Source: Fulvivirgaceae bacterium JP3-4
GTDB taxonomy: Bacteria; Bacteroidota; Bacteroidia; Cytophagales; Cyclobacteriaceae
Assembly: GCA_029309925.1 (NCBI GenBank)
Contig: JARKND010000004.1
Location: 248,001-312,000, forward strand
Direction of reading: 5' to 3'
Length of the DNA: 64,000 nucleotides
Shown piece by piece: positions 1 to 64,000 of this stretch; position 1 is the first letter of the stretch; every line of letters begins with the position of its first letter. Under the pieces are notes generated by a model. It saw only the letters and a list, made by a program, of their open reading frames with translations, made no database searches and was not told the DNA's origin. The translations under genes and the position numbers were made by a program.

Positions 1-94
1 CATCGTACTTGGGATTATTGTAGTCGATCTTGCTTAATTCTTCACGTTTTTTAAGGATTTCCAAAAGGGCCTTATCAAGTGCTTTGAGGTCCAT
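1..94 (-). CDS. Conserved hypothetical protein, N-terminal fragment
   Basis: Only the first 31 codons are inside the window; the gene runs off the left edge. It begins MDLKALDKAL and continues as a Lys/Glu/Leu-rich, probably helical segment ending near DYNNPKYD. No family can be named from this much sequence. It is divergent from the dioxygenase gene, with about 250 bp of AT-rich DNA between them that shows no other feature and presumably holds both promoters. Confidence 0.6.
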   Translation of the reverse strand, partial: MDLKALDKALLEILKKREELSKIDYNNPKYD

Positions 95-341
95 ACTTGC
101 ATTTTTTTGTAAATATTACAGAATTCAATGAATTACAAAACTGAAGTTTTTGCAGTTCCGTAAAAAAATAGCCTGAATTAAAGTTCAAATGGCCTAACGG
201 CTGGTATAAAATTCCGTTCCAGCCTGAAAAATCCCGACTTCAAAAAATATAAATTCACGACAATGTGAATCGCAGAACTTCCTTTCTATTGTTTCAAACA
301 TTCCAGCGCAAACGTTACTTTTACCACATAATCGCTGATTT

Positions 342-1436
342 ATGAATGAAGATTTTTTGCCTATCAATGGCACCGATCATATCGAATTTTATGTGGGCAA
401 TGCAAAGCAGTCAGCGTTGTTCTACCAGCACTGCATGGGCTTCGAACTCGTAGCCTATGCCGGACCGGAAACAGGCGTGCGTGACCGTGCATCCTATGTG
501 CTGAAGCAGGACAAGATCCGATTTGTCCTCACCACGTCAATCGCAAAAGATGGTCCGATCGCTTCCCATGTGGCGAAGCACGGTGACGGTGTAAAAGTGC
601 TCGCGCTTTGGGTCGATGATGCCCGCAAATCATTTTTTGAAACTACTTCGCGGGGTGCAGAGCCCGCAGCGGAGCCGAAAGTATTAAAGGATGAATTCGG
701 TGAAGTCGTGGTTGCATCAATCAAAACCTATGGCGATACGATCCACACATTTGTAGAGAGAAAGAATTACAAGGGCGTTTTTCTTCCAGGCTATCAGCCA
801 AGAAAGAACGGTCTAAAAGTTGAGCCGATCGGTCTCAAATATGTAGACCATTGTGTGGGAAATGTGGAGCTGGGCAAAATGAACGATTGGGTTAAGTTCT
901 ACGAAAAAGTGATGGGCTTCAAACTCCTCATCACATTTGATGACAGTGACATTTCCACAGAGTACAGCGCACTGATGTCGAAGGTGGTGTCGAACGGAAA
1001 CGGATACATCAAATTCCCCATCAATGAGCCCGCAGAAGGAAAGAAAAAATCGCAGATCGAAGAGTACCTGGATTTTTATCACGGACCTGGCGTTCAGCAC
1101 ATCGCCATTGCGACCGATGACATCGTTCATACGGTGAGCGAACTGCGCAGGCGTGGCATGGAATTTTTATACGTACCAGACACTTATTATGAAGATGTTC
1201 TGCAGCGTGTTGGTAAGATCGAAGAGGATATTAAAGAATTACAAAAACAAAATATCCTGATCGATCGTGACGAGGAAGGTTATCTTCTGCAGATCTTCAC
1301 AAAGCCTGTGCAGGACAGGCCAACATTATTCTTCGAAATTATCGAGCGCAATGGTGCCAAATCATTCGGAAAAGGAAATTTCAAAGCGTTATTCGAATCC
1401 ATCGAGCGCGAGCAAGCGCTTCGTGGCAATTTGTAA
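342..1436 (+). CDS. hppD: 4-hydroxyphenylpyruvate dioxygenase
   Basis: Fe(II)-dependent enzyme of tyrosine catabolism that converts 4-hydroxyphenylpyruvate to homogentisate in the cytoplasm. The 364 residues form the two tandem VOC (glyoxalase-fold) halves usual for the family. The expected iron ligands are all visible in the C-terminal half: His170 (YVDHCVGN), His253 (GVQHIAIA) and Glu332 (LFFEIIER). Length is normal and the ATG start gives a full N-terminal VOC domain (TDHIEFYVGN). It stands alone: homogentisate dioxygenase is not adjacent. A hairpin terminator follows closely, so it is probably monocistronic. The upstream element TACTTTTA near 315 resembles a Bacteroidota -7 box. Confidence 0.95.
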   Translation: MNEDFLPINGTDHIEFYVGNAKQSALFYQHCMGFELVAYAGPETGVRDRASYVLKQDKIRFVLTTSIAKDGPIASHVAKHGDGVKVLALWVDDARKSFFETTSRGAEPAAEPKVLKDEFGEVVVASIKTYGDTIHTFVERKNYKGVFLPGYQPRKNGLKVEPIGLKYVDHCVGNVELGKMNDWVKFYEKVMGFKLLITFDDSDISTEYSALMSKVVSNGNGYIKFPINEPAEGKKKSQIEEYLDFYHGPGVQHIAIATDDIVHTVSELRRRGMEFLYVPDTYYEDVLQRVGKIEEDIKELQKQNILIDRDEEGYLLQIFTKPVQDRPTLFFEIIERNGAKSFGKGNFKALFESIEREQALRGNL

Positions 1437-1458
1437 CGGCATTTAACTTTTTTGACAG

Positions 1459-1486
1459 GCCGGGTCGGGTTGATCCGGCTTTTTTT
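1459..1486 (+). terminator. Rho-independent terminator of hppD
   Basis: Stem GCCGG/CCGGC with an 11-nt loop followed by a run of seven T. It lies 20 bp after the hppD stop. The T-run merges into the -7 element of the next gene, so terminator and promoter are packed together. Confidence 0.75.
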
Positions 1487-1493
1487 ATTTTTG
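1486..1493 (+). promoter_or_regulatory. Putative -7 promoter element for the phosphohexomutase gene
   Basis: TATTTTTG matches the Bacteroidota sigma-A -7 consensus TAnnTTTG and lies 22 bp before the ATG at 1516. No clear -33 TTG is seen at the usual spacing, so the call rests on the -7 box and its position. Confidence 0.45.
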
Positions 1494-1515
1494 CAATCTA
1501 CTAATTACTAAAGCA

Positions 1516-3246
1516 ATGGCTGAACTACTGGAACAGGTGCAAACCAAGGCAAAATCATGGATGAGCAGTCCTGTTATTGACGAAAAAACCAAACAACTGG
1601 TGAAATCACTTCTCGAAAAGCAAGATTCGAAGGAACTGATCGACAGCTTCTATAAGGATCTTGAGTTTGGAACAGGTGGACTTCGTGGGGTGATGGGTGC
1701 AGGGTCGAACTGCATGAATCAGTACACCGTTGGCGTTGCCACGCAAGGAATGGCCAATTACCTGTTGAAAACTTATCCGGGCAAAAAAATTCAGGTAGCC
1801 ATCGCGCACGACAGCAGAAATAACAGCAGATTTTTTGCCGAGATCACTGCGAACGTATTTTCAGCCAACGGCATTCACGTTCATCTGTTCGCAGAGTTAA
1901 GGCCCACTCCACTCCTTTCGTTTGCCATCCGCTATCTGAAGTGCGAGTCTGGCGTTGTGATCACTGCGTCTCATAATCCAAAAGAATACAATGGATACAA
2001 GGCATACTGGAGCGATGGTGCTCAGGTAGTTCCTCCGCATGATAAAAACGTTATACTTGAAGTGAATAAGATCACTTCCTTCGAACAGGTGAAGTTTCAG
2101 GCGAAGCCGGAACTGATTCATACGATTGGCCCCGAAGTGGAAGCTGCGTATTACGAAGAAGTGAAAAAACTGATTCCCAACAAAGCAACGATTGCGAAAC
2201 ACAAAGACATTCCGCTGGTATACTCGAGCATTCATGGTGCCGGCATTACGATGGTCCCCGAGTGTTTGAGACAAATCGGATTTACCAACATTCAGGTGGT
2301 TGAAGAACAGCGCAAACCTGATGGAAATTTTCCGACCGTACACTCTCCTAACCCGGAAGAGCAGTCTGCGATGGAACTCGTGATCAAAAAAGGAAAAGAA
2401 GTTGGCGCGACTATGGTTATGGCGACAGATCCCGATACGGATCGCGTAGGGATTGGGGTGCGCAAGTCTGATGGAGATTTTATCCTCCTGAACGGAAACC
2501 AGGCGTTCAGTCTCATGATGTATTTTATCATGAAGAATCTGAAGAGTGTAAAGAACTCGTACATCGCAAAAACGATCGTGACTTCCGAACTTGTTGATAC
2601 CATGGCCGAAAAACTTGGCGTGGAGTGTTACAACACACTGACCGGGTTCAAATACATCGCAGAGTTGATGGGCAAGTTCGAAGGCAAGAAAACATTCGTT
2701 GCGGCAGGTGAAGAAAGCTACGGCTATATGGTGGGTGATTTTGTGCGCGATAAAGATGCAGTATCAGCGTGCGCATTTTTTGCTGCGATGGCTGCAGAAG
2801 CAACCGAACAGAAGAAATCAATGTACGACTGGCTTATCGACATGTATGTTGAATTCGGCTTTTATAAGGAAAGCCTGTTGAACCTTGTGCGCAAAGGCCA
2901 GCAAGGTGAACAAGAGATTAAGGCTATGATGGAAAAATTCAGAAACAATCCGCCATCCGAGATCACTGGCTCGCGTGTAGCAAGACTGCTCGACTACAAA
3001 TCGCTCAAAGAAAAGAACCTGCTCACTGGAAAAGAATCGACACTTGATTTTCCGAAGTCAGACGTTCTTCAGTTTTACCTTGAAGACGGAACAAAGGTTT
3101 CCGTACGTCCGTCTGGAACGGAGCCGAAGATCAAATTTTACATCAGCGTGAACACGAAACTGAATTCCGCAAAGGATTTTGAGAAGGTAAATGCGGAACT
3201 CGAACAGAAAGTGAAGAGGATCGAAACATACCTGTTGCAGGCGTAA
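1516..3246 (+). CDS. Phospho-sugar mutase (phosphoglucomutase/phosphomannomutase)
   Basis: Alpha-D-phosphohexomutase family enzyme of 576 aa, interconverting hexose 1- and 6-phosphates for glycogen, cell-wall and surface sugar synthesis. The four family signatures are in order: the phosphoserine loop TASHNPKEYNG with Ser152, the metal-binding loop DPDTDR (304-309), the sugar-binding GEESYG (from 397) and the C-terminal phosphate-binding RPSGTEPK. Length and the N-terminal GTGGLRG motif resemble the long PgcA-type mutases of Firmicutes and Bacteroidota. The choice between glucose and mannose specificity cannot be made from sequence. A DinB-like gene starts 2 bp after the stop, so the two are probably co-transcribed. 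Confidence 0.93.
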   Translation: MAELLEQVQTKAKSWMSSPVIDEKTKQLVKSLLEKQDSKELIDSFYKDLEFGTGGLRGVMGAGSNCMNQYTVGVATQGMANYLLKTYPGKKIQVAIAHDSRNNSRFFAEITANVFSANGIHVHLFAELRPTPLLSFAIRYLKCESGVVITASHNPKEYNGYKAYWSDGAQVVPPHDKNVILEVNKITSFEQVKFQAKPELIHTIGPEVEAAYYEEVKKLIPNKATIAKHKDIPLVYSSIHGAGITMVPECLRQIGFTNIQVVEEQRKPDGNFPTVHSPNPEEQSAMELVIKKGKEVGATMVMATDPDTDRVGIGVRKSDGDFILLNGNQAFSLMMYFIMKNLKSVKNSYIAKTIVTSELVDTMAEKLGVECYNTLTGFKYIAELMGKFEGKKTFVAAGEESYGYMVGDFVRDKDAVSACAFFAAMAAEATEQKKSMYDWLIDMYVEFGFYKESLLNLVRKGQQGEQEIKAMMEKFRNNPPSEITGSRVARLLDYKSLKEKNLLTGKESTLDFPKSDVLQFYLEDGTKVSVRPSGTEPKIKFYISVNTKLNSAKDFEKVNAELEQKVKRIETYLLQA

Positions 3247-3247
3247 T

Positions 3248-3712
3248 ATGGAAAATGTCCTGATCAATGCTTTCGTCTTTTTGTACGAGCGTGAGCTCGC
3301 GAAGCTGCAGCATGAGATCGAACAATATCCTGATGAGCAACTTTTATGGCAGACTGCCGGGCAGATCTCGAATCCGCCCGGCAACCTCTGCCTCCATCTC
3401 TGCGGAAATCTTCAAAACTATATCGGTGCAAACCTTGGCAACTCCGGTTACGTCAGGAACAGACCCTACGAATTTTCAGCGCGCGGTCTCTCCCGTCAGC
3501 ACTTGGTGAACGAAATAACCAAAACAAAAACAGCTGTTCTCTCAACGTTAAAGAGGATGACGGATGCAGACCTTCACCTTCAGTATCCGGAAGAAGTTCT
3601 CGGATACGCGATGACGACAGTATTTTTTCTCAACCACCTGTTCGGACACTTTGGCTATCACCTCGGCCAGATCAATTATCATCGCAGAATGATCGAAGCA
3701 ACGCGTGCATAG
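3248..3712 (+). CDS. DinB-like four-helix-bundle protein
   Basis: 154-aa soluble protein of the DinB/YfiT-like superfamily (DUF664/DUF1572 type), usually metal-binding and linked to thiol-dependent chemistry, though most members have no known substrate. Candidate metal-binding histidines are in CLHLCGNLQNY and in the C-terminal HLFGHFGYHLGQINYHRR. The length fits one four-helix bundle. It starts immediately after the mutase gene and is likely in the same transcript, but no functional link is evident. Confidence 0.75.
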   Translation: MENVLINAFVFLYERELAKLQHEIEQYPDEQLLWQTAGQISNPPGNLCLHLCGNLQNYIGANLGNSGYVRNRPYEFSARGLSRQHLVNEITKTKTAVLSTLKRMTDADLHLQYPEEVLGYAMTTVFFLNHLFGHFGYHLGQINYHRRMIEATRA

Positions 3713-3758
3713 TGTGCTTTAGGATAATATTTCTATTTTAGCAGCTTACACATACTAA

Positions 3759-5162
3759 TTGGAAGCTCTTAATACATTCCTTTCTGACACAGCATCCCTG
3801 ATTTGGTGGCCTGTTCTCTTTCTGATCATCGGTGGCGGACTATTCTTTTTGTTCTACTCGGGCTTTATCCAGTATAAATATTTCATTCACGCGGTAAATA
3901 TCCTTCGCGGAAAATACGAAGATCCAAATGCTCCCGGACAAATTTCACCATATCGTGCGTTGTCTACCGCACTGGCTTCTACGGTAGGGATTGGCAATCT
4001 TTCAGGAGTTGCTGCAGCAATTGCCCTCGGAGGTCCGGGTGCGCTCTTCTGGATGTGGGTCACTTCGATCATCGGAATGTCCACTAACTTCTTCACCAGT
4101 GCATTATCAAGCATGTATCGCGGGAAAGATTCCGAGGGCGAAATACAGGGCGGACCAATGTACGTCATCCGTGAAGTACTCAGCAAAGGCTGGCAACCGC
4201 TTGCTGTATTGTTCTGCATTTGCACGATGGTGGGATCATTGCCGATCTTTCAGGCGAACCAGCTCACACAGGCATTGGTCGACATCGGCCTGAAGCCAAA
4301 CGGCATCGAAGAATCATTCATTACCATTGGAGGCGCATCAATCAGCATCACAAAACTCATCATCGGGTTCTTCATCGCTGTAATTTCATCACTTGTCATT
4401 GTTGGTGGAATCAAGCGCATCGGAAGCTGGGCTGGACGAATGGTGCCGATTATGATCGTGCTCCATTTTATTTCCGTTATGGTAATCCTCGTTTTGTTTG
4501 CGGACAAGATTCCGTATTACGCAAAATTAGTTTTCACTGATGCTTTTGCTGCGAATCATTACCAGGGAAGTCCGTTCATGGGTGGCGTAGTTGGTGGCAT
4601 CATTATGCTGGGTGTGAGACGCGCTACCTTCTCCAATGAAGCCGGGATCGGAACGGCACCTATGGCGATGGGCGCTGCGAAGAGTAACGAACCGATCCAG
4701 GAAGGATTGCTTTCGATGCTGAGCCCTGTGATCGACACACTGATTTCATGCTCACTGACCGCATTTGCAATTCTCGTAACAGATGCGTGGCTCGTGCCGG
4801 GCGCAACAGGAATCACATTGACATCCCTCGCGTACCGTGCCGCGCTGCCAGTCGGTGGTGATTACGTTCTTCTGCTTTGTACTTTCATCTTCGCGATCAG
4901 CGCACTGTTTTCATACAGCTACTACGGCCGAAAGGCACTAACATTTTTAATCGGATACAAACGAAGTGTCTGGTACGATTATTTCTACCTCTCAACGATC
5001 ATGCTGGGCGCAATCGCTTCGATGGACCTCGTATTAAACCTGATAGACATTGCCTTTGCACTGATGGCCATCCCGACCATGTTATCGGCAATCAAGCTCG
5101 CACCAAATGTGATGAAGGAGGCAAGAGTGTACTTTGCGAAGCTCAAGAGCAAGAAAGCATAA
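3759..5162 (+). CDS. Alanine/glycine:cation symporter (AGCS family)
   Basis: Inner-membrane Na+-coupled amino-acid symporter of 467 aa with about 10-11 hydrophobic segments. Family signatures visible are GNLSGVAAAIALGGPGA near residue 80 and ATFSNEAGIGTAPMA near residue 290. The start chosen is TTG (MEALNTFLSD): there is no usable ATG before the first membrane segments, and an internal start would delete them. An upstream TATTTTAG at about 3735 may be the -7 box. Substrate (alanine, glycine or another small amino acid) is not decidable. Confidence 0.9.
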   Translation: MEALNTFLSDTASLIWWPVLFLIIGGGLFFLFYSGFIQYKYFIHAVNILRGKYEDPNAPGQISPYRALSTALASTVGIGNLSGVAAAIALGGPGALFWMWVTSIIGMSTNFFTSALSSMYRGKDSEGEIQGGPMYVIREVLSKGWQPLAVLFCICTMVGSLPIFQANQLTQALVDIGLKPNGIEESFITIGGASISITKLIIGFFIAVISSLVIVGGIKRIGSWAGRMVPIMIVLHFISVMVILVLFADKIPYYAKLVFTDAFAANHYQGSPFMGGVVGGIIMLGVRRATFSNEAGIGTAPMAMGAAKSNEPIQEGLLSMLSPVIDTLISCSLTAFAILVTDAWLVPGATGITLTSLAYRAALPVGGDYVLLLCTFIFAISALFSYSYYGRKALTFLIGYKRSVWYDYFYLSTIMLGAIASMDLVLNLIDIAFALMAIPTMLSAIKLAPNVMKEARVYFAKLKSKKA

Positions 5163-5163
5163 A

Positions 5164-5597
5164 TGCGGAAATCCACACCGCGGAGAGCGCTGAGTAACTC
5201 GCGGAGCAACGCGGAGGATTATTTTTTTTGAAGACTACGGCCACTACCACCTCAATTGTAGCACGCTATTATCGTTGTAATTGCATTATATCGGAGCCCC
5301 TTATGAGAGAGATTTTAATGGCACATACCCTGCTGTATCTGACAGAAACTCCGCGGTTCTCCGCGAATACTCTGTGATCTCAGCGGTGTGAATTTCTGGA
5401 TTTTGTATTTCAATCCACTGCGCGCACCTAAACCGTACCACGGGATTATCAGTGTAATTGCATCAAAGCGCTGCGACTTACTAGAGATCTTTATGGCACA
5501 TACGGTGCTGCATCTGACAGAAACTCAGCGGTTCTCCGCGTCTTCTCTCCGCGCTCTCCGCGGTGTGGATTTCTGGATTTTGCATTTCAATCCCAAC
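5164..5597. repeat. Three CGCGGAG-word repeat copies, two direct and one inverted
   Basis: This 424-bp gene-free stretch after the symporter holds three copies of a repeat made of the words CGCGGAG/CTCCGCG and a boundary word AAATCCACACCGCGGAG. One copy (5164-5216) is on one strand. Two (about 5348-5425 and 5521-5597) are inverted relative to it, so the outer copies can pair. The two direct copies share a longer segment of roughly 100 bp (about 5305-5425 and 5477-5597) that includes GGCACATAC and CATCTGACAGAAACT or close variants. The last copy runs to the stop codon of the DoxX gene. A fourth copy lies at 32656. Confidence 0.8.
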
Positions 5598-5997
5598 GCC
5601 CCACTCCCCTCGAAACACTATACTTCCCTGCACCAGCAAAGAATACTGCGATGGCAGTCATCATATAGAAGATGTTGAGTTCGATCATCCAGCCACCGAA
5701 ATCATTTCGCATGAACATGATGTCGGTGTGCGCGATCAAAATTGAAAGGAGCATATTAAACGCAACCAGTAGTGCAGCTATTCGCGTTTTATATCCCACG
5801 ATCATAAACAGTGGCGCAAAAAATTCGCCAACAAGGTTTCCATAGGAAATAAACTCCGGCAACCCTGCATTGCGCACCATCTCTTTAATGTGTTGAATGC
5901 CGTGAATCAAGCTGTTGGAGCCGTGCATGATGAGCAGACCCGCGCACGTTACGCGAAGGATCAGTTTGGCTAAGTGGTCGTTATGGAAACCTGGCAT
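5587..5997 (-). CDS. DoxX family membrane protein
   Basis: 136-aa integral membrane protein with four predicted transmembrane helices, the DoxX fold: LILRVTCAGLLIMHG opening, GNLVGEFFAPLFMIVG in the second helix, and two further helices. DoxX-like proteins are inner-membrane components of thiosulfate-quinone or other redox systems, but most are uncharacterised. The start codon overlaps the stop of the upstream 476-aa gene by one base (TGATG), so translation is probably coupled. The 3' end abuts an intergenic repeat copy that supplies the last few bases before the stop. Confidence 0.8.
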   Translation of the reverse strand: MPGFHNDHLAKLILRVTCAGLLIMHGSNSLIHGIQHIKEMVRNAGLPEFISYGNLVGEFFAPLFMIVGYKTRIAALLVAFNMLLSILIAHTDIMFMRNDFGGWMIELNIFYMMTAIAVFFAGAGKYSVSRGVGRWD

Positions 5998-7427
5998 CAG
6001 GCCGCGGTGCTTTGGTTAGTTTCTTTTATAGGATAATCAAATAAGCCGTGTTCTTTAATCGCCTCCTCAACCTTGTGGGGCACAAACTTCTCCCATCCCT
6101 CTTCGCCTTTCCGGATCATCGCAAGAACGTTGTCGGAAATAATATGCAGATTCTTCACGTTCGCATCGTTGATGTCTTCCAGTTTGTTGTTCTCCATCAG
6201 GTAGCGGAACAAACTCTTGAGATGCTTCGGCAGCTCTTCTTCAAAATGCTTGAGTGTAAAAAGCGTCCCGTCCTTGCGGATGGCAGGATAAATATAAAGC
6301 TTCACGTTGCTGCCAAACAGTGAGGCAAAGCATTCGAGAATTCCACCGCGAAGGTTTTCATAAGTCTTTTCCTCAAATACCTTCTGCAACGCATAGATAC
6401 CCATCGTGATTCCGATCTTCTTCCCTTTGGTGATTCGCGAAAGGTAATCGACAAGACGATAGTGTTCGAAGTAATTTGAGATCAGAACATTCTGACCAAG
6501 TGAACAGATGATATCCGCACGATGGAGGAAATCGCGTTCATCGATTTTTCCATCGGGACTCAGGTCGTTAAGGGTCAGTTCAGAAACGAGAACGATTTTC
6601 GAACGGTCAACATCAGGCTCATGCTTGAAATGTCTGCGTGAAGTCAGCAGCATATCAACGTTTACATGCGTTACAGGTCTGAATCGGCCGCGAAGAACAA
6701 GCACGTTTTTCTTGTAGAGTTCATCAGAAGGCTGCATCACGTTGCCGGAAGGTCCGAACATCGCAGCTTTTGTAAATCCATTCTTCACCAGCTTCAGCGC
6801 CATCAACCGGTTGTCTACATGTTTGAAGTCTGGACCGGAGATTCGGAACATATCGATTTCGATCCTGCGTGGTGACAATCCATCAAGCAATGACATCAGC
6901 AGCTCTTCAGGCTCACTCACGAACATACAGCCATAAATCATGTTCACGCCCACAACACCCAGCGCAAATTGTTGCTGAAGCGGGTCGTTGTCATGCATCT
7001 TCACGTGAATCACACACTCGTTAGGTTCACTCTTGGGGGTGAGCTGAAAACGCAGGCCGAGCCATCCGTGACCCTGATTGGTGCGTTCGTAGTTAAGAAT
7101 TTCAACCGTATCCGCGAAAGCGAAAAAGCGAGTGGTATCGATGCGGTGTGGCAGGCGTTCAGGGAGCAGCACATATTCGTGGTCCAGCATTCCACTCAGT
7201 CGGTCTTCGCACACATAACGCTCACAAACACCGTAGATCGCGTCACTGAACTTCATATCGTAGGCCGAGATGGTTTTGGCAACCGTTCCTGACGCACCCC
7301 CTACTTTAAAAAAGTTCGCGGCAACCTCCTGACCCGCACCAATTTCCGCAAACGATCCATAAATGGCTTTGCTCAGATTGATCCGAAGTGCTTTTTCCTG
7401 AGTCGTTAATTTCCTGAATTCATCCAT
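5997..7427 (-). CDS. Conserved protein of unknown function, 476 aa
   Basis: Large soluble protein with no signal peptide and no catalytic motif that I recognise. It starts MDEFRKLTTQEKALRINLSKAI and contains segments such as GAGQEVAANFFKVGGASGTVAKTISAYD that suggest a folded enzyme or scaffold. The middle has strand-like stretches (KNVLVLRGRFRPVTHV) and the C-terminal third is helical. It is first in a two-gene unit with the DoxX protein. Sporadic labels such as nicotinate-nucleotide adenylyltransferase are not supported, because no HxGH-type nucleotidyltransferase motif is present. Confidence 0.75.
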   Translation of the reverse strand: MDEFRKLTTQEKALRINLSKAIYGSFAEIGAGQEVAANFFKVGGASGTVAKTISAYDMKFSDAIYGVCERYVCEDRLSGMLDHEYVLLPERLPHRIDTTRFFAFADTVEILNYERTNQGHGWLGLRFQLTPKSEPNECVIHVKMHDNDPLQQQFALGVVGVNMIYGCMFVSEPEELLMSLLDGLSPRRIEIDMFRISGPDFKHVDNRLMALKLVKNGFTKAAMFGPSGNVMQPSDELYKKNVLVLRGRFRPVTHVNVDMLLTSRRHFKHEPDVDRSKIVLVSELTLNDLSPDGKIDERDFLHRADIICSLGQNVLISNYFEHYRLVDYLSRITKGKKIGITMGIYALQKVFEEKTYENLRGGILECFASLFGSNVKLYIYPAIRKDGTLFTLKHFEEELPKHLKSLFRYLMENNKLEDINDANVKNLHIISDNVLAMIRKGEEGWEKFVPHKVEEAIKEHGLFDYPIKETNQSTAA

Positions 7428-7580
7428 GGTTTGCCTCCTGTGTATGTTTTCATCCCCCGCTGAAAGCCTGGGAAATTTACCGTTTTTTCAAACGCTAGCT
7501 ACTGCATAAACGGTTTTTTGATAATTATAGTTTAACCTCTACTTTGCCCCTTTTAAACCATAAAAATCGCACCTGCACAG

Positions 7581-8954
7581 ATGTCAAATCGTGGAAAGTT
7601 CTCCGGCCGGGTCGGATTTATTCTTGCAGCCACAGGCTCAGCGATTGGTCTCAGTAACATCTGGAGGTTTCCCTATCTCGCGGGACAAAACGGGGGTGCC
7701 GTTTTCCTGATCATTTACCTAGCATGCGTTTTTTTATTCTGCTTCCCGGTGATGGTTGGCGAAATTGCCATAGGCCGTGCTGCCGGAACGGATGCCTATG
7801 GCGCGTATACAAAACTCGGTGGTAAAAAATGGGGACTACTGGGAATCTTTGGCGTGATCAGCGGGATCTTTATACTTTCATATTACAACGTAGTGGCTGG
7901 ATGGGCTTTTGGATATTTTGTTGAGCTGACGTTTGGACCGCTTCTGCAGGAAAGTGATTTCGGAAGTTTCTTCAGTTCGTTCGTGAACGACATCAACAGC
8001 AACTTTTTTTACTCTCTCGGATTTCTTTTCCTGACCGCGCTTGCCGTTGTGAGGGGGATCCAGAAAGGAATCGAGACTGCGAACAAGATCCTGATGCCAT
8101 CCCTGTTTGTAATCCTCATCGGATTGATCCTCTATTCGCTGACTTTGCCAAATGCAAAAGAAGGCATCCGCTTTTATCTCGTTCCCGATTTCTCAGAGAT
8201 CAAACTTCAGACGGTTTTTGATGCGTTGCGCCTCGCGTTCTTTACGTTGTCGTTGGGAATTGGTGGGCTTATTACCTATGGATCGTATGTGCAAAAATCC
8301 GAGAACATTATTTATTCCGCCTCTGTAGTAACGTGGGCAGATACTATTGTTGCCTTCCTGGCGGGATTGATGGTGTTCCCGCTCGTGTTTTCTGCAGGGC
8401 AGTCTCCGGCTGAAGGACCTGCGCTCGTGTTCATGGTAATGCCTGAAATTTTTCAGCAGATGGGACCAACCATTGGAAAAATTGTAGGCGCTTCCTTTTT
8501 CCTTCTGCTGTGCTTCGCGGCCCTGCCATCATGCATTTCGCTGCTGGAATTGCCAGTGGCTTATTTTGTTGATCAGAAAAAATATCCGAGGAAATACGTT
8601 GTCTGGATTCTTTCGCTCGTGATCTTCCTGCTTGGGTTGCCGAGTCTCGCCAGTTTTGGCGCTATTCCCGCGCTGAACAAATTGTGGTTCTATAAGCAGC
8701 GTGACTTCCTGACGCTTGTTGCCGACATCACCGACATCACGCTTACTATTGGCGGGTGTCTCATGTGTATTTTTATCAGCTACCGCTGGAAACTTCACAA
8801 CATGAATGCAGAACTGGCAATTGGGAATGAGTCGTTCAGGGGATCACTCATGCAGAAGTACATTGACTTCACCATCCGCTGGGCGTGTCCTCTCCTGCTC
8901 GGAGTTTTATCCGTGCTGATAATAATCGATAAATTCTGGGGATTCAATTTCTAG
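7581..8954 (+). CDS. Neurotransmitter:sodium symporter (NSS) family transporter
   Basis: Na+-dependent amino-acid or amine transporter with the LeuT fold, 457 aa, with about 11-12 membrane helices. The N-terminal signature GLSNIWRFPYLAGQNGG, which forms the Na+ and substrate site in TM1, is intact. GGLITYGSYVQ (TM6 region) is also typical of bacterial members. Substrate unknown; bacterial NSS proteins commonly carry tryptophan, leucine or tyrosine. The promoter region has CTACTTTGCC, close to the -7 consensus. Its TAG stop lies within a CTAG shared with the convergent gene. Confidence 0.92.
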   Translation: MSNRGKFSGRVGFILAATGSAIGLSNIWRFPYLAGQNGGAVFLIIYLACVFLFCFPVMVGEIAIGRAAGTDAYGAYTKLGGKKWGLLGIFGVISGIFILSYYNVVAGWAFGYFVELTFGPLLQESDFGSFFSSFVNDINSNFFYSLGFLFLTALAVVRGIQKGIETANKILMPSLFVILIGLILYSLTLPNAKEGIRFYLVPDFSEIKLQTVFDALRLAFFTLSLGIGGLITYGSYVQKSENIIYSASVVTWADTIVAFLAGLMVFPLVFSAGQSPAEGPALVFMVMPEIFQQMGPTIGKIVGASFFLLLCFAALPSCISLLELPVAYFVDQKKYPRKYVVWILSLVIFLLGLPSLASFGAIPALNKLWFYKQRDFLTLVADITDITLTIGGCLMCIFISYRWKLHNMNAELAIGNESFRGSLMQKYIDFTIRWACPLLLGVLSVLIIIDKFWGFNF

Positions 8955-9388
8955 CCCCTGATCACAAAGCGCTGCTCGGCTTCTTCCTTGATCTCGCGCC
9001 ATTCATCCGATGGAGGTGGCGTTCCTTTTTCGAAAACTTTGAATAACCACTTCACCATTTCTTTTTTGAAACCGAATTTCTTCACCGTCTCCTCGAGGAA
9101 ATCAATTTCATGCTTATCGACCACCTCATCGGCATAGATCATAAGCAGCAGATCATACAACAAATTCATCTTGTCGTTATGATTGTCGGGCACATTCATT
9201 TTGAACCTCTCTTTGCTCTCAATGATCTCTTTCACCTGACGTTCCTTCAGGCCATAGCGTTTTCCTATTTTATATAGAAGCTTGATTTCCTTATCGTGAA
9301 CACTTCCATCCACTTTTGACAACGCCAAAAGGTTCTTGATGTGATTCTTCTTGTAAGAAAGGTACTGGTGTTCAAAAAAGCCGATCAT
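8951..9388 (-). CDS. TerB-like (tellurite-resistance family) protein
   Basis: 145-aa helical cytoplasmic protein of the TerB/DjlA superfamily, recognised by LLALSKVDGSVHDKEIKLLYKIG and the second half IYADEVVDKHEIDFLEE, the two acidic metal-coordinating helices of the fold. Role unknown; TerB-like domains are linked to membrane stress and metal-coupled signalling. I start at MIGFFEHQYL (9388). A longer frame begins at 9451, but its first 21 codons translate the neighbouring iterated repeat and are not credible. It ends tail-to-tail with the NSS gene, sharing the palindrome CTAG for both stops. Confidence 0.75.
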   Translation of the reverse strand: MIGFFEHQYLSYKKNHIKNLLALSKVDGSVHDKEIKLLYKIGKRYGLKERQVKEIIESKERFKMNVPDNHNDKMNLLYDLLLMIYADEVVDKHEIDFLEETVKKFGFKKEMVKWLFKVFEKGTPPPSDEWREIKEEAEQRFVIRG

Positions 9389-9390
9389 AA

Positions 9391-9540
9391 TATTAGGAAT
9401 TAGGCATTGGGCATTAGGCATTGGTGGTGCCGCATTCCAAGCATGTATCAATTAACAAAGATAAGATTAAGTAACCAAACAATCTGGCTCATGAAATGCA
9501 TTTTGCATTGCTGATGCCGAATCCAAAATTCCTAATGCCT
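9391..9540. repeat. Inverted repeat with iterated ATTAGGCATTGGGC words
   Basis: The left arm (9391-9424) is a run of the words ATTAGG, AATTAGGC, ATTGGGC, ATTAGGC. The right arm (9513-9540) is the same vocabulary inverted (AATTCCTAATGCCT). The arms are about 90 bp apart between the TerB gene and the beta-propeller gene. The right arm ends exactly before the latter's stop codon. Confidence 0.7.
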
Positions 9541-10608
9541 TCAATCCACCCAATCCGCAACGAAAAGATTAGTATTCCTCGTTCCACCATTATTCCGATT
9601 CGAAGAGAAAACCAATTTCTTTCCGTCTGGTGAAAACATTGGGAAGGAATCGAACACACCGTCATAGGTGATCTGTTCCAGGCCGGAGCCATCGAGGTTG
9701 ATCATGTAGATATTGAATTGAAAGCCGCGTGTAGACTTGTGGTTGGATGAGAAAAGTATCTTTTTGCCGGATGGATGGAAAAATGGTGCCCAATTGGCTT
9801 TGCCGAGATTCGTCAGTTGCTTCAGATCGGAACCGTCCGCATTACAGATGAAGATTTCCATCGCTGTTGGTGCAACCTGACCTTTGGAGAGATAATCCTG
9901 ATACTCTTTTTTCTCCTCATCGGACTTCGGGCGTGACGCCCTGAACACGATTTTGGATCCGTCTGGCGAAAAGAAGGCGCCACCATCGTAGCCCAGATCA
10001 TGGGTGATTTGTTTTACGTCCGAGCCATCGATGTTCATGGTGTACAGATCGAGGTCACCGTTGCGCGTTGATGTGAAAACGATTTTATCTCCTTTCGGAG
10101 AAACGGTTGCCTCAGCATCATAACCTTTTACGTTCGTCAGTTGCTTTTTGATTTTTCCTTTCAGGTCAGCAACGAAAATGTCGTAGGTATCAAATACAGA
10201 CCAAAGGTATTTTCCGCCTGGCACACGTTCCGGTTCCTTTGGACATTCATCTCCATCCAGATGCGTTGACGCATACACGATTGTCTTATCTCCGGGCAGA
10301 AAGTATGAACAGGTTGTCCGACCCCTACCAGTGCTTAACAGCTGAGGCTTCTTGTTTTTGAGATCGGCATTGAGTGTGGTGAAAAAAATCTGATCACACT
10401 GCAATCCCCACGCAGGATTATTAGACTGGAATACAAGTTTCTTGCTGTCGAAGCTCCAGTAGGCTTCAGCATTGTCGCCACCGAAGGTGAGCTGCCTAAT
10501 ATTCGCAAGGTGCTTCTCCTGCGGATAGGCAACAGGTTGATCCTGCGAGAAACAAAATTCCGAAAAGCAAAAAACAAAAAACAAACAAAAAACCAGTCTC
10601 GACATCAT
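9541..10608 (-). CDS. Secreted TolB-like PD40 beta-propeller protein
   Basis: 355 aa with a clear Sec signal peptide (MSRLVFCLFFVFCFSEFCFS, cleavage near FSQD). The mature part is a beta-propeller made of PD40/WD40-like blades, each with a variant of SPDGxKIVF: SFDSKKLVF, SPKGDKIVF, SPDGSKIVF, HPSGKKILF and SPDGKKLVF. These resemble the TolB C-terminal propeller but lack the TolB N-terminal domain. Likely periplasmic or surface-exposed, role unknown. The start is 26 bp downstream of the acyl-CoA ligase stop, so it is probably the second gene of that transcript. Confidence 0.85.
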   Translation of the reverse strand: MMSRLVFCLFFVFCFSEFCFSQDQPVAYPQEKHLANIRQLTFGGDNAEAYWSFDSKKLVFQSNNPAWGLQCDQIFFTTLNADLKNKKPQLLSTGRGRTTCSYFLPGDKTIVYASTHLDGDECPKEPERVPGGKYLWSVFDTYDIFVADLKGKIKKQLTNVKGYDAEATVSPKGDKIVFTSTRNGDLDLYTMNIDGSDVKQITHDLGYDGGAFFSPDGSKIVFRASRPKSDEEKKEYQDYLSKGQVAPTAMEIFICNADGSDLKQLTNLGKANWAPFFHPSGKKILFSSNHKSTRGFQFNIYMINLDGSGLEQITYDGVFDSFPMFSPDGKKLVFSSNRNNGGTRNTNLFVADWVD

Positions 10609-10634
10609 AGTGGGTTTACGGATAGAATATTTGA

Positions 10635-12323
10635 TTATGCAGCTACTGTTGTCGTTGTGGCTTGTTGTTCTTTAAGCGCGCGTCTGAGAATCTTCCCGAC
10701 ATTCGTCTTCGGCAGTTCAGGCCTGAATTCAACGTGCTTGGGCACTTTATAATTCGTCAGATTTTCATGACAGTATTTAAGTAGCTCGTCAGCAGTAAGG
10801 CTTTGATCCTTTTTCACAACGAATATTTTGATGACTTCACCTGAGCGGCTATCCGGCACCCCTATCGCTGCCACCTCGAGAACTTTCGGATGCGTTGCTA
10901 CAACATTTTCAATTTCGTTCGGGAACACATTGAAGCCTGAAACCTTGATCATATCTTTCTTGCGATCGACAATTTTGAAATATCCTTCTTTATCCATCAC
11001 GCCAATGTCGCCTGTGCGGAACCATCCGCCTTCAAAAAATACTCCCGCATTGTCAGAGTTCCAGTAACCGCGCATTACCTGAGGACCACGTGCGCAGATC
11101 TCCCCTGTCTCGCCCTGTGTGAGTTGATTTCCGTTATCATCGAAAATAGCGACTTCTGTACTTGGCATCGGAATCCCGATTGTTCCTTGTTTGTGTTGTC
11201 CGTCAAGTGGATTGCAACAGAGCACTGGAGAAGTCTCGCTCAAGCCGTAGCCTTCAATGAGTGGAGTGCCGGTAACTTCTTTCCACTTTTTTGCCACCAC
11301 ATCCTGAACGGCCATCGCTCCGGCTACTGCGCCACGCAAATGACTAAAATCCAGTTTATGAAATTCTGGTCTGTTTAAGAGCCCATTAAATAACGTATTA
11401 ACACCTGTAATGATAGAAAACTTATGCTTCCTCAACTCTTTGCAGAAGGCAGGCATGTCACGCGGATTGGTGATCATCACGTTTTTCACACCGGTGCTGA
11501 ACATCAAAAGGCCATTGACGGTCAGCGCAAAAATGTGATACATCGGAATGGCTGTGATGATCAGGTCATCACCGTTAGGACTCATGTACGGCTTAAACCA
11601 GTGACGGATCATGGCGTTGTGCGCCACAAGGTTTGCGTGTGAAAGTTGCGCACCTTTCGACACTCCCGTTGTTCCACCTGTGTATTGAAGCACGGCCAGG
11701 TCCTGGACATTCACTTCCGGCTTTTTGAATGGCAGCGATGCACCTTTCTTCAGCGCCTTGTTGAACGGAATTGCATTCGGGAGGCTGTAGGCCGGCACCA
11801 TCTTCTTCACATTCTTTACAATAAAGTTGACAAGCGGTGCTTTCAATCCACCAAGCATATCGCCAAGCTGTGTAATGATCACATGCCTGATCTTAGTATT
11901 TGCAATGATCTTTTCGAGGTTGGAAGCAAAGTTTGCAACGATCACAATGGCGAGCGCCCCGGAGTCTCTGAACTGATGTTCCATCTCACGCGGTGTGTAC
12001 AACGGGTTGGTGTTCACCACGATCAGGCCTGCACGCAGCGCCCCAAGAAATGCAATTGGAAACTGAAGGAGGTTTGGCATCTGGATAGCAATCCGATCGC
12101 CTTTCTGCAATTTCAGTTCCTGCTGCAGATAAGCCGCAAAGTTTCGCGACAGTTCATCCACTTGCGCATAGGTCAACCGTGCGCCCATGTTTTCAAAGGC
12201 TACCCGATCCTTATACTTTTTACAACTCTCGTCAAAAATTTCAGTGACGGAATTGTATTCATACAAAGGGATTTCGTGAGGCGTGCCAGCAGGGTAGTGT
12301 TTGAACCAAGGGAAATCTTTCAT
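10635..12323 (-). CDS. fadD: Long-chain-fatty-acid-CoA ligase (AMP-forming)
   Basis: 562-aa member of the ANL superfamily that activates fatty acids to acyl-CoA through an acyl-adenylate. The P-loop-like motif YTGGTTGVSKGA lies near residue 215. The A5 motif GYGLSETSP and the hinge/A8 region GWFRTGDIGVMDKEGYFKIVDR are present, as is the C-terminal catalytic Lys in PKTNVGKILRR. Overall similarity to E. coli FadD in length and motif spacing supports long-chain specificity, but chain length is inferred. No partner beta-oxidation genes are nearby. It heads a unit with the PD40 protein. Confidence 0.92.
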   Translation of the reverse strand: MKDFPWFKHYPAGTPHEIPLYEYNSVTEIFDESCKKYKDRVAFENMGARLTYAQVDELSRNFAAYLQQELKLQKGDRIAIQMPNLLQFPIAFLGALRAGLIVVNTNPLYTPREMEHQFRDSGALAIVIVANFASNLEKIIANTKIRHVIITQLGDMLGGLKAPLVNFIVKNVKKMVPAYSLPNAIPFNKALKKGASLPFKKPEVNVQDLAVLQYTGGTTGVSKGAQLSHANLVAHNAMIRHWFKPYMSPNGDDLIITAIPMYHIFALTVNGLLMFSTGVKNVMITNPRDMPAFCKELRKHKFSIITGVNTLFNGLLNRPEFHKLDFSHLRGAVAGAMAVQDVVAKKWKEVTGTPLIEGYGLSETSPVLCCNPLDGQHKQGTIGIPMPSTEVAIFDDNGNQLTQGETGEICARGPQVMRGYWNSDNAGVFFEGGWFRTGDIGVMDKEGYFKIVDRKKDMIKVSGFNVFPNEIENVVATHPKVLEVAAIGVPDSRSGEVIKIFVVKKDQSLTADELLKYCHENLTNYKVPKHVEFRPELPKTNVGKILRRALKEQQATTTTVAA

Positions 12324-12397
12324 AATGATGGTTTGAGTTTAGAGCAAGATTTTCACTACTCCAAAGCAAACGATTGTTTGGCATTCAATCAAGTAAA

Positions 12398-12435
12398 AGT
12401 TGATCCGTTAATTCGTTGACTAGTTGATCCGTTAG
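12398..12435. repeat. Single arm of the GTTGATCCG iterated-word repeat
   Basis: A short run of the words GTTGATCCG, TTAATTCG, TTGACTAG, TTGATCCG, the same vocabulary as the longer inverted elements at 33985, 46571 and 47712. No convincing inverted partner is seen within 300 bp, so it is a solitary or decayed copy. The rest of the interval from 12324 to 12540 shows nothing else I can name. Confidence 0.5.
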
Positions 12436-12540
12436 ACACAGATCAAAGTTTGAAGGTTAGAATTCTAGAAATCGCGAGAAAAATGAATGACGGAAAATAG
12501 ACGGAGTAATAAGTTTCATCATGCCCGAAGGGCACCGCAT

Positions 12541-12567
12541 CAGACTCCGGAGGAGTCTGTGTTTTTA
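12541..12567 (+). terminator. Terminator-like hairpin in a gene-free region
   Basis: A perfect 8-bp stem CAGACTCC/GGAGTCTG with a 3-nt loop is followed by TGTTTTT. A weaker near-copy (GACTCCGGAGG then CTGTTTTTA) follows at 12600-12626. A small palindrome GCCCGAAGGGC lies just upstream at 12527. There is no plus-strand gene before it, so it is either a decorative intergenic palindrome or the end of an unannotated short transcript. Confidence 0.4.
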
Positions 12568-12626
12568 AGAATCCATGTTCGAATGTTGGGAACAACATTA
12601 GACTCCGGAGGTGTCCCCTGTTTTTA

Positions 12627-12666
12627 AACCCACCCTGGATCGATCCCTATCGACACAAGGTGGGTT
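12627..12666 (-). other. Inverted repeat 3' of tRNA-like RNA 1
   Basis: 8-bp arms AACCCACC and GGTGGGTT enclose 24 nt containing the palindrome GGATCGATCC. It lies about 35 bp beyond the 3' end of the first tRNA-like RNA on the same strand and could be a processing or termination hairpin. Only TTTA follows it, so a classical terminator is doubtful. Confidence 0.35.
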
Positions 12667-12702
12667 AGCTCTAAATAACTCATTAACCTAAACTGAGCTT
12701 AG

Positions 12703-12874
12703 CTGTAGGAGAAGGGGTCGAACCTTCATGGAGCGGTTAGGTGAACCTGATCCTGGTAGTTTAGTCTATCAGGAACAGGAGACTTTCTTCCGTCCCAACC
12801 GCTCAACATGTGAGCGTATCGGGATCTCCACCCACGAGACCGGTGGGCATGTCTGCCAGTTTCATCATCCTACA
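12703..12874 (-). ncRNA. tRNA-like structured RNA 1 (Leu-like body, 103-nt variable region)
   Basis: Read on the minus strand, the 172-nt unit folds as a class II tRNA with an enormous variable region. The acceptor TGTAGGA/TCCTACA is a perfect 7 bp. The D arm has ATG/CAT around AAACTGGCAGA, as in tRNA-Leu. A 5-bp anticodon-position stem CCCAC/GTGGG carries the loop CGGTCTC. The T arm is GAAGG-TTCGACC-CCTTC. Position 73 is G, followed by CTA rather than CCA. The variable region (12728-12830) is closed by TGGAG/CTCCA directly beside the anticodon stem and holds further helices (8-bp GAGCGGTT/AACCGCTC, and CCTGAT/ATCAGG). U33 is missing and the loop would read GTC, so decoding is doubtful. Called a structured tRNA-like RNA, not a normal tRNA. 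Confidence 0.65.
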
Positions 12875-13015
12875 ATGAAAAATCCAATAATTAATAACCA
12901 AATTCCAAAAATCTGTCTCAAAGATTTCTGCCTTGAATGGCCGTCTGCCACTTTTCGTCCCGACACTTTTCGCTGGCGCTCAAGCGCGGGACCAAATTGC
13001 ACATTCGCGCAAGTT

Positions 13016-13165
13016 TGGCTGTAGAGGGAGGGGTCGAACCTCCACGAGGAAGTTAGCTACAGGACATAAAGAGAACATTTAGTGGTCAATCCGTTATCCT
13101 GCGTTTATCCTTTGCTCCTCACCCCCGAGACAGGAGGGTATGTCTGCCAATTTCACCACCCTACA
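13016..13165 (-). ncRNA. tRNA-like structured RNA 2 (Leu-like body, 78-nt variable region, encoded CCA)
   Basis: Second copy of the same architecture on the minus strand. The acceptor is TGTAGGG/CTCTACA (7 bp with one G-T). The D arm is GTG/CAT around AAATTGGCAGA, the anticodon-position stem CCCTC/GGGGG has loop CTGTCTC, and the T arm is GGAGG-TTCGACC-CCTCC. G73 is followed by an encoded CCA (13016-13018). The variable region (13044-13121) is closed by GAGGA/TCCTC. Acceptor, T and variable-arm stems differ from copy 1 by mostly compensatory changes, which argues for a conserved fold. Here U33 is present, giving a nominal anticodon GUC, an Asp anticodon on a Leu-like body, with unusual U37. 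Function unknown. Confidence 0.65.
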
Positions 13166-13187
13166 GTGTGTGTAAGATCCATTCCCC

Positions 13188-13462
13188 TACTTGTCTGCCC
13201 GTCATTCCGAGCTCTCGAGGAACACCACCCTACAGTGTAAAATTTCAATAATCAATAACCAAAATTCAAATTCGGTTTTAGAGCGACCAGGTAAGTCCCC
13301 GACTGGGAGTACCCTCCTGTAGTTTGCTCCCGCCTTGTCTGCCCGTCATCCCGAGTTGTCATTTCGGGTTTTCGAGAAACGAGAAACGAGGAACACCACC
13401 CTACAGTGTAAAATTTCAATAATCAATAACCAAAATTCAAATTCGGTTTTAGAGCGACCAGG
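13188..13462. repeat. Duplicated leader plus truncated 5' end of the tRNA-like unit
   Basis: A 75-bp segment is repeated exactly at 13217-13291 and 13388-13462. Each is preceded by the related text TTGTCTGCCCGTCAT and followed by similar sequence (AAGTCCCCGACTGGGAG versus GATTTCCCGGCTGGAAA). Read on the minus strand, each copy carries an AT-rich leader (GGTTATTGATTATTG) and then the first 12 nt of the tRNA-like RNA (TGTAGGGTGGTG), after which homology stops. A matching leader precedes RNA 1 (about 12875-12915). The copies therefore look like leader-plus-5'-end remnants of a multiplying unit. Nothing else is recognisable in 13463-13610. Confidence 0.75.
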
Positions 13463-13633
13463 CGATTTCCCGGCTGGAAAGGCCTCAAAATTTCAATTTT
13501 CAAATCTTCACATTTCAACTTATCCCCGAACACCCGTTTGGTGTCCCGTTGTAAATTCTTTAACAAAGTAACGTAAAGACTGGTAGTTGGTGCAATAAAG
13601 TGAGTGATTAATTGTACAATTTTTAATAATTGT

Positions 13634-13651
13634 TAGTATTTTTGAATACTA
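13634..13651 (+). promoter_or_regulatory. lrp promoter -7 box within a perfect inverted repeat
   Basis: TAGTATT-TTTG-AATACTA is a perfect 7-bp inverted repeat. It contains TATTTTTG (13637-13644), an exact match to the -7 consensus, with a TTG (13612-13614) 22 bp upstream as a possible -33. The repeat covers the promoter core 20 bp before the ATG. It is a good candidate for an autoregulatory operator bound by the Lrp-type protein. Confidence 0.55.
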
Positions 13652-13671
13652 AACAAAAACCAGATTACACC

Positions 13672-14139
13672 ATGGCTGAAAATTTGAAAGTTGACAATGT
13701 CGACCTGAAGATTCTCGAAATTCTCATGCAGGATGCCAAGAAACCCTACACAGAAGTGGCAAAAAAGGCCTTCGTATCAGGCGGCACTGTGCACGTCCGT
13801 ATGAACAAACTCGAAGAAGCGGGCATTGTGGAAAAGACCACGCTCAAAGTAAACTACGCCAAGCTCGGTTACGACATCACTGCGTTCATCGGAATCTTTC
13901 TTCAGAAGAGCGCCCTGTACGACCAGGTAATGGCCACCCTGAAGACCATTCCGGAAATCACAAACATCCACTACACAACGGGCAACTATAGCATGTTTGT
14001 AAAAATCCACTGCAAGGACACAAACCACTTAAAGATTGTGCTTCACGACAAAATCCAGCAGGTGGAGGGCATTGAGCGTACGGAAACAATGATCTCATTG
14101 GAAGAAAGTCTGGACCGCAGCCTTAACCTCACCACATAG
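13672..14139 (+). CDS. Lrp/AsnC family transcriptional regulator
   Basis: 155-aa cytoplasmic DNA-binding protein with an N-terminal winged HTH (VDLKILEILMQDAKKPYTEV, then GTVHVRMNKLEEAGIV) and a C-terminal RAM/AsnC ligand domain (NIHYTTGNYSMFVKI). The start MAENLKVDNV at 13672 fits family alignments. An in-frame TTG at 13630 would add 14 residues read from within the promoter palindrome and is rejected. The protein sits directly upstream of the suf operon in the same orientation. A role in controlling those genes is plausible but is inferred from position only. Confidence 0.88.
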   Translation: MAENLKVDNVDLKILEILMQDAKKPYTEVAKKAFVSGGTVHVRMNKLEEAGIVEKTTLKVNYAKLGYDITAFIGIFLQKSALYDQVMATLKTIPEITNIHYTTGNYSMFVKIHCKDTNHLKIVLHDKIQQVEGIERTETMISLEESLDRSLNLTT

Positions 14140-14215
14140 AGGCGATTACACACGATTTCGATACTTCTCTGACTATTTCAAGGCGCAAAAGAACCTTAAA
14201 ATCGGGTTTTTGTTA

Positions 14216-14255
14216 TAGATTTGTAGGTTAATTTAAAATTAGTCTAAATAGACTA
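14216..14255 (+). promoter_or_regulatory. suf operon promoter and operator-like palindrome
   Basis: TAGATTTG (14216-14223) matches the -7 consensus. Just downstream, a perfect 7-bp inverted repeat TAGTCTA-AA-TAGACTA (14240-14255) ends 3 bp before the sufB ATG. A repressor bound there would block early elongation, and as RNA the repeat could mask the start codon. The shape resembles sites of Rrf2-family Fe-S regulators, but the cognate protein is not identified and the adjacent Lrp protein is an alternative. Confidence 0.5.
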
Positions 14256-14258
14256 CTA

Positions 14259-15704
14259 ATGAGTAAAGACAATCAGGTTTTAGAGGAGTTAACATCGAAG
14301 GAATACGAGCACGGTTGGACGACCAACTTTGAAACCGATTCCGCCCCAAAAGGCCTAAATGAGGACATTATCCGGTTTATTTCTTCAAAAAAGAATGAAC
14401 CTGAATGGCTGCTTGAGTGGCGTCTGAAGGCTTATCGCCAGTGGACAAAAATGAAGGAGCCAAAATGGCCTAACGTAACCTATCCTGAGATCAATTATCA
14501 GGACGTAATCTATTACTCCGCTCCCAAGCAAAGCGCAAAGGCGAAAAAGCTTGAGGACGTTGACCCAGAATTGATTAAAACTTTCGAAAAATTAGGGATC
14601 AGCCTGACAGAGCAAAAGCGCCTGACCGGTGTTGCCGTTGACGCGGTGATCGACAGTGTTTCCGTTGCAACCACTTTCAAAGAAACGCTCGGTGAACTTG
14701 GAATTATCTTCTGCTCTTTCAGCGAGGCGGTTCAAAAACATCCTGATCTGATAAAGAAATATATGGGTTCCGTTGTCCCGGTGAATGACAACTATTTTGC
14801 AGCTCTTAACTCCGCGGTGTTTACGGATGGATCTTTTTGTTACATACCAAAAGGTGTTCGTTGCCCGATGGAGCTCTCAACGTATTTCCGAATCAACGCT
14901 GCCAATACGGGTCAGTTCGAGCGCACGCTGATCGTTGCCGATGAGGGGTCTTATGTTAGTTATCTCGAAGGCTGTACTGCACCGCAGCGCGATGAAAATC
15001 AGTTGCACGCTGCTGTAGTAGAGATCTATGCGATGAAGGATGCAACCGTGAAGTATTCAACGGTGCAGAACTGGTATCCTGGTGACAAAGAAGGAAAAGG
15101 CGGAATCTACAACTTTGTAACGAAGCGCGGATTGTGCTTTGGCGATAACTCAAAGATCAGCTGGACACAGGTTGAAACGGGTTCAGCCATCACATGGAAA
15201 TATCCGTCATGTGTGTTGAAAGGTGATAATTCATCTGGTGAATTTTATTCGGTTGCCGTCACAAATAATTACCAGCAAGCCGACACCGGAACGAAGATGA
15301 TCCACATCGGGAGAAACACGAAGTCGAGAATTGTATCGAAAGGTATTTCTGCCGGCCATTCTCAAAACAGTTACCGTGGTCAGGTGCACATCATGAAACG
15401 TGCAACCGGAGCGAGAAACTTTTCGCAGTGCGATTCATTGCTGATGGGCGACAAGTGTGGCGCTCACACGTTCCCATACATCGATGTAGAAAATCCGTCT
15501 GCAAAAATCGAACACGAGGCAACAACATCAAAGATCGGTGAAGACCAGATCTTCTATTGTTTACAACGCGGTATCGATGAAGAATCAGCCGTGGCGTTGA
15601 TCGTGAATGGTTACGCAAAGGAAGTGTTGAATCAATTGCCGATGGAGTTTGCGGTGGAAGCTCAGAAATTGTTGGCGTTGACGTTGGAGGGAAGCGTTGG
15701 ATAA
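14259..15704 (+). CDS. sufB: Fe-S cluster assembly scaffold SufB
   Basis: 481-aa cytoplasmic scaffold subunit of the SufBCD complex, on which Fe-S clusters are built with sulfur from SufS/SufE. Typical SufB segments are present: [43 protein letters not shown] and the C-terminal [12 protein letters not shown]. Length is standard. It is first in a run sufB-sufC-sufD-sufS on the plus strand. The gap to sufC (125 bp) is filled by an AT-rich iterated inverted repeat, unlike the tight spacing that follows. Confidence 0.97.
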
Positions 15705-15826
15705 ATTTTACATTTGAAATTTGACATTTGAAATTTAAAGACAAGTGTCGGTTTCAATCGAAAACCATTTCGCCACATCAACGACAAAAAATTTCAAATT
15801 TAAAATTTCAAATTTCAAATAATTTA
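15704..15826. repeat. AAATTTCAAATTTC iterated inverted repeat inside the suf operon
   Basis: The left arm (15704-15739) iterates ACATTTGAAATTTG. The right arm (15788-15826) iterates the inverse AATTTCAAATTTAA. They can pair across a roughly 50-nt loop. The element sits exactly between the sufB stop and the sufC start and could act as an mRNA hairpin separating the two cistrons. A translated reading of it would add 34 residues to SufC and is rejected. Confidence 0.75.
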
Positions 15827-15829
15827 GGA

Positions 15830-16585
15830 ATGCTCTCAATTAAGAACTTACAAGCAAAAATAGACGACAAGCAAATCCTTAACGGAATCAACCTCGAAGT
15901 AAAGGCTGGTGAAGTGCACGCTATTATGGGACCCAATGGTTCTGGTAAGAGTACGCTGGCCTCTGTCCTTGCTGGCCGCGAAGAATATGAAATCCTCGAA
16001 GGAGAAGTTACGTTCCAGGGAAAAGATTTGCTTGAGCTTTCGCCTGATGAGAGAGCACGTGAAGGTATATTCCTCGCTTTCCAGTATCCGGTTGAGATTC
16101 CTGGGGTGAGCACGATCAACTTCATGAAAACGGCTCTAAACCAGATCAGAACACATCGTGGCCAGCCAGCGCTTGATGCGGTTTCTTTTCTCCAGTTGAT
16201 GAAGGAGAAAATGAAGCTGGTAGAGATCGATCAGTCGCTTTTGAACCGCGCGTTGAACGAAGGTTTTTCAGGCGGTGAAAAAAAACGCAATGAGATTTTC
16301 CAGATGGCGATGCTTGAACCAAAGCTTGCGATTCTGGATGAGACAGACTCAGGGTTGGATATCGATGCCTTGAAAATTGTTTCAAACGGTGTTAATAAAC
16401 TGCGCTCGAAGAATAATGCAGTGATCGTGGTTACACACTACCAGCGTTTGCTTGATTATATTGTTCCAGATTTTGTTCACGTCCTTTACAAAGGAAAGAT
16501 TGTGAAATCAGGCACAAAAGAACTTGCGCTCGAACTCGAGGCGAAGGGCTACGATTGGATTAAGGATGAAGTTTCAGTTGGATAA
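15830..16585 (+). CDS. sufC: Fe-S cluster assembly ATPase SufC
   Basis: 251-aa ABC-type ATPase of the SufBCD complex. Walker A is GPNGSGKST (34-42), the signature is the SufC-specific [10 protein letters not shown], and Walker B is [12 protein letters not shown]. An H-loop (VVTHYQRLL) follows. The start at 15830 ([10 protein letters not shown]) gives the normal SufC N-terminus. The longer in-frame extension would translate the upstream repeat and is discarded. sufD follows 10 bp after the stop. Confidence 0.96.
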
Positions 16586-16595
16586 TCAGAGAGAG

Positions 16596-17900
16596 ATGAG
16601 CGTCCTTACTACAGACAAGAACATTACAACACAGATCGCTTCGTTTATCAAACAAAAGGTAAACGTTGACGCTGATCCTATCCGCAAGGAAGCGTTAGAA
16701 GATTTTGAACGGCTCGGCATTCCACACGCAAAACATGAAGAGTACAAATACACTCCGATTGCACGCGTGCTGGAGAAAAATTTCAGCTTCACTCCCAGCC
16801 CAGCCTCCGGGCCGATTGGAAGCATCGATCAATTTTTTATAAAAGGAATTGATGCCGACACAATCGTTTTTATCGATGGTGTGTTTTCAAAAGATCATTC
16901 GAAAATTTCTTCTTCCGATGTTAAGGTGCTTAATCTAAAGGAAGCGATCGATTCGAAAAATGAAATTGCGCTCCAACATTTTGGGAAGTATGCCGATTTC
17001 AGGAACGATTCATTAAGTGCCTGGAACCGTGCCGCATGGACGGAAGGTGTTTTCATTCACGTTGCGGATAAAGTTTCCGTTGCAAAGCCAGTAATCATTT
17101 ATCACATCACCAATGCGACCGATGGTGAAGTAACAGCTTTCAACAGAAATCTTTTTGTAGTTGGAAAGAGTGCACAGGTGACGATCATTGAAAAATACGA
17201 TTCAACAGGAAAGGCGAATCATTTTTCAAACTTCGTAACAGAAGTGGTCGTGAACGAGAACGCGGGATTCGAACATTATTCGATCCAGAACGATCAGAAC
17301 AACCGCTTCCAGCGCAACCTTACGCAGATTTATCAGAAGAATTCAAGTCGCGTAAACACCTACACGTTTACGCTCAACGGAAAATTCTATCGCAATAATC
17401 TTAACCTGATCCTTGATGGGGAAGGCATTGAATCGCATATGTATGGTTTGTATCTGCTGAATGGCGATACCCTCGCTGATAACCACACCGTTGTCGATCA
17501 CATGAAGCCGAATTCCTTCAGCAATGAATTGTATAAGGGGATTCTTGATGATAGCTCCAAAGGTGTTTTCAACGGAAAGATCTACGTTAGGCCTCAGGCA
17601 CAAAAGACGAATGCGTACCAGAACAACAGGAACGTTTTGTTGACTGACACCGCATCCATCAATACAAAACCGCAGCTTGAAATTTGGGCTGACGATGTAA
17701 AATGTTCTCACGGTTGCACTACTGGCCAGATTGACGAAGAAGCATTGTTCTATCTTCAGTCGAGAGGTATTAATAAGGACACCGCTCGCGCGATGATGCT
17801 CTACGCTTTCGCGGGAGATGTGGTGGATCATGTTCCGAACGAAAAAATGAAAGAATACATCGATGCGCTGATCAGCGATCGACTTCACAAAGATTTCTAA
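16596..17900 (+). CDS. sufD: Fe-S cluster assembly protein SufD
   Basis: 434-aa SufB paralogue that completes the SufBC2D complex and helps deliver iron to the scaffold. N-terminal helical part with HAKHEEYKYTPIARVL. The beta-helix core ends with the conserved DDVKCSHGCTTGQIDEEALFYLQSRGI, which contains the conserved His in SHGC. The start at 16596 (MSVLTTDKN) is chosen over a longer frame overlapping sufC. sufS begins 2 bp after the stop, so coupling within the operon is tight. Confidence 0.95.
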   Translation: MSVLTTDKNITTQIASFIKQKVNVDADPIRKEALEDFERLGIPHAKHEEYKYTPIARVLEKNFSFTPSPASGPIGSIDQFFIKGIDADTIVFIDGVFSKDHSKISSSDVKVLNLKEAIDSKNEIALQHFGKYADFRNDSLSAWNRAAWTEGVFIHVADKVSVAKPVIIYHITNATDGEVTAFNRNLFVVGKSAQVTIIEKYDSTGKANHFSNFVTEVVVNENAGFEHYSIQNDQNNRFQRNLTQIYQKNSSRVNTYTFTLNGKFYRNNLNLILDGEGIESHMYGLYLLNGDTLADNHTVVDHMKPNSFSNELYKGILDDSSKGVFNGKIYVRPQAQKTNAYQNNRNVLLTDTASINTKPQLEIWADDVKCSHGCTTGQIDEEALFYLQSRGINKDTARAMMLYAFAGDVVDHVPNEKMKEYIDALISDRLHKDF

Positions 17901-17902
17901 CC

Positions 17903-19153
17903 ATGGCTCATACTAACGTTGCTGTTAAACCCACACCAATCAATGTGGAAGAAATAAGGAAGGAGTTTCCAATCCTTCATCAGAAAGTAAACGGAAAGGA
18001 TTTGGTTTACCTGGACAACGCAGCAACGAATCAGAAGCCGAAGCGCGTGATCGATGCGCTTGTAGAATATTACACAGGCTACAATGCCAACATCCATCGC
18101 GGTATCCACACCCTTGCAGAGAAAGCTACAAAAGCATTCGAGGCAACACGCGAAACTGCAAGGGTTTTTATCAACGCAGCATCCACTGAAGAAATCATTT
18201 TCACAAGAGGCGTTACGGAAGGTATCAACCTTGTTGCAGCAACTTATGGAAGAGCGTTTCTGAATGAAGGTGACGAAGTTATCATCTCAACAATTGAACA
18301 CCACTCTAACATTGTTCCGTGGCAGCTGATTTGCGAGCAAACGAAAGCGAACCTTGTGGTCATTCCCGTTACCGACAGTGGTGAATTAAAATTGGATGTC
18401 TACAAGTCACTGTTAAGTAGCAAAACCAAAATTGTCGCGGTTAACCACGCTTCCAACAGTCTTGGGACAATCAATCCCGTTAAGGAAATTATTCAGCTCG
18501 CCCACAACGTTGGCGCTGTTGTTTTGATCGATGGTGCTCAAGCCGGTGCCCATTTAACCATTGACGTTCAGGATCTCGATTGCGATTTCTATTGTCTCTC
18601 GTCTCACAAGATGTACGGACCAACCGGAACGGGAATTCTTTACGGAAAGAAGTCTCTCCTGGAAAAAATGCCGCCTTACCATGGTGGTGGAGAAATGATC
18701 AAGGAAGTGACGTTTGAAAAGACTACCTACAACGACCTCCCATACAAGTTCGAAGCAGGAACACCAAACATCGGTGATGTTGTTGCATTCCGCCACGCAA
18801 TGGAATTTATTTTGGATTTAGGTCGTGAGAATATTGCTGCGCATGAACACGAACTCCTGGTTTACGCGACTGAAAAAGTTTCGAAGTTGAAAGGTGTGAA
18901 GATCGTTGGTCAGGCCAAAAACAAAGTTGGAGTGTTAGCATTCACCGTGCAGGGAATTCATCACTTTGATATTGGTCAGATGCTAGATGCCAGAGGAATT
19001 GCTGTTCGCACAGGACACCACTGCACACAGCCGCTGATGGAATGCTATGGAATTGAAGGAACTGTGAGGGCTTCGTTCTCTGTTTATAACACAAAGAAGG
19101 AAGTAGATCAGCTTGTAGAAGGATTAGAGAGAATTATTAACTTCATGAAGTAA
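17903..19153 (+). CDS. sufS: Cysteine desulfurase SufS (group II)
   Basis: 416-aa PLP-dependent enzyme that removes sulfur from cysteine as a persulfide for transfer to SufE and the SufBCD scaffold. The PLP lysine is Lys236 in SSHKMYGPTG, and the catalytic Cys374 is in the RTGHHCTQP loop, the short-loop form of group II enzymes. Conserved EHHSNIVPW and GAQ segments bind the cofactor. It ends the first suf block. A hairpin and a small coiled-coil gene separate it from sufE. Confidence 0.96.
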   Translation: MAHTNVAVKPTPINVEEIRKEFPILHQKVNGKDLVYLDNAATNQKPKRVIDALVEYYTGYNANIHRGIHTLAEKATKAFEATRETARVFINAASTEEIIFTRGVTEGINLVAATYGRAFLNEGDEVIISTIEHHSNIVPWQLICEQTKANLVVIPVTDSGELKLDVYKSLLSSKTKIVAVNHASNSLGTINPVKEIIQLAHNVGAVVLIDGAQAGAHLTIDVQDLDCDFYCLSSHKMYGPTGTGILYGKKSLLEKMPPYHGGGEMIKEVTFEKTTYNDLPYKFEAGTPNIGDVVAFRHAMEFILDLGRENIAAHEHELLVYATEKVSKLKGVKIVGQAKNKVGVLAFTVQGIHHFDIGQMLDARGIAVRTGHHCTQPLMECYGIEGTVRASFSVYNTKKEVDQLVEGLERIINFMK

Positions 19154-19156
19154 TTG

Positions 19157-19179
19157 CTTGTCGGTTGATGCCCGACAAG
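19157..19179 (+). other. Intra-operon hairpin after sufS
   Basis: Perfect 8-bp stem CTTGTCGG/CCGACAAG with a 7-nt loop, 4 bp after the sufS stop. No T-run follows. It is more likely an mRNA-stabilising or processing hairpin, or a partial attenuator between sufBCDS and the sufE block, than a full terminator. Confidence 0.45.
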
Positions 19180-19216
19180 TTGTAGATAAAGATTATTCAC
19201 GAAAGCTCTGCGTAAC

Positions 19217-19501
19217 ATGATAACTCAAAAAACACAAAACATGGAAAACCAGGGTAGAATTGAAGAACTCCTCTCAGATGCATTGAAAAAGTACGATCAA
19301 ATGCTTGAAAAGCATGATATAACGAATGCTCGACTGGAGAACATTGAAAGCAGATTGGGCAATGTCGAAATGGAATTATTTAAATTGAATCTGCAAACCA
19401 CATCCAATACACGAGCGATAATTGATCTGGCCGATAAACTTCCAATTATTTTTGAACACGAGAAAAGAATAGTAAAACTGGAAGGGACAGTTTTTAAATG
19501 A
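19217..19501 (+). CDS. Small coiled-coil protein of unknown function
   Basis: 94 aa, highly charged and almost entirely helical, with heptad-like leucines (RIEELLSDALKKYDQMLEKH, ARLENIESRLGNVEMELFKLN). The alternative ATG at 19241 (MENQGRIEEL) would give 86 aa and may be the true start. No signal peptide or known domain. Its stop overlaps the sufE start (ATGA), so it is translated with sufE. Presence between sufS and sufE is unusual, and a role in Fe-S assembly is only a positional guess. Confidence 0.6.
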   Translation: MITQKTQNMENQGRIEELLSDALKKYDQMLEKHDITNARLENIESRLGNVEMELFKLNLQTTSNTRAIIDLADKLPIIFEHEKRIVKLEGTVFK

Positions 19502-19932
19502 CCATCAACGAAACCCAAGACGAAATCATTAACGAATTCTCCCTCCTCGATGGAGATCAGGAGATGACTGTCTTCTACATAATGGAGTTGGGTCAGAAAC
19601 TACCTGACATACCAGAAGCCGATAAGACCGAGGATAACGTGGTGAAAGGCTGTCAATCAAAAGTATGGCTGACCGCAAAGCTTCAGGATGCTAAAATTTT
19701 CTTTGCTGCCGACAGCAATACAGCCATCACCAAAGGCCTTGTAAGCCTCCTCATTAGAATATTCAACGGTCAGGCGCCAGAAGACATTCTAAATGCCGAC
19801 CTTTACTTTATGAAACGCATCGGGATGGAACGATTTATCGGCACCCAGCGTTCGAATGGCTTTGCGGCCATGATCAAACAGATGAAATTATACGCGCTGG
19901 CCTATAAAACCCAAATGGAAGTAAAATCATGA
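19498..19932 (+). CDS. sufE: Sulfur acceptor protein SufE
   Basis: 144-aa partner of SufS that takes the persulfide sulfur on a conserved cysteine and passes it to SufB. The reactive residue is Cys52 in VKGCQSKVW, the family hallmark, within the SufE/NifU-like alpha-beta fold. Length is normal. It overlaps the preceding coiled-coil gene by 4 nt and the next gene by 4 nt (ATGA), forming a tightly coupled three-gene block. Confidence 0.94.
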   Translation: MTINETQDEIINEFSLLDGDQEMTVFYIMELGQKLPDIPEADKTEDNVVKGCQSKVWLTAKLQDAKIFFAADSNTAITKGLVSLLIRIFNGQAPEDILNADLYFMKRIGMERFIGTQRSNGFAAMIKQMKLYALAYKTQMEVKS

Positions 19933-20282
19933 GCGAGCCGGTTGAAAATATTGAACAAAAAGTATCGGACACTTCTATCCCGGAATTAAAGGATAAGGTG
20001 ATTGCCGCTATCAAGACCGTTTATGATCCGGAAATTCCAGTCGATGTTTTCGAACTTGGACTCATTTATGAGATCAATGTATATCCGGTGAACAACGTTT
20101 ATGTATTGATGACCTTAACTTCACCCTCCTGCCCTTCCGCTGAGGTAATTCCTGGCGAAATCGAGCAGAAAATAAAGGCTATCGAAGGTATAAACGATGT
20201 TAAGGTAGAGATTACCTTTGACCCGCCTTACTCACAGGATATGATGAGCGAGGCAGCAAAGCTGGAACTAGGGTTTATGTAA
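19929..20282 (+). CDS. DUF59/MIP18 family Fe-S assembly factor (SufT-like)
   Basis: 117-aa cytoplasmic protein with the MIP18/DUF59 domain, found in SUF operons as an auxiliary Fe-S maturation factor. Diagnostic segments are VYDPEIPVDVFELGLIYEI and the Cys-bearing TLTSPSCPSAEVIPG. The N-terminal 15 residues are a short polar extension. It is the last gene of the operon; an iterated inverted repeat follows. Confidence 0.9.
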   Translation: MSEPVENIEQKVSDTSIPELKDKVIAAIKTVYDPEIPVDVFELGLIYEINVYPVNNVYVLMTLTSPSCPSAEVIPGEIEQKIKAIEGINDVKVEITFDPPYSQDMMSEAAKLELGFM

Positions 20283-20285
20283 AAA

Positions 20286-20426
20286 CGTTGATACGATGAT
20301 TAGTTGATTAGTTTTGTAACAACCAAATTCATCAGGAGGCTGGTTTAAAAGTATTCAAAAACAGTGGCAGACATGAAGTAAGCACCGAAACGAATCAACC
20401 AATAAACGAATCAACGTATCAACATT
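20286..20426. repeat. GTTGATACG-word inverted repeat after the suf operon
   Basis: Left arm (20286-20315) GTTGATACGATGATTAGTTG and right arm (20390-20426) with the inverse words CGAATCAAC, CAATAAACG, AATCAACG, TATCAAC, around a 74-nt centre. Same vocabulary as elements at 33985, 46571 and 47712. It may form a long imperfect hairpin at the 3' end of the operon. Confidence 0.75.
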
Positions 20427-20454
20427 AATAACGAACACAACATTTAAATAACAT

Positions 20455-20868
20455 ATGTATCCCGAACAATTAGTAGCCCCGATGCGCACCGATCTTACGA
20501 GCGCAGGGTTTACAGAACTCAAAACGCCACAGGATGTGGAAACCCAGTTGAAAAACAAGGGCACTACATTGCTGGTGATCAATTCAGTTTGTGGCTGTGC
20601 AGCAGGTGCAGCACGACCAGGTGTAAAATGGGCGTTGCAAAACTCTTCTAAGAAGCCAGACCATCTGGCAACGGTGTTTGCAGGTGTTGATAAAGATGCG
20701 GTTTCAAAGGCGCGTGAGTATACGCTGCCTTATCCACCATCATCTCCTGCAATCGCGCTGTTTAAGGACGGAGAATTGATGCACTTTGTAGAGCGTCACC
20801 ACATCGAAGGCCGAAATGCACAGATGATCGGTGCTCACCTTGTCGAGGTTTTTGACGAATACTGTTAA
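20455..20868 (+). CDS. BrxA/BrxB family bacilliredoxin
   Basis: 137-aa thioredoxin-fold protein of the YphP/YqiW family, which in Firmicutes removes bacillithiol from mixed disulfides. The CGC active site is Cys46-Gly47-Cys48 in NSVCGCAAGAARPG, and the family text MYPEQLVAPMR is at the N-terminus. Bacteroidota members occur in organisms that make bacillithiol, so the same role is plausible but inferred. It is a separate unit behind the repeat element and is followed by a terminator. Confidence 0.9.
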   Translation: MYPEQLVAPMRTDLTSAGFTELKTPQDVETQLKNKGTTLLVINSVCGCAAGAARPGVKWALQNSSKKPDHLATVFAGVDKDAVSKAREYTLPYPPSSPAIALFKDGELMHFVERHHIEGRNAQMIGAHLVEVFDEYC

Positions 20869-20888
20869 TAGGATAAGAATACTGGAAA

Positions 20889-20913
20889 AGGCTGCCCTCG
20901 GGTAGCCTTTTTA
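20889..20913 (+). terminator. Rho-independent terminator after the bacilliredoxin gene
   Basis: Hairpin AGGCTGCCC/GGGTAGCCT (one G-T pair, very short loop) followed by TTTTTAG, 20 bp past the stop codon. Confidence 0.75.
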
Positions 20914-20999
20914 GTTTAAGGATTTTAACAACCCGTTAACAGAAGTTACCTTCCACACATATCTGAAATCAATACCTTAGCAGCAAACATGCAACGCCC

Positions 21000-22433
21000 A
21001 TGCGCCTTCTAACCCTCGTACTTGTTCTTCTTACAACTTCCGTTTTTTCACAACACGCCTACAAACTCGACTTCAAGGTAAAAGGCATCAAACCCGGACC
21101 CGTGTACTTCGGATTTTACCTGCAGGACAAAACATTTGCACGCGATACAACGGAGGCAACTGTGAGCGGCTCGTTCTCATTTAACGGAACGAAAAAACTA
21201 CCACACGGAATTTACTTCCTGCTGCAGGATGGAAGCATCCTCTTTGATTTCGTGGTGGGGCACGATCAGGAATTTGCAATTGAAACATCTGCGGACGACT
21301 ACATCAGAAACCTCGTGGTAAAAGGTGATGATGACAATCAGTTATATGTCAACAACCGCAGGCTGCTCATGGACGCACAGAAATCCATTGAGCCACAAAT
21401 AAAGATATTGAGAGATAGCCTGGCTGATCCGACACTCAAACAGGAAGCAAACAAAGTTTACGAACAGACCGGCAAAGAGGTCATGGCGCAGCAGGAGAAA
21501 ATCATCGGGACAGCTCCGTTAAGCGTTACTGCGCGGTTGATAAAAATGCATAAGCCCGTCACTATACCTGATCCTCCCAAAAAGCCAGACGGTTCGATCG
21601 ACTCGACTTTCCAGCTTCGTTACTACCGCAACCACTACTTCGATAATTTTGGTCTGGGCGATGAAGTGATGCTGCGCGTACACAAAGTTGTGTATTGGGA
21701 TAAGGTGAAGAACTACCTCGACAAACTTTTCATTCAGCAATCTGACACTTTATTCAACGCGGTCGACAAGCTTATTGCTGTGGCGAAGCAGAACGAGGAC
21801 ACCTATAAATATCTCGTGTGGAATGCGATTGTGTACTATCAGAACCATAGTATCATGGGGCTCGATCAGGTTTACGTGAAGCTGGTTGACAAGTACATCA
21901 CGTCAGGAGAAATGGATTACTGGCTTGACAAGAAGACAGTAAGCAACATGAAAGATTATGCTGACAAGCTGAGGCGGGCACCAATCGGTACGAAGGCACC
22001 CAACCTGATGATGCAGGATGCGCAACTACAGCCCCGATCGATGTATGACATCAAAAGCAAGTATACAGTTGTCTTCTTTTTCAAGCCCAGTTGTGGCCAT
22101 TGCCGTGAGGAAACACCAAAGCTGGTCACCTTATACAACGCCAAAAAGAAATCATTGAACCTCGAGGTCTTCGCAGTCTCGACAGATACGGCTATGCAGG
22201 AAATGAAAGATTTCATTCGCGATTTTAAAACACCGTGGATCACCGTAAACGGCCCGAGGACATACATCAAAGAGCACTTCTCAAAGCTTTATTATGCAGA
22301 GCTGACACCCACCATCTATGTGCTGGACGAAAACAAAAAAATTATCGCGCGCAGAATTGACGTAGAGCAAATTGATGACTTCATCGAGAACTACGAGAAG
22401 ATGGACAAGCAAAGAAGATCAACCGGCCTTTAG
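21000..22433 (+). CDS. Periplasmic thioredoxin-like protein (DUF4369/TlpA type)
   Basis: 477 aa with a signal peptide (MRLLTLVLVLLTTSVFS, cleavage before QHAYK). The N-terminal beta-rich region FKVKGIKPGPVYFGFYLQD is DUF4369-like. A long helical middle follows, then a C-terminal thioredoxin fold with Cys365-Gly-His-Cys368 (PSCGHCREETPKL). Such multi-domain thiol-disulfide oxidoreductases are abundant in Bacteroidota and act in the periplasm on exported or outer-membrane proteins. The substrate is unknown. The final 10 residues (KMDKQRRSTG) are a polar tail. Confidence 0.88.
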   Translation: MRLLTLVLVLLTTSVFSQHAYKLDFKVKGIKPGPVYFGFYLQDKTFARDTTEATVSGSFSFNGTKKLPHGIYFLLQDGSILFDFVVGHDQEFAIETSADDYIRNLVVKGDDDNQLYVNNRRLLMDAQKSIEPQIKILRDSLADPTLKQEANKVYEQTGKEVMAQQEKIIGTAPLSVTARLIKMHKPVTIPDPPKKPDGSIDSTFQLRYYRNHYFDNFGLGDEVMLRVHKVVYWDKVKNYLDKLFIQQSDTLFNAVDKLIAVAKQNEDTYKYLVWNAIVYYQNHSIMGLDQVYVKLVDKYITSGEMDYWLDKKTVSNMKDYADKLRRAPIGTKAPNLMMQDAQLQPRSMYDIKSKYTVVFFFKPSCGHCREETPKLVTLYNAKKKSLNLEVFAVSTDTAMQEMKDFIRDFKTPWITVNGPRTYIKEHFSKLYYAELTPTIYVLDENKKIIARRIDVEQIDDFIENYEKMDKQRRSTGL

Positions 22434-22615
22434 GACGAGGACGTCTGCCCGCCATACGCATAGGGCAACCGTTGCATTACTGGGTATTACTGTTCCCGGT
22501 TAATCTTGCTGTTTAACGCAATGGATACGCCCCAGCGGGGAGAAATCGGTAAACGCTTTTACGTGTCGCCCGTGGCATGAGTTTTTCGCTGAGTCGCGAA
22601 AAAACTTCCAGTCTC

Positions 22616-23338
22616 ATGTCAAGATCTCTCCTCTTGTTGGGCATAGCAAGTGTTGCTGCCGTCCTTATAGGTTGTTCAGATGAACCGCTTACACCCGCTC
22701 CTGATGCTAAGACTTCGATCAAAAGTCTTGATTCTACAGTCCCCTATACCTATGAATCACTACCGAACGGAACTGTTAAACTTACTTTCCAGAACAACTC
22801 AGACCAGGCAATCTTTGGCGATGTGATCCGCGAAGGTGTATCGTACATGCAAAACGGTTACATCATTCACGAGTTCAATGTAGCGCCAGGTGAGACACAC
22901 ACGTTCATTGATGACGCGGTAATTCCTGCGACATACCGTTACATTTTTGAATGGGCACCGGTCGGAACCTCTGATTATACGCTGAATTTCGACACGGTCA
23001 CGGTCACTTCTAACGTGCCGGCTATTGGCGATATTCTTCTGTTGCCACCTGACGGAGGTGAAGCTTACGAAACGTTGCGGAATGGCTACGAGATTGTTAT
23101 CGCAGGCACAAACATCGCCCCTGAAGTTAACACCGATCTGACAAGGTCTGTCGTATTTTATCTCAACGGTGCTGAATATGTTGACAGCAAAGCACCGTTC
23201 ACGCTTTTCCCTGAAGGCAGCGCAAACCTCCAGAACGGAGAATACACATTAACCGCTATCGCATTCCCAAAGAAAAAAGGCAAGGGCGTAGCCGGTGATA
23301 CCGCTACGGTAAATTTCACTGTCAACAATCTTTACTGA
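22616..23338 (+). CDS. Secreted lipoprotein with Ig-like domain
   Basis: 240-aa protein beginning MSRSLLLLGIASVAAVLIGC, a type II signal peptide with lipobox LIGC, so it is probably anchored in the outer membrane. The mature part is beta-rich, with LTFQNNSDQAIFGDVI and a C-terminal Big/Ig-like segment (EYTLTAIAFPKK, ATVNFTVNNLY). An upstream in-frame ATG at 22577 would place 13 charged residues before the signal and is not preferred. No family can be named; a surface-binding role is likely but not demonstrated. Confidence 0.7.
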   Translation: MSRSLLLLGIASVAAVLIGCSDEPLTPAPDAKTSIKSLDSTVPYTYESLPNGTVKLTFQNNSDQAIFGDVIREGVSYMQNGYIIHEFNVAPGETHTFIDDAVIPATYRYIFEWAPVGTSDYTLNFDTVTVTSNVPAIGDILLLPPDGGEAYETLRNGYEIVIAGTNIAPEVNTDLTRSVVFYLNGAEYVDSKAPFTLFPEGSANLQNGEYTLTAIAFPKKKGKGVAGDTATVNFTVNNLY

Positions 23339-23367
23339 CTTTTATTCCCTCTCTGGCTATTCTCAGG

Positions 23368-23397
23368 GCAAGGCATGGAAACGTGTCTTGCTTTTTT
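23368..23397 (+). terminator. Rho-independent terminator after the lipoprotein gene
   Basis: Stem GCAAG/CTTGC (extendable by CA/TG around a bulge) with a purine-rich loop, then a run of six T. It also lies just beyond the stop of the convergent DUF2071 gene. Confidence 0.65.
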
Positions 23398-23401
23398 GTG
23401 G

Positions 23402-24112
23402 TTATATTTTACGTCCGGACCTGACAATGATAGCAGACCCTTCGGCAAGGAAGACAGAGTCAGGATCTCTCGTTCTGAGGAAATCAAATTCGGTTCCATA
23501 GACGACTCCGAAGTCAACATCAACCTTGTACTTGCCCACCGGGTAAACTGACCAGCGCAGATGCTCGACCTGATACTCGGAAGTATGGGTATGATTTAAT
23601 TTCGTGTAACCCCAGAAATGCTCGGTGATGAATTCCTCCTCAGAGCCAACCTTTATCTCCTCAGGACTCGCACCGGCACTGACTTCGAACGTGTGCCACC
23701 TTCCCTTTTTCCAACCATACGATACGTTGAGTTTTTCCGCGGTCATCGTCATATCATCCCTCATCGGAAGTGTCTGGTAGCTTTCGTTGTACAGCATGTT
23801 GGCAACAAAAGTCAGCGCGGGGCGCGGGACAATTTCCTTGATAAACACAACACCTCGTTTCCATTCACTGCCGTCTTTATAACGAACATAAAAACGAAGA
23901 TTAACTTCGGGAAAATGGGTATGAAAAGGAACAGCAACTCCTTTGAGCCTGGTGTTTAAAAACATAAAGCCCACCAGGCTGACGTAGCACCTGTTTGACC
24001 AGAAATCCAACTCTGTTTTTGCTGGCAGATATCTTCTGAGCAAGCCAGGATCAACCACATAGTTTGCCATCGCAAGCTTTCGCCATTCGGCAGTAAGGAA
24101 AACTGAACCCAT
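23402..24112 (-). CDS. DUF2071 (YqjF-like) protein
   Basis: 236-aa cytoplasmic protein of the DUF2071 family, recognised by VFLTAEWRKLAMANYVVDP at the N-terminus, VSLVGFMFLNTRLKGVAVP and VNLRFYVRYKDGSEWKRGVV. The fold is beta-rich and related to acetoacetate decarboxylase-like barrels. No function is established. It is the last gene of a four-gene minus-strand unit, 15 bp behind the antiporter stop. Confidence 0.85.
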   Translation of the reverse strand: MGSVFLTAEWRKLAMANYVVDPGLLRRYLPAKTELDFWSNRCYVSLVGFMFLNTRLKGVAVPFHTHFPEVNLRFYVRYKDGSEWKRGVVFIKEIVPRPALTFVANMLYNESYQTLPMRDDMTMTAEKLNVSYGWKKGRWHTFEVSAGASPEEIKVGSEEEFITEHFWGYTKLNHTHTSEYQVEHLRWSVYPVGKYKVDVDFGVVYGTEFDFLRTRDPDSVFLAEGSAIIVRSGRKI

Positions 24113-24127
24113 AATGATCGGTATTTA

Positions 24128-25717
24128 TCAACCAATTCCACGTTCGAGAATGAGGCGTGTTTCCTCGAGATCGAGTTCATATTCCAGCTTGCGGAGAATT
24201 TCATCAGTGATCGTTCCATCCCTGCGCAGACTCAGGACCAGATTTCGCTCCATCCTGAGCAAATCCTTTTGTATGTCGTGAAGCTGTTCAAGCTGCTCTT
24301 TCGTCATCCGGTTTGAACCTTCTTTTCGCATGCGCTGAATGCGGATCTCATATTTTGTTTTGATCTGATTCAACACCTCATCCTGTAAGGAGAGCGCATA
24401 ATTTTCTTCAATGTGCTCGATCACGCTCGCTGCGATTTTCAACCTTGCTTTATACTCGTGTTCCAGTTCCGATCCGTCTCCCTTGATGCCAAGCCACTTG
24501 ATCAACGGGCGAAGCGTCAAACCCTGAAATACAAGTGTCGAGAAGATCACGCAAAAAGTAAGGAAGATGATCAGGTTCCGATTCGGGAAAGGTTCTGATC
24601 CACTGATCGTCAACGGAAGCGCCAGCGCAGCAGCGAGCGACACAACGCCACGCATACCGGCCCACGCAACGATACTCACCAGACGAATGCTCGGCCTGGG
24701 CTCTGTCATCCTCACCTTCTTGCTTATCAGTCGCGGAAGATAGGTGCCGGGGTAAACCCAGATGATCCGGCCAATGATCACAGCCGCACTTACAATAGCA
24801 CCATACTTGAGCAGTGTCGGCACCGGGATGTCGTTATTGATGTTCTCCCAGATTCCCGGCAACTGCAGCCCGATCAGAATGAAGATGATGCCATTCAATA
24901 CGAAGATGACAGTGTTCCATGTTCCATTAGCCTGAATCCTGCCCTGCTGTGAAAACACTTCGGAGCTGTTCCAGCTCATGTAGAGTCCGCAGGTCACAAC
25001 CGAAAGAACTCCGGAAATATGAATGCTTTCTGCAAACAGGTAAGCAATGAATGGTGCGATGAACGTCAGTGTCGTGTCGGTTGTCGGGTTGTCGGGTGTG
25101 ATCTTATGGATCCATTTGAACAGATATCCTACTGCAAGTCCGAAGGCTATTCCACCCGCGGCAACAATCACAAATTTATAGCTAGCCTCCCACAGGCTGA
25201 ATGACCCTGTGATCACCGCTGCGATGGCGTATCGGTAAGCAATCAGACCAGTGGCATCGTTCACGAGACTCTCTCCTTCGAGAATGGTTACAATTCGCTT
25301 GGGTACGTTCAGGCCTTTGGTCGATGCCGCAGCTGCGACTGCATCGGGAGGTGAGATGATCGCGCCAAGCACAAATGCTTCGGCAAGACCGAGGCCAGGA
25401 ATAAAATAATGTGCGATCAGGGCAACCGAACATGTAGTGAAGATGACACAGCCAATCGCCAGCAGCGTGATCGGCCGTTTATTCTCTTTAAAATCTGACC
25501 ATGAGGTAGACCACGCAGCAGCATAGAGCAGCGGAGGGAGGAAGATCAGGAAAACTACATCAGGAGATAAAGCGATCGGAGGCAGTCCTGGCATCAATCC
25601 GATTCCCATTCCCACGAGCACAAGCAGGATGGGATAAGGCACACGAATTAAATCGGTAATCTGCGCGAGCGCTGTAACAACAGCTAACAGGATGATGACC
25701 GTAGCAATACTTTGCAT
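24128..25717 (-). CDS. Na+/H+ antiporter, CPA1 family (NhaP/YjcE type)
   Basis: 529-aa inner-membrane antiporter with about 12 membrane helices in the first 400 residues. The ion-binding motif VNDATG in GESLVNDATGLIAYRYA and the conserved SPPDAVAAAA are intact. WAGMRGVVSLAAALALP in the second half is also typical of CPA1. The last 130 residues are a charged cytosolic tail with coiled-coil potential (MRKEGSNRMTKEQLEQLHDI), probably regulatory. It contributes to pH and Na+ homeostasis. It lies 30 bp after the epimerase start side in an operon led by cysH. Confidence 0.93.
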   Translation of the reverse strand: MQSIATVIILLAVVTALAQITDLIRVPYPILLVLVGMGIGLMPGLPPIALSPDVVFLIFLPPLLYAAAWSTSWSDFKENKRPITLLAIGCVIFTTCSVALIAHYFIPGLGLAEAFVLGAIISPPDAVAAAASTKGLNVPKRIVTILEGESLVNDATGLIAYRYAIAAVITGSFSLWEASYKFVIVAAGGIAFGLAVGYLFKWIHKITPDNPTTDTTLTFIAPFIAYLFAESIHISGVLSVVTCGLYMSWNSSEVFSQQGRIQANGTWNTVIFVLNGIIFILIGLQLPGIWENINNDIPVPTLLKYGAIVSAAVIIGRIIWVYPGTYLPRLISKKVRMTEPRPSIRLVSIVAWAGMRGVVSLAAALALPLTISGSEPFPNRNLIIFLTFCVIFSTLVFQGLTLRPLIKWLGIKGDGSELEHEYKARLKIAASVIEHIEENYALSLQDEVLNQIKTKYEIRIQRMRKEGSNRMTKEQLEQLHDIQKDLLRMERNLVLSLRRDGTITDEILRKLEYELDLEETRLILERGIG

Positions 25718-25747
25718 GCGGTTGTTATTCTTGACAGAGGTTAGACA

Positions 25748-26674
25748 TCAAAAACTAAACTTACTGAGAAACTCGGAAAGATCTTCTTTCAGCGATCGCT
25801 CATTCCTGATCATCAGTGTATCTGTCACCAGCGGATTGACCTTCACGTTTAATTCATGAAGGCGCAAATGCTGATTGATAAAAATGAACTCGAGCTCGGG
25901 CATCAGTTCTTTCAGCACATCGAGGATGTCAATCACTTTCAGGTTGCGGTCAACAACATTGTACACATCACTTGGCAGGTCGGCCGTCAGCAGATTAGAC
26001 AGCGCCTTCGCTACCATATCAATGTGAATGAACGTCCGCGATTGTTTTCCATCGCCCTGGATGGTAATCAGCTTATTGAAGTTGGCCTCGAATACGAATT
26101 TATTGATCACCGCATCGAAACGCATGCTTTTACTGTACCCATAAACGTTTCCGCAGCGCATGATGTATGTATCGATCTTATTTCCGCGAATGAGTCTGCG
26201 CACATGCTCTTCCCCGCGCAGCTTGGACACCGCGTAGAATGTCTGCGGATCGGGTGGCGTGTCCTCATGTGCGGGAATTTTTGACGAACCATAAACGCCC
26301 GTACTGCTTGTATAAATGAAGCGCTTTACATTGCTCTCTTCAACGGCATAAACAAGTTCGGCTGTTCCCCAGTGATTCACTTGTTCATAGATATGCGCAT
26401 CGGCATTGGCAAACGGTGTGGTCACCTTGGCTGCAAGGTGATATACCACATCAACGCCTTTTAATACTTTCTTCAGTGCGCGCGAATCGAGAAGCTCACC
26501 TTTCACGAAAGTGACTTTCCGGTGATGCTGCAGTCGCAGACCGAGAAACAAATTGAAATTTGGCCGGCTGAGATTATCGTAGATGATTACTTTATCAACA
26601 TCGGGGCGCGCAATCAGCTGACTTACTAGCTCGGTGCCGATATATCCGGCCCCACCGGTAACAAGAACGTTCAT
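25748..26674 (-). CDS. NAD-dependent epimerase/dehydratase (extended SDR)
   Basis: 308-aa extended short-chain dehydrogenase/reductase, the family of nucleotide-sugar epimerases and dehydratases. The NAD-binding motif TGGAGYIG is at the N-terminus. The catalytic triad is represented by SSTGVYG and YAVSKLRGE (YxxxK). Substrate not determinable. It starts 6 bp after the cysH stop, so the two are co-transcribed, though no pathway connecting them is obvious. Confidence 0.9.
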   Translation of the reverse strand: MNVLVTGGAGYIGTELVSQLIARPDVDKVIIYDNLSRPNFNLFLGLRLQHHRKVTFVKGELLDSRALKKVLKGVDVVYHLAAKVTTPFANADAHIYEQVNHWGTAELVYAVEESNVKRFIYTSSTGVYGSSKIPAHEDTPPDPQTFYAVSKLRGEEHVRRLIRGNKIDTYIMRCGNVYGYSKSMRFDAVINKFVFEANFNKLITIQGDGKQSRTFIHIDMVAKALSNLLTADLPSDVYNVVDRNLKVIDILDVLKELMPELEFIFINQHLRLHELNVKVNPLVTDTLMIRNERSLKEDLSEFLSKFSF

Positions 26675-26680
26675 GAGGAT

Positions 26681-27337
26681 TTACTTATTGATAAGGTCTG
26701 TGTGAAGACCGCATTCGACTTTGTTTAATCCAAACCACCTAGCCTCGCGCTCCTGCATGTCAGGATCGAGCCTGCGCGTGCAAGGTTCACACCCGATCGA
26801 CACAAATCCTTTCTCCTCCAGCGGATGTTTTGGAAGATCATATTCTTTCTGGTATTGCCAGATCATTTTTGCATTCCAGTCAAGCATAGGGTGAAAGCGG
26901 GTACAACCGTGTTTTGCGGGCTGTTCAACTTTCATGGCCGCTCGTGTGGCACTCTGGTCTGCGCGGACACCGTTGATCCAGATGTCGTGTGCCAGGAGAA
27001 TTGCATCCATGGGCTGGGTCTTATTCAGATAACAGCAATGGTCGGGATCGGAAGTAAAGAGAAGTTTGCCCTCCGGGTCGCGTTGCATGAACTTGGGCAC
27101 GTCAGACTTCAGGTCGACTGTGTTGAGGCCGAACCGCTCGGTGATGAAGTCTCTGAATTGGACCGTCTCCGGAAAATGATAACCCGTATTGATGAAATAA
27201 ACCGGAATTTCGCGGTCGATCCTGCTGATCATATGAAGCAGGACGAGGCTGTGAGACTGGAAAGATGATGTGGTAAACATCTTTTTCCCCTCCTTTTTAG
27301 ACCCCTCTAGCTTCTCCTTTATCGCATCAAAATTCAT
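26681..27337 (-). CDS. cysH: Adenylylsulfate (APS) reductase, thioredoxin-dependent
   Basis: 218-aa enzyme that reduces activated sulfate to sulfite in assimilatory sulfate reduction. The catalytic ECGLH motif is 208-212 near the C-terminus. The paired cysteines Cys101-Cys102 and the Cys183-x-x-Cys186 motif that ligate a [4Fe-4S] cluster are present, which marks the APS-type rather than the PAPS-type enzyme. TTSFQ-like SFQSHSLVLLH and YFINTGYHFPET are the substrate loops. First gene of a minus-strand operon. It depends on the Fe-S machinery encoded 7 kb away. Confidence 0.93.
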   Translation of the reverse strand: MNFDAIKEKLEGSKKEGKKMFTTSSFQSHSLVLLHMISRIDREIPVYFINTGYHFPETVQFRDFITERFGLNTVDLKSDVPKFMQRDPEGKLLFTSDPDHCCYLNKTQPMDAILLAHDIWINGVRADQSATRAAMKVEQPAKHGCTRFHPMLDWNAKMIWQYQKEYDLPKHPLEEKGFVSIGCEPCTRRLDPDMQEREARWFGLNKVECGLHTDLINK

Positions 27338-27444
27338 CCGTGGGTGCCTTAGATAAAAAATTAAATATCAGAAACTTACAAAAAACTTGTGAATAAACAC
27401 TTGACGCAATATATTCACAGGCATAAACCTAACTTTTTTTAACC

Positions 27445-27579
27445 TTGAGCCTAAAATACCGAGTACTTTTGGCTTTGCTGCTGACACTCCTCGTATTCTG
27501 CACTCAGACACTTTTTAGTCAGCCACAGCCCAATTCACAAAAATCCAGTACACAAGTTAAGACCTTTATTGCGAATTAA
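27445..27579 (+). CDS. Small secreted peptide or truncated exported protein
   Basis: A 44-codon frame starting at TTG encodes a textbook signal peptide (KYRVLLALLLTLLVFCTQTLFS) followed by only about 19 polar residues (QPQPNSQKSSTQVKTFIAN). A terminator with eight T follows 68 bp after the stop. It may be a genuine short exported peptide, or the surviving 5' end of a larger secreted-protein gene. No ATG is available in this frame. Confidence 0.35.
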   Translation: MSLKYRVLLALLLTLLVFCTQTLFSQPQPNSQKSSTQVKTFIAN

Positions 27580-27646
27580 GTTCCCTGCGGACAGCAATTA
27601 GCACGAATGTCCTGACGAAATGTGCGAGTTTAAAAATTCAAACGAT

Positions 27647-27678
27647 TGAGTTGGAAGAAATTTCAACTCATTTTTTTT
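27647..27678 (+). terminator. Strong rho-independent terminator
   Basis: 7-bp stem TGAGTTG/CAACTCA with a 10-nt loop followed by eight T. It implies a plus-strand transcript ending here, which fits the short secreted-peptide frame upstream. Confidence 0.7.
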
Positions 27679-27998
27679 GGTAGCCACTGCCGCGAGGCGC
27701 GGGACCCTCGGAAAGGCACCAAGAGACACTGAGATCTTGTCGCGCTGAAATCCAGTCGAACAGGGAAAGCTTGATTAACTCCTTGCGACTTTGGCGTGCA
27801 TTACGGCTCTGGATGCGGAACTGCGACTTAAGGTGTCAAGAAATGCAACCTAATTTGCTCGCTTTACGTACGCCCTGAAATTTTTTTTAAATAAAATTTA
27901 GAAATCGTGAAACCTTCATGATTTCACACTAATCGTGGTAACATTATCCGTGCACCTCCGTTTACGCAGGAAGTTTTACCAAACGACCACCCCTGAAA
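27679..27998 (+). other. Gene-free leader region of the T9SS locus
   Basis: 320 bp without a credible gene. The only structure seen is an imperfect inverted repeat at 27902-27924 (arms AAATCGTGAA and TTCATGATTT, one mismatch) about 75 bp before the next start codon, a possible operator or leader hairpin. An A/T-rich tract at 27880-27900 precedes it. Confidence 0.3.
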
Positions 27999-30900
27999 AT
28001 GAAAATTCGTGCTGGCATGCCGTCCCCCTCGGCATGCATCAAGAAAGAAAACTCATTTCATGCGAAATACCGCAGAGGCTACACGCAACTTTTCTTCCTT
28101 GCCATCATACTGGCTTCGGTGACCAACACTTTTGCGCAGGAAGACAATGACTACACCCCTAGCAATCTTGGACCTTACGAGGTACAGCTTCGCACATACA
28201 ACCCGTTGCGCGAACCCTTCAATTTCAACTACCGCCCCACACCTACTGCAGTCGATATCGATCTTGACGGAGATACGGATGTTGTAGTTGCAGACTATGA
28301 CGGAGGCTTCGGTTTTAACCTGTTGCGAAATGACGGAACACCAACAGCTCCGGCTTTCAACAGGGCAACCTACCTTGCAAATCCTTTTGGCTACATTTCG
28401 TTTGATGACGGTGGCACACTGACATTCACCGATATAGACACCGATGGCGATCTCGACATGCTCTTCGGCACAATCGATGGAACATTCCGATTTTATAAAA
28501 GGACTAATCCAACGGGCCTCGCCTGGACACATCAAACCTCCACATGGAATCCGGCAACGAAAAGCGGAAATCCAATGTACGGAGTAGACCTCGGTGACTT
28601 TACAAGTCCGGTATTCAATGACATGGACAGTGATGGAGACCTTGATCTTCTCATCGGCTCATCCTACGCACCGAATAACAAATCGATGCACTATTATGTG
28701 AACGATGGACAATTCAATTTTACCGCGTCAACCCTTTCGGGAATCAATCCCGATCTGGCTGAGGCAACGCCAACATTTATTGATGCCGACAACGATGGTG
28801 ATCAGGATGTGGTTGTGGGTGCCGCTGACGGAAATCTTTATTACTTTAAAAGAACTGGCGCGACAACTTTCGAACAGCAGACTGGCGCTGACAATCCTTT
28901 TGCATTCTTCAACCACGGCCAATTCAGCTCACCGACTGCAGCTGACTTTGACAATGATGGTGACAAAGACCTCGTTGTGGGCGTTGTGGATGCTTTGATA
29001 GATTTCGCGTACATCGAAAACAAGGGCAACGGTGTGTTCGAAGAAAAAACAAGCTTTGAAAATCCGTTCGGAGGCGCTGCAGTGATCTCAGATGCGGCTC
29101 CTTACTTCCTCGATGTGGACGGAGACAACGACAAAGATTTTTTGATGGGCAGCAGCGACAACGCTGACCCGTATCTTAAATATTTCAGGAATGAAAACGG
29201 CAAGTACATGGAAGTAACTGCCAACAACCCTTTCTCTGGCTCCACTGTTGGCAACATGTTCATTCCTTCATTCGCAGACATGGATGGAGATGGAGACCTG
29301 GACCTGGTCGGCAGCGCGGATAATGGAGACATGACATACATTGAGTATTTCAAAAATGAGAATGGCAATTATGTAAAGCAGAACATTGTTGGCAGTCCAT
29401 TTGAAAATATTTACTGGCAGGAAGGCCGTGGAGATTTTTCCGACATCGACAAAGATGGCGACTTTGATCTGATCGCCACCGACAGAAGGTGGGAAATGGG
29501 CGACTATCACTATTTTATCCGCTACTTCGAGAACACTGGCTCTGCGACAAGCGCTGCGTTCACAGAAAGAACAGGCACTCAAAATCCGCTTCACGTTGTC
29601 TTTGAAGACTTTGAGCTGGTTCCGCGATTCTTTGATATCGATCATGACGGAGACCTCGATGCGATTATAGGAGAAAGTGGCGGTGTAGTTGAAAACACTG
29701 ATGGCAACGAAGTGCATTTATATGAAAACATTTCTACGACCAACACACCTGTTTTTAAGTACCGCGGCAACCTTACTCAGCAAGGGAGAAATCCATACGA
29801 GCCCTCTCCTTCCTTTATTGACCAGGACGCAGACGGAGACCTTGATTTTTTTTATGGAACGGCTGGTGGCGAACTCGTTTATTACAAAAACGTCAACCCT
29901 GCCGCTACCCTCACAATCAATTCTACACCGCTATCAACTGCTGGAGGATCGACCGCAATTATCGACCCGCTTCTGACGCTGGCTGATGCAGACAGCGATT
30001 CCATAGTATTTGCACAGGTCAGCATCTCCGGATTTGTTCCAGGACAAACATCATTATCGTATACGGCAGTCGCTGGCATCGATGGCAACTACAATGCATC
30101 TACAGGCGTGCTTACATTTACCGGCAAAGCCCCACTGGCCAGTTATCAAACGCTCCTTAGAAGTGTTGCCATCGCTCAGAGCGCACCATCCAATGGAAGG
30201 CTGAAGAACCCGTCACTATCCTTCGCAACAATTTCAAGGACAGTTGTCTTTGAAGTTGCGGATGCTGACAGGACGCTTTCAACACCGGTATCGCGGGTTG
30301 TAAATTTTGTCTCTGCGTCTGCACCGGTTTTTGCAGACCTTGCAACCTCTGTGATTGCTGGCGGAACTGTCACCGTTGATCTCAAAACGCTGGTCACCGA
30401 TTCCAACAATGATGTGGACTTCAGCACCCTTACTATTACACAAGCTCCTTCAAGCGGTAATGCTGCAATCAACGCTGCTGGGATTCTGACAGTCGGATTT
30501 GCTCCCGGAAACTTTGCGGGCGAACTTACGGTGGACGTGAATGTCTGTGACGCTGGAGGACTGTGTGGTGCCGGCACGATTACCATCAACGTAACAAACA
30601 CGGCTCCTGTCTTCGCAAATGCTTCTGTTAATGTCAATGCGGGCGCATCGGTAGTGCTGGATCTTAAAACGCTTATTACAGACACCGAGAACAACTTGGA
30701 TCTAAGCACGATCTCAATCGTTCAAAATCCCGGTAGCGGTGCCGTTGCTACTATTGATGCGAACAAAAACCTGACTGTTGCTTATCAGAATATCGCTTTC
30801 GCGGGATCAGAAACAGTTCGCGTAAATGGCTGCGATCTGATTGGAGCATGCGCTACCTCGACCATCACGGTAAATGTTCAGAACACATCGCCAATCTTTA

Positions 30901-31742
30901 ATTCGGCATCGGTCACCATTCCATACCACGGTGCCGTAAATGTGAATCTGGCAACACTGATTTCAGATGCAGAATCAAATATTAACGCAAATTCACTTGT
31001 CATTGTCACCGGTTCACAGATCGGTGGTGCTGCATCGTTAAGCGGGATGAACTTTTCGGTCAACTATGCAGCGGTAAACAGCGCGGGCACCGACATCCTG
31101 CAACTGCGCATCTGCGACATTACCGGAAGTTGCGCTGATGCCAGTATTACGGTAACAATTCAAAATGCGCCACCGGTGATTCAGCCCGAGCCAGTTTCAA
31201 CCGCACAGGGAACTTCGAAGACACTGAACCTGCTTGATGTGACTTCAGACGCGGACGGCAATCTGGACGTATCGACTTTCGTGATCACGCAGGCACCTTC
31301 CAGCGGAGCCAATGCGCGGATTGATGTCATCTCACCAGGTGAGGTCCGCCTGACAATCGATTACTCCGGCATCACATTCTTTGGCAATGATCAGCTGACG
31401 ATCCGTGCCTGCGATGCCGCGGGAGCTTGTACAGAGAATGTGATTTCAATTGAAGTAAGTTCAGAGGTCGAAATCTACAATGCCATTGCACCAAACAGCG
31501 CGGGAGATAACAAGTTCTTCCGCATCCTCAATTTGCCTGCTGAAAATAAAGTAAGTATCTTCAATCGCTGGGGTGATGTGGTGTATCACGCAGAGGGATA
31601 TGACAACGATGCGGTGAAGTTTGAAGGCTTGAGTGATGGTGGCACAGCGCTGGCTTCCGCAACATACTTCTATAAGATCGAATACTTCGATCAGTCGGGA
31701 TCATTAAAAACTTTAACCGGATATCTGTCCCTCAAACAATAA
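27999..31742 (+). CDS. T9SS-secreted FG-GAP repeat surface protein
   Basis: 1247 aa. A long n-region precedes the signal peptide core (QLFFLAIILASVTNTFAQ, near residue 47). Residues about 70-640 hold ten FG-GAP/VCBS-like calcium-binding repeats of the form DxDxDGDxDxxxG (DIDTDGDLDMLFG, DMDSDGDLDLLIG, DIDHDGDLDAIIG). Residues about 780-1150 hold four Ig/cadherin-like repeats of about 90 aa with paired Cys (NVCDAGGLCG, NGCDLIGACA, RICDITGSCA). The last 90 residues resemble the gliding-motility/type B T9SS sorting domain (VSIFNRWGDVVY, ATYFYKIEY). A PorP/SprF gene follows after 5 bp, the usual partner. Probably exported across the outer membrane and surface-attached, perhaps an adhesin. Confidence 0.88.
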   Translation: MKIRAGMPSPSACIKKENSFHAKYRRGYTQLFFLAIILASVTNTFAQEDNDYTPSNLGPYEVQLRTYNPLREPFNFNYRPTPTAVDIDLDGDTDVVVADYDGGFGFNLLRNDGTPTAPAFNRATYLANPFGYISFDDGGTLTFTDIDTDGDLDMLFGTIDGTFRFYKRTNPTGLAWTHQTSTWNPATKSGNPMYGVDLGDFTSPVFNDMDSDGDLDLLIGSSYAPNNKSMHYYVNDGQFNFTASTLSGINPDLAEATPTFIDADNDGDQDVVVGAADGNLYYFKRTGATTFEQQTGADNPFAFFNHGQFSSPTAADFDNDGDKDLVVGVVDALIDFAYIENKGNGVFEEKTSFENPFGGAAVISDAAPYFLDVDGDNDKDFLMGSSDNADPYLKYFRNENGKYMEVTANNPFSGSTVGNMFIPSFADMDGDGDLDLVGSADNGDMTYIEYFKNENGNYVKQNIVGSPFENIYWQEGRGDFSDIDKDGDFDLIATDRRWEMGDYHYFIRYFENTGSATSAAFTERTGTQNPLHVVFEDFELVPRFFDIDHDGDLDAIIGESGGVVENTDGNEVHLYENISTTNTPVFKYRGNLTQQGRNPYEPSPSFIDQDADGDLDFFYGTAGGELVYYKNVNPAATLTINSTPLSTAGGSTAIIDPLLTLADADSDSIVFAQVSISGFVPGQTSLSYTAVAGIDGNYNASTGVLTFTGKAPLASYQTLLRSVAIAQSAPSNGRLKNPSLSFATISRTVVFEVADADRTLSTPVSRVVNFVSASAPVFADLATSVIAGGTVTVDLKTLVTDSNNDVDFSTLTITQAPSSGNAAINAAGILTVGFAPGNFAGELTVDVNVCDAGGLCGAGTITINVTNTAPVFANASVNVNAGASVVLDLKTLITDTENNLDLSTISIVQNPGSGAVATIDANKNLTVAYQNIAFAGSETVRVNGCDLIGACATSTITVNVQNTSPIFNSASVTIPYHGAVNVNLATLISDAESNINANSLVIVTGSQIGGAASLSGMNFSVNYAAVNSAGTDILQLRICDITGSCADASITVTIQNAPPVIQPEPVSTAQGTSKTLNLLDVTSDADGNLDVSTFVITQAPSSGANARIDVISPGEVRLTIDYSGITFFGNDQLTIRACDAAGACTENVISIEVSSEVEIYNAIAPNSAGDNKFFRILNLPAENKVSIFNRWGDVVYHAEGYDNDAVKFEGLSDGGTALASATYFYKIEYFDQSGSLKTLTGYLSLKQ

Positions 31743-31747
31743 TCGTC

Positions 31748-32656
31748 ATGAGAAAACTTATTTTTTGTGTCGCCATCCTGTTTTGTGCCTTTGCTTCGAA
31801 GGGCCAGGTAGATCCATTGTACGCACAGTACCTCAACAACCCGCTGCTGATCAACCCTGCTTACTCAGGCATTCATAACAATTTCAATGCAGCAGCATCT
31901 TTTAGAAAGCAATGGGCGGGTTTTGATGGAAGCCCATCAACGTTCAACGTGAATGCCTACAGCTCATTCAACAACAACAAGATGGGCCTCGGACTCATCG
32001 TCCTAAAAGATGAAGTTGGAGCAAACTCAAACACAGAAGTACAGGCAACATACGCCTACAAACTTGACCTGAACGGAAAGTCTCTATCATTCGGACTGCA
32101 GGCTGGCATGGTGAATTTCAAGAGCTCGAGCGGAGATCTGAATCCTTACGATCCGTCTGACCCTGCGTTTGCCGGGACGCTCAATTTTACGAAACCGAGC
32201 TTCGGTGCCGGGGCAATTCTCCACAGCGATAAGTATTTCTTTGGCCTGTCCGTTCCGCGGATGCTGAAGTCAAGCGTTTCAATAGGTGACATCGAAACAG
32301 AATTATACAGCCAGCACTATTATATTGCCGGTGCCTACAACATTTTCCTCAATGAGCACCTCCGCCTGAAGCCTTCCGTTTTGTTAAAGGGGGTAAAAGG
32401 AGCAAAACTCTCCACGGATCTGAATTTCGCACTTAACATTGATGAACGATACACAGCAGGAGTATTTACACGCAACTTCAACACCTATGGCCTGCTGGCG
32501 CAGCTGAAGCTTAATGACACGTATCGGTTTGGCTATGCGCTCGAAGTACCTTCAAATAATTCGGTTGGGACAAAATTTACGTCACATGAATTTATGATTG
32601 GCATGAACCTGTCGGTGTTTAACTTTCATGATAAGGTGAGCGTGTCAACGTTTTAA
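31748..32656 (+). CDS. PorP/SprF family type IX secretion outer-membrane protein
   Basis: 302 aa with a signal peptide (MRKLIFCVAILFCAFASKG). It has the PorP/SprF family opening DPLYAQYLNNPLLINPAYSGIHN followed by beta-barrel-like strands. Family members are outer-membrane proteins that assist secretion or surface attachment of type B CTD substrates such as SprB. Its placement directly behind the FG-GAP protein supports a dedicated pair. Which step it performs is not known from sequence. Confidence 0.92.
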   Translation: MRKLIFCVAILFCAFASKGQVDPLYAQYLNNPLLINPAYSGIHNNFNAAASFRKQWAGFDGSPSTFNVNAYSSFNNNKMGLGLIVLKDEVGANSNTEVQATYAYKLDLNGKSLSFGLQAGMVNFKSSSGDLNPYDPSDPAFAGTLNFTKPSFGAGAILHSDKYFFGLSVPRMLKSSVSIGDIETELYSQHYYIAGAYNIFLNEHLRLKPSVLLKGVKGAKLSTDLNFALNIDERYTAGVFTRNFNTYGLLAQLKLNDTYRFGYALEVPSNNSVGTKFTSHEFMIGMNLSVFNFHDKVSVSTF

Positions 32657-32695
32657 ATGCAAAATCCACATCGCGGAGATCGCGGAGAAACGCGG
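32656..32695. repeat. CGCGGAG-word repeat copy
   Basis: AAATGCAAAATCCACATCGC followed by GGAGATCGCGGAGAAACGCGGAG is the same unit as the copies at 5164-5597, in the orientation of the 5164 copy. The following 100 bp also contain a short iterated tract of CTGGCTCC words (32786-32813). Confidence 0.7.
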
Positions 32696-32828
32696 AGTTT
32701 TGTTGAAAATCCAAGTACATTGGTATAGAGTGCTATTTCCGAATTATTCAAAAAAAGATCCTTTCACCGTCAACAACCATCGGCCTGGCACCCTGGCTCC
32801 TGGCTCCCAGATGTTACCCCTTCAAGTC

Positions 32829-32869
32829 TGAAATAAGCCTAAACTACCCCCGGCTGGCCACTTATTTCA
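32829..32869 (+). promoter_or_regulatory. Inverted repeat upstream of the PTPS-folE unit
   Basis: Perfect 9-bp arms TGAAATAAG and CTTATTTCA are separated by 23 nt, 45 bp before the start codon. A -7-like TACTTTTA lies at 32902-32909, so the repeat would be upstream of the promoter core. No known riboswitch pattern fits. Operator or accidental repeat. Confidence 0.3.
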
Positions 32870-32913
32870 AGAATACGGAACCTTTTACCAGTTATCCTGT
32901 TTACTTTTACTGA

Positions 32914-33324
32914 ATGAAGGTAAAGGTTTCGAGAAAAGAACATTTCAATGCTGCGCACCGGCTTTACAATTCCGACTGGTCGGATGACAAGAACGCGGAC
33001 GTTTTTGGCAAGTGCAGCAACCCGAACTATCATGGCCATAACTACGAAGTGATTGTAAGTGTGATCGGTGAACCAGATGCCGAGACTGGTTATGTTTATG
33101 ACATGAAAGTGCTGAGCGATCTGATCAGGGAAAATGTTTTGCGTAAATTCGATCACCGGAATCTCAACCTCGACACTGAATACTTTAAGACCTTAAATCC
33201 AACCGCTGAAAACATTGCTGTCGTCATCTGGAGGATTTTGAGACAGAAGATAGATTCAAACTTAGAACTGAAAATCACTTTGTATGAGACAGAAAGAAAT
33301 TTCGTTGAATATCCGGCCTCTTAA
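32914..33324 (+). CDS. 6-pyruvoyl-tetrahydropterin synthase/QueD family protein
   Basis: 136-aa T-fold enzyme acting on dihydroneopterin triphosphate. Zinc ligands His15 (FNAAHRL), His40 and His42 (NYHGHNY) and the catalytic Cys34 are present. The spacing and text CSNPNYHGHNY match the eukaryotic-type PTPS signature (CxNPNxHGHNY) more than the typical QueD form CxxxHGH. It may therefore make 6-pyruvoyl-tetrahydropterin rather than, or as well as, the queuosine precursor. folE overlaps it by 41 bp and supplies its substrate. Confidence 0.88.
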   Translation: MKVKVSRKEHFNAAHRLYNSDWSDDKNADVFGKCSNPNYHGHNYEVIVSVIGEPDAETGYVYDMKVLSDLIRENVLRKFDHRNLNLDTEYFKTLNPTAENIAVVIWRILRQKIDSNLELKITLYETERNFVEYPAS

Positions 33325-33976
33325 GCCTGCAGATCACGAAGATATCGGTGACGATCACGTAGGCGGTTCAGCGGAAACTCCGATCCGTCCCGATGCATTC
33401 GACCTGGATGACGAAGAGAAGATCGTCAGGATCGAAAAGCATTTCAAGGAGATTATGCAGATCCTCGGTCTTGACCTTAATGATGACAGTCTTGCTGGAA
33501 CACCTCGCAGGGTTGCCAAGATGTACGTTAAGGAAGTCTTCAGCGGGCTCAATCCCAAGAATCGCCCACATGCGCGGCTGTTCGAAAACAAGTACAACTA
33601 CGACCAAATGCTTGTGGAAAAGGACATCACCTTCTACTCCCACTGCGAGCACCACTTTGTTCCAATCTATGGCAAAGCGCACGTTGCATACTTCTCAAGT
33701 GGAAAGGTGATTGGCCTCTCGAAGATCAACCGAATTGTTCAATATTTTTCCAAACGCCCCCAGGTGCAGGAACGCCTTACCGTGCAGATAGGCAAAGAGC
33801 TTGAGCGCGTGCTCAATACGAAAGACGTTGGGGTTGTGATCGATGCGAACCACATGTGCGTTGCTTCGCGCGGAGTTGGCGACACCAACAGCAAAACCGG
33901 AACGGCATATTTTTCCGGTAAGTTCAATGACGAAAATACCAAACGTGAATTTCTCAACTATATCAATAGCAAGTAG
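33284..33976 (+). CDS. folE: GTP cyclohydrolase I
   Basis: 230-aa enzyme opening the pterin pathway by converting GTP to dihydroneopterin triphosphate. The core carries the zinc-site motifs SHCEHHFVPIYGKAHVAY and MCVASRGV, and QERLT in the decamer interface. The N-terminal 40 residues are a variable acidic extension. The ATG at 33284 overlaps the preceding gene by 41 bp; a later start within the extension cannot be excluded. Co-transcribed with the PTPS-like gene. Confidence 0.94.
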   Translation: MRQKEISLNIRPLKPADHEDIGDDHVGGSAETPIRPDAFDLDDEEKIVRIEKHFKEIMQILGLDLNDDSLAGTPRRVAKMYVKEVFSGLNPKNRPHARLFENKYNYDQMLVEKDITFYSHCEHHFVPIYGKAHVAYFSSGKVIGLSKINRIVQYFSKRPQVQERLTVQIGKELERVLNTKDVGVVIDANHMCVASRGVGDTNSKTGTAYFSGKFNDENTKREFLNYINSK

Positions 33977-33984
33977 TTGTAAAA

Positions 33985-34132
33985 TGTTGATTAGTTGATA
34001 GGTTGATTAGTTGATACGTTCTGCCAGATTTTCGCTTTACGCTCCCAATATGAGCGTTTAAAATTTCAATCCAGACGAATAGCGTGGTTCGGTGCGAACC
34101 AATCAACTATTCAACGTATTAACGAATCAACC
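33985..34132. repeat. GTTGATTAG-word inverted repeat after folE
   Basis: The left arm (33985-34020) iterates GTTGATTAGTTGATAG. The right arm (34100-34132) iterates the inverse AATCAACTATTCAACG. The spacer is about 80 nt. It starts 9 bp after the folE stop. Confidence 0.75.
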
Positions 34133-34209
34133 ACCCCAGCGGCCGACAGTTAACTGGCCTCCACGCCTCACCTAAAACACCCCGATTTCACTACCCGGTT
34201 TTCCTAAAA

Positions 34210-34232
34210 TTGGCTACTTTCGTCATAGCCAA
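34210..34232 (+). promoter_or_regulatory. marR promoter with operator-like palindrome
   Basis: Perfect 7-bp inverted repeat TTGGCTA/TAGCCAA with a 9-bp spacer, 19 bp before the MarR start codon. It overlaps TACTTTCG (34215-34222), a near match to the -7 box. Palindromes over the promoter are typical for autoregulated MarR genes; the binding is inferred. Confidence 0.55.
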
Positions 34233-34250
34233 AACCTAAACCAAAAGTGT

Positions 34251-34766
34251 ATGTCTCTCGAAGCCGACATTCAGCAAAAAGCCTTTAGAAACGAGTACCA
34301 AAAGGCGATTCTAAACATCCTGTATACGCAAAATTACCTCGTGGGAAGGATGACCGAGGTCTTCAAAAAATTTGACATTACCCGCCAGCAATACAACGTG
34401 TTGCGGATTCTGCGCGGGCAATTTCCTGATCCAGCCTCCATCAACGTCATCAAAGAGCGAATGCTCGAGAAAATGTCTGACACCTCGCGGATTGTGGAAC
34501 GCTTGCGATTGAAAGGCCTGATCCAGCGGGAAGGTGGGAAAAATGATAAGCGGGCCGCGGAAATCAGCATCACGTCCTCCGGCCTGGAACTCCTTAAGAA
34601 AATGCAGACAGAAGTGGACGAACTTGACAACATACTGACAGGCCTGACGCTCGAGGAAGCGCAGGAGCTTAACAGCCTGCTGGACAAAGTCCGTAACTGC
34701 GAAACCGCTGAAACCGAAAAACTGTTGCATAGTTTGGAACTCCTTAACCAGACTGAAAAATTTTAG
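34251..34766 (+). CDS. MarR family transcriptional regulator
   Basis: 171-aa winged-helix dimer-type regulator. Recognition region is ITRQQYNVLRILRG, then MLEKMSDTSRIVERLRLKGLIQREG, with the wing DKRAAEISIT. The C-terminal helix is somewhat long (KLLHSLELLNQTEKF). Ligand unknown. The aconitase gene starts 27 bp after its stop, and a -7-like TACTTTAG (34767-34774) lies in that gap, so aconitase may have its own promoter plus read-through from marR. Confidence 0.9.
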   Translation: MSLEADIQQKAFRNEYQKAILNILYTQNYLVGRMTEVFKKFDITRQQYNVLRILRGQFPDPASINVIKERMLEKMSDTSRIVERLRLKGLIQREGGKNDKRAAEISITSSGLELLKKMQTEVDELDNILTGLTLEEAQELNSLLDKVRNCETAETEKLLHSLELLNQTEKF

Positions 34767-34793
34767 TACTTTAGCACCGCTTAAAATAACATT

Positions 34794-37331
34794 ATGGTAT
34801 TCGATTTAGACATGATCAAGGCCGTCTATAAGCAATTACCTGAAAAAATTGCACGGGCCAGAAAAGTAGTAAACAAACCCCTTACTCTTTCAGAGAAGAT
34901 CCTTTACACCCACCTCCACTCGGAGCAGGCTGTGGGAACCTTCACTAGGGGAAAATCATATGTTAATTTTTCGCCCGATCGTGTGGCCATGCAGGATGCT
35001 ACGGCTCAGATGGCGCTGTTGCAGTTCATGTCTGCCGGAATACCGAAAGTGCGCGTGCCTTCTACGGTACATTGCGATCACCTGATCCTTGCCAAAGACG
35101 GTGCAAAAAAGGACTTGGCCGATTCTGTGACAGCCAGTGGCGAAGTTTTTACTTTCCTTGAATCTGTTTCCAATAAGTATGGCATCGGCTTCTGGAAGCC
35201 CGGTGCAGGTATCATCCATCAGGTTGTGTTGGAGAATTATGGATTCCCAGGCGGCATGATGATCGGTACCGACTCTCACACGGTGAATGCCGGTGGTATC
35301 GGTATGGTTGCAATCGGTGTCGGTGGTGCTGATGCCGTTGACGTAATGGCCGGAATGCCATGGGAATTGAAATGGCCAAAACTGATCGGTGTAAAACTCA
35401 CGGGCAAACTCAGCGGATGGTCATCTGCAAAAGATGTTATTTTGAAAGTTGCGGGTATCCTCACTGTGAAGGGCGGCACCGGTGCAATCGTTGAATATTT
35501 CGGTCCTGGCGCTGACTCACTTTCATGTACCGGAAAGGCAACGATCTGTAACATGGGCGCTGAGATCGGAGCAACAACTTCAATCTTCGGCTATGACCAG
35601 AAGATGGCAGAATATCTCCGCGGAACGAAACGCAAAGAAGTTGCAGACCTCGCTGATAAGGTAAAAGAACACCTCCAAGGCGACCCTGAAGCTTACGCTA
35701 ATCCTGAGAAGTTTTTTGATCAGGTTATTGAAATCGACCTTTCAACGCTTGAACCTCATGTGAACGGACCATTCACACCAGACCGCGCTATTCCGCTTTC
35801 AGAATTTGCTTCTGAAGTGAAGAAAAATGGATGGCCAGCGAAACTGGAAGTCGGTTTGATCGGCTCATGCACAAACTCATCATACGAAGACATCTCGCGC
35901 TCTGCATCACTTGCAAAGCAGGCTGTCGATAAAAAGATCAAAGCCCGCGCAGAATTTACGATCACCCCAGGTTCCGAACAGGTTCGCTACACGGTGGAAC
36001 GTGACGGCTATCTCGGAATTTTTGAGAAGATGGGTGGTGTTGTATTGGCAAATGCGTGCGGTCCTTGTATTGGACAGTGGGCACGCCACACCAATGATCC
36101 TAACCGCGCAAACTCTATCATTACTTCCTTTAACAGGAACTTTGCAAAGCGCAATGACGGTAACCCGAACACACACGCGTTCGTGGCATCACCGGAAATT
36201 ACAACTGCTTTCGCAATTGCAGGTGACCTGACCTTCAATCCAATGACTGACACCATCACCAACGATGAAGGCAAGGCAGTAAAACTCGATGAACCACTTG
36301 GCGTGGAATTCCCACCAAAAGGTTTCGATGTAAAAGATCCTGGATACCTCGCTCCTGCTGAAGACGGAAGCAAAGTGAAAGTGAAGATCGATCCTAAGTC
36401 GAACAGACTTCAGGCACTTGCACCATTCGCTCCATGGGACGGCAAAAACTGGACAGGGCTGAAGCTTCTGATCAAAGTAAAAGGAAAGTGTACTACTGAC
36501 CATATTTCAATGGCAGGTCCATGGCTGCGTTTCCGCGGTCACCTCGACAACATTGCAAACAACACTTTGACTGGTGCAATCAACGCATTCAACGACAAGC
36601 CAGACAGTGTTAAAAATCAACTCACTGGCGAATACGGCCCAGTGCCTGCGACACAGCGCGCTTACAAGGCTGCAGGAATCGGATCTATCGTTGTAGGTGA
36701 CCATAACTACGGTGAAGGTTCATCGCGCGAACATGCAGCAATGCAACCACGCTTCCTCGGTGTAAAAGTGATCCTCGTAAAATCATTTGCCCGTATCCAC
36801 GAAACGAACCTGAAGAAACAGGGAATGCTCGGTGTTACTTTCTCGAAAGAGGAAGACTACGATCTGATCCGCGAAGACGATACTTTTGATTTCATCGACC
36901 TCACTTCATTCGCACCTGATAAGCAGTTGACTATGGTGCTGAATCACAAAGACGGAACGAAAGATGTGATCAAGCTGAATCATACTTACAATGCCGGACA
37001 GATCGAGTGGTTCAAAGCGGGTTCTGCGCTGAACCTGATGGCGAAACAGATTACGGCAGCATCCACGTTCAGCCAGCCTGTATCACGCACCATCGTTACG
37101 AAGAAGTCAGGCAAGAAGGTTGTGAAGCCAATGCTGTCGAAGCCGGTAAAGGGCTCGAAGCCGGCAAAAAAAGCAGCGAAGAAAGCAAGCAAACCTGCCG
37201 CAAAGAAAGCAGCGAAGCCTGCTAAAAAATCGGCAAAGCCAGCAAAGAAAAATGGAGTTGTCAAGAAGCTGGTGAAACGAATCGCGAAGGCTGTGAAGAA
37301 AGTTGTGACAAAGAAAAAATCCAAACGTTAA
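34794..37331 (+). CDS. Aconitate hydratase with lysine-rich C-terminal tail
   Basis: 845 aa; TCA-cycle enzyme interconverting citrate and isocitrate with a [4Fe-4S] cluster. Cluster cysteines are in [11 protein letters not shown] and [10 protein letters not shown], and the swivel-domain motif [11 protein letters not shown] is intact. The enzyme proper ends near residue 768, the usual length for mitochondrial-type aconitases. The extra 77 residues (37098-37331) are Lys/Ala/Pro repeats such as [10 protein letters not shown] and [13 protein letters not shown], resembling histone H1-like tails. The tail is in frame with no sign of frameshift, and the gene ends in a palindrome plus terminator. Nucleic-acid binding by the tail is inferred. 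Confidence 0.94.
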
Positions 37332-37357
37332 AACGTTTGGATATTGATACAAAGTAA

Positions 37358-37385
37358 AAGGCTGATCGATGATCAGCCTTTTTTT
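37358..37385. terminator. Bidirectional terminator between aconitase and DUF3817 genes
   Basis: Perfect 10-bp stem AAGGCTGATC/GATCAGCCTT with a 3-nt loop and a seven-T run on the plus strand. On the minus strand the stem is followed by TTTTACTTT. It lies between convergent genes and can serve both. Another perfect 10-bp palindrome (arms TCCAAACGTT, 37320-37341) precedes it and contains the aconitase stop codon. Confidence 0.85.
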
Positions 37386-37689
37386 ATGTCGTCTGCAACT
37401 CTTGTTGTCTGCGCTTGAGTTGTTTGTCGAGAATGAATGTTCCGAATGGAACGAGAGAGGCCGCAAGCGCGACCAGCACTGCGAACAAGTTCCATCGCAT
37501 GGCACGAATCGCGGCAAAGACCGCTACGATATACGCGATGAATAGAATCCCGTGAGCCCATCCTACATACTTTACAAGTTCCGGGATGCCCAACAAATAC
37601 TTGACAGGCATCGCGATAAACAACAACAGGAGAAATGATATACCTTCCGCAATTCCTACCCACCTTAGATTCCTGATACTTGTATTCAT
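37384..37689 (-). CDS. DUF3817 small membrane protein
   Basis: 101-aa integral membrane protein with three hydrophobic helices, of the DUF3817 family: RWVGIAEGISFLLLLFIAMP, KYVGWAHGILFIAYIVAVF and a third helix before a basic C-terminal tail (KQLKRRQQEL). No function is known for the family. It runs convergent to aconitase and shares the terminator between them. Confidence 0.85.
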   Translation of the reverse strand: MNTSIRNLRWVGIAEGISFLLLLFIAMPVKYLLGIPELVKYVGWAHGILFIAYIVAVFAAIRAMRWNLFAVLVALAASLVPFGTFILDKQLKRRQQELQTT

Positions 37690-37722
37690 TTGGCTATTCC
37701 GATCTTTTTTAATTAAGTTATT

Positions 37723-38193
37723 CTAGTTCACCACTACAATTCCGTTTGCTGTCAGGCGAATCTCTTCTTTCGGCTCGGTGATTGCGTCAATTTCTTCCTT
37801 ACTTTTTTTCGCATCTTCTGCATAATGCTTTAGCTCATCGACTGAGGTGGTGATCTTTTTTGCTTCGCCATCGATCACGACTGTCTTGCCAATGATTGCA
37901 AGCGGCACGAAAAATCCGTAATCCTTCATCTTCACAAACACTTTGCTCTTGTCCGGCATTTCAAGCGACATCCAGCATCCCTTCTTTGGACACACGTCAG
38001 TAACCTTCGCGATTACTTTGATGTTCCCGCTTTCCTTATTGCCGAGAAAGTCAGGCAACACGGATACGTCTACAGCACCTTCAGCGTTTGTTGCAGCTCC
38101 GAATGTGGACCCTGCGTTTGCCGGCACATCTGGCGGCTGAGCGTGGGCAAGAAATATTGAGAGGCAAAATGCGATGATCAGAGTCGACTTCAT
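37723..38193 (-). CDS. DUF4920 periplasmic protein
   Basis: 156 aa with a signal peptide (MKSTLIIAFCLSIFLAHA, cleavage before QPPD). The mature domain matches DUF4920, with KVTDVCPKKGCWMSLEM, in which the two cysteines may bind metal or form a disulfide. FFVPLAIIGKTVVIDGEAKK gives an OB-like beta fold. The C-terminal half is charged and helical. Function unknown. About 30 bp upstream of the DUF3817 gene on the same strand, so possibly one transcript. The 240 bp between this gene and the Nudix gene show nothing recognisable. Confidence 0.82.
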   Translation of the reverse strand: MKSTLIIAFCLSIFLAHAQPPDVPANAGSTFGAATNAEGAVDVSVLPDFLGNKESGNIKVIAKVTDVCPKKGCWMSLEMPDKSKVFVKMKDYGFFVPLAIIGKTVVIDGEAKKITTSVDELKHYAEDAKKSKEEIDAITEPKEEIRLTANGIVVVN

Positions 38194-38433
38194 AATTAAA
38201 AAATTTGCGCAAGATAAGTCAAAAAAGCCCGCCTGGAGCTTAAAGTGTGAACGGTGGGCAACGAATTTTTTGGCCTGGCTTTGCGGTTCGACTCACGCTG
38301 ATATCCATTGAAGGCTAGCCAGGTAAATTACCAGCCATCACTATTCTTTGAAATCTATCTAAATAGCTGACAATCAACAATCACCGACTAAAGTTTGTCA
38401 TCCGCGCGATGGACCTCGGCCTGATGAACCGCG

Positions 38434-39078
38434 TCAGGGCTGAAATATTTCACGGACAATGATTCTGAACTCGTTCAGCATCATCGCGGTAGCACCCCAA
38501 ACCACCTCGCCTTCAATTTCAAAATGTGGCGCATTCATTCTGAACCTGCCTGCCGCCATAATTTCTTTTTGTTTGACAGCGCGGTCTTCGATGATGTCAG
38601 CAAGTTCACCGTTCAGCACACGTGCCACCTCATGCGCATCGGGCCTGAACACCGGTGTGTGATCAAGCCACGCGACCACCGGTGTCACCATAAAATTGCT
38701 GGGCATGACAAAAAAATCGCTGAGCTTGCCGATAACCCTGATCTCATGGCGGTCTATTCCAATCTCTTCCTCGCATTCACGCAATGCCGTAGCGACAGAA
38801 TCCTCACCAGGCTCCGCCTTGCCGCCCGGAAGGCTGACCTGTGCGCTATGCGCTCCCGTGTATTCCGCGCGTTTCGTCAGGGGAAACCTGATCACACCAT
38901 TCTCCTCATACAACAGAATGATTACGCCACCGGGCTTGGGTGGCAGCGAGTGATTAAACAAGGGTTTGACATCACCTACGGGCACCGCCCGGAAACTCTC
39001 GTGGGCATCGCCTCCCGGCAAGGGCAGAAGAAGTCGGTCTGTTAATCTATCGGCTAATTCTTTAAGAGGTGGCAGCAT
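38434..39078 (-). CDS. CoA pyrophosphatase, Nudix hydrolase family
   Basis: 214-aa Nudix enzyme, probably cleaving CoA or related pyrophosphates. The Nudix box GGKAEPGEDSVATALRECEE continues EIGI and fits GX5EX7REUXEEXGU. Immediately before it, LTKRAEYTGAHSAQVSLP matches the CoA-type (NudL/PCD1) signature. An N-terminal helical extension of about 45 residues is normal for the group. Cytoplasmic. Stands 35 bp downstream of the membrane-anchored HTH gene's stop, same strand. Confidence 0.9.
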   Translation of the reverse strand: MLPPLKELADRLTDRLLLPLPGGDAHESFRAVPVGDVKPLFNHSLPPKPGGVIILLYEENGVIRFPLTKRAEYTGAHSAQVSLPGGKAEPGEDSVATALRECEEEIGIDRHEIRVIGKLSDFFVMPSNFMVTPVVAWLDHTPVFRPDAHEVARVLNGELADIIEDRAVKQKEIMAAGRFRMNAPHFEIEGEVVWGATAMMLNEFRIIVREIFQP

Positions 39079-39113
39079 GTTCAGTAAACGCTCGCAAGAT
39101 ACAAGTGTTTGAA

Positions 39114-40406
39114 CTAAAAAGAATCTTCAAATACATGCTCATCATCAGCCGTAGCCAACCGGACGTGATCAATGCTGCCTGCGCCCTGAAACCGGAAAAT
39201 CATGCCGACAATTTTCTCACTTGAATTCCATGGGCTTTCGTAGGCAAGATTGCCATTGATATAAATTTGTCCCTTCTGGTTCTTGACTTCTGTTTTTACG
39301 GTCACCCACTGGGAAAGATCACATCCGAACGCTGAGAGGTCTGCAGTTTTTCCATCGACACCCTTCGCATTAAAGTATAAACCGATATCTGACACACACC
39401 CTTTCACCGACAGCGGAATCACGATCACATTACCTTCCGTGAGCAAGAGAATCTGTGAGAACTGGCAGGCGCCTGAACCTTCCTGATAATCGTTCCGGAC
39501 ACGGGCTTCGAATATAAAGTTGTCGGTGTGGATATCACCGAAATCTTTAACATTATAAAATGAGACAACTGGCAGTTCAGGCTGGAAAGGGATATTTTTC
39601 GCGCGCAGCGTTTCAGCTGACAGGCTTAACATTTCACCTTTTCGAAAATCGTCATCCTTAAAATATACGGGAACGGGTCCCTCCTGCTTCACAAGAGCCA
39701 TCCAGCCTTTGGATGTGATCATCAGGTTGTGCTCCCGCACGATTTCGTTATCTACGACAAGCTTGGCCTGGAAAAAACCAGGCGTGTAATAAATGGAAGT
39801 ATGCTGGTGTTTGTCTTTCGACACCAATGTTCTCAGCCTCGCATCCCACGACTGCTGAATATAAATTGAATCAGACTCAGCCTGTGATGCATCATAATCG
39901 AAAATAACAGAGTTCGGCACGCCTTCTGAAACAACTTTCTTGCTGCTGAATTTATAAGATTTAGGTTCAGCGGAATCACCGCCTTTGAAACCATAGAGCA
40001 CGAACAAAACAATCGCGCTGCAGAGCGCAGTACCGATGAGCCCGGAGCGAATCAGCTTGCCGCGCATCGGTCGGGGTGCCACAGGAACGATCGGGTCCTT
40101 GACGGTTTCTTCGCGGGATGCATGGGTGACAGTACTGCCCTGCTGTTGCTTGAACTCGCGCCAGCTTTCCAGGCCAAGAAATTTAGCAAGGGTGTTCAGT
40201 GTGGTAATGGTCGGCTTGCTGTCATATCTGACTTTGCCCCATATGCGCTTGAGCGTTGCGATACTCAGGTTGACTCCTGTTTCTTCCTGTATCTTATCAC
40301 TCAGTGTCTGAAAATCGTGGTTGGTCCATGACTCACTGTTCTCCCACCCGATCTTCTTTTCAATCTGGCTCTTACATTCCTGAAGAAGTCGATCATCTGC
40401 ATCCAT
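39114..40406 (-). CDS. Membrane-anchored HTH protein with extracytoplasmic beta domain
   Basis: 430 aa from the start MDADDRLLQ (40406); an upstream ATG at 40472 would add 22 unlikely residues. The N-terminal 100 residues contain an XRE-like helix-turn-helix (LSIATLKRIWGKVRYDSKP, TLNTLAKFLGLESW). One transmembrane segment follows (LIGTALCSAIVLFVLYGF). The outer part is about 270 residues, beta-rich, ending in a LamG/concanavalin-like fold (NFIFEARVRNDY, GQIYINGNLAYE). The layout matches ToxR-type one-component regulators that sense outside and bind DNA inside. Divergent from a secreted protein with a similar beta domain, which may be its target. Function inferred. Confidence 0.75.
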   Translation of the reverse strand: MDADDRLLQECKSQIEKKIGWENSESWTNHDFQTLSDKIQEETGVNLSIATLKRIWGKVRYDSKPTITTLNTLAKFLGLESWREFKQQQGSTVTHASREETVKDPIVPVAPRPMRGKLIRSGLIGTALCSAIVLFVLYGFKGGDSAEPKSYKFSSKKVVSEGVPNSVIFDYDASQAESDSIYIQQSWDARLRTLVSKDKHQHTSIYYTPGFFQAKLVVDNEIVREHNLMITSKGWMALVKQEGPVPVYFKDDDFRKGEMLSLSAETLRAKNIPFQPELPVVSFYNVKDFGDIHTDNFIFEARVRNDYQEGSGACQFSQILLLTEGNVIVIPLSVKGCVSDIGLYFNAKGVDGKTADLSAFGCDLSQWVTVKTEVKNQKGQIYINGNLAYESPWNSSEKIVGMIFRFQGAGSIDHVRLATADDEHVFEDSF

Positions 40407-40528
40407 AATCCGCGTGTTAACCCTTGTACGGCTTTGAACAACCAAGTTCTGGTTTTGAACAGGCATTTCCAATCCGCGCGAGGGGTATTTCAGTTATAAT
40501 GCTTGTAATTCGTTTTAAATCAGAATCC

Positions 40529-41626
40529 ATGACTATGAAAAATGTACTATTCATCCTTCTGCTTTGTCAGACCCTCGCAAATGCGCAACAGATCGTGCCA
40601 TTTAATTCCGACCGGTGGAAATTTGCGACAAAGGATTATTCACTTGTGAATTATGAAGGAAAAGAAGCCGTGTTGCTCAGGAAAAACAGCGCGGTTCTCG
40701 AAGGTGTCGACTTTGAAAACGGCATCATCGAGTATGATATGGCTTTTCCGCAAGGCAGGGCGTTCATTGGTCTTCTATTCAGGATTGCTGATGAAAAAAA
40801 CTATGAAGAGTTCTACATACGGTCACATCAATCCGGGAACCCTGATGCAAACCAGTACACGCCCGTGTTTGGCTCCAATGCGGCATGGCAACTTTATTAT
40901 GGCGAAGGATATGGCGTTCCCGCTAATTATGAGTTCAACAAATGGATGCACTTTAAACTTGTGATCTCGGGCCAGTACATGGAAGTTTATATTCAGGATA
41001 TGGAGACACCAAAACTATTTGCGGAATTAAAGCGTGCACCGGTTCGCGGCAACATTGGCATACAGAACAGCATCAACGAAAGTTATTTCGCCAATATCAC
41101 CATTACACCCGATGACAATGTGAAGCTGAAGGGAAAGCCAAAACCCGTTCAGCCTATGGCTGCCGGAACTATTGAAAAATGGTCGGTGTCAAATGCATTT
41201 GCAGAGAAAGACATCGTCTCGATCACGAACCTCAAAGACCTGTCACTCAAAACGCAATACAAAGTATATCCGACCGAAACCACCGGAACCCTCAATATTT
41301 CCGCAACGGCAGACCTTGGAGAACAAACAAACACGGTGCTCGCACGACTCATCATCGACTCGGATCGCGAACAGCTAAAAAAGATTTCCTTTGGATTCAG
41401 TGATCGCGTGAAAGTGTTTGTCAACAACGTAGCGCTCTATACTGGCGAGGATAATTTTCTTTCGCGCGACTACCGATTCCTCGGAACCATCGGGTACTTT
41501 GATTCAATATTTCTTCCATTAAGAAAAGGCAGGAATGAAATCCATTTTGCCATAAGCGAAAACTTCGGAGGCTGGGGGATTAAAGCGAAGCTGGAGAATA
41601 TGGACGGGGTGAAGATTAGTTATTAA
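40529..41626 (+). CDS. Secreted beta-sandwich protein of unknown function
   Basis: 365 aa with a signal peptide (MKNVLFILLLCQTLANA, cleavage before QQIV). The ATG at 40529 or 40535 is the likely start, because longer frames overlap the divergent gene. Residues 20-210 look like a LamG/DUF1080-type glycan-binding sandwich (GVDFENGIIEYDMAFPQG, GLLFRIADEKNYEEFYIR, NKWMHFKLVISG). The C-terminal 130 residues form a second beta domain (SFGFSDRVKVFVNNVALY, NEIHFAISENFGGWG). Periplasmic or surface. Pairing with the divergent membrane HTH protein suggests regulated polysaccharide or surface sensing, but that is a guess. Confidence 0.7.
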   Translation: MTMKNVLFILLLCQTLANAQQIVPFNSDRWKFATKDYSLVNYEGKEAVLLRKNSAVLEGVDFENGIIEYDMAFPQGRAFIGLLFRIADEKNYEEFYIRSHQSGNPDANQYTPVFGSNAAWQLYYGEGYGVPANYEFNKWMHFKLVISGQYMEVYIQDMETPKLFAELKRAPVRGNIGIQNSINESYFANITITPDDNVKLKGKPKPVQPMAAGTIEKWSVSNAFAEKDIVSITNLKDLSLKTQYKVYPTETTGTLNISATADLGEQTNTVLARLIIDSDREQLKKISFGFSDRVKVFVNNVALYTGEDNFLSRDYRFLGTIGYFDSIFLPLRKGRNEIHFAISENFGGWGIKAKLENMDGVKISY

Positions 41627-41731
41627 GTTCAAGGTTTAAGGTCAAGGTTTCGTGTTCCGAGTTTCGGGTTCAGGGTTTGTGTTTAGGGGACCCAACATTG
41701 AACTTTGAATCTTGAACTTTGAACTTGAAAT
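41625..41731. repeat. TTCAAGGTTTAAGG/GAACTTTGAA iterated inverted repeat
   Basis: The left arm (41625-41652) iterates AAGTTCAAGGTTTAAGGTC. The right arm (41696-41731) iterates the inverse words TTGAACTTTGAATC. A GGGTTTCAGG-like tract fills the centre. It lies between two convergent genes and overlaps the last two bases of the upstream stop. Confidence 0.7.
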
Positions 41732-42001
41732 CTACGCCATGGTTTGGAAGTAACCGCGGAGTTGTTTTTCGATCATGCCGCAACTCACTAAAAAAGGTTT
41801 CGAAGTAATCGTGACCATGATTGAACCGCCTTGAATCTGATAGCTTCCGCGGATGTCACCGAGTGGAGTAGAGACGCCAAAATTGCCTGCGTTGCTGTCG
41901 CCCTGGAAAGTACCGCCTGCGCCCATGATAGCCTGTTGTGCTTTCGCGGATAATGCTTCTGCCGATGAATTGAAAGGAATAGAAAAATTACACTGTGCCA
42001 T
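41732..42001 (-). CDS. Conserved small protein of unknown function
   Basis: 89 aa, no signal peptide. The pattern NFSIPFNSSAEALSAKAQQAI, then GDIRGSYQIQGGSIMVTITSKP, suggests a small alpha-beta protein resembling polyketide-cyclase-like or SRPBCC fragments. I cannot name the family with confidence. Forty-one bp downstream of the next minus-strand gene and possibly co-transcribed with it. Confidence 0.6.
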   Translation of the reverse strand: MAQCNFSIPFNSSAEALSAKAQQAIMGAGGTFQGDSNAGNFGVSTPLGDIRGSYQIQGGSIMVTITSKPFLVSCGMIEKQLRGYFQTMA

Positions 42002-42042
42002 GTCAACTGATTTTAGTCAGCTGGTTAAATTCTTGTGCCCGA

Positions 42043-42342
42043 CTACATACCCAGAAAATCCTTGGCACCTTTGATGGCCGATTCAAGCGAGTGAAAGATA
42101 ATAACCTCACATTGATCATCGGTCACCGCCAGCACGCTCTTATGTTCAGGCGATTTTCCGACAATATTCCAACGGCAATAATATCCCGGACCCTGCGAGT
42201 AAGTGTACAGGTGCGGGTGATTTTCGTTTGAAGGCTCAACATTAAGCTCATATACGAACCCATCGTCTTCAAACTTTTCAACGTATTTCATTTCATCATT
42301 CTCTAACATAACTGAAACTCGTTGATCGATGACATGGTTCAC
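42043..42342 (-). CDS. Hypothetical protein, 99 aa
   Basis: Small acidic soluble protein; the start may instead be the internal ATG at 42309 (MLENDEMKYV), giving 88 aa. It contains an aromatic-rich middle (LYTYSQGPGYYCRWNIVG) and an alpha-helical end (FHSLESAIKGAKDFLGM). No recognisable domain. Divergent from the methionine aminopeptidase gene with about 160 bp between them. Confidence 0.5.
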   Translation of the reverse strand: MNHVIDQRVSVMLENDEMKYVEKFEDDGFVYELNVEPSNENHPHLYTYSQGPGYYCRWNIVGKSPEHKSVLAVTDDQCEVIIFHSLESAIKGAKDFLGM

Positions 42343-42499
42343 GTGTTTGTGCTGTGTCTCAGGTTATTTCATACATCGGTGCGGTTAAATGAAACTCGTT
42401 CCCTACTTCCGTGCATGTGAATAAGATGCGACCATTCAATTTAATAAATTATATTATACGATAATCGCAATTTCTGCAATCTGCGCATTAATTCCAGAT

Positions 42500-43333
42500 A
42501 TGTCCCACACCGCAGGCAGGCCGCGTTTTGAAATACAGACATTTTCAGATTATTTGGAAAGAAATTCAGCCGTTATGTCGATTACATCAAAAGCCGAGCT
42601 GCTGGGCATGCAGCGAATAAGTGAAGTTGTCGCAACAACCTTACGTGAAATGGTCGCTTATGCGAGTCCTGGAATGTCGACACAAGAACTCGATAACTAT
42701 GGCGCCAGTTTGCTGAAGACTTCAGGCGCCAGATCGGCACCCTACGTTACTTACGGTTTTCCAGGATACACATGCATCAGCGTGAACACGGCCGCAGCCC
42801 ATGGCATCCCTTCCTCGGCTGTCATCCTGCAGGAAGGCGACCTCATCAATATTGATGTGTCAGCAGAGCTTGACGGATACTTTGCGGACAATGGCAGGTC
42901 TTTCGTCCTTGGACGTGATACAAAAGGACACGGAAAACTTGTTTCAGCATCAACTGAGATTTTACAGAAAGCGATAAAGAACATCAGAGGCGGTGTGAGG
43001 ATCGCTGACATAGGATGGTTAATCGAAACGGAGGCAAAACGTCAGGGCTTTAATACAATCAAAAACCTTGTTGGCCACGGAATCGGCCGTTCGCTGCACG
43101 AAGATCCGAAAGAGATTCCATGCTTCAACGATCGCTCAAACAAGCAGCGCTTCAGAAAAAACAGTATCGTGGCTGTTGAGACCTTTATCTCCACTAAAGC
43201 GCAGTATGTGTACGAGGCAAGCAATGGCTGGACGTATCACACGCGTGACGGCAGCTTCGTTGCGCAGCACGAACATACGATCATGATCACCGATTCTGAG
43301 CCGGTCATTCTCACAATCAACAACGGAATGTAA
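42500..43333 (+). CDS. map: Type I methionine aminopeptidase
   Basis: 277-aa metalloprotease that removes initiator methionine from nascent proteins. Conserved sequence includes AAAHGIPSS with the substrate-proximal His. The metal ligands are the Asp in NIDVSAELDGYFADN (two), the His in GHGIGRSLHE and the Glu residues in VAVETF and QHEHT. The first 25 residues (to the ATG at 42575) are an extension absent from typical enzymes, so the later start is a strong alternative. It is outside any ribosomal-protein cluster and may be a second, stand-alone copy; this cannot be checked here. Confidence 0.9.
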   Translation: MSHTAGRPRFEIQTFSDYLERNSAVMSITSKAELLGMQRISEVVATTLREMVAYASPGMSTQELDNYGASLLKTSGARSAPYVTYGFPGYTCISVNTAAAHGIPSSAVILQEGDLINIDVSAELDGYFADNGRSFVLGRDTKGHGKLVSASTEILQKAIKNIRGGVRIADIGWLIETEAKRQGFNTIKNLVGHGIGRSLHEDPKEIPCFNDRSNKQRFRKNSIVAVETFISTKAQYVYEASNGWTYHTRDGSFVAQHEHTIMITDSEPVILTINNGM

Positions 43334-43381
43334 AAGCGAGTGGCATAGTCTTATTAGCGGTAGCACTAAAAATCAAGTGCT

Positions 43382-43735
43382 ATGAAAGCGATCTATTTTT
43401 CAATTTTGTTCCTGCTTGCAGCAGCCGTTCACGTGCAGGCACAATCACCCGTTCCTGAACCGGATACCTTGAAAAACCAGGTGCGACAGACCGATCCGGT
43501 TCCGCAGAATATGCCGCCCGATGCCAACTATACGGCTACCAGCATTAAGATCACTACGACAGAGTTTCCGGATCAAATAAAGAAAACGCTGAACGATGGT
43601 GCTGAATACGAAGGCTGGCAAAAAGGAACGGCATATAGGAGCAAGGATGGCAAGATGTATATTCTTGAGATGCGTGATGCCGATACAGTGCGGACGTTCC
43701 GTTTCGACAAGGCTGGCAAGCTGATTCTTGAATAG
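43382..43735 (+). CDS. Small secreted PepSY-like protein
   Basis: 117 aa with a signal peptide (MKAIYFSILFLLAAAVHVQA, cleavage before QSPVP). A proline-rich linker follows, then a domain of about 65 residues (TTEFPDQIKKTLND, GTAYRSKDGKMYILEMRD, TFRFDKAGKLILE) that resembles the PepSY-like small domains common in Bacteroidota secreted proteins. Periplasmic; function unknown. A palindrome GTAGAC/GTCTAC lies just after the stop. Confidence 0.7.
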   Translation: MKAIYFSILFLLAAAVHVQAQSPVPEPDTLKNQVRQTDPVPQNMPPDANYTATSIKITTTEFPDQIKKTLNDGAEYEGWQKGTAYRSKDGKMYILEMRDADTVRTFRFDKAGKLILE

Positions 43736-43891
43736 TCGTAGACAAGAGTCTACACAACCAGAGGGCTGTATGAAATGTTGGTAACCTCACCCCTATGGTA
43801 CAAGATTTAAACAAGTAATACGACATGAATGTGTCAGCAGCAGTAAGGGAAGCTGAGATTCTCTGAGTTTATCAATCTAAACATAAACATT

Positions 43892-44059
43892 ATGTTACGC
43901 TGGTCGATTATCTTTTTCGTCATCGCCATCATCGCTGCCATCTTCGGATTTGGCGGAATCGCTGAAGGCGCTGCTTCGATTGCGAAAGTATTGTTCTTTA
44001 TTTTCCTGGCGTTATTCATTATCGCTATCTTATTCGGTGCAAGTCTTTTCAAGAAGTGA
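43892..44059 (+). CDS. DUF1328 small membrane protein
   Basis: 55-aa protein with two hydrophobic helices: [20 protein letters not shown], a [12 protein letters not shown] turn, then [19 protein letters not shown] and a KK end. This is the YtjA/DUF1328 pattern. Such proteins are widespread and stress-induced in some bacteria, but have no known role. Too short for many gene callers. Free-standing with an ATG start and 85 bp before the next gene. Confidence 0.85.
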
Positions 44060-44144
44060 CACTGAACGGTAATAACTGAACAATGACAGGAGATATTCAA
44101 ATATTGGGTATCTCCTTCTTTTTCTTCAACATCTTCAAATCTTT

Positions 44145-45182
44145 ATGGATAACAACGCTCCTACCCCACTTCAGAAAACGCTTGGCTGGATCGGTGCAGG
44201 CCTTGGTGTGCTGATGGTTGCCAATGCGGTGTACAGCGAACTCAATAAATTCAGAACAGCAGGCAAAGTTGTACTGATCACTGGCGGATCCCGTGGCCTT
44301 GGACTTGTTCTTGCCAGGGAGTTCGCTGCGCGCGGTGCGAAGCTTGCGCTCTGTGCACGATCAGCAGATGCCCTCGAGATAGCGCGGCAGGAACTGGAAC
44401 GGAACGGTGCTGAAGTGATTACGCGGCCGGCAGATCTCACCAACCAGCACGAAGTGAAAGCTGTTATCGATGACGTTGTGCGCCACTACGGAACAATAGA
44501 TGTATTGGTCAACAATGCCGGAATTATCCAGGTCGGGCCAGTGGAAAACATGGAAATTGCCGACTACGAAGAAGCGATGAAGATCAACTTCTGGGCACCG
44601 CTTTACGCGATCCATGCATCGCTTCCTTACTTTAAATCGCAGGGAGAAGGGCGTATCGTTAACATCACTTCAATCGGAGGAAAGATTGCCGTTCCGCATC
44701 TTACACCTTACAGCGCAAGCAAGTTTGCCGCAGTAGGTTTGTCTGAAGGGCTCAATGCAGAACTGAAGCGCAGCAATATCAAAGTCACCACAGTTGTTCC
44801 AAATCTGATGCGCACCGGAAGCCCACGAAATATTGATGTGAAAGGCGATCATGAAAAAGAATATGCATGGTTCAAGATTACCGGTTCGTCTCCCTTGATC
44901 TCCCAGGATGCCGAAACCGCAGCAAAGCACATCGTCAATGCCATGGAGCATGGCGAAAATGAAGCGATCCTCTCCCTCTCTGGAAAACTAGCCTCGATTG
45001 TTAAGGGTTTTGCACCCGGATGGGTAGGAACCGTGATGGCGCTCACCAACTCATTCTTGCCAAAACCTACGGTAAGCAACGAAACGAAAAAAGGCTACGA
45101 AGCAGAGTCGCCCATGTCGCGTGGCAGAGTTGCGAGCTACTCTGACAGGGCCGCGGTGAAGAACAATGAGGTGGGGAAATAA
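44145..45182 (+). CDS. SDR family oxidoreductase with N-terminal membrane segment
   Basis: 345 aa. Residues 13-30 (LGWIGAGLGVLMVANAVY) form a likely membrane anchor. The classical short-chain dehydrogenase fold follows, with NAD(P) motif TGGSRGLGL, the NNAG motif in LVNNAGII, Ser in NITSIGG and catalytic YSASK. The C-terminal 80 residues are an extension not needed for the fold. Substrate unknown; a reductase acting on lipids or sterol-like substrates is typical for membrane SDRs. Monocistronic, with a repeat element immediately after. Confidence 0.88.
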   Translation: MDNNAPTPLQKTLGWIGAGLGVLMVANAVYSELNKFRTAGKVVLITGGSRGLGLVLAREFAARGAKLALCARSADALEIARQELERNGAEVITRPADLTNQHEVKAVIDDVVRHYGTIDVLVNNAGIIQVGPVENMEIADYEEAMKINFWAPLYAIHASLPYFKSQGEGRIVNITSIGGKIAVPHLTPYSASKFAAVGLSEGLNAELKRSNIKVTTVVPNLMRTGSPRNIDVKGDHEKEYAWFKITGSSPLISQDAETAAKHIVNAMEHGENEAILSLSGKLASIVKGFAPGWVGTVMALTNSFLPKPTVSNETKKGYEAESPMSRGRVASYSDRAAVKNNEVGK

Positions 45183-45190
45183 TCTGAAAG

Positions 45191-45293
45191 AGCCAAGATC
45201 CAAGAGCCAATATCCAAATTCCAAGATCCAAAAACCAAATTCCAAAAACCAAAGGGCATAAGCATTGGAATTGGAATTTGGACCTTGGTTTTT
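45191..45293. repeat. CCAAATTCCAAGATCC iterated inverted repeat
   Basis: The left arm (45191-45254) iterates GATCC, CCAAATTCC, AAGATCC, AAAAACC. The right arm (45262-45293) iterates the inverse words ATTGGAATTGGAATTTGG and ACCTTGG. A short 7-nt centre makes this the tightest of the iterated elements, a near-continuous hairpin. It lies between the SDR and ABC permease genes. Confidence 0.7.
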
Positions 45294-45340
45294 ATTCCCG
45301 GGCGTTGTAACATTTGCGGCTCCGCAATCGTCACCCTGCT

Positions 45341-46561
45341 ATGTTCAAGAAGGTCACTGCCTCTTTCATCCTGGCTTTACACAACATCAGGTCCAATTTC
45401 TTTCACACGATTCTTTCCCTGCTTGGAATTGTTATCGGTGTCGCATCGCTTGTTGCAATCCTTTCACTTATCGATGGTATGGAGCAATATGCGCGCGACC
45501 AGATCACGAAGACTACTTCCCTGAATTCTATCATGATCGCGACCAATTCCAGCCGGAATATCAATGGTGTTACCGTGCGCAAGGATACGGTCACATTTTT
45601 GACGCATCAGGATTTCAAGCAATTGCGAAGCTCAATTACAGCACCTGCGTCCGGAATGCTGTGGCAACTGAAAGGCCAGGAGATGCTCCTGAAGGAAGAC
45701 AACATGAAAACAGCCTCAAACACTACTGGTCTTTCCGACTTCGATACGACATTCCACCTTGTGCATGGGCGCATTTTGTCGCAGCATGATGTCGAGACAG
45801 GCTCAAAGGTCGCGATGGTCACTGAAGAATTGGGAAAAGTGCTTGCCGGGAAAAATGACTTAAAGAGCGTCCTCGGAAAAACTGTTGTATTCGGAGGCCG
45901 CGAATTGCAGATTGTTGGTGTGACAAAAAACCGCAAGGCTCAACGGCCTGAACTTTTTTATCCTATCACCCTGATCACTTATGAAGAATTGAAAGCACAG
46001 CCTCCTCACAGCAGGTTTGAAGCCGCCAATGTCACCGATGTACAAAAGATCCGCGATGAAATTCAAACCTGGCTTAATAAAAAGTTTGGTGAAAAGAACG
46101 ACTTCATCGTGACGACCAATGAATTCCGCGTGGAGCAGGCCGCGAAGGGCTTCAAGCTGTTCCGCATCATCATGGGACTGATTGTTGGTATTTCAGTTCT
46201 GGTCGGAGGCATCGGTGTGATGAACGTATTGCTGATCTCGGTAACGGAGCGCACCGCAGAGATCGGAGTACGCAAGGCGGTTGGTGCCAATAAGCGGGAC
46301 ATTATCCTGCAGTTTCTCTCAGAGTCGATAACGATTTCATTGTTTGGCAGCTTTGTGGGCCTGGTGATCGGTATTACCGGAACGATGATCATCATTCCGA
46401 TTGTCAAGTCATTGACTGGTGTTCCATTCCAGGCTGCATACACACTGAATACCCTCGCAGTGATCTCGGTACTGGCTGTAGTGATTGGCATCGTGTTCGG
46501 CACTTACCCGGCTATGCGTGCAGCAAAACTGGATCCGGTTGAGGCAATACGGAGGGAGTAA
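45341..46561 (+). CDS. ABC transporter permease, MacB/FtsX type
   Basis: 406 aa from MFKKVTASF (45341). One N-terminal membrane helix (ILSLLGIVIGVASLVAILSL), then about 230 extracytoplasmic residues (MacB-PCD domain), then three membrane helices with ISVTERTAEIGVRKAVGANK between the first two, the standard MacB/LolC permease plan. It probably exports or senses a substrate via mechanotransmission with an ATPase encoded elsewhere, because no ATPase gene is adjacent. An in-frame ATG at 45314 would add 9 residues and is not preferred. Confidence 0.9.
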   Translation: MFKKVTASFILALHNIRSNFFHTILSLLGIVIGVASLVAILSLIDGMEQYARDQITKTTSLNSIMIATNSSRNINGVTVRKDTVTFLTHQDFKQLRSSITAPASGMLWQLKGQEMLLKEDNMKTASNTTGLSDFDTTFHLVHGRILSQHDVETGSKVAMVTEELGKVLAGKNDLKSVLGKTVVFGGRELQIVGVTKNRKAQRPELFYPITLITYEELKAQPPHSRFEAANVTDVQKIRDEIQTWLNKKFGEKNDFIVTTNEFRVEQAAKGFKLFRIIMGLIVGISVLVGGIGVMNVLLISVTERTAEIGVRKAVGANKRDIILQFLSESITISLFGSFVGLVIGITGTMIIIPIVKSLTGVPFQAAYTLNTLAVISVLAVVIGIVFGTYPAMRAAKLDPVEAIRRE

Positions 46562-46570
46562 GTACGGTGG

Positions 46571-46700
46571 TACGTTGATTCGTTAATACGTTAATACGTT
46601 GATGCGTTGACGCGTTGATACTTTGATATTTGAGTTTTAGATAATCAACTAATCAACTAATCAACTAATCAACCAATCAACCAATCAACTAATCAACGTT
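46571..46700. repeat. Large GTTAATACG/AATCAACTA iterated inverted repeat
   Basis: The best example of the family. The left arm (46571-46624) holds six or more degenerate words GTTAATAC, GTTGATGC, GTTGACGC, GTTGATAC. The right arm (46642-46700) iterates AATCAACT about seven times. The arms are about 55 bp each and separated by about 17 bp. It lies between the ABC permease and the aspartoacylase-like gene, which are convergent. Confidence 0.85.
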
Positions 46701-47671
46701 TATTCCAGATTATTCTCAAGCCTGCAAAGATTGTCCATACCAAGGTGCATGAGTGCGTCTCCGGCATTGATCACAGGACTATTGTTCATTCCGATGACAT
46801 AGGCAGTTTCGTGTGACCTCACCTGTTCTTTAAATTCCCCGAAAGGGTCAGTGATGGTACCAACGTGATCTCCTTTGTGCACAAGTTGTCCTGCTGCAAC
46901 TGCTGGTTGAAAAAGCCCGGCATGTTTAGCACGAATCCACGAAGTGGTCCAGATGGTTTTGGTTGGCTCTTTTGGTTCGGGGGCGGAATCGATCATTCCA
47001 AGATGCTTCATGATACGCAACGTACCCGCTACGCCCTCTTCGATTGCGGCATTGTCGAACCGGAGTGATTCACCACCTTCGTACACAATGATACTTTTTC
47101 CCCTGCGGGCAGCTTCGCGCCTCAGGGAATTGGGGCGAAACGGTGCATCTATAGTAAAGGGAGCATGAAATGCATTGGCGAGTTCCACATTTACTGCTTC
47201 TCTCAGCACTGCCCGCACCTGTGGAAAATTCGTACGCATCGCACCACCCGTGTGAAAATCAATTCCGATATCGATAAACGGGATAACGTCATGCATGAGA
47301 TGATAGGCAACGCGGCTCGCGAGAGAGCCACTTTTCGACCCCGGGAACGAACGGTTGACGTCCTTACCATCCGGCACATCGCGTGAAAAGTTCAGGAACC
47401 CATACACATTGATGATAGGCATACAGACAACCGTTCCGCGCTGGACCTGGTGGAGGCCTCGGTCGAGAATTCTGCGGACAATCTCCATCCCATTGATCTC
47501 ATCACCGTGCATACCTGCAATTAACGCAAGCACCGGCCCATCTTCTGGCGAGCGCGATACATAGATTGGTGTGTCGATTTGCGTGTGAGACGGAAGTCGG
47601 GCAATGTTGATGTTTATCTCTCTAAACTCTCCGGGTTGAATCTCCTGTCCTGCAATGGTTACTTGTCTCAA
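46700..47671 (-). CDS. Succinylglutamate desuccinylase/aspartoacylase family protein
   Basis: 323-aa zinc carboxypeptidase-like (M14 AstE/ASPA) hydrolase. Zn ligands are His54 and Glu57 in GMHGDEINGMEI, and the third is in DFHTGG. Conserved RSFPGSK and a C-terminal barrel-sandwich domain (GLFQPAVAAGQLVHKGD, VGTITDPFG) complete the family plan. It releases acyl groups from amino acids or peptides. Neighbouring rimK and rimB suggest it acts on amino-acid tails added by RimK, but this is inferred. It is separated from rimK by 226 bp containing an iterated repeat. Confidence 0.9.
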   Translation of the reverse strand: MRQVTIAGQEIQPGEFREININIARLPSHTQIDTPIYVSRSPEDGPVLALIAGMHGDEINGMEIVRRILDRGLHQVQRGTVVCMPIINVYGFLNFSRDVPDGKDVNRSFPGSKSGSLASRVAYHLMHDVIPFIDIGIDFHTGGAMRTNFPQVRAVLREAVNVELANAFHAPFTIDAPFRPNSLRREAARRGKSIIVYEGGESLRFDNAAIEEGVAGTLRIMKHLGMIDSAPEPKEPTKTIWTTSWIRAKHAGLFQPAVAAGQLVHKGDHVGTITDPFGEFKEQVRSHETAYVIGMNNSPVINAGDALMHLGMDNLCRLENNLE

Positions 47672-47711
47672 GGCAACGTTGGTAATGGGTTTGCCTGCTA
47701 AGTTAGGGAAA

Positions 47712-47894
47712 AGGTTGATACGTTGATTAGTTCATACGTTGATACGTTTTGCGACTCAACGTATTTCGCCATGATCTGTATTGGTTAGTTGATCCGTTAA
47801 TGCGTGACGGAAGGCGAAGCGCTACCAGGGTTCTCAGCAGCGATATTTGCTCGATCTTCAACGAATCAACGGATAAACGAATCAACGATCAACG
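47712..47894. repeat. GTTGATACG-word inverted repeat, split left arm
   Basis: The left arm occurs in two pieces, 47712-47750 (GTTGATACGTTGATTAG) and 47783-47805 (GGTTAGTTGATCCGTTAATG). The right arm (47857-47894) has the inverse words AACGAATCAACGG, ATAAACG, AATCAACG. It lies between the aspartoacylase-like gene and rimK. Confidence 0.7.
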
Positions 47895-47897
47895 TCC

Positions 47898-48806
47898 CTA
47901 CGCATTGATCTTGTCCTTCTGGATTTTCTTCTTGGAGGCGTGCTTCTCAATAAACTGATAGATCTTTCCGGCAATGTCAACTTTGGTTGCGCCTTCAATT
48001 CCTTCGAGACCTGGTGATGAATTCACTTCAAGGATGAGGGGTCCGCGATTCGATGGAAGCATGTCAACACCTGCCACACCAAGACCCATCTTTTTAGCGG
48101 CTGTAATCGCTGCATGCTTTTCCTGTTTGGTCAGCTTTACAACCTTGGCAGTTCCTCCACGGTGAAGATTAGATCGAAACTCGCCTTCCTTCGCCTGGCG
48201 CTTCATCGCCCCTACAACTTCTCCATTAACAACAAATGCGCGGATATCCGATCCTCTTGCTTCCTTGATGAATTCCTGGACAATGATCCGGGCGTGCAAA
48301 CCATGAAATGCCTCGATTACAGACTGCGCAGCCTTCTTGTTTTCGGCAAGCACAACACCAAGGCCTTGCGTTCCTTCCAGGAGCTTGATCACCACGGGCG
48401 CACCACCTACAGCTTCCACGATGCCTTCCGTTTCGCGAGAGTAATCCATGAAAATTGTTTTCGGAAGGCCGAGACCCGCACGTGACAGGATCTGCAAGCT
48501 TCTCAACTTGTCGCGCGACCGGATCAAAGCCTGTGATTCTACGGCAGTAAAAACCTTCATCATTTCAAATTGCCGTACCACCGCAGCTCCATAAAATGTA
48601 ACAGAAGCTCCGATACGGGGAATGACCGCATCAAAGTAGTCGAGCCTTCTCCCCTGATATAACACCATTGGATTTTTCTTTTCGATAAACAAGACACACT
48701 TCATGTGGTCAATGATCTCCACGCGATGTCCACGCGCTTCCCCGGCTTGTTTCAATCGTTTGGTAGAATATAGGCGTGCATCACGCGAAAGAATGGCAAT
48801 GTTCAT
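47898..48806 (-). CDS. rimK: RimK-type ATP-grasp glutamate ligase
   Basis: 302-aa ATP-grasp ligase related to RimK, which adds glutamate residues to the C-terminus of ribosomal protein S6 or to other acceptors. Visible motifs are [20 protein letters not shown] (pre-ATP-grasp), [13 protein letters not shown] (phosphate-binding loop), [18 protein letters not shown] and the metal site [17 protein letters not shown]. Acceptor unknown. The upstream gene (RimB-like protease) ends 24 bp before its start, forming a likely two-gene unit. Target may be S6 or a small peptide. Confidence 0.92.
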
Positions 48807-48830
48807 AATCCTGGTGTTGATCGCTGGCTC

Positions 48831-49298
48831 CTAGCGGGTTCTCCGCTTGCTGGCACGGTGGAGCCTTACCTTTTCCTTGTAAGATAGATTTTTTTTCTTG
48901 ACGTCTATCAGGAACCTATCCCTTAAAATTTTGCGCCCGATCAGCACGGGAAATTTAAGCGATCCGCGGTTACTCAGTGAAAATGCAGCTGTGATATTTT
49001 CGTTAAATATGCGAATGGTAGTGATGATCACGTAGCGCCTTTCTACTTCGCCAAACGAATTTTTTATATCGCGTTCTTCGAAATCTTTGAACACGAATTT
49101 CATCCCTGTAAACTCCGGGTGTTCTTCATCGAGCAAAATGAATTCGAGTTGCCCGTTAACAACTCGGGACATGTGACAATGGAGACTGCAGGTATACGCT
49201 CCGGTATCGATTTTAGCATGAATATTCGATAAGCCTAACTCAGGCAAGTCTACCCGATCATATCTGCCAAGCACATGCATTGCACCTTTTTTGTACAA
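48831..49298 (-). CDS. RimB-like retropepsin (ATP-dependent zinc protease family)
   Basis: 155-aa aspartyl-protease-fold protein. The catalytic-type motif AKIDTGAYTCSLHC and the later FPVLIGRKILRDRFLIDV match the RimB/DUF785 family. In Pseudomonas the RimB protease trims poly-glutamate tails made by RimK; the same pairing here supports that role. A basic C-terminal tail (EKVRLHRASKRRTR) could bind RNA or ribosomes. The alternative start MHVLGRYDRV at 49280 is also possible. Confidence 0.88.
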   Translation of the reverse strand: MYKKGAMHVLGRYDRVDLPELGLSNIHAKIDTGAYTCSLHCHMSRVVNGQLEFILLDEEHPEFTGMKFVFKDFEERDIKNSFGEVERRYVIITTIRIFNENITAAFSLSNRGSLKFPVLIGRKILRDRFLIDVKKKNLSYKEKVRLHRASKRRTR

Positions 49299-49308
49299 TA
49301 TGCAGAAA

Positions 49309-49334
49309 ATAAAAAAGTCCTGTTGCCAGGACTT
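49309..49334 (-). terminator. Terminator of the DUF2911 gene
   Basis: Perfect 8-bp stem AAGTCCTG/CAGGACTT with a 4-nt loop. On the minus strand it is followed by TTTT and A/T-rich sequence. It separates DUF2911 from the rimB-rimK unit. Confidence 0.75.
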
Positions 49335-49355
49335 AAATTTTTCTTGTTCAGACTT

Positions 49356-49865
49356 CTATTTCGCTTTCACGTTGAATGACACCTGATAGTTCTCCCATGC
49401 CAGGGTAACCTTGTTCTTATCGGTTGAGATAGTGAACGTTTCTACAAACGACTTGGGCTTCTCTACTTTGGCCGTCACACGAAGGACGTCTTTGCTTTTG
49501 TCATAATCGTAATGTCCCCACTGGGTGTGAACGGAGTTAAAAATGATTGTCCACTCGTCTTTATTAGGGATGGTGAAGAGGCTGTACTTTCCGGCTGGCA
49601 AATCTTTGCCCTCGATCTTCACATCCTTGTCAAAGGTGATGGTAGTGGCGGCATTTGCACCCGTTCTCCATACCTGGCCGAAAGGTTCTTTTCCGCCAAT
49701 CATTGTACGGCCGCGAGCCGAAGGTCTGCAATAAACAATCGTGGTTTCCACACCATCGATTTTTGCACTCACGGTTTCGAGCGGGCTCAGCGGCTTCTCC
49801 TGGGCGAGGGTTGCGATACTGCAAAAACTCAGCAATAGGAAGAGGGTAAATTTTAGAGGTTTCAT
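49356..49865 (-). CDS. DUF2911 periplasmic protein
   Basis: 169 aa from MKPLKFTLFLL (49865), with a signal peptide ending near TLAQ. An in-frame ATG at 49922 would add 19 residues and is not used. Mature domain is DUF2911, with CRPSARGRTMIGGKEPFGQVWRTGANAATTI-like core parts, of which GQVWRTGANAATTI is the most diagnostic. The family is beta-rich, widespread in Bacteroidota, and of unknown function. Its terminator follows directly after the stop. Confidence 0.85.
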   Translation of the reverse strand: MKPLKFTLFLLLSFCSIATLAQEKPLSPLETVSAKIDGVETTIVYCRPSARGRTMIGGKEPFGQVWRTGANAATTITFDKDVKIEGKDLPAGKYSLFTIPNKDEWTIIFNSVHTQWGHYDYDKSKDVLRVTAKVEKPKSFVETFTISTDKNKVTLAWENYQVSFNVKAK

Positions 49866-49954
49866 CTGTTTTGAATATTCAATTGATACGGATTCGTTTA
49901 TAATCGTTTCGGCTATTTGCAATGGACACGTCCCGAAGTCAAATGGAAGTTATA

Positions 49955-49985
49955 TAAAAAAGCCCTCCGAAAAAATCGAAGGGCT
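49955..49985 (-). terminator. Hairpin with minus-strand T-run upstream of DUF2911
   Basis: 10-bp imperfect stem AGCCCTCCGA/TCGAAGGGCT (one mismatch) around five A, followed on the minus strand by six T. It is 93 bp beyond the ffh stop and terminates that gene. Confidence 0.75.
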
Positions 49986-50077
49986 CTATCTGAATAAACG
50001 AAATACCTGTAAACTATTTTATTAACGAAATTTCGAATCGAAAGGTTTGTAGAAATTAGAATTTTCTTTGCCAAAAT

Positions 50078-51409
50078 TTATTTTCCAAATGGATTCAGGC
50101 TTGAAAGTGCTCTTTTGCCGCCCCCCATCTTATTCATGGTTTTCATCAGCTTCCGCATGTCGCTGAATTGTTTAAGCAAATTATTCACTTCCTGCACAGT
50201 TCTTCCGCTTCCTTTCGAAATGCGATTTTTCCTGCTGCCATTTATTATTTCCGGATTCTCACGCTCCTCCATGGTCATAGAGCGAATAATCGCCTCGATC
50301 GGCTTGAATGAATTATCATCGATATCAACACCCTTCATGGCTTTGCCCATTCCGGGAATCATGCCCAATAAATCTTTCATATTTCCCATTTTCTTCACCT
50401 GCTGGAGCTGCTGAAGAAAATCGTTGAAGTCGAATTGGTTTTTGCGAATCTTTTTGCTGAGGCGTTTGGCTTCATCCTCGTCATACGCCATCTGGGCCTT
50501 CTCAACCAGGGAGATTACGTCACCCATGCCGAGAATCCTGCTCGCCATACGATCGGGATAGAAACGATCCAGCGCTTCCATTTTCTCACCCGTGCTGATG
50601 AACTTGATCGGTTTTTCAACAACCCTGCGAATCGAAAGTGCGGCACCACCACGCGAATCGCCATCAAGCTTCGTAAGCACAACACCATTGAAATCGAGGC
50701 GGTCGTTGAAGGCTTTCGCAGTATTCACCGCATCCTGACCCGTCATGGAATCGACAACGAACAAAGTCTCTGCAGGTTTAAGGGCTTCCTTCAAACGTGC
50801 AATCTCATTCATCATCTCCTCGTCTACGGCAAGACGACCAGCAGTATCTACGATCACCACGCGGTGATTATTTTTCTTAGCATACTCGATAGCCGCCTTC
50901 GCAATTTTCACTGCATCTTTGTTTTCAGGTTCGGCATACACCTCAACACCCACCTGCTCACCAAGTACCTTGAGCTGGTCGATTGCGGCCGGGCGATAGA
51001 TATCACAGGCTACCAGCAAAACCTGACGTCCCTGCTTCTTCAGATAATTCGCAAGCTTTCCGGAGAAAGTTGTTTTACCCGAACCTTGCAAACCGGCAAT
51101 AAGAATGATCGCGGGACTTCCTTCAATGCGAATGTCCTCGCTTGTTCCTCCCATCAGTTCCGTCAACTCATCGTTGGTAATCTTGATCAGGAGTTGCCCC
51201 GGGGAAATTGCGGTAAGTACATCCTGGCCGAGCGCTTTCTGCCTGATCTCATCCGTGACTTCCTTCGCAACTTTGAAGTTAACGTCCGCATCGATCAGGG
51301 CCTTGCGGATTTCTTTCACCGTAGAGGCTACGTTGATTTCCGTGATGCTTCCCTGACCCTTGAGGGTTTGAAATGCTTTTTCGAGCTTAAAACTTAAATT
51401 ATCAAACAT
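50078..51409 (-). CDS. ffh: Signal recognition particle protein Ffh
   Basis: 443-aa GTPase that binds 4.5S RNA and signal sequences for co-translational targeting. The NG domain carries GLQGSGKTTFSGKLA, DTAGRLA and TKLDGDSRGGAALSI. The C-terminal M domain is methionine-rich (MGNMKDLLGMIPGMGKAM) with the RNA-binding helix SRKNRISKGSGRTVQEVN. Full length and monocistronic, followed by a terminator. Confidence 0.97.
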   Translation of the reverse strand: MFDNLSFKLEKAFQTLKGQGSITEINVASTVKEIRKALIDADVNFKVAKEVTDEIRQKALGQDVLTAISPGQLLIKITNDELTELMGGTSEDIRIEGSPAIILIAGLQGSGKTTFSGKLANYLKKQGRQVLLVACDIYRPAAIDQLKVLGEQVGVEVYAEPENKDAVKIAKAAIEYAKKNNHRVVIVDTAGRLAVDEEMMNEIARLKEALKPAETLFVVDSMTGQDAVNTAKAFNDRLDFNGVVLTKLDGDSRGGAALSIRRVVEKPIKFISTGEKMEALDRFYPDRMASRILGMGDVISLVEKAQMAYDEDEAKRLSKKIRKNQFDFNDFLQQLQQVKKMGNMKDLLGMIPGMGKAMKGVDIDDNSFKPIEAIIRSMTMEERENPEIINGSRKNRISKGSGRTVQEVNNLLKQFSDMRKLMKTMNKMGGGKRALSSLNPFGK

Positions 51410-51465
51410 GGTACCCGTTCGTTATCTGATTCTACTGCAATGGAGGCGCAAATTTAACCTAATTT

Positions 51466-52656
51466 TTAAAGCCTGAAAGCGATAAAAGGAAACACCTCAC
51501 CAGCTTTAAAATCGGTTTTTTCAAGGGGTAGTTCCAGGAACCCATCTATTTTCTTAAGGTTGGCAAAATCACCTGATCCTCCACCCTGCTGTGGAAACGC
51601 CATGAGCCGGCCGCCTTCGTTTTTCACCGACACCTGCAGAAAATACGTTAGTGGTGGCGGAAAGGAAAAATCGCTTGCCAGCACTGCAAATGCCTGGGGA
51701 ACTTCATTAAACAGACTCCTGCTGACCCACGGCAAAATATACCGGTGAAAGCACATAAACGTTGACACCGGATTGCCCGGAAGCGCAAACACATGCTTGT
51801 CGCCCTTCACCCCAAACCAAAACGGTTTGCCCGGGCGCTGACTGACCTCATGAAATATTTTTTTCACACCTAACTCCTCCAACACAGCCGGAATGAAGTC
51901 GTACTTACCTTTCGACACGCCACCTGAAAGAATCAGTACATCGTTTTCCTCCAGCAATGTTGACAATGAACGGGTCAGCGAATCTTTGTCATCGCTGATA
52001 TGATGCTGGTGTGCATTCCATCCGATATGACGCATGGCGGCCTGAAGCGCATAGGTATTTGATCGTCTGATCTGATGGGCCTCGGGTTGTGACGTTATCG
52101 AAACCAGTTCATCTCCGCTTCCAATCACTGCAGCCCTGGGAAAGTCAAACACACTGACCTCGCTTTTCCCAACGGATGCAAGCAGCGCAATTTCCGCAGC
52201 AGAAAGTCTGATGTTTGGCTCGAGCAGGATCTCGTCAAGATGCGCGTCCTGTCCCTGCGAGTGTATGCTCTGACCTCTGACAATCTGCGTTTGTTCGATA
52301 GTGGCCTTTCCATCCTTTATGATCAGGTCTTCATACCGGATAACGGTGTCTGTTCCGATGGGAAGAATAGCGCCTGTCATCACTTCGATGGCGTTACGTT
52401 GATCAGTGAGCTTTGCGCGTGGTTTTCCCGCGGCAGCGGTTGACTCGATATTAAATTCCTTTCTGCCTTGCTGCCACGCATCAAAACGTATGGCGATTCC
52501 ATCCATTGTAACTCGATCGAAGGGCGGAAAGTCGCGATCAGCTTTAACCGGTTCGGCCAAAACCCTCCCCACGGCTTCCTCGATCTTTACCGATATGACT
52601 CGCGGGCGATGAAGGGAATCGAAAATTGCCTGCGTGGCTTGCTGTACACTAATCAT
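51466..52656 (-). CDS. moeA: Molybdopterin molybdotransferase MoeA
   Basis: 396 aa from MISVQQATQ (52656); an in-frame ATG at 52740 adds 28 implausible residues overlapping the divergent moaC. It inserts molybdate into adenylylated molybdopterin. Typical segments are DFPPFDRVTMDGIAIR, MTGAILPIGTDTVI, SGDELV and the MoCF-type ILSGGVSKGKYDF and FALPGNPVS. Divergent from moaC with 60 bp between starts, so they likely share a control region. Confidence 0.94.
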   Translation of the reverse strand: MISVQQATQAIFDSLHRPRVISVKIEEAVGRVLAEPVKADRDFPPFDRVTMDGIAIRFDAWQQGRKEFNIESTAAAGKPRAKLTDQRNAIEVMTGAILPIGTDTVIRYEDLIIKDGKATIEQTQIVRGQSIHSQGQDAHLDEILLEPNIRLSAAEIALLASVGKSEVSVFDFPRAAVIGSGDELVSITSQPEAHQIRRSNTYALQAAMRHIGWNAHQHHISDDKDSLTRSLSTLLEENDVLILSGGVSKGKYDFIPAVLEELGVKKIFHEVSQRPGKPFWFGVKGDKHVFALPGNPVSTFMCFHRYILPWVSRSLFNEVPQAFAVLASDFSFPPPLTYFLQVSVKNEGGRLMAFPQQGGGSGDFANLKKIDGFLELPLEKTDFKAGEVFPFIAFRL

Positions 52657-52716
52657 TTTAAAATAGTATTTTTGATATTGCTTAAGACTGCAGGAAATCG
52701 TTGGGTTAAGATAAGG

Positions 52717-53202
52717 ATGAAAACCACCAAACTTACGCATATCAATACCAAAGGAGAACCTTCGATGGTCGATATTTCGGAAAAGTCGAGTAGCAGGCGC
52801 GTTGCGAGGGCACGGGCGGTTGTGGAAGTGGGTGAAGAAATACTTCAGGCGTTACAGGACCAGGATCTGAAAACGAAAAAAGGTCCAGTTTTTCAAACTG
52901 CTATTATTGCCGGAGTGATGGGGGCGAAAAAAACGTCCGAGCTGATACCACTTTGCCATCCCCTTGGGCTCGATGATTGCCAGATCGAGATCCAGGTGAA
53001 AGGCGGAGCCATCGAGATCATTGCAAGTTGCACAGTTACAGGGAAGACGGGAGTTGAGATGGAGGCGTTGACTGCGGCATCAGTTGCTGCGCTCACGGTA
53101 TATGACATGTGCAAAGCGATGTCGCATACCATTGTAATCAAAGAAATTCGCCTGCTTGAAAAAACTGGCGGGAAAAAAGATTTTATTTACACCCAAAGCT
53201 GA
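52717..53202 (+). CDS. moaC: Cyclic pyranopterin monophosphate synthase MoaC
   Basis: 161 aa from MKTTKLTHIN (52717). Acts with MoaA to make cyclic pyranopterin monophosphate. Catalytic and conserved stretches are ELIPLCHPLGLDDC, KTGVEMEALTAASVAALTVYDMCKAM and the C-terminal GGKKDF. The first 25 residues contain the family MVDISEK motif. Long in-frame extensions into the moeA region are rejected. Confidence 0.95.
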   Translation: MKTTKLTHINTKGEPSMVDISEKSSSRRVARARAVVEVGEEILQALQDQDLKTKKGPVFQTAIIAGVMGAKKTSELIPLCHPLGLDDCQIEIQVKGGAIEIIASCTVTGKTGVEMEALTAASVAALTVYDMCKAMSHTIVIKEIRLLEKTGGKKDFIYTQS

Positions 53203-53219
53203 TAAACGAAAACTCCACC

Positions 53220-54014
53220 ATGACGTTGCGCAAATGGGCTTACCAACTTCTGGAACCTGCGGTTTCGGGAAGCAGGGCGGCCAGGGCCATTGAAGTTCTG
53301 CTGATTTCGCTGATCTTTTTGAACATCGTTGCCATTATTCTCGAATCGGTGAAAAGCATCGAAGCGGAATATGGAATATTTTTTCGCAGGCTTGAATCAT
53401 TCTCGGTGATCATCTTCAGCATCGAGTACGCGCTGCGATTGTGGACGTGTGTAGAGAACCCAAAGTATCATCATCCGGTAAAAGGCCGGCTGCGGTACGC
53501 GTTCTCCCCAATGGCGATCATCGATCTGCTCTCGATCCTGCCATTCTATATCGGCTTCCTCGACCTGGATATGCGCTTCATCCGGATCGTGAGAACATTC
53601 AGGTTGATCCGCGTACTGAAAATCGCGCGATACCTGAAGGCGTTGAATCTGATTCAGGCCGTGCTACGCGAACGCAAGGAACAGATCGTGCTCAGTGTGA
53701 TGTTTATTATCTTTCTCCTGGTGATGGTTTCCACGGTAATGTATTATGTAGAGCACGATGCACAGCCGGAAGTTTTTTCCAGCATCCCGGTAACAATGTG
53801 GTGGGGCATCGAAACGCTGACTACTGTCGGCTATGGCGATATGATCCCGGCAACCACCGCAGGAAAAATTCTCGGAGGTATGATCGCGATACTCGGTATC
53901 GGATTATTTGCACTCCCCGCGGGTATCCTTTCGAGCGGACTTACCGAGCATCTTCACGGCAATGCCAGAAAGAAAAAGCGTTGTCCCCACTGCGGTGGTG
54001 AACTGATCGATTGA
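53220..54014 (+). CDS. Voltage-gated K+ channel family ion transporter
   Basis: 264-aa six-helix ion channel of the KvAP/ion_trans type. The selectivity filter TTVGYGD is near residue 205, preceded by pore-helix MWWGIETL. The S4 helix carries spaced arginines (FIRIVRTFRLIRVLKIARYL). The C-terminal cytosolic tail ends KKKRCPHCGGELID, a single Cys-x-x-Cys knuckle. It starts 18 bp after the moaC stop and could be co-transcribed, though the functions seem unrelated. Confidence 0.92.
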   Translation: MTLRKWAYQLLEPAVSGSRAARAIEVLLISLIFLNIVAIILESVKSIEAEYGIFFRRLESFSVIIFSIEYALRLWTCVENPKYHHPVKGRLRYAFSPMAIIDLLSILPFYIGFLDLDMRFIRIVRTFRLIRVLKIARYLKALNLIQAVLRERKEQIVLSVMFIIFLLVMVSTVMYYVEHDAQPEVFSSIPVTMWWGIETLTTVGYGDMIPATTAGKILGGMIAILGIGLFALPAGILSSGLTEHLHGNARKKKRCPHCGGELID

Positions 54015-55553
54015 TCAATCTTCGTACAGAATCATTAATTCAACGCGTCTGTTCTGCGCCATCTCTTCGGCAGTCTTATTTCCATTCAGCGGCTCACTCA
54101 TCCCCTTTCCTGCAGTGCTGATACGCGTACTTTCAACTCCCTTGCTCACGAGATAATCTTTAATCGCGTTGGCGCGATACAATGAAAGTCGTTCGTTGAA
54201 CCTTGCAGAACCAACATTGTCCGTATGGCCCGTGAGATTGATCGTCAGTTTCTTGTTGTCGAGCAGCGCGGCAGTCAGGTCATCGAGATACTGCATTGAT
54301 TTTTCATCGAGCTCGCTGCTGTTGAATTCAAAATTGAAATGAAGAACCACCTTCTCCAGCAGCAAAGGCTGATGACGAATATTCCCGGCTTCTGCTTTGG
54401 CGATAGCCGAATCCTGCTTATGCTGAAGCGTAGTTTTCAGATCGGGTTTCGGTTTGCTCTTCGTCACTACAGAATCCTTTGCAGCCGTCACCGGCTTCGC
54501 CTTCACTGCTGGCTTTTGCGCTACAGGAGTTTTTTTCGCTGCCGCGGATGGTGTTTTTACACGTGGCTGATTCCTGCGCTTCAGTTTCGGATCGACAAGC
54601 CTTCTGATCTCCAGGCCGAGTTCAAATGCACCCGTGTTTCCAATATTATTTCTGATGAGAGGGAAGTCGTAGCTGAACCCAACTGAAAAATTCTCCTTGT
54701 GAAATTGCATGCCCACGATACCGGATCTGCCGATGGCATACTTCGTAATGAAATCGAGTCTCGTGTTCGGATCCTTTGCATGCCCGAGCTGATAGCCTGT
54801 GATCCCGCCAAGGTTTATAACATTTTTCGCATTGCCGCGCGTAAACAAAACTTCGGGAGTGAATGACATTTTATCCTGCTGATACAGGCGAAGTCCTCCG
54901 CCAAAGACAAATGTCGAGTTGAGCTGACTTTCGAAACCAGAAAATGAGTCCTGTGGTTTGTTAAGATCAAAAAGTGCAACATTCCAGTATGCTATCCGGT
55001 TTCCGTTTTTGTCTACTTCCTGCCAAAGCAACCCCGAGCTGAATGTGAAAAAATTATTTTGAAGGAACTGCATACTTTCGCCATTGAACCTCGTGACATC
55101 GAAGCCGCGGTCAACAACGTATTGAGATCCGGTAAATAATCCATCAAGGTTAATTTTTCTCTGTTGATATAACCCTTTGAAACCTAAGGTCAGCGTTTGA
55201 TACCTGCTCAGAAAAATATTGACTGCATACGACAGTGAAGCTTCACGTGTTGAAAATATTCCGCCCGAGCGATCATCAAGCAGTGACACACCCACACCTG
55301 ACCATCTTCTTCCGTCTCGTCTGCTCAGTAACGGGTAGGATGCAGAGGCCATCGTACTTCGCAGATTGATATCGCCACCTGCACCCTGGTGACGGTAAAT
55401 AAAATTCGCGAGTGCATAGTCAGACGCAGCAACATATGCAGGGTTGACCCGCTGTCCTGTAAAATTATACTGACTGTACTGAAAATACTGAGCCGAAGCT
55501 GTTGAAACCACAGCCAGTAACAGAAGTATTGTCAGAAGTCGTTTCACAATCAT
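54015..55553 (-). CDS. PorP/SprF-like barrel fused to OmpA peptidoglycan-binding domain
   Basis: 512 aa with a signal peptide (MIVKRLLTILLLLAVVSTASA). The N-terminal 340 residues are a PorP/SprF-type outer-membrane barrel (FTGQRVNPAYVAASDYALANF). A Lys/Pro/Ala-rich linker of about 60 residues follows, then an OmpA C-terminal domain (HFNFEFNSSELDEKSMQYL, LTGHTDNVGSARFNERLS, RRVELMILYED). The fusion would link the T9SS partner protein to peptidoglycan. Last gene of the sigma-factor-led operon, overlapping the preceding gene by 4 nt. Confidence 0.92.
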   Translation of the reverse strand: MIVKRLLTILLLLAVVSTASAQYFQYSQYNFTGQRVNPAYVAASDYALANFIYRHQGAGGDINLRSTMASASYPLLSRRDGRRWSGVGVSLLDDRSGGIFSTREASLSYAVNIFLSRYQTLTLGFKGLYQQRKINLDGLFTGSQYVVDRGFDVTRFNGESMQFLQNNFFTFSSGLLWQEVDKNGNRIAYWNVALFDLNKPQDSFSGFESQLNSTFVFGGGLRLYQQDKMSFTPEVLFTRGNAKNVINLGGITGYQLGHAKDPNTRLDFITKYAIGRSGIVGMQFHKENFSVGFSYDFPLIRNNIGNTGAFELGLEIRRLVDPKLKRRNQPRVKTPSAAAKKTPVAQKPAVKAKPVTAAKDSVVTKSKPKPDLKTTLQHKQDSAIAKAEAGNIRHQPLLLEKVVLHFNFEFNSSELDEKSMQYLDDLTAALLDNKKLTINLTGHTDNVGSARFNERLSLYRANAIKDYLVSKGVESTRISTAGKGMSEPLNGNKTAEEMAQNRRVELMILYED

Positions 55554-57970
55554 CGTATCAGCACGATTGATCCATTTGTTTTTCCATTGAGCAGCAGTCT
55601 GCGTCCGCTCGGATGTTCACCCTTCACTTTCCAATAATAAACACCAGCAGGTTGTTTCACTCCGTTTGCTGTGCCATCCCAGCCACTGTTTGAGACCTGG
55701 CTCACGTCTTTCGTTTCGTACAATACATTTCCCTCGCGGTTATGTATCGCAAAACTGAAGTTCGACACCTGCGACAATCCGTAGACCTTTACTTCGTCAT
55801 TTTTGCCATCATCGTTTGGCGTAAACAGATTAGGAATGAAAGCGGTGCCCTCAACATTTACATGAACGTTTGCCGATGCGCTGCAGCCAATAGAATCATA
55901 AGCAGTAACCGTGTATGTCGTTGATGAAAGTGGTGATGCAATTGGATTGGCTATTGTGCTGTTGTCGAGCGTCTCTGCCGGAGCCCACTGATATCGCTCG
56001 CCACCGCCTGCCGACAACTGAACCGATTCTCCTTTCAACACCTGGTAAGCTTCGCCCTCGAGCGTAATGACAGGTTTGCTGATCCTCAATGCTGTCTTGT
56101 GTTGAATGCCACACCCTTCTGTGTTGGATGCCGTGAGCGTTACAGTGTCCGGCTGAGTCGCAGTATATCTGATCGATGACGCTGTGCCCAGATTGCCTTT
56201 AAGCAAGCTCGTCCATTGGACCTGTGCCCAGGCAGATTCGCTGCTCAGATCGATCATCTGTCCTTCACATACAAAGCGCGTTTCCGTAGACTTCTTTACA
56301 AAATTCTTTTTGATTTCGATCAGATAAATTTTCAGCGAGGCACATCCCTCAATTTCAGTAAAGGAGAAAACGGTGTCCGATGCCGTGGCTTCCATCTGGA
56401 AAGTGAGCCCTTCCTCAAGAAATCCCTTTGACAAGGAGAACCACTTTGGGTTTCCCTCTGCAGTAAACGTCAACGTTTCGTTTTTGCAGGCAGGAACCTT
56501 GACGATCTCCGGTGCAGCACACGGTGTCGCGGTGCCCTCACAGACCCCCGGACGGCCACCGGGAATCGCTTCCTCAGGCGACTCGAACGAATTGTCAACG
56601 GACTGAACCGCATAAGAAAATGGTGTCACGGTTTGCGGCTTCAGAAGCAGATAATTCCTGGTGCCGGCATTGCCGTGAGAAACCACCAGACGTTCCGTTG
56701 TGAACATATCGAAGTCACCCACCTGCAGCTCGCTGTTGACGGTCTGCAAAGTTACATCATAGGTGATTGCATTTGACGGAGTATGGTCATCGATTGCCGG
56801 ATTCCAATACAGGAAAAGTTTGTTGAAGATGGTGAAACCGAAGGCGCCCATTGGTGGGGAAGGTCCGCGGTTGTAGCGGGCTTTATTTCGCCACGTGTGC
56901 AACTGGAGTTTCCCTGTGCCTGTCACGACCTGCACCAAGTCCAGGTCGCCATCGCGATCATAGTCGCCAAAGGCCTGATGATGAAGTCTTGATTTGTTGA
57001 GATCGACTGTCACTGAGTCGCGGATAAAAATCCTGTTCAGGGTATCACCGGCAGCATTAAAACCCATACTGTGGATATCGCATTTCCCATCGGAATTAAA
57101 ATCAGCGAGGAATGTTGCGTTGTTTGAAAGGGGTACCAGCGTGTCCTTTGCAACGAAGACACCATCCTGATTCAAAAACTGAACTGACGCATTTTGACCC
57201 GAAGTATTCAAACCTGTTACAAAAATATCCAGCCTGCCATCGTGATTGAGGTCTGCAAGAGAACTCTTTCCGTTTACAATTTTTGATGCAGGTGAACTTT
57301 TAAAATAAAGCCCGCCCTCGTTGATCAGAAACTTTGTGACATGAGCATTATTTTCTTTTCCGGCAATGAAGATGTCGTTGTCACTATCGCCATCGAAATC
57401 GAAGACCTGAATGGATGTGGCGTGAACTTTCAGTGAATCATGGACAAGCTTCCAAGTTGTTCCCAACTGGTAGATATTGAAAAACGCCAGTGCATTTTCG
57501 CTTCCGCTGATCATGAGCTCACCCGTTCCGTTGCCGTTGAGGTCAGCAAAATGTAGAGCGGAACCTGCAACCGCGATGGATGCGCGTTCAATAAATTTGA
57601 AGTCGCCCTGGTTTTCGAAGAAAGCGGTCTTTGGAGCATTGGCGAAAATTCCGGAGACAATCACATCCATATCGTTGTCACGATCAAAGTCTGCGATGCG
57701 GTAGGTTGCCGAGTGAAAGCCCAGATAGTGTGCTGTTGGATTGACCGGTCCGCGTTCCGGGTTGCTTTTACAAGTGATGAAGAAGTTTTCACCGGACTGC
57801 GTTTTGGCAAACACGAACACATCGAGCCATGGGTCGCTGTCAAAATTTACCCACTGAACTTCGGCCGTAACAGCGGAGTCAGGCAAATCGACTGAGGCAA
57901 CATCTGTGAATTGCTGGGCGTTGCTCATCAAGCTTACGAGAACACAGCCAGCCAGGATGAATGATCTCAT
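55550..57970 (-). CDS. T9SS-secreted FG-GAP protein with type B sorting domain
   Basis: 806 aa with a signal peptide (MRSFILAGCVLVSLMSNA). The first 380 residues hold FG-GAP-like repeats (FDRDNDMDVIVSG, FDGDSDNDIFIAG, YDRDGDLDLVQV). Several Ig-like domains with cysteines follow. The C-terminal 85 residues match the gliding-motility type B sorting domain (FIPNLFTPNDDGKNDEVKV, GVYYWKVKG). Exported by T9SS and displayed on the surface. Overlaps both neighbours in the operon by 4 nt; the downstream PorP-OmpA fusion is its probable outer-membrane partner. Confidence 0.93.
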   Translation of the reverse strand: MRSFILAGCVLVSLMSNAQQFTDVASVDLPDSAVTAEVQWVNFDSDPWLDVFVFAKTQSGENFFITCKSNPERGPVNPTAHYLGFHSATYRIADFDRDNDMDVIVSGIFANAPKTAFFENQGDFKFIERASIAVAGSALHFADLNGNGTGELMISGSENALAFFNIYQLGTTWKLVHDSLKVHATSIQVFDFDGDSDNDIFIAGKENNAHVTKFLINEGGLYFKSSPASKIVNGKSSLADLNHDGRLDIFVTGLNTSGQNASVQFLNQDGVFVAKDTLVPLSNNATFLADFNSDGKCDIHSMGFNAAGDTLNRIFIRDSVTVDLNKSRLHHQAFGDYDRDGDLDLVQVVTGTGKLQLHTWRNKARYNRGPSPPMGAFGFTIFNKLFLYWNPAIDDHTPSNAITYDVTLQTVNSELQVGDFDMFTTERLVVSHGNAGTRNYLLLKPQTVTPFSYAVQSVDNSFESPEEAIPGGRPGVCEGTATPCAAPEIVKVPACKNETLTFTAEGNPKWFSLSKGFLEEGLTFQMEATASDTVFSFTEIEGCASLKIYLIEIKKNFVKKSTETRFVCEGQMIDLSSESAWAQVQWTSLLKGNLGTASSIRYTATQPDTVTLTASNTEGCGIQHKTALRISKPVITLEGEAYQVLKGESVQLSAGGGERYQWAPAETLDNSTIANPIASPLSSTTYTVTAYDSIGCSASANVHVNVEGTAFIPNLFTPNDDGKNDEVKVYGLSQVSNFSFAIHNREGNVLYETKDVSQVSNSGWDGTANGVKQPAGVYYWKVKGEHPSGRRLLLNGKTNGSIVLIR

Positions 57971-58740
57971 TTTTCTGATGTTATTTTTTTGATCTGAAAC
58001 GTCAACGGCAAAGACATTCTGCTCGCAACCGGCTTGTTGTTATAGGTCGCAGCTTTCCATTCGGGCATGTTCGTGATCAGGCGCACTGCTTCTCTGTCGA
58101 ATGCCGGACCCAGCGAATTTTCGATTGTGATGCGTTCCGGGTTTCCATCAGCGTTGATGGTGAAGATGGCGGTCACTTCACCCTGGATCGAATCTTTCAT
58201 GGCTTCGGCAGGATATTTCAATTCGCGCCTGAAGTATTCGTACAAATTCGGATATCCATCAACTGGCTCCGCCTGCGCATACACAGGTTCTGCCGGAGGT
58301 GTTATTGCCGGAGTTAATGCTTTCTCGTTTTTATCACTGTCGTTTGTATTGCTTTGTGCTTTTTCAGGCTTTTGTGCCGGAGTTGAAGTTTGTTTGGTGT
58401 CTTCTTTTTTAACTGTGCCGGAGGATCCTGATGCCGACTGCTGAGCATTATTTTTCTTTACCATTGAATCGTCAACGGCTGCAGAAGGGGTTTTAAAAGT
58501 CTCTTCTGATTTTGTTTCATTGGCAGGTTTCGTCTCATCGGAATTGGTGCGCACCAAAAACCAATATGACAACCCCGCGCCTACCATGAGCGCGACAGCG
58601 ATTGCATACCTTGCACCACGGAAACCTCCGGATGGACTATTCTTATGTATTTCGAGCAACCGATCGAAATCCATATACGAACGGATTTCCTCGTCCGTGA
58701 TCTCTGGCCTCGTTTTCATTATCTTTATTTTCGCTTTCAT
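57967..58740 (-). CDS. TonB C-terminal domain transmembrane protein, possible anti-sigma partner
   Basis: 257 aa. Cytosolic N-terminus of about 44 residues (PEITDEEIRSYMDFDRLLEI), one membrane helix (YAIAVALMVGAGLSYWFLV), a low-complexity Ser/Thr/Lys/Pro linker, and a C-terminal TonB domain (YFRRELKYPAEAMKDSIQ, GEVTAIFTINADG). TonB domains here act in energy transduction or peptidoglycan and partner contacts. It lies directly behind an ECF sigma gene with a 4-nt overlap, the position usually held by an anti-sigma factor, but its cytosolic part has no known anti-sigma fold. Role inferred. Confidence 0.8.
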   Translation of the reverse strand: MKAKIKIMKTRPEITDEEIRSYMDFDRLLEIHKNSPSGGFRGARYAIAVALMVGAGLSYWFLVRTNSDETKPANETKSEETFKTPSAAVDDSMVKKNNAQQSASGSSGTVKKEDTKQTSTPAQKPEKAQSNTNDSDKNEKALTPAITPPAEPVYAQAEPVDGYPNLYEYFRRELKYPAEAMKDSIQGEVTAIFTINADGNPERITIENSLGPAFDREAVRLITNMPEWKAATYNNKPVASRMSLPLTFQIKKITSEK

Positions 58741-59297
58741 TTTCTGACAAACAGTTTTTTCATCTTATCCAGCACGCGATACGTTCTGACCTTTGCATAA
58801 TTTTCCGAAACGCCTATGATGTCAGCCACTTCCCGGAAGGGACGACCTTCCAGAAACCTCAGCTCGATGTATTGAATGTCTTCCAGTGACAATTTTTCCA
58901 GGATCAGTGGAAGCTTTGCCTTGAGCTCAGCCATGGCCTCGTTTCCAAACATCTCTTCATACAAAAGTTCTGCATGCTCATCTTCAAGCAGGACGACACG
59001 ATGACGCTTGTTTTTCCGGAAATAGTCGTTGCACTCGTTGGCAGCAATCCGGTAAAGCCATGACGAAAACGGAAATCCTTTGAACTTAAACTGACCGAGG
59101 TTCTGAAGTGCTTTCAGGAATGCCTGAGAAGTAATGTCCGCGGTTATGTCTTTGTCGCTCACACGATGCAACACAAACCGAAAAATGGACCGATAGTAAC
59201 GCTCATAAATTGGCCTGAAAGCCTCAGGATTTTTTTGCGCATCACGGATGGTCTGTTCTTCTTCCGGGGGATGACCGATCTTCAAGTCGTGCTTCAA
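58737..59297 (-). CDS. ECF RNA polymerase sigma factor
   Basis: 186-aa sigma-70 family group IV factor. Region 2 is FRPIYERYYRSIFRFVLHRV to FSSWLYRIAANECNDYFRKN; region 4 is LSLEDIQYIELRFLEGRPF to VSENYAKVRTYRVLDKMKK. Start codon is TTG: an in-frame stop just upstream and lack of ATG in the frame leave no better choice. First gene of a four-gene operon with three ATGA overlaps. It probably directs transcription of its own operon and other surface-protein genes, which is a prediction. A terminator insulates it from moaE upstream. Confidence 0.92.
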   Translation of the reverse strand: MKHDLKIGHPPEEEQTIRDAQKNPEAFRPIYERYYRSIFRFVLHRVSDKDITADITSQAFLKALQNLGQFKFKGFPFSSWLYRIAANECNDYFRKNKRHRVVLLEDEHAELLYEEMFGNEAMAELKAKLPLILEKLSLEDIQYIELRFLEGRPFREVADIIGVSENYAKVRTYRVLDKMKKLFVRK

Positions 59298-59354
59298 TGG
59301 ATACTGTTTTCAAACACTACAATGATGGAAAGCTTAAAAAGATACAGGAAGGAA

Positions 59355-59394
59355 GAAAAAATAAAAAGAAAAAGGGAACGATTCTTGTTCCCTT
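59355..59394 (-). terminator. Minus-strand terminator downstream of moaE
   Basis: Perfect 8-bp stem AAGGGAAC/GTTCCCTT with a 7-nt loop. On the minus strand it is followed by TTTTTTCTTTTTATTTTTT. It would stop transcription from moaE before the sigma operon, so the sigma gene must have its own promoter in the 58 bp between it and this hairpin. Confidence 0.7.
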
Positions 59395-59428
59395 CTGTTA
59401 TAGTAATGTCTATAATCCCCGGCTTTAT

Positions 59429-59569
59429 ATGAAATCAACAGCAAAAACTTCATTTGATGAAGTGTTTTCGAATCCCATTACAAGAAATCTCATTCTCATT
59501 CTGGTATCTGCGCTGGCCCTGGCAATAGCCGTGGTTACCGGAGCGATTATTATTTACAATCAATTCTGA
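59429..59569 (+). CDS. Small single-pass membrane protein
   Basis: 46 aa, MKSTAKTSFDEVFSNPITRN then one hydrophobic helix (LILILVSALALAIAVVTGAI) and IYNQF. It has the look of a genuine micro-protein. An in-frame ATG upstream at 59297 would extend it through the terminator and into the sigma start and is rejected. It is convergent with moaE, their 3' ends overlapping by 10 bp. Function unknown. Confidence 0.45.
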   Translation: MKSTAKTSFDEVFSNPITRNLILILVSALALAIAVVTGAIIIYNQF

Positions 59570-59994
59570 ACAGCCATCGTTCCGGCTGGGCGAGCTGAGA
59601 TCCACTCCTCGCCATCTTCGAAGACTTCCTTCTTCCAGATGGGTGCTTTTTCTTTCAGGTTATCAATAATAAATTGACAGGCATCGAAAGAATCTCTCCG
59701 GTGCGGTGTCGATACCGCTACAACCACCGATACCTCACCCGGCTTCAGTGTTCCAATGCGATGACTCACACCAAATCCAAGAATCGGCCATCGGTGTGAT
59801 GCTTCATCCGTTATCTTTTTAATTTCTGCTACCGCCATTGCTTCGTAAGCCTCATATTCCAGCCACAGCACATTCTTTGCATGCGCGGTATTACGCACAG
59901 TACCAATAAACACATTTACTGCTCCAGCCCCCAAGCTGCAGGCAGTGTCGATGACCTTCTGTACATCAATAGCTTTTTCTGTGATTTTGATCAT
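59560..59994 (-). CDS. moaE: Molybdopterin synthase catalytic subunit MoaE
   Basis: 144-aa large subunit that uses thiocarboxylated MoaD to put two sulfurs into cyclic pyranopterin. Diagnostic segments are GAVNVFIGTVRN, LEYEAYEAMAVAEI, HRIGTLKPGE, STPHRRDSFDAC and PIWKKEVFEDG, which carry the substrate-binding Arg and Lys residues. It is 270 bp from moaD, same strand, with an iterated repeat between. Confidence 0.95.
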   Translation of the reverse strand: MIKITEKAIDVQKVIDTACSLGAGAVNVFIGTVRNTAHAKNVLWLEYEAYEAMAVAEIKKITDEASHRWPILGFGVSHRIGTLKPGEVSVVVAVSTPHRRDSFDACQFIIDNLKEKAPIWKKEVFEDGEEWISARPAGTMAVQN

Positions 59995-60076
59995 AAGCTG
60001 ATTGGTTGATTGAACAATTTTTTCGGAGAGCAGGTGAAGGTAGACAGTTCGGGTGTCAAATTCAAGGAAAAGTTCT

Positions 60077-60265
60077 AAATGTGCTCAGGTGCTCATGTGC
60101 CCATGTGTTCATGTCTGACTGGGACTAATTACCCTTTCCTGACTCCGAAGCAGCCAATGGAATTAGTCGGCAGGCGCGATAAAAAAGATGAGTTACAGAT
60201 TAAATGTCACAACATGAGCACCTGAACACATTACCACATTAACACATTAACACATGACCACATTT
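60077..60265. repeat. GCTCATGTG/CACATTAACACATT iterated inverted repeat
   Basis: The left arm (60077-60115) iterates ATGTGCTC, AGGTGCTC, ATGTGCCC, ATGTGTTC. The right arm (60201-60265) iterates the inverse CATGAGCACC, TGAACACATT, ACCACATT, AACACATT. The centre is about 85 bp. It fills the gap between moaD and moaE. A shorter GATTGGTTGATTG tract at 59998-60012 belongs to another word set. Confidence 0.75.
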
Positions 60266-60266
60266 C

Positions 60267-60509
60267 TCACCCGCCACTGACCGGTGGGATCAGGGCAATC
60301 TCATCTGTTTCGTGAATGGCCTGCATGTCTTCCGCGTAATTATGGTTAACGGCAATAAACAGGGATTTCAGTCCGGAAAGCCTTGGGTACTTGTTGTACA
60401 GAAATTCTTTTAATTCGTGGACGGTAGCTGCTTCAAGCTCAACGACTGATTCCTTCGTACCAATGATCTCTTTTGTAATACCAAATGCTTTTACATTAAA
60501 CCGGGCCAT
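60267..60509 (-). CDS. moaD: Molybdopterin synthase sulfur carrier subunit MoaD
   Basis: 80-aa ubiquitin-like protein that ends in the obligatory Gly-Gly (PPVSGG), the site of thiocarboxylation. Typical features are VHELKEFLYNKYP and ALIPPVSGG. Divergent from moaA with 68 bp between starts. Partner of MoaE downstream. Confidence 0.93.
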   Translation of the reverse strand: MARFNVKAFGITKEIIGTKESVVELEAATVHELKEFLYNKYPRLSGLKSLFIAVNHNYAEDMQAIHETDEIALIPPVSGG

Positions 60510-60577
60510 ACCTGCTATTAAATACTTTCTGCTTTAAAAGTATCATTTAGTATCTTTAACAGCAATATCCACGCACA

Positions 60578-61570
60578 TTGACGACTCTTTTTGACAATCA
60601 TGGACGCCCCTTAAACTATCTGCGGCTTGCAGTGACCGATCGCTGTAACCTTCGCTGCTTCTATTGCATGCCGGCAGAAGGTATCCGGTACATACCGAAG
60701 AAAGAAGTTTTGTCGTTTGAGGAAATTGAGCGGATTGTGCGCCTCCTCGCTTCAATGGGCATCAGCAAGGTACGACTGACCGGAGGAGAACCATTTGTTC
60801 GCAACGACCTTATGAATCTGATCCGGACGATGGTTGAAATTCCCGGCATCCGCGATCTGCATCTCACAACCAACGGAGTGCTTACCGCTCCGCACATCCC
60901 TGAGTTGAAACGACTTGGAATCGCTTCGGTGAATCTCAGTCTCGACACACTGGATCGCGAGCGGTTTAAAGCTATTACGCTGCGCGATGAATTTGATAAC
61001 ACCATGAAGACACTTGATCTGCTGCTCGGACACGAGATCCCTGTGAAAATCAATGCGGTTGTCATGGAAGGCAAAAACATCGATGACATTCTGCCGCTTG
61101 TGGCGCTCACCAAACACAAAAATATCTCAGTTCGCTTTATCGAAGAAATGCCATTCAATGGTGGAAGCCACAACCCGGTGCTGCACTGGAACTATAACAA
61201 AATACTCAACCACATCCGCGAGGCATATCCTTCCATTTCAAAAGTGCTAGATGAGCCGAACTCAACCGCCTACCATTATAAGATCTCAGGCCACGAAGGC
61301 AGCATCGGCATCATCGCTGCTTTCAGCCGTACGTTCTGCGGAACCTGTAATCGCATCCGGGTTACAGCGCAGGGCACCCTTAAGACGTGCCTGTATGATG
61401 AAGGCGTGTTAGACATCAAACAATTGCTGCGCAGCGGAGCTTCAGACGAAATGATCAGGGAAAAATTGCTGCATGCGTTTTCGTCAAGAGCGGTTGATGG
61501 ATTTGAAGCGGAACGAAAAAGAACAGTCGATCATCCCGTCAATGAATCCATGTCTACGATCGGTGGATAA
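60578..61570 (+). CDS. moaA: GTP 3',8-cyclase MoaA (radical SAM)
   Basis: 330-aa radical SAM enzyme that starts molybdopterin synthesis from GTP. SAM-cluster cysteines are Cys23, Cys27 and Cys30 (DRCNLRCFYC). The second [4Fe-4S] cluster is in CGTCNRIRVTAQGTLKTCLY near residues 253-271. The C-terminus ends in the catalytic GG (STIGG). The start is TTG, which gives the family-typical N-terminus (NHGRPLNYLRLAVT). First gene of a unit with a molybdopterin-binding-like protein and TauE. Confidence 0.94.
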   Translation: MTTLFDNHGRPLNYLRLAVTDRCNLRCFYCMPAEGIRYIPKKEVLSFEEIERIVRLLASMGISKVRLTGGEPFVRNDLMNLIRTMVEIPGIRDLHLTTNGVLTAPHIPELKRLGIASVNLSLDTLDRERFKAITLRDEFDNTMKTLDLLLGHEIPVKINAVVMEGKNIDDILPLVALTKHKNISVRFIEEMPFNGGSHNPVLHWNYNKILNHIREAYPSISKVLDEPNSTAYHYKISGHEGSIGIIAAFSRTFCGTCNRIRVTAQGTLKTCLYDEGVLDIKQLLRSGASDEMIREKLLHAFSSRAVDGFEAERKRTVDHPVNESMSTIGG

Positions 61571-61577
61571 CGCACCT

Positions 61578-62087
61578 ATGAAAATATTTTTCCTTACCTG
61601 CTTACTGCTGGTTCTTCAATTTGACGTTTTCGCTCAGAGCAAGGCAACCACATCGTTCGTCATCAAAGGCGATATTAAAAGCGAGATTACCATTACGGTC
61701 AAAGAGCTTCGCAGTCAGAAACTTCACAGCATTGGCACAATCGACATCACCAATCACAAAGGTGAAATAAAAGGTTCGGCAAAGGACATGAAAGGCATTT
61801 TGCTGCGCGAACTGATTCAATCTGTTTCGCTGAACGTGGATAATCCAAAATATTACAGTGAATACTATTTCGTGTGCACGGGCACTGATAATTATAAGGT
61901 TGTCTATTCCTGGAACGAACTCTTCAACACTGCCGTGGGCGACAAGGTTTTTATCGTCACGGAAAAAGACGGTCAAAACATGCTCGATAATGAAGACGGC
62001 CTGCTGATGATCTCGTCAGACGATCGGAAGACCGGCAGACGGTTTGTCAAGAACCTCGAAACCATTGAAGTGAGACGAGTTCAGTAA
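61578..62087 (+). CDS. Secreted molybdopterin-binding-like protein (sulfite oxidase fold fragment)
   Basis: 169 aa with a signal peptide (MKIFFLTCLLLVLQFDVFA). The mature part resembles the oxidoreductase molybdopterin-binding (SUOX) fold in short form: LRSQKLHSIGTIDITNHKGE, KGILLRELIQSV, YYFVCTGTDNYKVVYSWNELF, GRRFVKNLETIEV. It lacks the catalytic Cys segment of full sulfite oxidases, so cofactor binding is uncertain. It follows moaA by 7 bp and overlaps the TauE start by 1 bp. Likely periplasmic. A longer frame beginning inside moaA is rejected. Confidence 0.8.
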   Translation: MKIFFLTCLLLVLQFDVFAQSKATTSFVIKGDIKSEITITVKELRSQKLHSIGTIDITNHKGEIKGSAKDMKGILLRELIQSVSLNVDNPKYYSEYYFVCTGTDNYKVVYSWNELFNTAVGDKVFIVTEKDGQNMLDNEDGLLMISSDDRKTGRRFVKNLETIEVRRVQ

Positions 62088-62833
62088 TGGAAAGTTCGCT
62101 GCTCATCCTGATTGCCACATTTTTCATCATCGCGCTGATCTATTCATCCGTGGGTTTTGGCGGTGGCACCAGCTACCTCGCTGTGCTCGGACAATCGTTT
62201 TTCTTCGTGAGTCAGCCGCAGATCAAAACCACCGCGCTGTTGTGCAACATTATTGTCGTGATTGGCGGAACTTACATTTTCTACAAAAAGGGCAAACTTG
62301 ATCTCAGGAAGGCGTGGCCGTTTCTTGTCGCGAGTGTTCCGCTTGCCTTCATCGGTGGCTTCTGGAAACTGCAGGATGCAGTGTTCTTCGTAGTGCTCGG
62401 AGCTAGTCTTATTGTCGCAGCGATTTTACTCTGGATCAACCCCAAAGAAGACAACGGGACTTACGTTGATTCAGCTGCTCTGAACTTTGGCATTGGCGGA
62501 GGAATCGGATTTCTCTCAGGTCTTGTAGGAATTGGCGGGGGAATTTTTTTGTCTCCTATCCTTCATCTCATTCGCTGGGACGAAGCGAAAAAAATCTCAG
62601 CGCTCGCGAGCATTTTCATTCTTGTAAACTCAATCAGCGGCCTTGCCGGACAGCTATCACAAAAGCCTGAAATAGACTGGAGCTTTGTAATTCCGTTACT
62701 GATTGCTGTGCTCGCGGGCGGCCAGATTGGTTCGCGTCTCGGGGCCAACACATTCAATCCGGTCCATATCAAGCGCATTACCGCGATATTGATTGTGGTC
62801 GCGGGTATCAATATTCTGCGAGATCATTTGTAA
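62087..62833 (+). CDS. TauE/SafE family sulfite or organosulfonate exporter
   Basis: 248-aa inner-membrane protein with 7-8 hydrophobic helices. Family signatures are the two related motifs YSSVGFGGGTSYLAVLG near the N-terminus and GGGIGFLSGLVGIGGGIFL in the middle, the inverted repeat typical of TauE. It exports anions such as sulfite or sulfonates. Its start overlaps the previous stop (TAATG), and grouping with moaA and a sulfite-oxidase-like protein suggests sulfur-anion handling. Confidence 0.88.
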   Translation: MESSLLILIATFFIIALIYSSVGFGGGTSYLAVLGQSFFFVSQPQIKTTALLCNIIVVIGGTYIFYKKGKLDLRKAWPFLVASVPLAFIGGFWKLQDAVFFVVLGASLIVAAILLWINPKEDNGTYVDSAALNFGIGGGIGFLSGLVGIGGGIFLSPILHLIRWDEAKKISALASIFILVNSISGLAGQLSQKPEIDWSFVIPLLIAVLAGGQIGSRLGANTFNPVHIKRITAILIVVAGINILRDHL

Positions 62834-62932
62834 ACTGTAGCAAATCCCTTTGTCTGGCAATTCGTAAAATGCCGTCCAGACCGCTGAATTTGCCTATATA
62901 ATCCCTATTTTGCGCCTCTTTAATTTGAAGGA

Positions 62933-64000
62933 ATGAAAAACCTGAAATTCATCGATCACATTCTCCCGCACATCATTGCCATCGCAGCTTTTGTTATCGT
63001 AACGGTTGTCTTTTTTAAACCAGCCTTTTTTGATAATAAGACACTCGAGCAATCTGACATTCAGCAGTTTCTGGGTTCCGCGAAAGCCATCGCAGATTAT
63101 CGCGAGAAATATGGCGAAGAACCGCTATGGACCAACTCGATGTTCAGCGGGATGCCTGCATATCTCGTCAGTGTCCAATGGGGAAATCAGGTGATCGGTT
63201 TTATGAAGAAGATCCTGGCTGTCTTTCTGCCGCACCCCTACGCGAACATTTATCTCGCATTCTTCTGTTATTATATTTTGCTACTCGCCTTCCGGGTGAG
63301 GCCTTACCTTGCTATCGCTGGCGCACTTGCGTTCGGGCTTTCGTCATACATGATGATCGGTGTAATGGTAGGTCATAATGCCAGGATCGGTGCGATTGCC
63401 TTCCTTCCGTTGTTGATGGCCGGAATTCATCTTGCTTTTTCAGGGAAAAGAATTCTCGGCTTCGGAATCACGACTGCTGCCTTTGCACTTCACTTGCGAG
63501 AGAATCACATCCAGATGACGTACTACTTCATGATGATTGTTGCCATCTATGGCATCATCCGGCTGATTGAAGCAGTACGGGAAAAACGACTTCCTGAATT
63601 TTCGAAAACGGTTGGCCTACTTGTCATCTCAGGTGTGATTGGTTTCGGCACCTACTTCGGGCCTTTCTGGGCGTTGAACGAGTATCAGAAATATTCAACG
63701 CGTGGAAAATCCGAGCTCAATTCTCCTGTGTTTAACCAAACCACAGGGCTCACAAAAGAATACGCATTTGAATATAGCAATGGCATCTTAGAACCAATGG
63801 TGCTGCTGATCCCGAACTTTTACGGAGGCAGCTCATCCCACTACCTGATTGCTGATCGCGATACTGAAACATTTAAAGCGCTGCAGAATCTCGCCAACCA
63901 GGGAAATGAGCAGGCGGTAAATCAACTCTATCAGTTCACACGCGCCTACTGGGGACCGCAATTCAATACGGCACCCTACTATGCCGGAGCGATCATCGTA
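62933..64000 (+). CDS. YfhO-like polytopic membrane protein, 5' part
   Basis: Frame open from the ATG at 62933 to the right edge (356 codons). Contains a leading hydrophobic helix (HIIAIAAFVIVTVVFF), a conserved stretch LWTNSMFSGMPAYLVSVQWG, many further membrane helices and the acidic loop segment NSPVFNQTTGLTKEYAFEYSNG. The sequence fits YfhO/glycosyltransferase-C type integral membrane proteins (GT-C fold), which in some Bacteroidota decorate cell-surface polymers. Full length and substrate are unknown. The gap from TauE (99 bp) shows no terminator. Confidence 0.8.
   Translation, partial: MKNLKFIDHILPHIIAIAAFVIVTVVFFKPAFFDNKTLEQSDIQQFLGSAKAIADYREKYGEEPLWTNSMFSGMPAYLVSVQWGNQVIGFMKKILAVFLPHPYANIYLAFFCYYILLLAFRVRPYLAIAGALAFGLSSYMMIGVMVGHNARIGAIAFLPLLMAGIHLAFSGKRILGFGITTAAFALHLRENHIQMTYYFMMIVAIYGIIRLIEAVREKRLPEFSKTVGLLVISGVIGFGTYFGPFWALNEYQKYSTRGKSELNSPVFNQTTGLTKEYAFEYSNGILEPMVLLIPNFYGGSSSHYLIADRDTETFKALQNLANQGNEQAVNQLYQFTRAYWGPQFNTAPYYAGAIIV

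What the first reader, a model, noticed from the sequence alone, without database searches (positions are those of the whole stretch)
12703..13165. Two tRNA-like RNAs with huge variable regions and covarying stems
On the minus strand, two units (172 and 147 nt plus CCA) share a complete tRNA-Leu-like plan: 7-bp acceptor, Leu-type D arm (AATTGGCAGA or AACTGGCAGA), 5-bp anticodon-position stem and canonical TTCGACC T loop. Their variable regions are 103 and 78 nt instead of the usual 15-20. Acceptor, T-stem and variable-stem bases differ between copies mostly by compensatory changes (TGGAG/CTCCA versus GAGGA/TCCTC; GAAGG/CCTTC versus GGAGG/CCTCC), which suggests selection for structure. The loop reads CGGTCTC or CTGTCTC, a nominal Asp anticodon (GUC) on a Leu body with U37, and one copy lacks U33. 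Only one copy encodes CCA. In copy 1, bases 12800-12804 can pair either with 12731-12738 or with 12811-12816, a possible switch. Candidates are an aminoacylatable regulatory RNA, an unusual tRNA, or a selfish tRNA-derived element.
Basis: partly seen in the sequence, partly recalled or inferred. Interest (0 to 1): 0.8.

Follow-up and report, generated by a model that had tools for sequence, protein, structure and literature searches.

The report
Giant-arm tRNA-like RNAs of Bacteroidota, phages
Two odd tRNA-shaped genes in this genome belong to an RNA family, missed by the tRNA finder and the RNA library used here, that many Bacteroidota bacteria and some phages carry and that looks built to be loaded with aspartate but not to read the genetic code.

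Summary
The two units (12703-12874, 13019-13165, minus strand) belong to a conserved tRNA-like RNA family that ARAGORN and Rfam 15 miss. A covariance model finds it in 98 of 118 genomes of the window's family and in 40 of 395 phylum genomes (86 bits or more); 80 of 81 viral contigs fetched by pattern carry it. Stems covary. G73, G34-U35-C36, C38 and G2-C71 are nearly invariant: the strong bacterial aspartate identity set on a Leu-like class II body. Position 33 is free and position 37 is U, which argues against decoding. Cellular genes often have their own promoter and terminator signals and lie divergent from one Lrp/AsnC gene: all 20 RNA-positive genomes of a 99-genome class sample have it, against 5 of 79 others. 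Most phage type-B copies hold a palindromic inner loop (37 of 46), suggesting homodimers. Best reading: an aspartate-accepting, non-decoding tRNA-like RNA under amino-acid control. Charging and function are untested.

The parts
12703..12874 (-). tRNA-like RNA, copy 1 (type A, with an extra copy-specific hairpin in the variable arm); 172 nt to G73
   Evidence: cloverleaf parse, R1 103.8 bits; homologues
13019..13165 (-). tRNA-like RNA, copy 2 (type B, inner GGAUUGACCAC motif); 147 nt to G73, CCA follows
   Evidence: (117.1 bits)
12836..12842 (-). anticodon loop of copy 1, CGGUCUC (G33, GUC, U37, C38)
13127..13133 (-). anticodon loop of copy 2, CUGUCUC (U33, GUC, U37, C38)
12728..12830 (-). variable region of copy 1, 103 nt: GGAG/CUCC base stem, copy-specific hairpin, distal hairpin, CCUAAC
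13044..13121 (-). variable region of copy 2, 78 nt: GAGG/CCUC base stem, GGAUAAA...GCUAAC internal loop, CAGGA/UCCUG stem, inner motif
   Evidence: type-B consensus
13082..13092 (-). type-B inner motif GGATTGACCAC (shared with phage copies)
12626..12666 (-). terminator-like hairpin AACCCACC...GGGTGGGTT downstream of copy 1 (short T run, weak)
   Evidence: sequence reading; similar hairpin downstream in L003
12878..12909 (-). A/T-rich upstream element of copy 1, repeated at 13239-13270 and 13410-13441
   Evidence: repeat family D2
13223..13234 (-). truncated 5' end of a tRNA-like unit (first 12 nt only); a second one at 13394-13405
   Evidence: repeat family D1, read against copy 2
13630..14139 (+). 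Lrp/AsnC-family regulator, divergent neighbour; conserved partner of the RNA
   Evidence: Pfam, synteny, co-occurrence

Best explanation
The two units are genes of small RNAs with a complete class II tRNA fold. In cells they are probably made from their own promoters, often beside and divergent from an Lrp/AsnC-type (amino-acid-responsive) regulator gene, and matured like the host's tRNAs (C74 encoded, C75 and A76 added). The host aspartyl-tRNA synthetase reads G73 and the G34-U35-C36/C38 loop and loads aspartate. Because position 33 is not fixed, position 37 is U and the variable arm is a 39-123 nt structured module, the charged RNA does not decode. It serves instead as an aspartate-charged donor or signal molecule whose variable arm recruits a partner, with its amount set by the Lrp-type regulator. 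Phages carry their own versions among tRNAs and tmRNA or alone; in most phage copies of type B a self-complementary loop would pair two molecules. Shown here: family, fold, covariation, conserved identity positions, promoter and terminator enrichment, regulator linkage, phage carriage, palindromes. Inferred: transcription, charging with aspartate, lack of decoding, regulation by Lrp, dimerisation, any partner.
For: Five strong Asp determinants (G73, G34, U35, C36, C38; PMC9976931, passages seen) are kept in 218, 214, 219, 219 and 219 of 219 parsed members; in the 47 not matching the first search pattern 47, 42, 47, 47 and 47. G2-C71 is 219 of 219, while pairs 3-70 to 7-66 vary with compensation. 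The commonest loop, CUGUCUC (148 of 219), is the loop of the host's own tRNA-Asp (CUGUCAC) with A37 changed to U. Position 33 is not U in 37 of 154 cellular members and position 37 is U in 216 of 219. TAnnTTTG (the Bacteroidota -7 element, recalled) lies within 80 nt upstream of 72 of 149 cellular copies against 10.3 in shuffles; terminator-like hairpins follow 109 of 152 cellular copies against 10 shuffled, and 3 of 64 phage copies. In 99 class genomes the RNA is in 20, all with the Lrp ortholog, which is in 5 of the other 79. In 15 of 25 Lrp-ortholog loci the RNA lies in the fetched flank, divergent and upstream; sufB is in the fetched flank in only 3. Phage palindromes: 37 of 46 distinct type-B loops against 3.4% in shuffles; cellular type-B loops 1 of 43.
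Against: G1-C72, called strictly conserved in bacterial tRNA-Asp, is U1-A72 here (214 of 219), and G10 is a minority. AspRS normally meets a short variable region (recalled). Known allo-tRNAs, thought to be Ser acceptors, often bear a GUC anticodon too (PMC7609411), so GUC alone does not prove Asp. No expression, charging or partner data exist. The loop could be kept for another protein or an RNA contact; and the model and patterns used to find members contain the loop, so its conservation is partly selected for. The 99-genome association is not corrected for shared ancestry, its identity cut (48% or more) was set after seeing the hits, and the RNA search used strict filters. A conserved gene neighbourhood does not prove regulation. 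Copy 2 folds no better than shuffles.
Confidence: 0.4

Rival explanations
1. An uncharged (or incidentally charged) structural or regulatory RNA: a tRNA mimic that binds or titrates a tRNA-handling protein (AspRS, a modification enzyme, an anticodon nuclease). Phages carry it as a decoy or counter-defence.
For: Loop kept strictly although position 33 is free; carriage also in viral contigs whose fetched stretch shows no tRNA (24 of 62 loci scanned, plus 2 with only an unassigned call); a palindrome in most phage type-B loops.
Against: Presence in 98 of 118 genomes of the host's family and a conserved regulator neighbour fit a housekeeping role better than a decoy; the kept positions match a synthetase identity set.
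Confidence: 0.22
2. A serine acceptor: SerRS charges it through G73 and the long variable arm, as it does tRNA-Sec and allo-tRNAs.
For: G73, G2-C71, R4-Y69 in 210 of 219 and a large variable region; Ser set as listed in PMC9976931. Allo-tRNAs, proposed Ser isoacceptors with G73-type identity, often have the anticodon GUC (PMC7609411 passages).
Against: C72 is A72, and 11-24 is U-A in 58 of 65 instead of C-G. SerRS does not read the anticodon (PMC7609411 passages), so the near-invariant GUC and C38 would be unexplained.
Confidence: 0.15
3. A decoding tRNA for Asp codons (or one that inserts another amino acid there) with an unusual body.
For: GUC anticodon in 214 of 219 members; some phages keep it within large tRNA sets (L158, L166, L201, L202).
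Against: U37 in 216 of 219, and position 33 not U in 37 of 154 cellular members. The same genome and several of the same phages (L154, L158, L166, L179, L185, L201, L202, L203) have an ordinary tRNA-Asp(GUC).
Confidence: 0.1
4. An RNA ligand of the neighbouring Lrp-type protein (a sponge or corepressor), the tRNA fold serving for stability.
For: Co-occurrence 20 of 20 against 5 of 79, also where the two lie on different contigs (G133, G570, G600, G601, G609; in G609 and G600 contig ends are near).
Against: Does not explain the Asp identity positions; phages with the RNA showed no Lrp among the neighbours that I identified; Lrp proteins are known as DNA binders (recalled).
Confidence: 0.09
5. 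A decaying or selfish tRNA-derived element.
For: Tandem copies and truncated 5' fragments near 13223 and 13394; one degenerate copy at L003:1430-1595 (64.7 bits).
Against: Compensatory changes and a conserved neighbour. None of the recurring neighbours that I identified is a mobile-element gene; the other neighbours were not annotated.
Confidence: 0.02

Closest known systems
tRNA-Asp (GUC)
   Same: anticodon loop except position 37 (and often 33), C38, G73, G2-C71; encoded C74 as in the host's tRNAs
   Different: class II Leu-like body, U1-A72, position 10 not fixed, U37, variable region of 39-123 nt in cells
tRNA-Leu (bacterial class II)
   Same: D arm AUGAAAYUGGCAGACAU, 7/5 branch, class II variable arm
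   Different: G73 instead of A73; GUC loop; variable region roughly two to eight times the usual 15-20 nt
allo-tRNAs and related irregular soil tRNAs (Mukai et al. 2017, via PMC7609411 passages)
   Same: class II, Ser-type G73 identity, anticodon that does not fit the body, often GUC; some are irregular, sit in polycistrons and did not work in E. coli translation
   Different: 8/4 or 9/3 acceptor branch there, 7/5 here; Clostridia, Proteobacteria and Acidobacteria there; a word search of that review found no mention of Bacteroidetes or phage
Non-proteinogenic tRNAs (staphylococcal cell-wall tRNA-Gly; recalled)
   Same: charged by a normal synthetase, kept off the ribosome
   Different: normal-sized tRNAs; no phage versions or regulator linkage known to me
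tmRNA
   Same: stable tRNA-like RNA, also present in 10 of the 62 phage stretches scanned
   Different: no anticodon arm and a tag reading frame there (recalled); here a full cloverleaf and no ARAGORN tmRNA call in the window
GOLLD and ROOL (homo-oligomeric RNAs; PMC12286853, listing and abstract start only)
   Same: phage carriage beside tRNAs (GOLLD in L158), possible self-association
   Different: much larger, not tRNA-shaped

Membership tests
tRNA fold, class II | 7-bp acceptor, 5-bp T stem, 5-bp anticodon stem, D/T loop motifs, stems covarying | tested here: met
   phage T and variable base stems looser (50-65 of 65 per pair)
Decoding tRNA | U33 and a purine at position 37 | tested here: not met
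   position 37 is U in 216 of 219; U33 in 117 of 154 cellular and 54 of 65 phage members
tRNA (Rfam RF00005 / ARAGORN) | recognised as tRNA at the curated threshold | tested here: not met
   0 in the window; ARAGORN 0 in 19 relative loci; Rfam 0 in 16 of them
tRNA-Asp identity | strong determinants G73, G34, U35, C36, C38 | tested here: met
   218, 214, 219, 219, 219 of 219; set from PMC9976931
tRNA-Asp identity | G1-C72 and G10 | tested here: not met
   U1-A72 in 214 of 219; G10 in 5 of 53 and 10 of 47
tRNA-Leu | A73 | tested here: not met
   G73 in 218 of 219
tRNA-Ser | G73, large variable region, R4-Y69, G2-C71 | tested here: met
tRNA-Ser | C72 and C11-G24 | tested here: not met
   A72 in most; U-A in 58 of 65 and C-G in 7 of 65 at 11-24
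allo-tRNA | 8/4 or 9/3 acceptor branch | tested here: not met
   7/5 register holds in 206-219 of 219 per pair; other registers were not fitted
tmRNA | tag reading frame, no anticodon arm | tested here: not met
   full anticodon arm; no ARAGORN tmRNA call in the window
Aminoacylated RNA | accepts an amino acid at the 3' end | not testable with these tools
   needs acid-gel Northern or in vitro charging
Homodimeric RNA (phage type B) | self-complementary loop kept while its sequence changes | tested here: met
   37 of 46 distinct loops; 26 of 27 three-bp/four-nt hairpins have a self-complementary tetramer, 1.7 expected; dimer itself not tested
Homodimeric RNA (cellular copies) | self-complementary loop | tested here: inconclusive
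   type B 1 of 43; type A 19 of 79 distinct distal regions with 8 nt or more against 10% in shuffles, 24 of 79 with the one motif GAGCUC, in related genera

The most novel reading that the evidence does not exclude
A previously undescribed class of amino-acid-controlled, aspartate-charged but non-decoding tRNA-like RNA, kept by Bacteroidota beside a dedicated Lrp-type regulator and by phages alongside their translation RNAs, in which the phage form works as a homodimer.
Probability: 0.32. Interest if true: 0.93.

Novelty: new variant of a known kind. Interest (0 to 1): 0.84.

Why it matters
tRNA-like RNAs that are charged but do not decode are few, and none of this shape turned up in my searches. 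One that is present in most genomes of a large bacterial family, with phage homologues sometimes carried in large tRNA sets, would point to an unknown use of charged aspartate or an unknown control of AspRS, and to something phages need that the host RNA does not secure. Synthetase identity, decoding and dimerisation are directly testable with short transcripts.

Tried and rejected
Known RNA family or intron: no Rfam hit in 12300-14300 up to E = 1 except a weak snoRNA match far below its gathering score. A tag reading frame in the variable arm: the constant A(C/T)AAA alternates C and T, so no fixed stop (seen, not counted). Pairing of the loop GUCUC with a conserved element of the same RNA: none seen by eye; GACCAC contains GAC, but type A lacks it. 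boxA-like leader: 2 of 149 upstream regions (0.2 in shuffles; two related loci), dropped. Suf linkage: sufB is in the fetched flank only in the host's family (3 of 25 Lrp loci), so the better partner is Lrp. A conserved switch: copy-specific insert. A gene common to phage neighbourhoods: the largest ORF cluster overlaps the RNA itself on the other strand; the few others that I named are an RNase H-like and a cytidylyltransferase-like protein; most were not annotated. INPHARED and PLSDB: none with a cellular query; of two phage queries one gave a 636-kb phage record, flanked by tRNAs, and one none. An AspRS paralogue in the host: three class IIb synthetase genes only, not assigned one by one. 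The name TamB for the large downstream protein of the second locus is my reading; Pfam gave nothing. Literature: ten searches (two of the lists were cut, 15 of 32 and 12 of 168) listed no paper whose title or abstract start describes such an RNA; the library is open-access PMC only. Read in passages: PMC9976931 and PMC7609411; all other papers were seen only as listings.

Full report
What was checked. The two units lie at 12703-12874 and 13019-13165 on the minus strand. ARAGORN finds no tRNA in the window, Rfam 15 none at gathering score, and only a weak snoRNA match up to E = 1 in 12300-14300. Copy 1 folds better than shuffles (z -3.2); copy 2 does not (z +0.34). The case for structure therefore rests on comparison.

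The family. blastn with copy 1 matched in 40 of 59 genomes, the own one included; many of these matches cover only the 5' third or the 3' end. Twenty-three full units were aligned with MAFFT (A2) and made into covariance model R1. R1 gives the window's units 117 and 104 bits and two ordinary tRNA-Leu genes of the host 47 and 46 bits (identities by ARAGORN). In a phylum sample 51 of 395 genomes passed 1e-12, but 11 of these have only matches of 59-68 bits and about 78-89 nt, the range of ordinary tRNAs; 40 of 395 have 86 bits or more, 9 in the own family, 5 elsewhere in the order, 23 elsewhere in the class and 3 in another class. In the own family 98 of 118 genomes have it (92 of 106 good ones, so 14 good ones lack a match at 1e-14), with up to six copies.

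Structure. On A2, which was not fitted to the structure, 96.1% of cells pair (shuffles 90.6%, slid 54-60%) and 39 cells change on both sides (15.5 in shuffles); the number of further pair types is no higher than in shuffles. On A5, fitted to the model, 17 of 27 pairs show a change on both sides and all five measures exceed all 500 shuffles. In the fixed-register count over 219 members nearly every stem pair holds; the parser had demanded part of this (at least 5 of 7 acceptor and 4 of 5 anticodon-stem pairs, G39). The phage T and variable base stems are looser (50-65 of 65 per pair), so a different register may apply in some. The variable arm consists of a 4-bp base stem, a conserved internal loop (GGAYAAA facing CUAAC) and distal hairpins of free length. 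Type B, to which copy 2 belongs, adds a GGRUUGACCAC-like motif. Of the 219 parsed, 110 contain GACCAC and 109 do not.

Identity positions. Over 219 parsed members: G73 218, G34 214, U35 219, C36 219, C38 219. Most loci were fetched with a pattern that includes the loop, so the other part matters: in the 47 members that do not match that pattern the counts are 47, 42, 47, 47 and 47, and in the 53 of A5 they are 53, 50, 53, 53 and 53. Even these were found with a model trained on the loop. The review PMC9976931 (passages) lists G73, G34, U35, C36 and C38 as the five strong aspartate determinants, adds G10 for bacteria, and calls G1-C72 and G2-C71 strictly conserved in bacterial tRNA-Asp. Here G2-C71 is 219 of 219, but pair 1-72 is U-A in 214, and G10 is a minority. 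The host's tRNA-Asp loop is CUGUCAC; the commonest family loop is CUGUCUC (148 of 219). Position 37 is U in 216 of 219; position 33 is not U in 37 of 154 cellular and 11 of 65 phage members. I take this as a loop read by a protein and not by the ribosome. A caution is that allo-tRNAs, thought to be Ser acceptors, often bear GUC (PMC7609411). C74 is encoded in every parsed member and in the 17 host tRNAs that I printed, while CA usually is not, so the RNA follows the host's tRNA 3'-end habit.

Genes around it. Across 129 cellular loci, some of which overlap or come from the same genomes, an Lrp/AsnC gene lies within 1 kb, upstream and divergent, in 58. The host window has this order: sufB, Lrp, copy 2, copy 1, AMP-binding enzyme. 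A second conserved place is between an RluD-like pseudouridine synthase gene and a large protein gene (16 loci with both; RluD by Pfam). To find the better partner I searched the window's Lrp in 99 class genomes and R1 in the same 99. The RNA is in 20; all 20 have an Lrp ortholog of at least 48% identity, which is in 5 of the other 79 (Fisher 1.2e-16; not corrected for ancestry, cut chosen after the fact). Of the 25 ortholog loci, 15 show the RNA in the fetched flank, divergent and upstream; two of the other ten are cut off by a contig end on the side that matters. sufB is in the fetched flank in only 3, all in the host's family. Five more distant Lrp loci (about 44% or less) have no RNA.

Expression signals. 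TAnnTTTG lies upstream of 72 of 149 cellular copies (10.3 in shuffles) and 6 of 61 phage copies (2.55). A terminator-like hairpin follows 109 of 152 cellular and 3 of 64 phage copies; 10 cellular ones in shuffles. So many cellular copies look like single genes and phage copies like parts of longer transcripts.

Phages. Two pattern scans of IMG/VR gave 81 contigs, so the next figure is no prevalence. R1 finds 79 of them at 65 bits or more, one more cut by the contig end (55 bits), and one (L244) only at ordinary-tRNA level. ARAGORN was run on 62 of the 81, some near-identical: 36 have assigned canonical tRNAs in the fetched stretch, 24 have none and 2 only an unassigned call; 10 have a tmRNA. 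L158 has 25 tRNAs, tmRNA and GOLLD. Of nine proteins tested from these contigs seven matched a PHROG, among them terminase, helicase and recombination proteins. A 636-kb phage record holds one copy (100.7 bits) among tRNAs; its loop after GACCAC reads AATTAATT, a short palindrome of low complexity. Of 46 distinct phage loops after GACCAC, 37 hold a perfect palindrome of 8 nt or more at that place (3.4% in shuffles); of 27 with a 3-bp/4-nt hairpin 26 have a self-complementary tetramer (1.7 expected); among 43 cellular type-B loops one has a palindrome of 8 nt or more. A hairpin alone does not need this; loop-loop or duplex dimers would. In cellular type A the picture is mixed: 19 of 79 distinct distal regions hold a palindrome of 8 nt or more (10% in shuffles), mostly the one motif CGAGCUCG in related genera. 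Some phage copies also carry an extra hairpin in the D loop.

Conclusion. The RNA family, its fold, its identity positions, its regulator neighbour and its phage forms are shown. Transcription, charging with aspartate, absence of decoding, control by Lrp and dimerisation are inferences, each with a simple test. I found no description of it in ten full-text searches of an open-access library, which misses most subscription journals.

Noticed in passing
L151:5128-8251, L154, L195, L196, L243, L252, L301, L308, L334 and others (IMG/VR): A second, common class of phage tRNA-capped RNAs: near-constant acceptor AGUCAGG/CCUGACU, Leu-type D arm and T arm, and a hypervariable centre where the anticodon arm would be; several different ones in one phage (six in L151, at least five in L334). 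Rfam's tRNA model catches a few weakly.
   Followed up: partly
L193:4515-4660, L161:7212-7350: A third tRNA-capped phage RNA with acceptor CAAGGAG/CUCCUUG or CUCUUUG and a long centre.
   Followed up: no
window 13216-13306 and 13387-13477; 13185-13216 and 13329-13360: Direct repeats that carry the upstream element and first 12 nt of the RNA, beside a GTCATTCCGAG-type intergenic repeat; probably leftovers of duplicated units.
   Followed up: partly
L003:1430-1595: A degenerate third copy (64.7 bits) with changed D and anticodon arms in a relative of the same genus.
   Followed up: no
L065:3686-4630: Five type-B copies at an exact 197-nt spacing in Flammeovirga pacifica.
   Followed up: no
L061:3537-3656, L081:5159-5275, L223, L227, L220: Members without G34, with loops CGAUCUC, CUCUCUC or CUUUCUC; natural variants for a charging test.
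   Followed up: no
type-A copies such as L028, L094, L097, L062, L055 (24 of 79 distinct distal regions): A recurring palindrome GAGCUC or CGAGCUCG in the distal loop of cellular type-A copies in the host's family; whether it means self-pairing is open.
   Followed up: partly
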